This document shows positions 1 to 8,060 of a stretch of 8,060 nt of DNA, piece by piece. Each line of letters begins with the position of its first letter. Position 1 is the first letter of the stretch. The notes under the pieces were generated by a model that was not told the origin of the DNA, searched no databases, and was given only the letters and a program-made list of their open reading frames with translations. The DNA is from an uncultured bacterium (lineage in GTDB: Bacteria; Bacillota; Clostridia; Lachnospirales; Lachnospiraceae), in assembly GCA_947086625.1 (NCBI GenBank), contig CAMTZV010000044.1, forward strand, positions 1 through 8,060. The letters run 5' to 3'. The position numbers and the translations under genes are program-made.

Positions 1-872
1 ATTGCATTGTAAACGCCCTGGCCGTACAGGTCATAGTAGACAACAACGCCGTCCACGTCCTCGCGCTTGATGCTCTGTAAGTAAGCGGCCATGACCGTAT
101 TGGCGGAATCGGAGGAATCCTGAAGCGGCTGTACCTCGCCGACTGTCTCGATCTTTCCTGCCGCCTCATACTCCTGCCAGCCGACCTCGCGGCGGTCAAA
201 CGGGGAATTGTAATTCGGGCCTCTCCACACCTTGATCAGACGGACCGGGCCTTCCTCGCCTCTGGCTGCCTTCGCCTCGATCTGCTGGTCGAGCAGTACG
301 GTGACAAGGCTGGCATCCTGCTGGAACATCTGTGTCACGCCCTCTAACTTCTGGTACTCACCGTCCGCATAGAACTGCGTGTCAAAGGTGACGATCTTCA
401 TGTCCGGGTACTGCTCCGTGATCTCCTTTAAGAATACATAGGAGCCGTCCTGGTTGCCATGGCTGACTAACAGGCCGTCATATCCGCCGGACGCACAGGT
501 GCGGATCGTATCCTGCCACTTGTTGAAATCGCCGTCGCAGAAGAAGAAATCAAACTGTACGCCAAGCTTCTCGCACAGGCTTGCGCACGAATCCTTCCAC
601 ATCTGGAAAATGGATGCCGAGGGCATAATCATGATGTAGGCTACCTTCTTGCCTGCAACCGGAGAAGCGCCGCCCGCGTCGTCTGCCGGAGCATCCGCCT
701 GATCGCCCGCATCGTCCGCCGGCTCGTCCCCTGCATCGTCCTGCTTGTCATCAGCGGGCTGATCCGTCTGCGCAGGGGCGTCCGTCTTTTTGTCGTCGCC
801 CGAACCGCAGCCTGCAAGCATCGTAACCGCCATCGCTGCACACAGCAGCAGACTGAATAACTTTTTCTTCAT
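1..872 (-). CDS. Sugar-type ABC transporter substrate-binding lipoprotein (type 1 periplasmic-binding fold), 3' end off the window
   Basis: Partial: 290 codons from the ATG at 872 to the left edge, with no stop. The start is fixed by AGGAGG at 880-885, seven bases upstream. The N-terminus is a lipoprotein signal: MKKK, a hydrophobic core, then LAGC with Cys22 as the lipidation site, so the mature protein should be anchored outside the membrane. Residues 23-74 form a long acidic Asp/Ala/Gln linker with DDAG-type repeats. The fold starts near residue 75 (GKKVAYIMIMPSASIFQMW) and continues with features typical of Peripla_BP_4 sugar-binding proteins, such as YDGLLVSHGNQDGS (131-144) and the strand before DGVVVYYD. 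The expected partners are a permease and ATPase, which would lie downstream beyond the left edge. It has its own promoter and follows a terminator, so it is probably separate from the aldehyde operon. Ligand unknown; a sugar is the family expectation. Confidence 0.85.
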   Translation of the reverse strand, partial: MKKKLFSLLLCAAMAVTMLAGCGSGDDKKTDAPAQTDQPADDKQDDAGDEPADDAGDQADAPADDAGGASPVAGKKVAYIMIMPSASIFQMWKDSCASLCEKLGVQFDFFFCDGDFNKWQDTIRTCASGGYDGLLVSHGNQDGSYVFLKEITEQYPDMKIVTFDTQFYADGEYQKLEGVTQMFQQDASLVTVLLDQQIEAKAARGEEGPVRLIKVWRGPNYNSPFDRREVGWQEYEAAGKIETVGEVQPLQDSSDSANTVMAAYLQSIKREDVDGVVVYYDLYGQGVYNA

Positions 873-879
873 AATGTAA

Positions 880-885
880 CCTCCT
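880..885 (-). promoter_or_regulatory. Ribosome binding site of the lipoprotein gene
   Basis: The minus strand reads AGGAGG, seven bases before the ATG at 872. It is a perfect Shine-Dalgarno core and decides the start of this edge-truncated gene. Confidence 0.85.
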
Positions 886-941
886 GTTAAATTTGATTTG
901 TAGAAAGCGCACAAATTGTTTTTTTGTGGTTCCTGTCTAAA

Positions 942-969
942 AGTATAGCATTTCTTGTCGAAAAATCAA
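942..969 (-). promoter_or_regulatory. Probable sigma-A promoter of the lipoprotein gene
   Basis: On the minus strand, TTGATT (964-969) is followed after 16 bases by TATACT (942-947). Transcription would start near 935, leaving a leader of about 60 bases before the ATG at 872. The match is good but not perfect, and AT-rich DNA gives chance hits. Its position just upstream of the gene, downstream of a terminator, supports it. Confidence 0.55.
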
Positions 970-1010
970 TATTTTCTTTTGTTTATTTCTTATTTTTGGT
1001 AATTATGCCT

Positions 1011-1030
1011 TTGTTTAGTTTTGTTTAGTT
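1011..1030. repeat. Perfect tandem 10-bp repeat with ACTAAAC core
   Basis: TTGTTTAGTT occurs twice with no gap. On the minus strand each copy contains ACTAAAC, which recurs at 1198-1204 and 1221-1227 on the plus strand. It lies upstream of the probable promoter at 942-969 and could be an activator or repressor site; this role is inference. Confidence 0.5.
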
Positions 1031-1041
1031 CATTTTTGGTC

Positions 1042-1075
1042 GAATGTTTATCATTTATTTAGTAGAATGTTTATC
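1042..1075. repeat. Direct repeat GAATGTTTATC, two copies 23 bp apart
   Basis: Identical 11-mers lie at 1042-1052 and 1065-1075, start to start 23 bp, roughly two helix turns. The spacing fits two molecules of a regulator on nearly the same DNA face, upstream of the lipoprotein promoter. No regulator gene is present in the window. Confidence 0.45.
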
Positions 1076-1197
1076 TATCTCCGCTTGCGCAATGATTCCT
1101 GTTGTAAATTTCCACAATTATCTCTTCTGTTTTTCTTTCCTGTTTCGGGAGTCTGCCTATATTCGGCATCTTTTTTTGTGGTTTTCTGTACATTTTC

Positions 1198-1234
1198 ACT
1201 AAACAACGGCATTTTTATATACTAAACGAGTTTA
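1198..1234. repeat. ACTAAAC direct repeat and TAAAC-GA-GTTTA palindrome, candidate operator
   Basis: ACTAAAC occurs at 1198-1204 and 1221-1227, again 23 bp apart. The second copy is part of a perfect inverted repeat, TAAAC-GA-GTTTA, at 1223-1234. An even-length palindrome with a small centre resembles operators of LacI-type sugar regulators, but that link is only inference. It lies about 260 bp upstream of the probable promoter, far for classical repression. Confidence 0.35.
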
Positions 1235-1308
1235 ACGTCACGGAAAGGTGCTTTTGTACAATTTTTCGGGAGACGCCCGGCAACAAATTTCCTTACGCGG
1301 GCGTGCGC

Positions 1309-1334
1309 AAAAAAAGCCCGGCATCTGCCAGGCT
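1309..1334 (-). terminator. Rho-independent terminator after the alcohol dehydrogenase gene
   Basis: On the minus strand, AGCCTGGC - AGAT - GCCGGGCT forms an 8-bp stem (one G-U pair) with a 4-base loop, followed directly by a T run (plus-strand A run 1309-1315). It starts about 35 bases after the stop codon at 1370-1372 and ends the aldehyde operon. Confidence 0.9.
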
Positions 1335-1369
1335 CTGAAGCTTCATTTTTTTAATCACATCTTTAAAAA

Positions 1370-2524
1370 TCACATTGCGGCGCGGTACACCTGTATGACG
1401 TCCCCCGCGCGCGCTTTCCCGATGTTGGTATCCATGCACGCATCCGCGACCGCCAGCTTTGCCAGCGCCGGGAAATCCGATTCCTTCACGATTTTCAGCT
1501 CCCGAAGCCTCCCCGGGATGCCGACCTCCCCCGCAAGCGCACGGACCGCGCGCACGACCTCGTGAACCATGCTCATGCCCGGCTCCTCCCGGATGCCAAA
1601 CGCCTTCCCGATCTTTTTGAACCGGCCCTGCGCCTGTAAAAACTGCCCGTTGTATTCCAGCACATACGGCAGGAGAATCGCGTTGCAGACGCCGTGGGGC
1701 AGGTTGTAAAAGCCGCCCAGCGCGTGCGCCATCGCATGCACCATGCCAAGGCCCGCGTTGGAGAACGCCATGCCCGCCACATACTGCGCGTACGCCATCA
1801 TCTCTCTGGCCTCTTCGTCTGTGCCGTCCCGCACGGCGCGGGGCAGGTATTCGCGGATCACGCCGATCGCCCAGTAGGCGTCCTTGTCCGTCAGCGGCGT
1901 GGCGCGCCATGTCATCGCCGCCTCGATCGCATGCGTTAAGGCGTCCATACCGGTTGACGCCGTAAGCCCCTCGGGCATGGAAATCATAAAATCCGTGTCA
2001 TTGACGGCGATATCCACGATGCAGTTCGCATCAACCATACACATTTTGCTGTGCCGCACATCGTCCGTCACAATATAAAAGCATGTCACCTCGGAGCCGG
2101 TGCCCGCCGTCGTGTTCACGGCGATGACCGGCATCCCCGGGTGAACGGACTTCTCCACGCCCTCGTAATCCTCCACGCGTCCGCCGTTTGAGAGCACGAT
2201 GCCCGCCGCCTTGCACGTGTCGATGGCGGAGCCGCCGCCTACAGCTACGAGCACCTGTGCGCCTGACGCCTTTGCCGCTTCGATACACGCGTTTACGATC
2301 CCCACCGTCGGGTTCGGCGCCACACGGTCGAAAAGCGCATACTCCGTCCCCGCCGAGGCGAGTACCCCGCCCACCCGGGATACGACACCCTGCTCCGCCA
2401 AAAATTTGTCCGTCACGATCAGTGCCCGCCGAAATCCTCGCTTTTTCAGCTCGTCCGGCAAGAGCGAAATCGCACCCCTGCCGAAAAAGCTCGTCTTCAC
2501 CGCATTGATCCTCTCTGCTCCCAT
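1370..2524 (-). CDS. fucO: Iron-dependent alcohol dehydrogenase, lactaldehyde reductase (FucO)-like
   Basis: 384 residues, full length for group III (iron-dependent) alcohol dehydrogenases. The sequence tracks E. coli FucO closely by memory: FFGRGAI near the N-terminus, the nucleotide-binding GGGSAIDTCK (96-105), TTAGTGSE (138-145), the metal-binding Asp194 and His198 in GMDALTHAIEA, then His263, His267 and His277 in MVHAMAHALGGFYNLPHG. All expected metal ligands are present. FucO-type enzymes reduce lactaldehyde to 1,2-propanediol with NADH in the cytosol, and relatives reduce propionaldehyde or acetaldehyde. The start ATG has AGGAAAGGG at 2532-2540, seven bases away. It is the last gene of the operon, 54 bases after the solute-binding protein gene and before a strong terminator. 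The neighbouring CoA-acylating aldehyde dehydrogenase suggests both share one aldehyde. PduQ- or EutG-like activity is the main alternative. Confidence 0.85.
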   Translation of the reverse strand: MGAERINAVKTSFFGRGAISLLPDELKKRGFRRALIVTDKFLAEQGVVSRVGGVLASAGTEYALFDRVAPNPTVGIVNACIEAAKASGAQVLVAVGGGSAIDTCKAAGIVLSNGGRVEDYEGVEKSVHPGMPVIAVNTTAGTGSEVTCFYIVTDDVRHSKMCMVDANCIVDIAVNDTDFMISMPEGLTASTGMDALTHAIEAAMTWRATPLTDKDAYWAIGVIREYLPRAVRDGTDEEAREMMAYAQYVAGMAFSNAGLGMVHAMAHALGGFYNLPHGVCNAILLPYVLEYNGQFLQAQGRFKKIGKAFGIREEPGMSMVHEVVRAVRALAGEVGIPGRLRELKIVKESDFPALAKLAVADACMDTNIGKARAGDVIQVYRAAM

Positions 2525-2550
2525 ACTGCTGCCCTTTCCTGATTTTACCC

Positions 2551-2580
2551 GCTGTTTTTTGCACGCTGTTTTTGCCCGCT
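2551..2580. repeat. Short imperfect tandem repeat between the binding-protein and fucO genes
   Basis: On the plus strand GCTGTTTTTTGCAC is followed by GCTGTTTTTGCCC and the beginning of a third unit, GCT. The units differ by one T and one base. The repeat spans the stop codon of the upstream gene and lies in the 54-base gap before fucO. It looks like local duplication with a length-variable homopolymer; no function is evident. Confidence 0.5.
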
Positions 2581-3694
2581 ATCCGAGCCGGTTGATCTGC
2601 TCCTGCGCGTCCGCCATCGCCTGCGCCGCCGTTTTATTTCCCGCAAACGCCTCCGCGATCTCGCGGTAAAAAATGCCGTTCTTTTCCCCCGCACATTCCA
2701 TGTCCGGCAGGGGCCTTGCAGCGGAAAACATCTTTTGCTGGCAGCCGTACCACGGATAGGTGCTCTCTCCCTTCTCATAGCTCTCCCGCCGCACCGGTGC
2801 GCCGCTCACGCTTCCGGCAATCCGGTCAACCGCCGGGCTTCTCAGATAAGCCAGAAAGCACTCCGCCTCCTCCTTCTTTTCGCTGCGCGCGCTCACCGCA
2901 AACGACCAGCTCACATTCCACGCCGTCGAAAACGTCGCAAAGCCAAGATCGTCTTTGTCCGCACAGCCGTCGGCGAACACCACGCCCATCTGCCCGCTCC
3001 ACGTCACGGCAAGCGAGGCCGCATGTTCGCGGATCGCCGCCGCCACCTGCTCGTTTCCGAAGTGCTCTGTCCCGGCAACGGCAATTTCCTTTAAACCACA
3101 ATACTGCTCCAGCCCGTCGATGACGCCCGGCGCATTGCAGACGGCGCGCGCTCCCTCGTACACATCCCCGCCGTTCATCCGAAGGAAGGGAAGCGCATCC
3201 GTAAAAATCTCCGACGCGTCCGCCTTGAGCGCAAGCGACGGCTTTCCGGTTTTTGCCGCGATCGTCTTTGCCGCCTGCACAAACTGCTGCGGTGTCACGA
3301 CATCGCCCCACGCTTCCCCGAGACACTCCCGCAAAACGCTTTTGCGGTAGGTGACGATATGTCCGTCACAGAACGACGGGGACAGATACGTCTTCCCGTC
3401 CAGCGTCATCTCCCGTGCAATCACCGGCAGAATGTCCTCAAAATCGTAGTCAAGCTGCGCCAGATACCCTTTGCGTATCAGATCACAGGCCCACAGATGG
3501 CCCGCCGCCATCACGATATCATAGTCCGCCCTCCCTGCAAAGACGTCCATCATCGTGTCGTAATAATGCTCCCACGGGACGACGTCAAAATCCACCGCCC
3601 CGTCAAAGCCCTCCAGTATGCCGTATTTTTGATCCACGTAGGCGGACACCGCCGGGTCACCCACCGCAAGCACCTTCAGCCCCTTCTCACTCAT
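2579..3694 (-). CDS. Solute-binding protein family 1 (SBP_bac_1-like) without signal peptide, predicted cytosolic
   Basis: 371 residues from the ATG at 3694, chosen because GGAGG (3701-3705) sits six bases upstream and because this start falls 14 bases after the aldehyde dehydrogenase stop. A longer frame begins at 3775 but overlaps the previous gene and has no RBS support. The chain begins almost directly with the first strand of the fold (GLKVLAVGDPAVSAYVDQKY). It continues with typical extracellular solute-binding features: YDIVMAAGHLWACDLIRKGY, GKTYLSPSFCDGHIVTYRK, and a C-terminal helix ending in AQEQINRLG. There is no hydrophobic leader and no lipobox with either start, so it should stay in the cytosol, which is unusual for this family. 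No permease or ATPase gene is nearby. It lies between two aldehyde-processing enzymes; a sensor, carrier or metabolite-buffering role is conceivable but unproven. Ligand unknown. Confidence 0.8.
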   Translation of the reverse strand: MSEKGLKVLAVGDPAVSAYVDQKYGILEGFDGAVDFDVVPWEHYYDTMMDVFAGRADYDIVMAAGHLWACDLIRKGYLAQLDYDFEDILPVIAREMTLDGKTYLSPSFCDGHIVTYRKSVLRECLGEAWGDVVTPQQFVQAAKTIAAKTGKPSLALKADASEIFTDALPFLRMNGGDVYEGARAVCNAPGVIDGLEQYCGLKEIAVAGTEHFGNEQVAAAIREHAASLAVTWSGQMGVVFADGCADKDDLGFATFSTAWNVSWSFAVSARSEKKEEAECFLAYLRSPAVDRIAGSVSGAPVRRESYEKGESTYPWYGCQQKMFSAARPLPDMECAGEKNGIFYREIAEAFAGNKTAAQAMADAQEQINRLG

Positions 3695-3700
3695 ACCGCA

Positions 3701-3705
3701 CCTCC
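3701..3705 (-). promoter_or_regulatory. Ribosome binding site that fixes the signal-less start of the solute-binding protein
   Basis: The minus strand reads GGAGG, six bases before the ATG at 3694. It matters because it argues that the leaderless N-terminus is real and not a misplaced start. Confidence 0.75.
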
Positions 3706-3708
3706 ATC

Positions 3709-5124
3709 TCAGACAATCCGAAGCCCGCCGTCCGCCAGCTGGCATCTGCGGAACCTCGTAAAGCTCTTTGCGCACGTCAGCCCCTCGCCCGTAGGCCCCG
3801 CGATCGTCATCGTCGCATGGCCCTCGCCGCCGATGCCGACGCCCTTTAGCGTCGCGCCGTTTTTCACGAAAATCGTCGTCTCGATTTGCTTCGCAAAATA
3901 AGTCATATTGTCCACATTTTTGGAAAACATGGACGCCGTGTGGCGGTTGCCGCTCTCCGCGATGAGCGCATAGCCCGCTGCCTCCTTAAAATCGCGGCAG
4001 CTAACAACCGGAAGGATCGGCATGAGCTGCTCCACCAGCACAAACGGATGGTCGTGCGGCACCTCGCAGACGAGCAGCCTCGTATCTCTTTTTCCGGAAA
4101 CGCCGAGCTGCTCTAACATCAGGCCCGCATCCTTTCCGACCCACTTTTTGTTGACGGAATACGCGCCGTCCCTCTGCAAAAACACGATGTCAAGCAGCGC
4201 TTTTGTCTGCGCGGCGCTTAACACGTATGCGCCCTCGCGGGCCATGGCCGCGACCAGCTCCCGCGCGACCGATTCGACCGCAAACACCTCCTTCTCCGCC
4301 AGACACAGCAGGTTGTTGTCAAAGGACGCGCCCCGGAAAATTTCTTTTGCCGCCAGCGCAATGTCCGCCGTCTCGTCCACCACGACCGGCGGATTGCCCG
4401 CGCCCGCCCCGATCGTCTTTTTGCCGGAGCGAAGCAGGGCGTTCACCATCGGCATACCTCCCGTCCCGACCATCAGCCGGATTTTCGGGCTGGAGGTGAG
4501 GATGTCGACCGTCTCCATCGCAGGCTCCGCCGTCATCGTAATCAGGCCCGCCGGCCCGCCGTTTTCCACGATCGTATCGTGCAGGATCTGAAGCGCGTAG
4601 GCACAGGTGCGCTTCGCGCCCGGGTGTACGTTGAAGACGACCGCGTTTCCGCCCGCGATCATACTGATCGTATTGTTAATGATCGTCTCCGTCGGGTTCG
4701 TGGAGGGCGTGATCGCGCCGATAACGCCGTACGGCCCCCGCTCCTCCAGCATCAGCCCGGCGTCGCCCGAAACCGCGTCCGTCTTTAAGCACTCCGTCCC
4801 CGGCGTGCCGTTGATGACCGCGATGTGCTTCGCAACCTTGTCCTCAAAACGGCCCATGCCGGTCTCGTCGCGCACGCGGCGCGCAAAATCCTCGGCGTGC
4901 GCAAGGCTCACCGCGCGGATTGCCCCTATGATGCGCTCCCTGTCCTGCAAGCGGTAATTCATATACCAGTCCTTCTGCGCCGCATACGCGGCGTCGATCG
5001 CATCCTCACAGCGCGCAAACACGCCGCGGTCGCCCTGTGCGGGCATATTCCCTGTCCCCGGCTCCTCCATCCCCGCCAGCACATGCCTGACGATCCGCGC
5101 AACCTCATTTGCAGTAATATCCAT
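3709..5124 (-). CDS. CoA-acylating aldehyde dehydrogenase, EutE/PduP family, with encapsulation-peptide-like N-terminus
   Basis: 471 residues, full length against EutE (about 467), with the same C-terminal ending style (RFRRC...RIV). Family marks in order: ETGMGRFEDK (87-96), TPSTNPTETIINN (139-151), GAGAGNPPVVVDETAD (239-254), catalytic Cys274 in FDNNLLC, PILPVV (369-374), and GIGGEGHATMTI (430-441). The family converts aldehyde + NAD + CoA to acyl-CoA + NADH; acetaldehyde (EutE) and propionaldehyde (PduP) are the known substrates, and the choice cannot be made by eye. Residues 3-19 (ITANEVARIVRHVLAGM) form an amphipathic helix followed by a Gly/Pro-rich linker, like the peptide that directs EutE and PduP into bacterial microcompartments; no shell gene is in the window. 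AAGGGAGG (5131-5138), six bases upstream, fixes the ATG. First gene of the operon, behind a consensus promoter. Confidence 0.9.
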   Translation of the reverse strand: MDITANEVARIVRHVLAGMEEPGTGNMPAQGDRGVFARCEDAIDAAYAAQKDWYMNYRLQDRERIIGAIRAVSLAHAEDFARRVRDETGMGRFEDKVAKHIAVINGTPGTECLKTDAVSGDAGLMLEERGPYGVIGAITPSTNPTETIINNTISMIAGGNAVVFNVHPGAKRTCAYALQILHDTIVENGGPAGLITMTAEPAMETVDILTSSPKIRLMVGTGGMPMVNALLRSGKKTIGAGAGNPPVVVDETADIALAAKEIFRGASFDNNLLCLAEKEVFAVESVARELVAAMAREGAYVLSAAQTKALLDIVFLQRDGAYSVNKKWVGKDAGLMLEQLGVSGKRDTRLLVCEVPHDHPFVLVEQLMPILPVVSCRDFKEAAGYALIAESGNRHTASMFSKNVDNMTYFAKQIETTIFVKNGATLKGVGIGGEGHATMTIAGPTGEGLTCAKSFTRFRRCQLADGGLRIV

Positions 5125-5202
5125 GACAAACCTCCCTTGTGATCACCCGCGTAAAGCACACGGCATTCGTTCTTTCTCTTTGTTTCTGTCTTATTTTTCG
5201 CT

Positions 5203-5218
5203 AAAATCTCTTGATTTT
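5203..5218 (-). promoter_or_regulatory. Perfect inverted repeat in the leader of the aldehyde dehydrogenase operon
   Basis: AAAATC - 4 bases - GATTTT forms a perfect 6-bp stem, about 25-40 bases into the predicted leader. It is AT-rich, so a weak RNA hairpin; it could equally be a DNA operator. There is no T run placed to make it a terminator. Confidence 0.35.
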
Positions 5219-5247
5219 CGTGCTTTTCCGATGTTTAGATACAAAAA

Positions 5248-5275
5248 ATTATAGCATTATGCATAGGTTTGTCAA
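5248..5275 (-). promoter_or_regulatory. Consensus sigma-A promoter of the aldehyde operon
   Basis: The minus strand carries TTGACA (5270-5275) and TATAAT (5248-5253), both perfect, separated by 16 bases. Transcription should begin near 5241, giving a leader of roughly 115 bases before the ATG at 5124. The spacer contains the 8-bp palindrome TATGCATA (5258-5265), a possible repressor site. Such a perfect promoter would be strong unless repressed. Confidence 0.85.
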
Positions 5276-5286
5276 GGTATTGATCT

Positions 5287-6558
5287 TTATTTTTCTTTGT
5301 TTATTTTTGTTTCTCCCGATTTCTCCTTTTGTCCGCCGCTGATCCCGAGCAATATCCGGCTCTCCCACAGCGCACAGGCCGAATCATAATCGAATTCCAC
5401 GGTCTGTATGTTCACCCCGGGGTAGCGCTCGTGAAGCTTCTTTCGGACGCCCCGCCCGCACACATGGCTCACCAGACAGTCAAAGGGGTGCACGATCAGA
5501 ATATTTTCACAGCCCTTTCCGACCAAGTCTGCCGTCTCCGCCGCGACGAGCCACCCGTCCCCCGCATGGCAGCCCCTGTCGATAACGGGTGCGGCCAGCG
5601 CCCTCAGCTCTGCAAAATCCGCATCCGGCACAAAGCCGCCCTCCGCAACGCTCTCATTCAGATCGCGCTGGATACGGCCCAGGTAGCCAAGCAGCGCACC
5701 GCACGCCCTTTGCTCCATCCGCCCTGCGCCGCGAAGCCCGCGCTCCTCCCGCTCGCTGTCCACGAGATAGATGCAGTAATTGACAAATCCGCCCATGCGG
5801 TACGCGCAGTCCTGCTCCTGCAAAAGCCGTTCCAGATGCCTGTTTCCGATGGGTGAAAACTTCATATAGATCTCCCCCGTAATCCCGACCCGACGAAGCG
5901 TGCGCCCCTCCACCGGGATCGCCGCAAAGTCGCGGACGATCTGCCGGTAACGCTCCTTTCGCCTCTTCGCCGAAAGATTGTTCCCGGCCCGGATATCCCC
6001 GCAAAGCCTGCGGTTCCAGCGCTCCATGCAGGCCCCCGCCTCGCCGCGTCTTCGCTCGTACGGCCGCACCTGCTGGTAAAGCGTCATCAAAAGATCGCCG
6101 TAGCACACGGCCGCGGCGGCGCGCAAAAGCAGTCCCGGCGTGATCGCAAAGCCCGGATGCCGGTGCTGCCCGAAGGCGTTGAGGGAGATGACCGGGATGT
6201 GCTTATACCCGGCCCTTTTCAGACTTTCAATGATCAGATGGTAGATGTTTCCGGCGCGGCACGCGCCCCCGGCCTGCGGCTCCATAAAGGCGATCCGATC
6301 CGGGTCAAACCTTCCCGAGCGGAGCGCCGCCAGCACCTGCCCCAAAATGAGCACGGTCGGCAGGCAGTAATCCCCGCTGATAAAGGGCAGCGCATACCCG
6401 GGCAGATCCCGCTCCTCCGGAAGTATTTCCAGACGGTAGCCGCAGCCGGCAAACGCCGCCTGCAAAAGCGCATTGTGGTAATGCAGCATATCCGGCAGCA
6501 GGATCGTGTGCGTGCGCTTCATCTCTTTTGTAAACGTTGCCCCAGGCGTTTTTTTCAC
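5287..6558 (-). CDS. COG3581-type protein related to 2-hydroxyacyl-CoA dehydratase (HgdB-like), stand-alone
   Basis: 423 residues from the GTG at 6558. It resembles the C-terminal module of the large acyl-CoA dehydratase activase-related proteins: FTKEMKRTHTILLPDM near the N-terminus, GDYCLPT (Cys65), GGACRAGNIYHL (Cys100), GEIYMKFSPIGN in the middle, and HPFDCLVSHVCGRG (Cys361) near the end. The three cysteines sit where the family has conserved ones and could hold a [4Fe-4S] cluster. The GTG start was chosen because a G6 run (6570-6575) provides a Shine-Dalgarno-like site and because the FTKEM segment, conserved in relatives, lies before the next ATG at 6522. An upstream ATG at 6600 lacks an RBS. 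No activase ATPase gene is adjacent. Its reaction is unknown: relatives include dehydratases and reductases activated by an ATP-dependent partner. No terminator separates it from the next operon. Confidence 0.8.
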   Translation of the reverse strand: MKKTPGATFTKEMKRTHTILLPDMLHYHNALLQAAFAGCGYRLEILPEERDLPGYALPFISGDYCLPTVLILGQVLAALRSGRFDPDRIAFMEPQAGGACRAGNIYHLIIESLKRAGYKHIPVISLNAFGQHRHPGFAITPGLLLRAAAAVCYGDLLMTLYQQVRPYERRRGEAGACMERWNRRLCGDIRAGNNLSAKRRKERYRQIVRDFAAIPVEGRTLRRVGITGEIYMKFSPIGNRHLERLLQEQDCAYRMGGFVNYCIYLVDSEREERGLRGAGRMEQRACGALLGYLGRIQRDLNESVAEGGFVPDADFAELRALAAPVIDRGCHAGDGWLVAAETADLVGKGCENILIVHPFDCLVSHVCGRGVRKKLHERYPGVNIQTVEFDYDSACALWESRILLGISGGQKEKSGETKINKEK

Positions 6559-6569
6559 GGCTGTTTTTT

Positions 6570-6575
6570 CCCCCC
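6570..6575 (-). promoter_or_regulatory. Shine-Dalgarno-like G run supporting the GTG start at 6558
   Basis: The minus strand reads AAAGGGGGG, then 11 bases, then GTG. The spacing is at the long end but better than anything before the ATGs at 6600 or 6522, so it favours the GTG start. Confidence 0.4.
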
Positions 6576-6618
6576 TTTGCCCTGCTGCGGACGAATACAT
6601 CCGGCCAGGGATAAAACG

Positions 6619-7068
6619 TCATGGCTTTCTATCAGGAAGCCATTGGATAAACGCTGTCTTATCCGTGCTGTTATAGCCCGCGTTTCTGTAAAAATCCAGC
6701 GTCTTTTTCTCGCTGCTTCCTGTCAGCAGCATCATTTTATAGCAGCCGCACCGTTCTGCGATCCCTTTTGCATATGCCAGACATTCGGACGCCAGGCCGC
6801 GCCCTCTGTAATCCGCGTGGGTAACGACATTTTCCAGAAAAGCGTACGGGCGTACCTGCCTCGTCAAATTCGGGATAATCACGCACACGCACGAAGAGAC
6901 GATGCGCCCGTCGATCTCATTCACAATCAGATGATGGTTTTCATCCTCTCAAATCTGTTTCCACGTATCCGACAAATGCTCCGAACCTTCGGGGACGGAT
7001 TCTTCGTGTAAATATAAATACAGCTCTAAAATTCCTTTTAAATCTTCTTTTCCGGCTTCCCGTACCAT
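6619..7068 (-). pseudogene. GNAT-family N-acetyltransferase gene interrupted by an in-frame TGA
   Basis: From the ATG at 7068 the frame reads MVREAGKEDLKGILELYLYL and continues to codon 39, where TGA (6949-6951) stops it. The same frame then resumes without any shift, giving EDENHHLIVNEIDG and the acetyl-CoA-binding segment ENVVTHADYRGRGLASECLAY (R88-G-R-G-L-A93), and ends at 6619 after 149 positions, a normal GNAT length. GGAGGG (7079-7084) lies ten bases before the ATG. The two parts together match one complete GNAT domain, so a single substitution seems to have broken it. A GTG at 6924 could restart translation but has no RBS and would lack the first strand and helix. Upstream codons are AT-richer than in the neighbouring genes. 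GNAT enzymes transfer acetyl from acetyl-CoA to amines; the substrate is unknown. A sequencing error is possible. Confidence 0.75.
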
Positions 7069-7103
7069 TCTGCTGAAACCCTCCGCATTTCGTTCTAAAT
7101 TCT

Positions 7104-8060
7104 TCACAGCCCCTCAAACGGGAAATGCTTCCCGCCCCGCGGGTACTCCCGGTCGAGGTATTCCTCGCGGATGAGCCGCTCCACCGCCTGAATCTCGATC
7201 AAAAGCTCCGCCGCCGACATGCGCAGCGCCCCGCCGGAGCTGACCGTGAGCTGTTCGAGCGAATCGGACGTAGCGACGGTCACCTTCACCTTTTTGCCAA
7301 GGCCGCGCACATACTCCTCGATATACATGTCCGCCGTCTGCCCCTCTCTTGTAAACACAAGACGAATATTGTGATAGTCCTGCTCGCTGCCCGCGCCGCC
7401 CGTTCGCCGGTAGGCGTCGTAGACGACAATCAGTCTGCATTGCTTATAGCCCTGATAGTTGCACAAAATGTCGTTGAGCCTGTCCCTTGCGCCGTCGAGA
7501 TTGTGCGCCGCCAGCTTTTTTAATTCCTCCCACGCGAAAATAACGTTATAGCCGTCCACGATCAGGTATTCTTCCGGCGCATCCGGGCGCTTTCTCGGAT
7601 AGTCGGACGCCGCAGGCGCTTTCACGCGCGACGCGTAAGAGACGGATTTTTCGGGCTTCTCGTAGCCAAGGTTCGTATCCCCCGCGCCCGTTCGCCGCTT
7701 CACCTCGCCGAATGTGCGCGCGAAGATCTCCTCGAGCTCCTTCTCATCCGCATAGGTTCCCGCGCCGCGCGGCGTGCGCGCCTTCTCGCGCGCCTGCTCC
7801 CGCCGCTGCTCGCCCTGCACGCGCGCACGCTCGTATTCCTCCGGGTCAAACGCGTCCGCCGCCGGAGCGTCTCCCTGCGCAAGCGCTAAGGGAAGATGCA
7901 TATAATTTTCCACCTCGTACCACGGCACGACAACCCCCGCCCCGTGCGAACAGAACACCGAGCCGGTCGGATTGTCCAGGTCGCTCTCGCTGTCATAACC
8001 GATCTCCAATACGATCCGCTCCTGCTTTTCCTCCCCGAGCGGCCGGTAATCCGCCAGCTC
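7104..8060 (-). CDS. C-terminal part of a translation GTPase (TetM/EF-G-like) fused to a YacP/Rae1-type NYN endonuclease domain
   Basis: 318 residues are visible; the frame is open to the right edge, so the N-terminus lies outside the window. Residues 1-57 (with TGSVFCSHGAGVVVPWYEV and YMHLP) look like the tail of the TetM/TetW-like translation factor GTPases of clostridia. Residues 58-162 are a charged, Arg- and Ala-rich linker with one predicted helix (EKELEEIFARTFGEV). Residues 163-302 are a complete NYN/YacP domain: EEYLIVDGYNVIFAW (Asp169), ARDRL, VVYDAY (Asp215), GQTADMYIEE (Asp244), ATSDSLEQ (Asp266), GALRMSAAELL. In Bacillus subtilis this domain is Rae1, which cuts mRNA in the ribosomal A site. 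A GTPase-nuclease fusion would thus be ribosome-directed. NYN identity is strong; the GTPase assignment rests on a short tail. A TTG at 8009 is internal and not the start. The gene ends 35 bases before the GNAT start. Confidence 0.8.
   Translation of the reverse strand, partial: ELADYRPLGEEKQERIVLEIGYDSESDLDNPTGSVFCSHGAGVVVPWYEVENYMHLPLALAQGDAPAADAFDPEEYERARVQGEQRREQAREKARTPRGAGTYADEKELEEIFARTFGEVKRRTGAGDTNLGYEKPEKSVSYASRVKAPAASDYPRKRPDAPEEYLIVDGYNVIFAWEELKKLAAHNLDGARDRLNDILCNYQGYKQCRLIVVYDAYRRTGGAGSEQDYHNIRLVFTREGQTADMYIEEYVRGLGKKVKVTVATSDSLEQLTVSSGGALRMSAAELLIEIQAVERLIREEYLDREYPRGGKHFPFEGL

Follow-up and report, generated by a model that had tools for sequence, protein, structure and literature searches.

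The window analysed here, 8060 bases long, is the entire contig G000:C44 of a 2.4-Mb draft genome that is 68% complete. Its minus strand carries a 318-residue frame, open at the contig end and closed by a stop at 7104, and the locus raises the question of whether this frame is the tail of a translational GTPase joined to a nuclease of the Rae1 type and, if so, what such a protein would do in the cell. A preliminary description of the DNA had claimed a fusion of this kind and had proposed a role in ribosome rescue or the response to antibiotics. B. subtilis Rae1 is a ribosomal A-site mRNA endonuclease, according to the accessible text of two articles (PMC6613710, PMC12320835). The parts of the gene were read as follows, with L080, an intact fusion, as the reference.

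7104 to 8060, minus strand: 3' part of a GTPase-NYN fusion gene (318 codons and the stop), its 5' end lost at the contig end; the frame is open to the contig end and identical to L080 at 216 of 323 aligned positions.
7890 to 8060, minus strand: residues 1-57, C-terminal extension of an EF-G/TetM-like GTPase, past domain V (BLASTP; 41/57 identical to L080, ungapped).
7935 to 7955, minus strand: FCSHGAG motif within the GTPase extension (FCxHGxG in 90/91 fused relatives).
7575 to 7889, minus strand: charged linker, residues 58-162 (variable in the alignment, partly disordered in the L080 model).
7713 to 7739, minus strand: linker motif ELEEIFART, of the form E[ILV]xxI[FLY]xxT, conserved in fused proteins only.
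7149 to 7568, minus strand: NYN_YacP (Rae1-type) nuclease domain, residues 165-304 (Pfam PF05991, E 1.8e-48; Rae1 structure chains, E 1.4e-26).
7545 to 7556, minus strand: DGYN motif, with D169 aligned to Rae1 residue 7 (DGYN in 91/91 fused relatives).
7317 to 7337, minus strand: TADMYIE motif, with D244 aligned to Rae1 residue 81 (in 89/91 fused relatives).
7263 to 7274, minus strand: ATSD motif ([AV]TSD in 87/91 fused relatives).

The identity of the nuclease half is read from its sequence. Residues 166-304 matched positions 1-141 of the 166 in the Pfam profile NYN_YacP with a score of 165.1 bits, above the Pfam cut-off of 24.6, and a sequence search of solved structures aligned residues 165-300 with the B. 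subtilis YacP/Rae1 chains (5mq8, 5mq9). Of the motifs singled out in the preliminary description, DGYN, YDAY, TAD and ATSD were found in the protein. In the alignment, two acidic residues, D169 and D244, lay over Rae1 positions 7 and 81, which we take to be the catalytic residues. The C-terminal YacP-like NYN domain that marks the Tet-NYN fusions of Atkinson 2015 is present in the window protein (PF05991).

Residues 1-57 alone gave no Pfam or NCBIfam match. BLASTP, at E<=1e-3, matched them to 91/91 fused relatives (best 73% identity, E 3e-27) and to 22/25 unfused GTPases, and a control with shuffled residues 1-57 matched the fused set in 0/100 trials at the same threshold. These residues are the GTPase's own extension after domain V, distinct from the EFG_C domain, and belong to that GTPase family, not to an unrelated one as the preliminary description had allowed. 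The 91 intact fused proteins were obtained by omitting L105, L125 and L132 from the 80 named loci and dropping one duplicate among the 92 remaining rows; broken or contig-split fusions (L057-L059) were excluded from the unfused set. The window shows only this last extension of an EF-G/Tet-type GTPase; the contig ends within the gene, and no further piece of the GTPase was found elsewhere in the window's own draft genome (68% complete), where the weaker EF-G-like matches on contigs C91, C260 and C114 belonged to other GTPases.

The missing part was supplied by the nearest named relatives, L080 (Eubacterium sp. isolate RGIG8621) and L081 (bacterium isolate SUG1317). L080 is an intact 915-residue fusion, 67% identical to the window protein over the aligned stretch, that carries GTP_EFTU, EF-G domains II, III, IV and V and NYN_YacP in a single frame; L081 has GTP_EFTU, EF-G domains II, IV and V and NYN_YacP, likewise in one frame. 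The G1 motif and the NYN domain shared a single frame in 78 of the 80 named loci listed, which were kept out of at least 588 relatives; the two exceptions were L132, whose frame lies at a contig edge, and L125, whose frame has 347 aa. Among the protein matches listed, the order was GTPase then NYN in 120/120, and the name given to them by NCBI is 'translation factor GTPase family protein'. The motifs AHVD[AS]GKTT, RGITI and DGYN occurred in all 91 intact fused proteins and the domain IV tip KHTEGGDF in 90, and a fold search, whose matches listed mainly cover residues 1-609, found the GTPase to be EF-G-like over that range. The claimed fusion and both of its partners were borne out (PF05991; BLASTP with residues 1-57): domain searches gave NYN_YacP in the window protein and GTP_EFTU through EFG_C in the full-length relatives, where the frame thus does not start without a GTPase domain, the other outcome that the preliminary description had named as refuting. 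This confirms 7104-8060 on the minus strand as the last part of a GTPase-NYN fusion gene truncated by the contig end, with the bulk of its GTPase predicted from the intact relatives.

The surroundings of the gene were considered as a guide to function. Guilt by association within an operon was rejected, since the neighbours of the fused gene were not conserved across 95 loci (the commonest neighbour cluster occurred at 22/95, in scattered positions; L154, L048, L049, L050 and L051 were left out because they were not anchored). An antibiotic-type leader or riboswitch was also rejected, with no Rfam match in the window; the window and nine relatives together gave two matches, both distant from the gene (L083 10809-10999 and L087 10468-10762). 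The remainder of the window, all on the minus strand, holds, immediately downstream of the fusion, a gene for a GNAT acetyltransferase (6619-7068) with an in-frame TGA at 6949-6951, past which the same frame continues and matches Acetyltransf_1; a 437-aa frame at 5287-6600 with no Pfam match at E<=1e-3; and, at 1370-5124, consecutive genes for an aldehyde dehydrogenase, a solute-binding protein and an iron-containing alcohol dehydrogenase.

How often the fusion occurs, a matter raised in the preliminary description, was addressed by a survey of three overlapping genome samples, in which an NYN frame of at least 700 aa was counted as fused and one of less than 300 aa as short. The family sample had 119 fused, 12 short and 4 in-between frames (NYN in 135/150 genomes), the order sample 47, 74 and 2 (123/146), and the class sample, Clostridia, 66, 58 and 4 (128/196); the in-between frames include the window's own, cut by the contig end. 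By our own count, the fused genes of the class sample fell in 21 GTDB families, and in the family sample the fusion was an ordinary chromosomal gene present in one copy in 119/150 genomes. The function of the NYN domain is dispensable, since 15/150 family genomes have no NYN at all. At E<=1e-30 the fused protein matched nothing in 14 of these 15; the other, G062, gave a weak EF-G-like match.

None of the 66 fused class-level genomes has a credible second rae1. Second NYN matches appeared in five fused genomes, G039 and G076 (family), G199 and G170 (order) and G422 (class), as contig-edge pieces, small fragments or, in G422, a match of 21.3 bits, which lies below the family cut-off and is the only second short NYN match in a fused class-level genome. 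The matches in G199 and G170 are a broken rae1 at its old place. One draft genome, G419 (61% complete), has two fused copies, G419:C16 and G419:C48, plus a broken rae1 remnant at sigH.

That old place is well defined. The stand-alone short NYN gene was followed directly, on the same strand, by sigH in 28/30 genomes, with gaps of 11-173 bp, and preceded by rlmB in 22/30; L049 and L051 have the order cysS, mrnC, rlmB, rae1, sigH. In B. subtilis, yacO (rlmB) and rae1 are adjacent and co-transcribed, as the accessible text of PMC6613710 states. A few stand-alone NYN genes lie outside the operon, namely L225 (G241) and L242, which have neither neighbour, and L047 (G059), which is elsewhere; G059 and G241 also carry an unfused GTPase. 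For the fusion-bearing genomes, sigH was sought in 81 (80 with fusions and the window's own) and found in 73, and about 1.5 kb beside it was examined at each locus (826 bp upstream in L287). The gene rlmB lay upstream of sigH on the same strand in 55/73 (34/49 and 21/24). An intact NYN gene beside sigH was found in 0/73, the window's own genome included: there (L305), rlmB and sigH are separated by 98 bp with no NYN between them, and the stand-alone gene of the rlmB-rae1-sigH operon is absent from its slot in this genome (68% complete).

Seven of the 73 fusion genomes retain remnants of rae1 at sigH: L196 (G315), L266 (G399), L269 (G419), L277 (G440), L290 (G170), L304 (G150) and L309 (G199), that in L266 being weak (E 2e-4). 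In the first two sets, which comprise 49 loci and 166,740 bases, 7/7 NYN matches at E<=0.01 lay in the interval from rlmB to sigH, on the strand of the operon. In six remnant loci, all but L304, which has no rlmB nearby, the longest open frames of this interval were 44-63 aa. Three of the remnants resemble the intact operonic rae1 of close kin. The best match was the rae1 of G348, of the same genus, for G315 (family f50), the rae1 of G344 and G370, of the same family, for G419 (f46), and the rae1 of G396, of the same family, for G440 (f45); G348, G344, G370 and G396 were absent from the 82 genomes in which a GTPase matched at E<=1e-90. The intact, broken and deleted states of rae1 all occur within one genus, g263, in which 1) G348 has an intact rae1 and no fusion, 2) in G315 the fusion is present and rae1 is broken, within a stretch whose DNA is 79.6% identical, and 3) G422 has the fusion and lacks the rae1-bearing stretch.

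The most economical interpretation is that arrival of the fusion left the resident rae1 superfluous. Because the stand-alone gene is missing or broken at its place in the sampled relatives with a fusion, the fusion likely took over the job of Rae1, and it is most likely that it displaced Rae1 and does its work. The Rae1-like activity put forward in the preliminary description is upheld to this extent, by the want of an intact rae1 at the sigH slot in 73/73 genomes and by the seven broken remnants; docking on stalled ribosomes and cutting there are the predicted part of that claim. The loss of rae1 could alternatively reflect harm from two nucleases or two copies and not equal function. Taken as a whole, the proposal that an EF-G/TetM-like GTPase joined to a Rae1-type NYN domain replaced Rae1, and is predicted to bind ribosomes and cut A-site mRNA by means of the tethered nuclease, is probably correct. 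Weighing against it are the genomes that lack any NYN, the absence of an obligate pairing before fusion, the competition of domain IV and NYN for the A site, the unconserved neighbours of the gene and the 68% completeness of the window's own genome.

The same genomic context bears on a different substrate. The fused NYN domain might instead process rRNA or tRNA at or near the ribosome, the GTPase serving in ribosome assembly or work on the subunits. NYN domains have been proposed to act in rRNA and tRNA maturation (a reference in the accessible text of PMC4342817), the stand-alone rae1 adjoins mrnC and rlmB, helpers of the rRNA genes, and the GTPase is EF-G-like over residues 1-609; nevertheless, the protein that the fused NYN most likely replaces is Rae1, for which the available text of PMC6613710 and PMC12320835 describes A-site mRNA cleavage in B. 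subtilis, and we regard a role in rRNA or tRNA processing as unlikely.

The linker addresses whether the two halves work together at all. It varied across the fused relatives, and the distance from FCxHGxG to DGYN was 126 residues in the window protein and 85-164 (median 110) in the 90/91 relatives that have both motifs; in the L080 model, disorder was predicted at 683-695 and 707-749, parts of the linker. A fusion that provides mere co-expression, with domains that act apart and a GTPase that has an unrelated task of its own, would be consistent with so long and partly disordered a connection, with the two adjacent frames in G042, and with the unfused GTPases that occur without any NYN in 5/12 class-level and 1/14 order-level genomes. 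Against it, the motif E[ILV]xxI[FLY]xxT was found in the linker of 80/91 fused proteins and in 0/25 unfused GTPases and 0/33 stand-alone NYN proteins, and the fusion persists over 21 GTDB families, so that mere co-expression is quite unlikely. The G042 arrangement (G042:C93:5579-8198; L058, L072) consists of a GTPase frame of 712 aa and an NYN frame of 214 aa and is a split or interrupted fusion. An obligate partnership of GTPase and NYN before the fusion was considered as well and rejected: among genomes with the unfused GTPase, 13/14 (order) and 7/12 (class) had an NYN, close to the base rates of 123/146 and 128/196, where GTPase matches of at least 340 bits (322 for G338) were counted by eye and interrupted or contig-edge pieces omitted. 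The pair was thus not obligate before fusion, as the GTPases without NYN attest.

The history of the fusion was approached with trees from quick searches, for which support is SH-aLRT only. With the linker and NYN excluded from the alignment, the fused GTPases formed one clade, 73 fused against 25 unfused, with support of 100; 30 of the 77 named fusions were used in the GTPase tree and 22 in the NYN tree, L253 was dropped for want of a usable frame, and L065 and the EF-G outgroup stood on long branches in the GTPase tree. In the NYN tree the fused rows required two changes, and a single clade was not rejected at p-AU 0.785, a value which does not prove one clade. A 21-row clade of the GTPase tree (support 100) mixes two Lachnospirales-family rows with f31, f45, f46, f50, f72, f86 and f76, and a 12-row clade of the NYN tree (support 99) mixes two such rows with f31, f45, f46, f50, f72 and f86. 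Since clades in both trees mix families in this way, the sequences point to a horizontal spread of the fusion.

A likely mode of action of the fusion can be outlined. The GTPase would bring the NYN domain to ribosomes whose A site is stalled or vacant. With its complete EF-G domain arrangement and the highly conserved tip of domain IV, the GTPase part is expected to bind at the factor site and extend into the A site. The A site has room for only one of domain IV and NYN at a time, and for this reason a hand-over is proposed in which GTP hydrolysis would make domain IV depart and leave the A site to the NYN domain, which on its long flexible linker would enter and cut the mRNA. Cleavage would truncate the mRNA, on which rescue of the tmRNA type could then act. 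GTPase-guided cutting in the A site is what we infer from the sequence features of the fused protein. A bolder version is offered tentatively, somewhat short of an even expectation: the fusion may be a horizontally spread, GTP-gated A-site mRNA nuclease, in effect a translational GTPase with a Rae1 of its own, that scans ribosomes, clears a stalled A site and then cuts the mRNA in it, and displaces the resident rae1 wherever it arrives in Clostridia, leaving a fossil between rlmB and sigH. The fusion, through its tie to an EF-G-like GTPase, points to a candidate for the step that recruits Rae1 to ribosomes, and it would allow the GTP-dependence of A-site mRNA cutting to be addressed in a single protein.

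The role in the response to antibiotics fared less well. The best NCBIfam match of four full-length relatives was tet_protect (NF012153; E 1e-119 to 3e-129), and the scores of 425.9, 426.4, 432.3 and 400.5 bits all fell below the family cut-off of 775. The YSPVS motif in domain IV loop III, which TetO has, and which we take to be a functional site of the tetracycline protection proteins, was found in 0/91 fused relatives. The fused protein should therefore not be annotated as conferring tetracycline resistance, even though on sequence the Tet family is its nearest named kin. That it is a tetracycline-type ribosomal protection protein whose RNase adds a second means of drug resistance, as suggested in print (accessible text of PMC4342817) and as the tet_protect match would allow, is very unlikely given 400-432 bits against 775 in 4/4 relatives, KHTEGGDF (90 proteins) in place of YSPVS at the tip, the single ordinary chromosomal copy in 119/150 family genomes, and separate GTPases of about 644 aa in other genomes, 31-33% identical, that appear to resemble true Tet proteins more. 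Proteins filed as Tet-like are, within the fused clade, more likely to act in ribosome quality control than to determine resistance, a point of consequence for the annotation of resistance genes in gut bacteria.

Several known systems can be compared with the fused protein. The NYN domain is like that of B. subtilis Rae1/YacP (5mq8, 5mq9) over residues 165-300, with the acidic motifs retained; Rae1, however, is a stand-alone protein of about 170 residues, while here the domain is attached to a GTPase and the operon slot is empty. The ribosomal protection proteins TetM and TetO (3j9y, 4v6v) resemble the GTPase half: when a full-length relative was searched against the sequences of solved structures, TetO ranked first, over domains G to V (E 4.6e-75). 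The fused relatives differ from these proteins in scoring below the family cut-off, in having another domain IV loop III, and in the addition of a C-terminal extension, a linker and the NYN domain. They also fall below the EF-G cut-off (TIGR00484, 659.4 bits), with 305.5, 310.8, 298.2 and 282.3 bits in four full-length relatives. Rae1 was described later than the first account of the fusions. That account, the accessible text of Atkinson 2015 (PMC4342817), reports the acquisition of an NYN RNase domain of the YacP kind by Tet proteins in ten clostridiales species, in the same order of GTPase then NYN and likewise in Clostridia, so that the surmise of the preliminary description that the architecture may already be known proved correct; the same text suggests a role in resistance and mentions neither Rae1 nor the loss of a stand-alone gene. 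A literature search found the fusion only in PMC4342817 and the displacement of rae1 nowhere, while the original Rae1 papers (Leroy 2017, Condon 2018, Deves 2023) may mention the fusion. What the present analysis adds to the 2015 account is a single clade of fused proteins, in genomes without a credible second rae1 and with the slot before sigH either empty or occupied by a broken gene.
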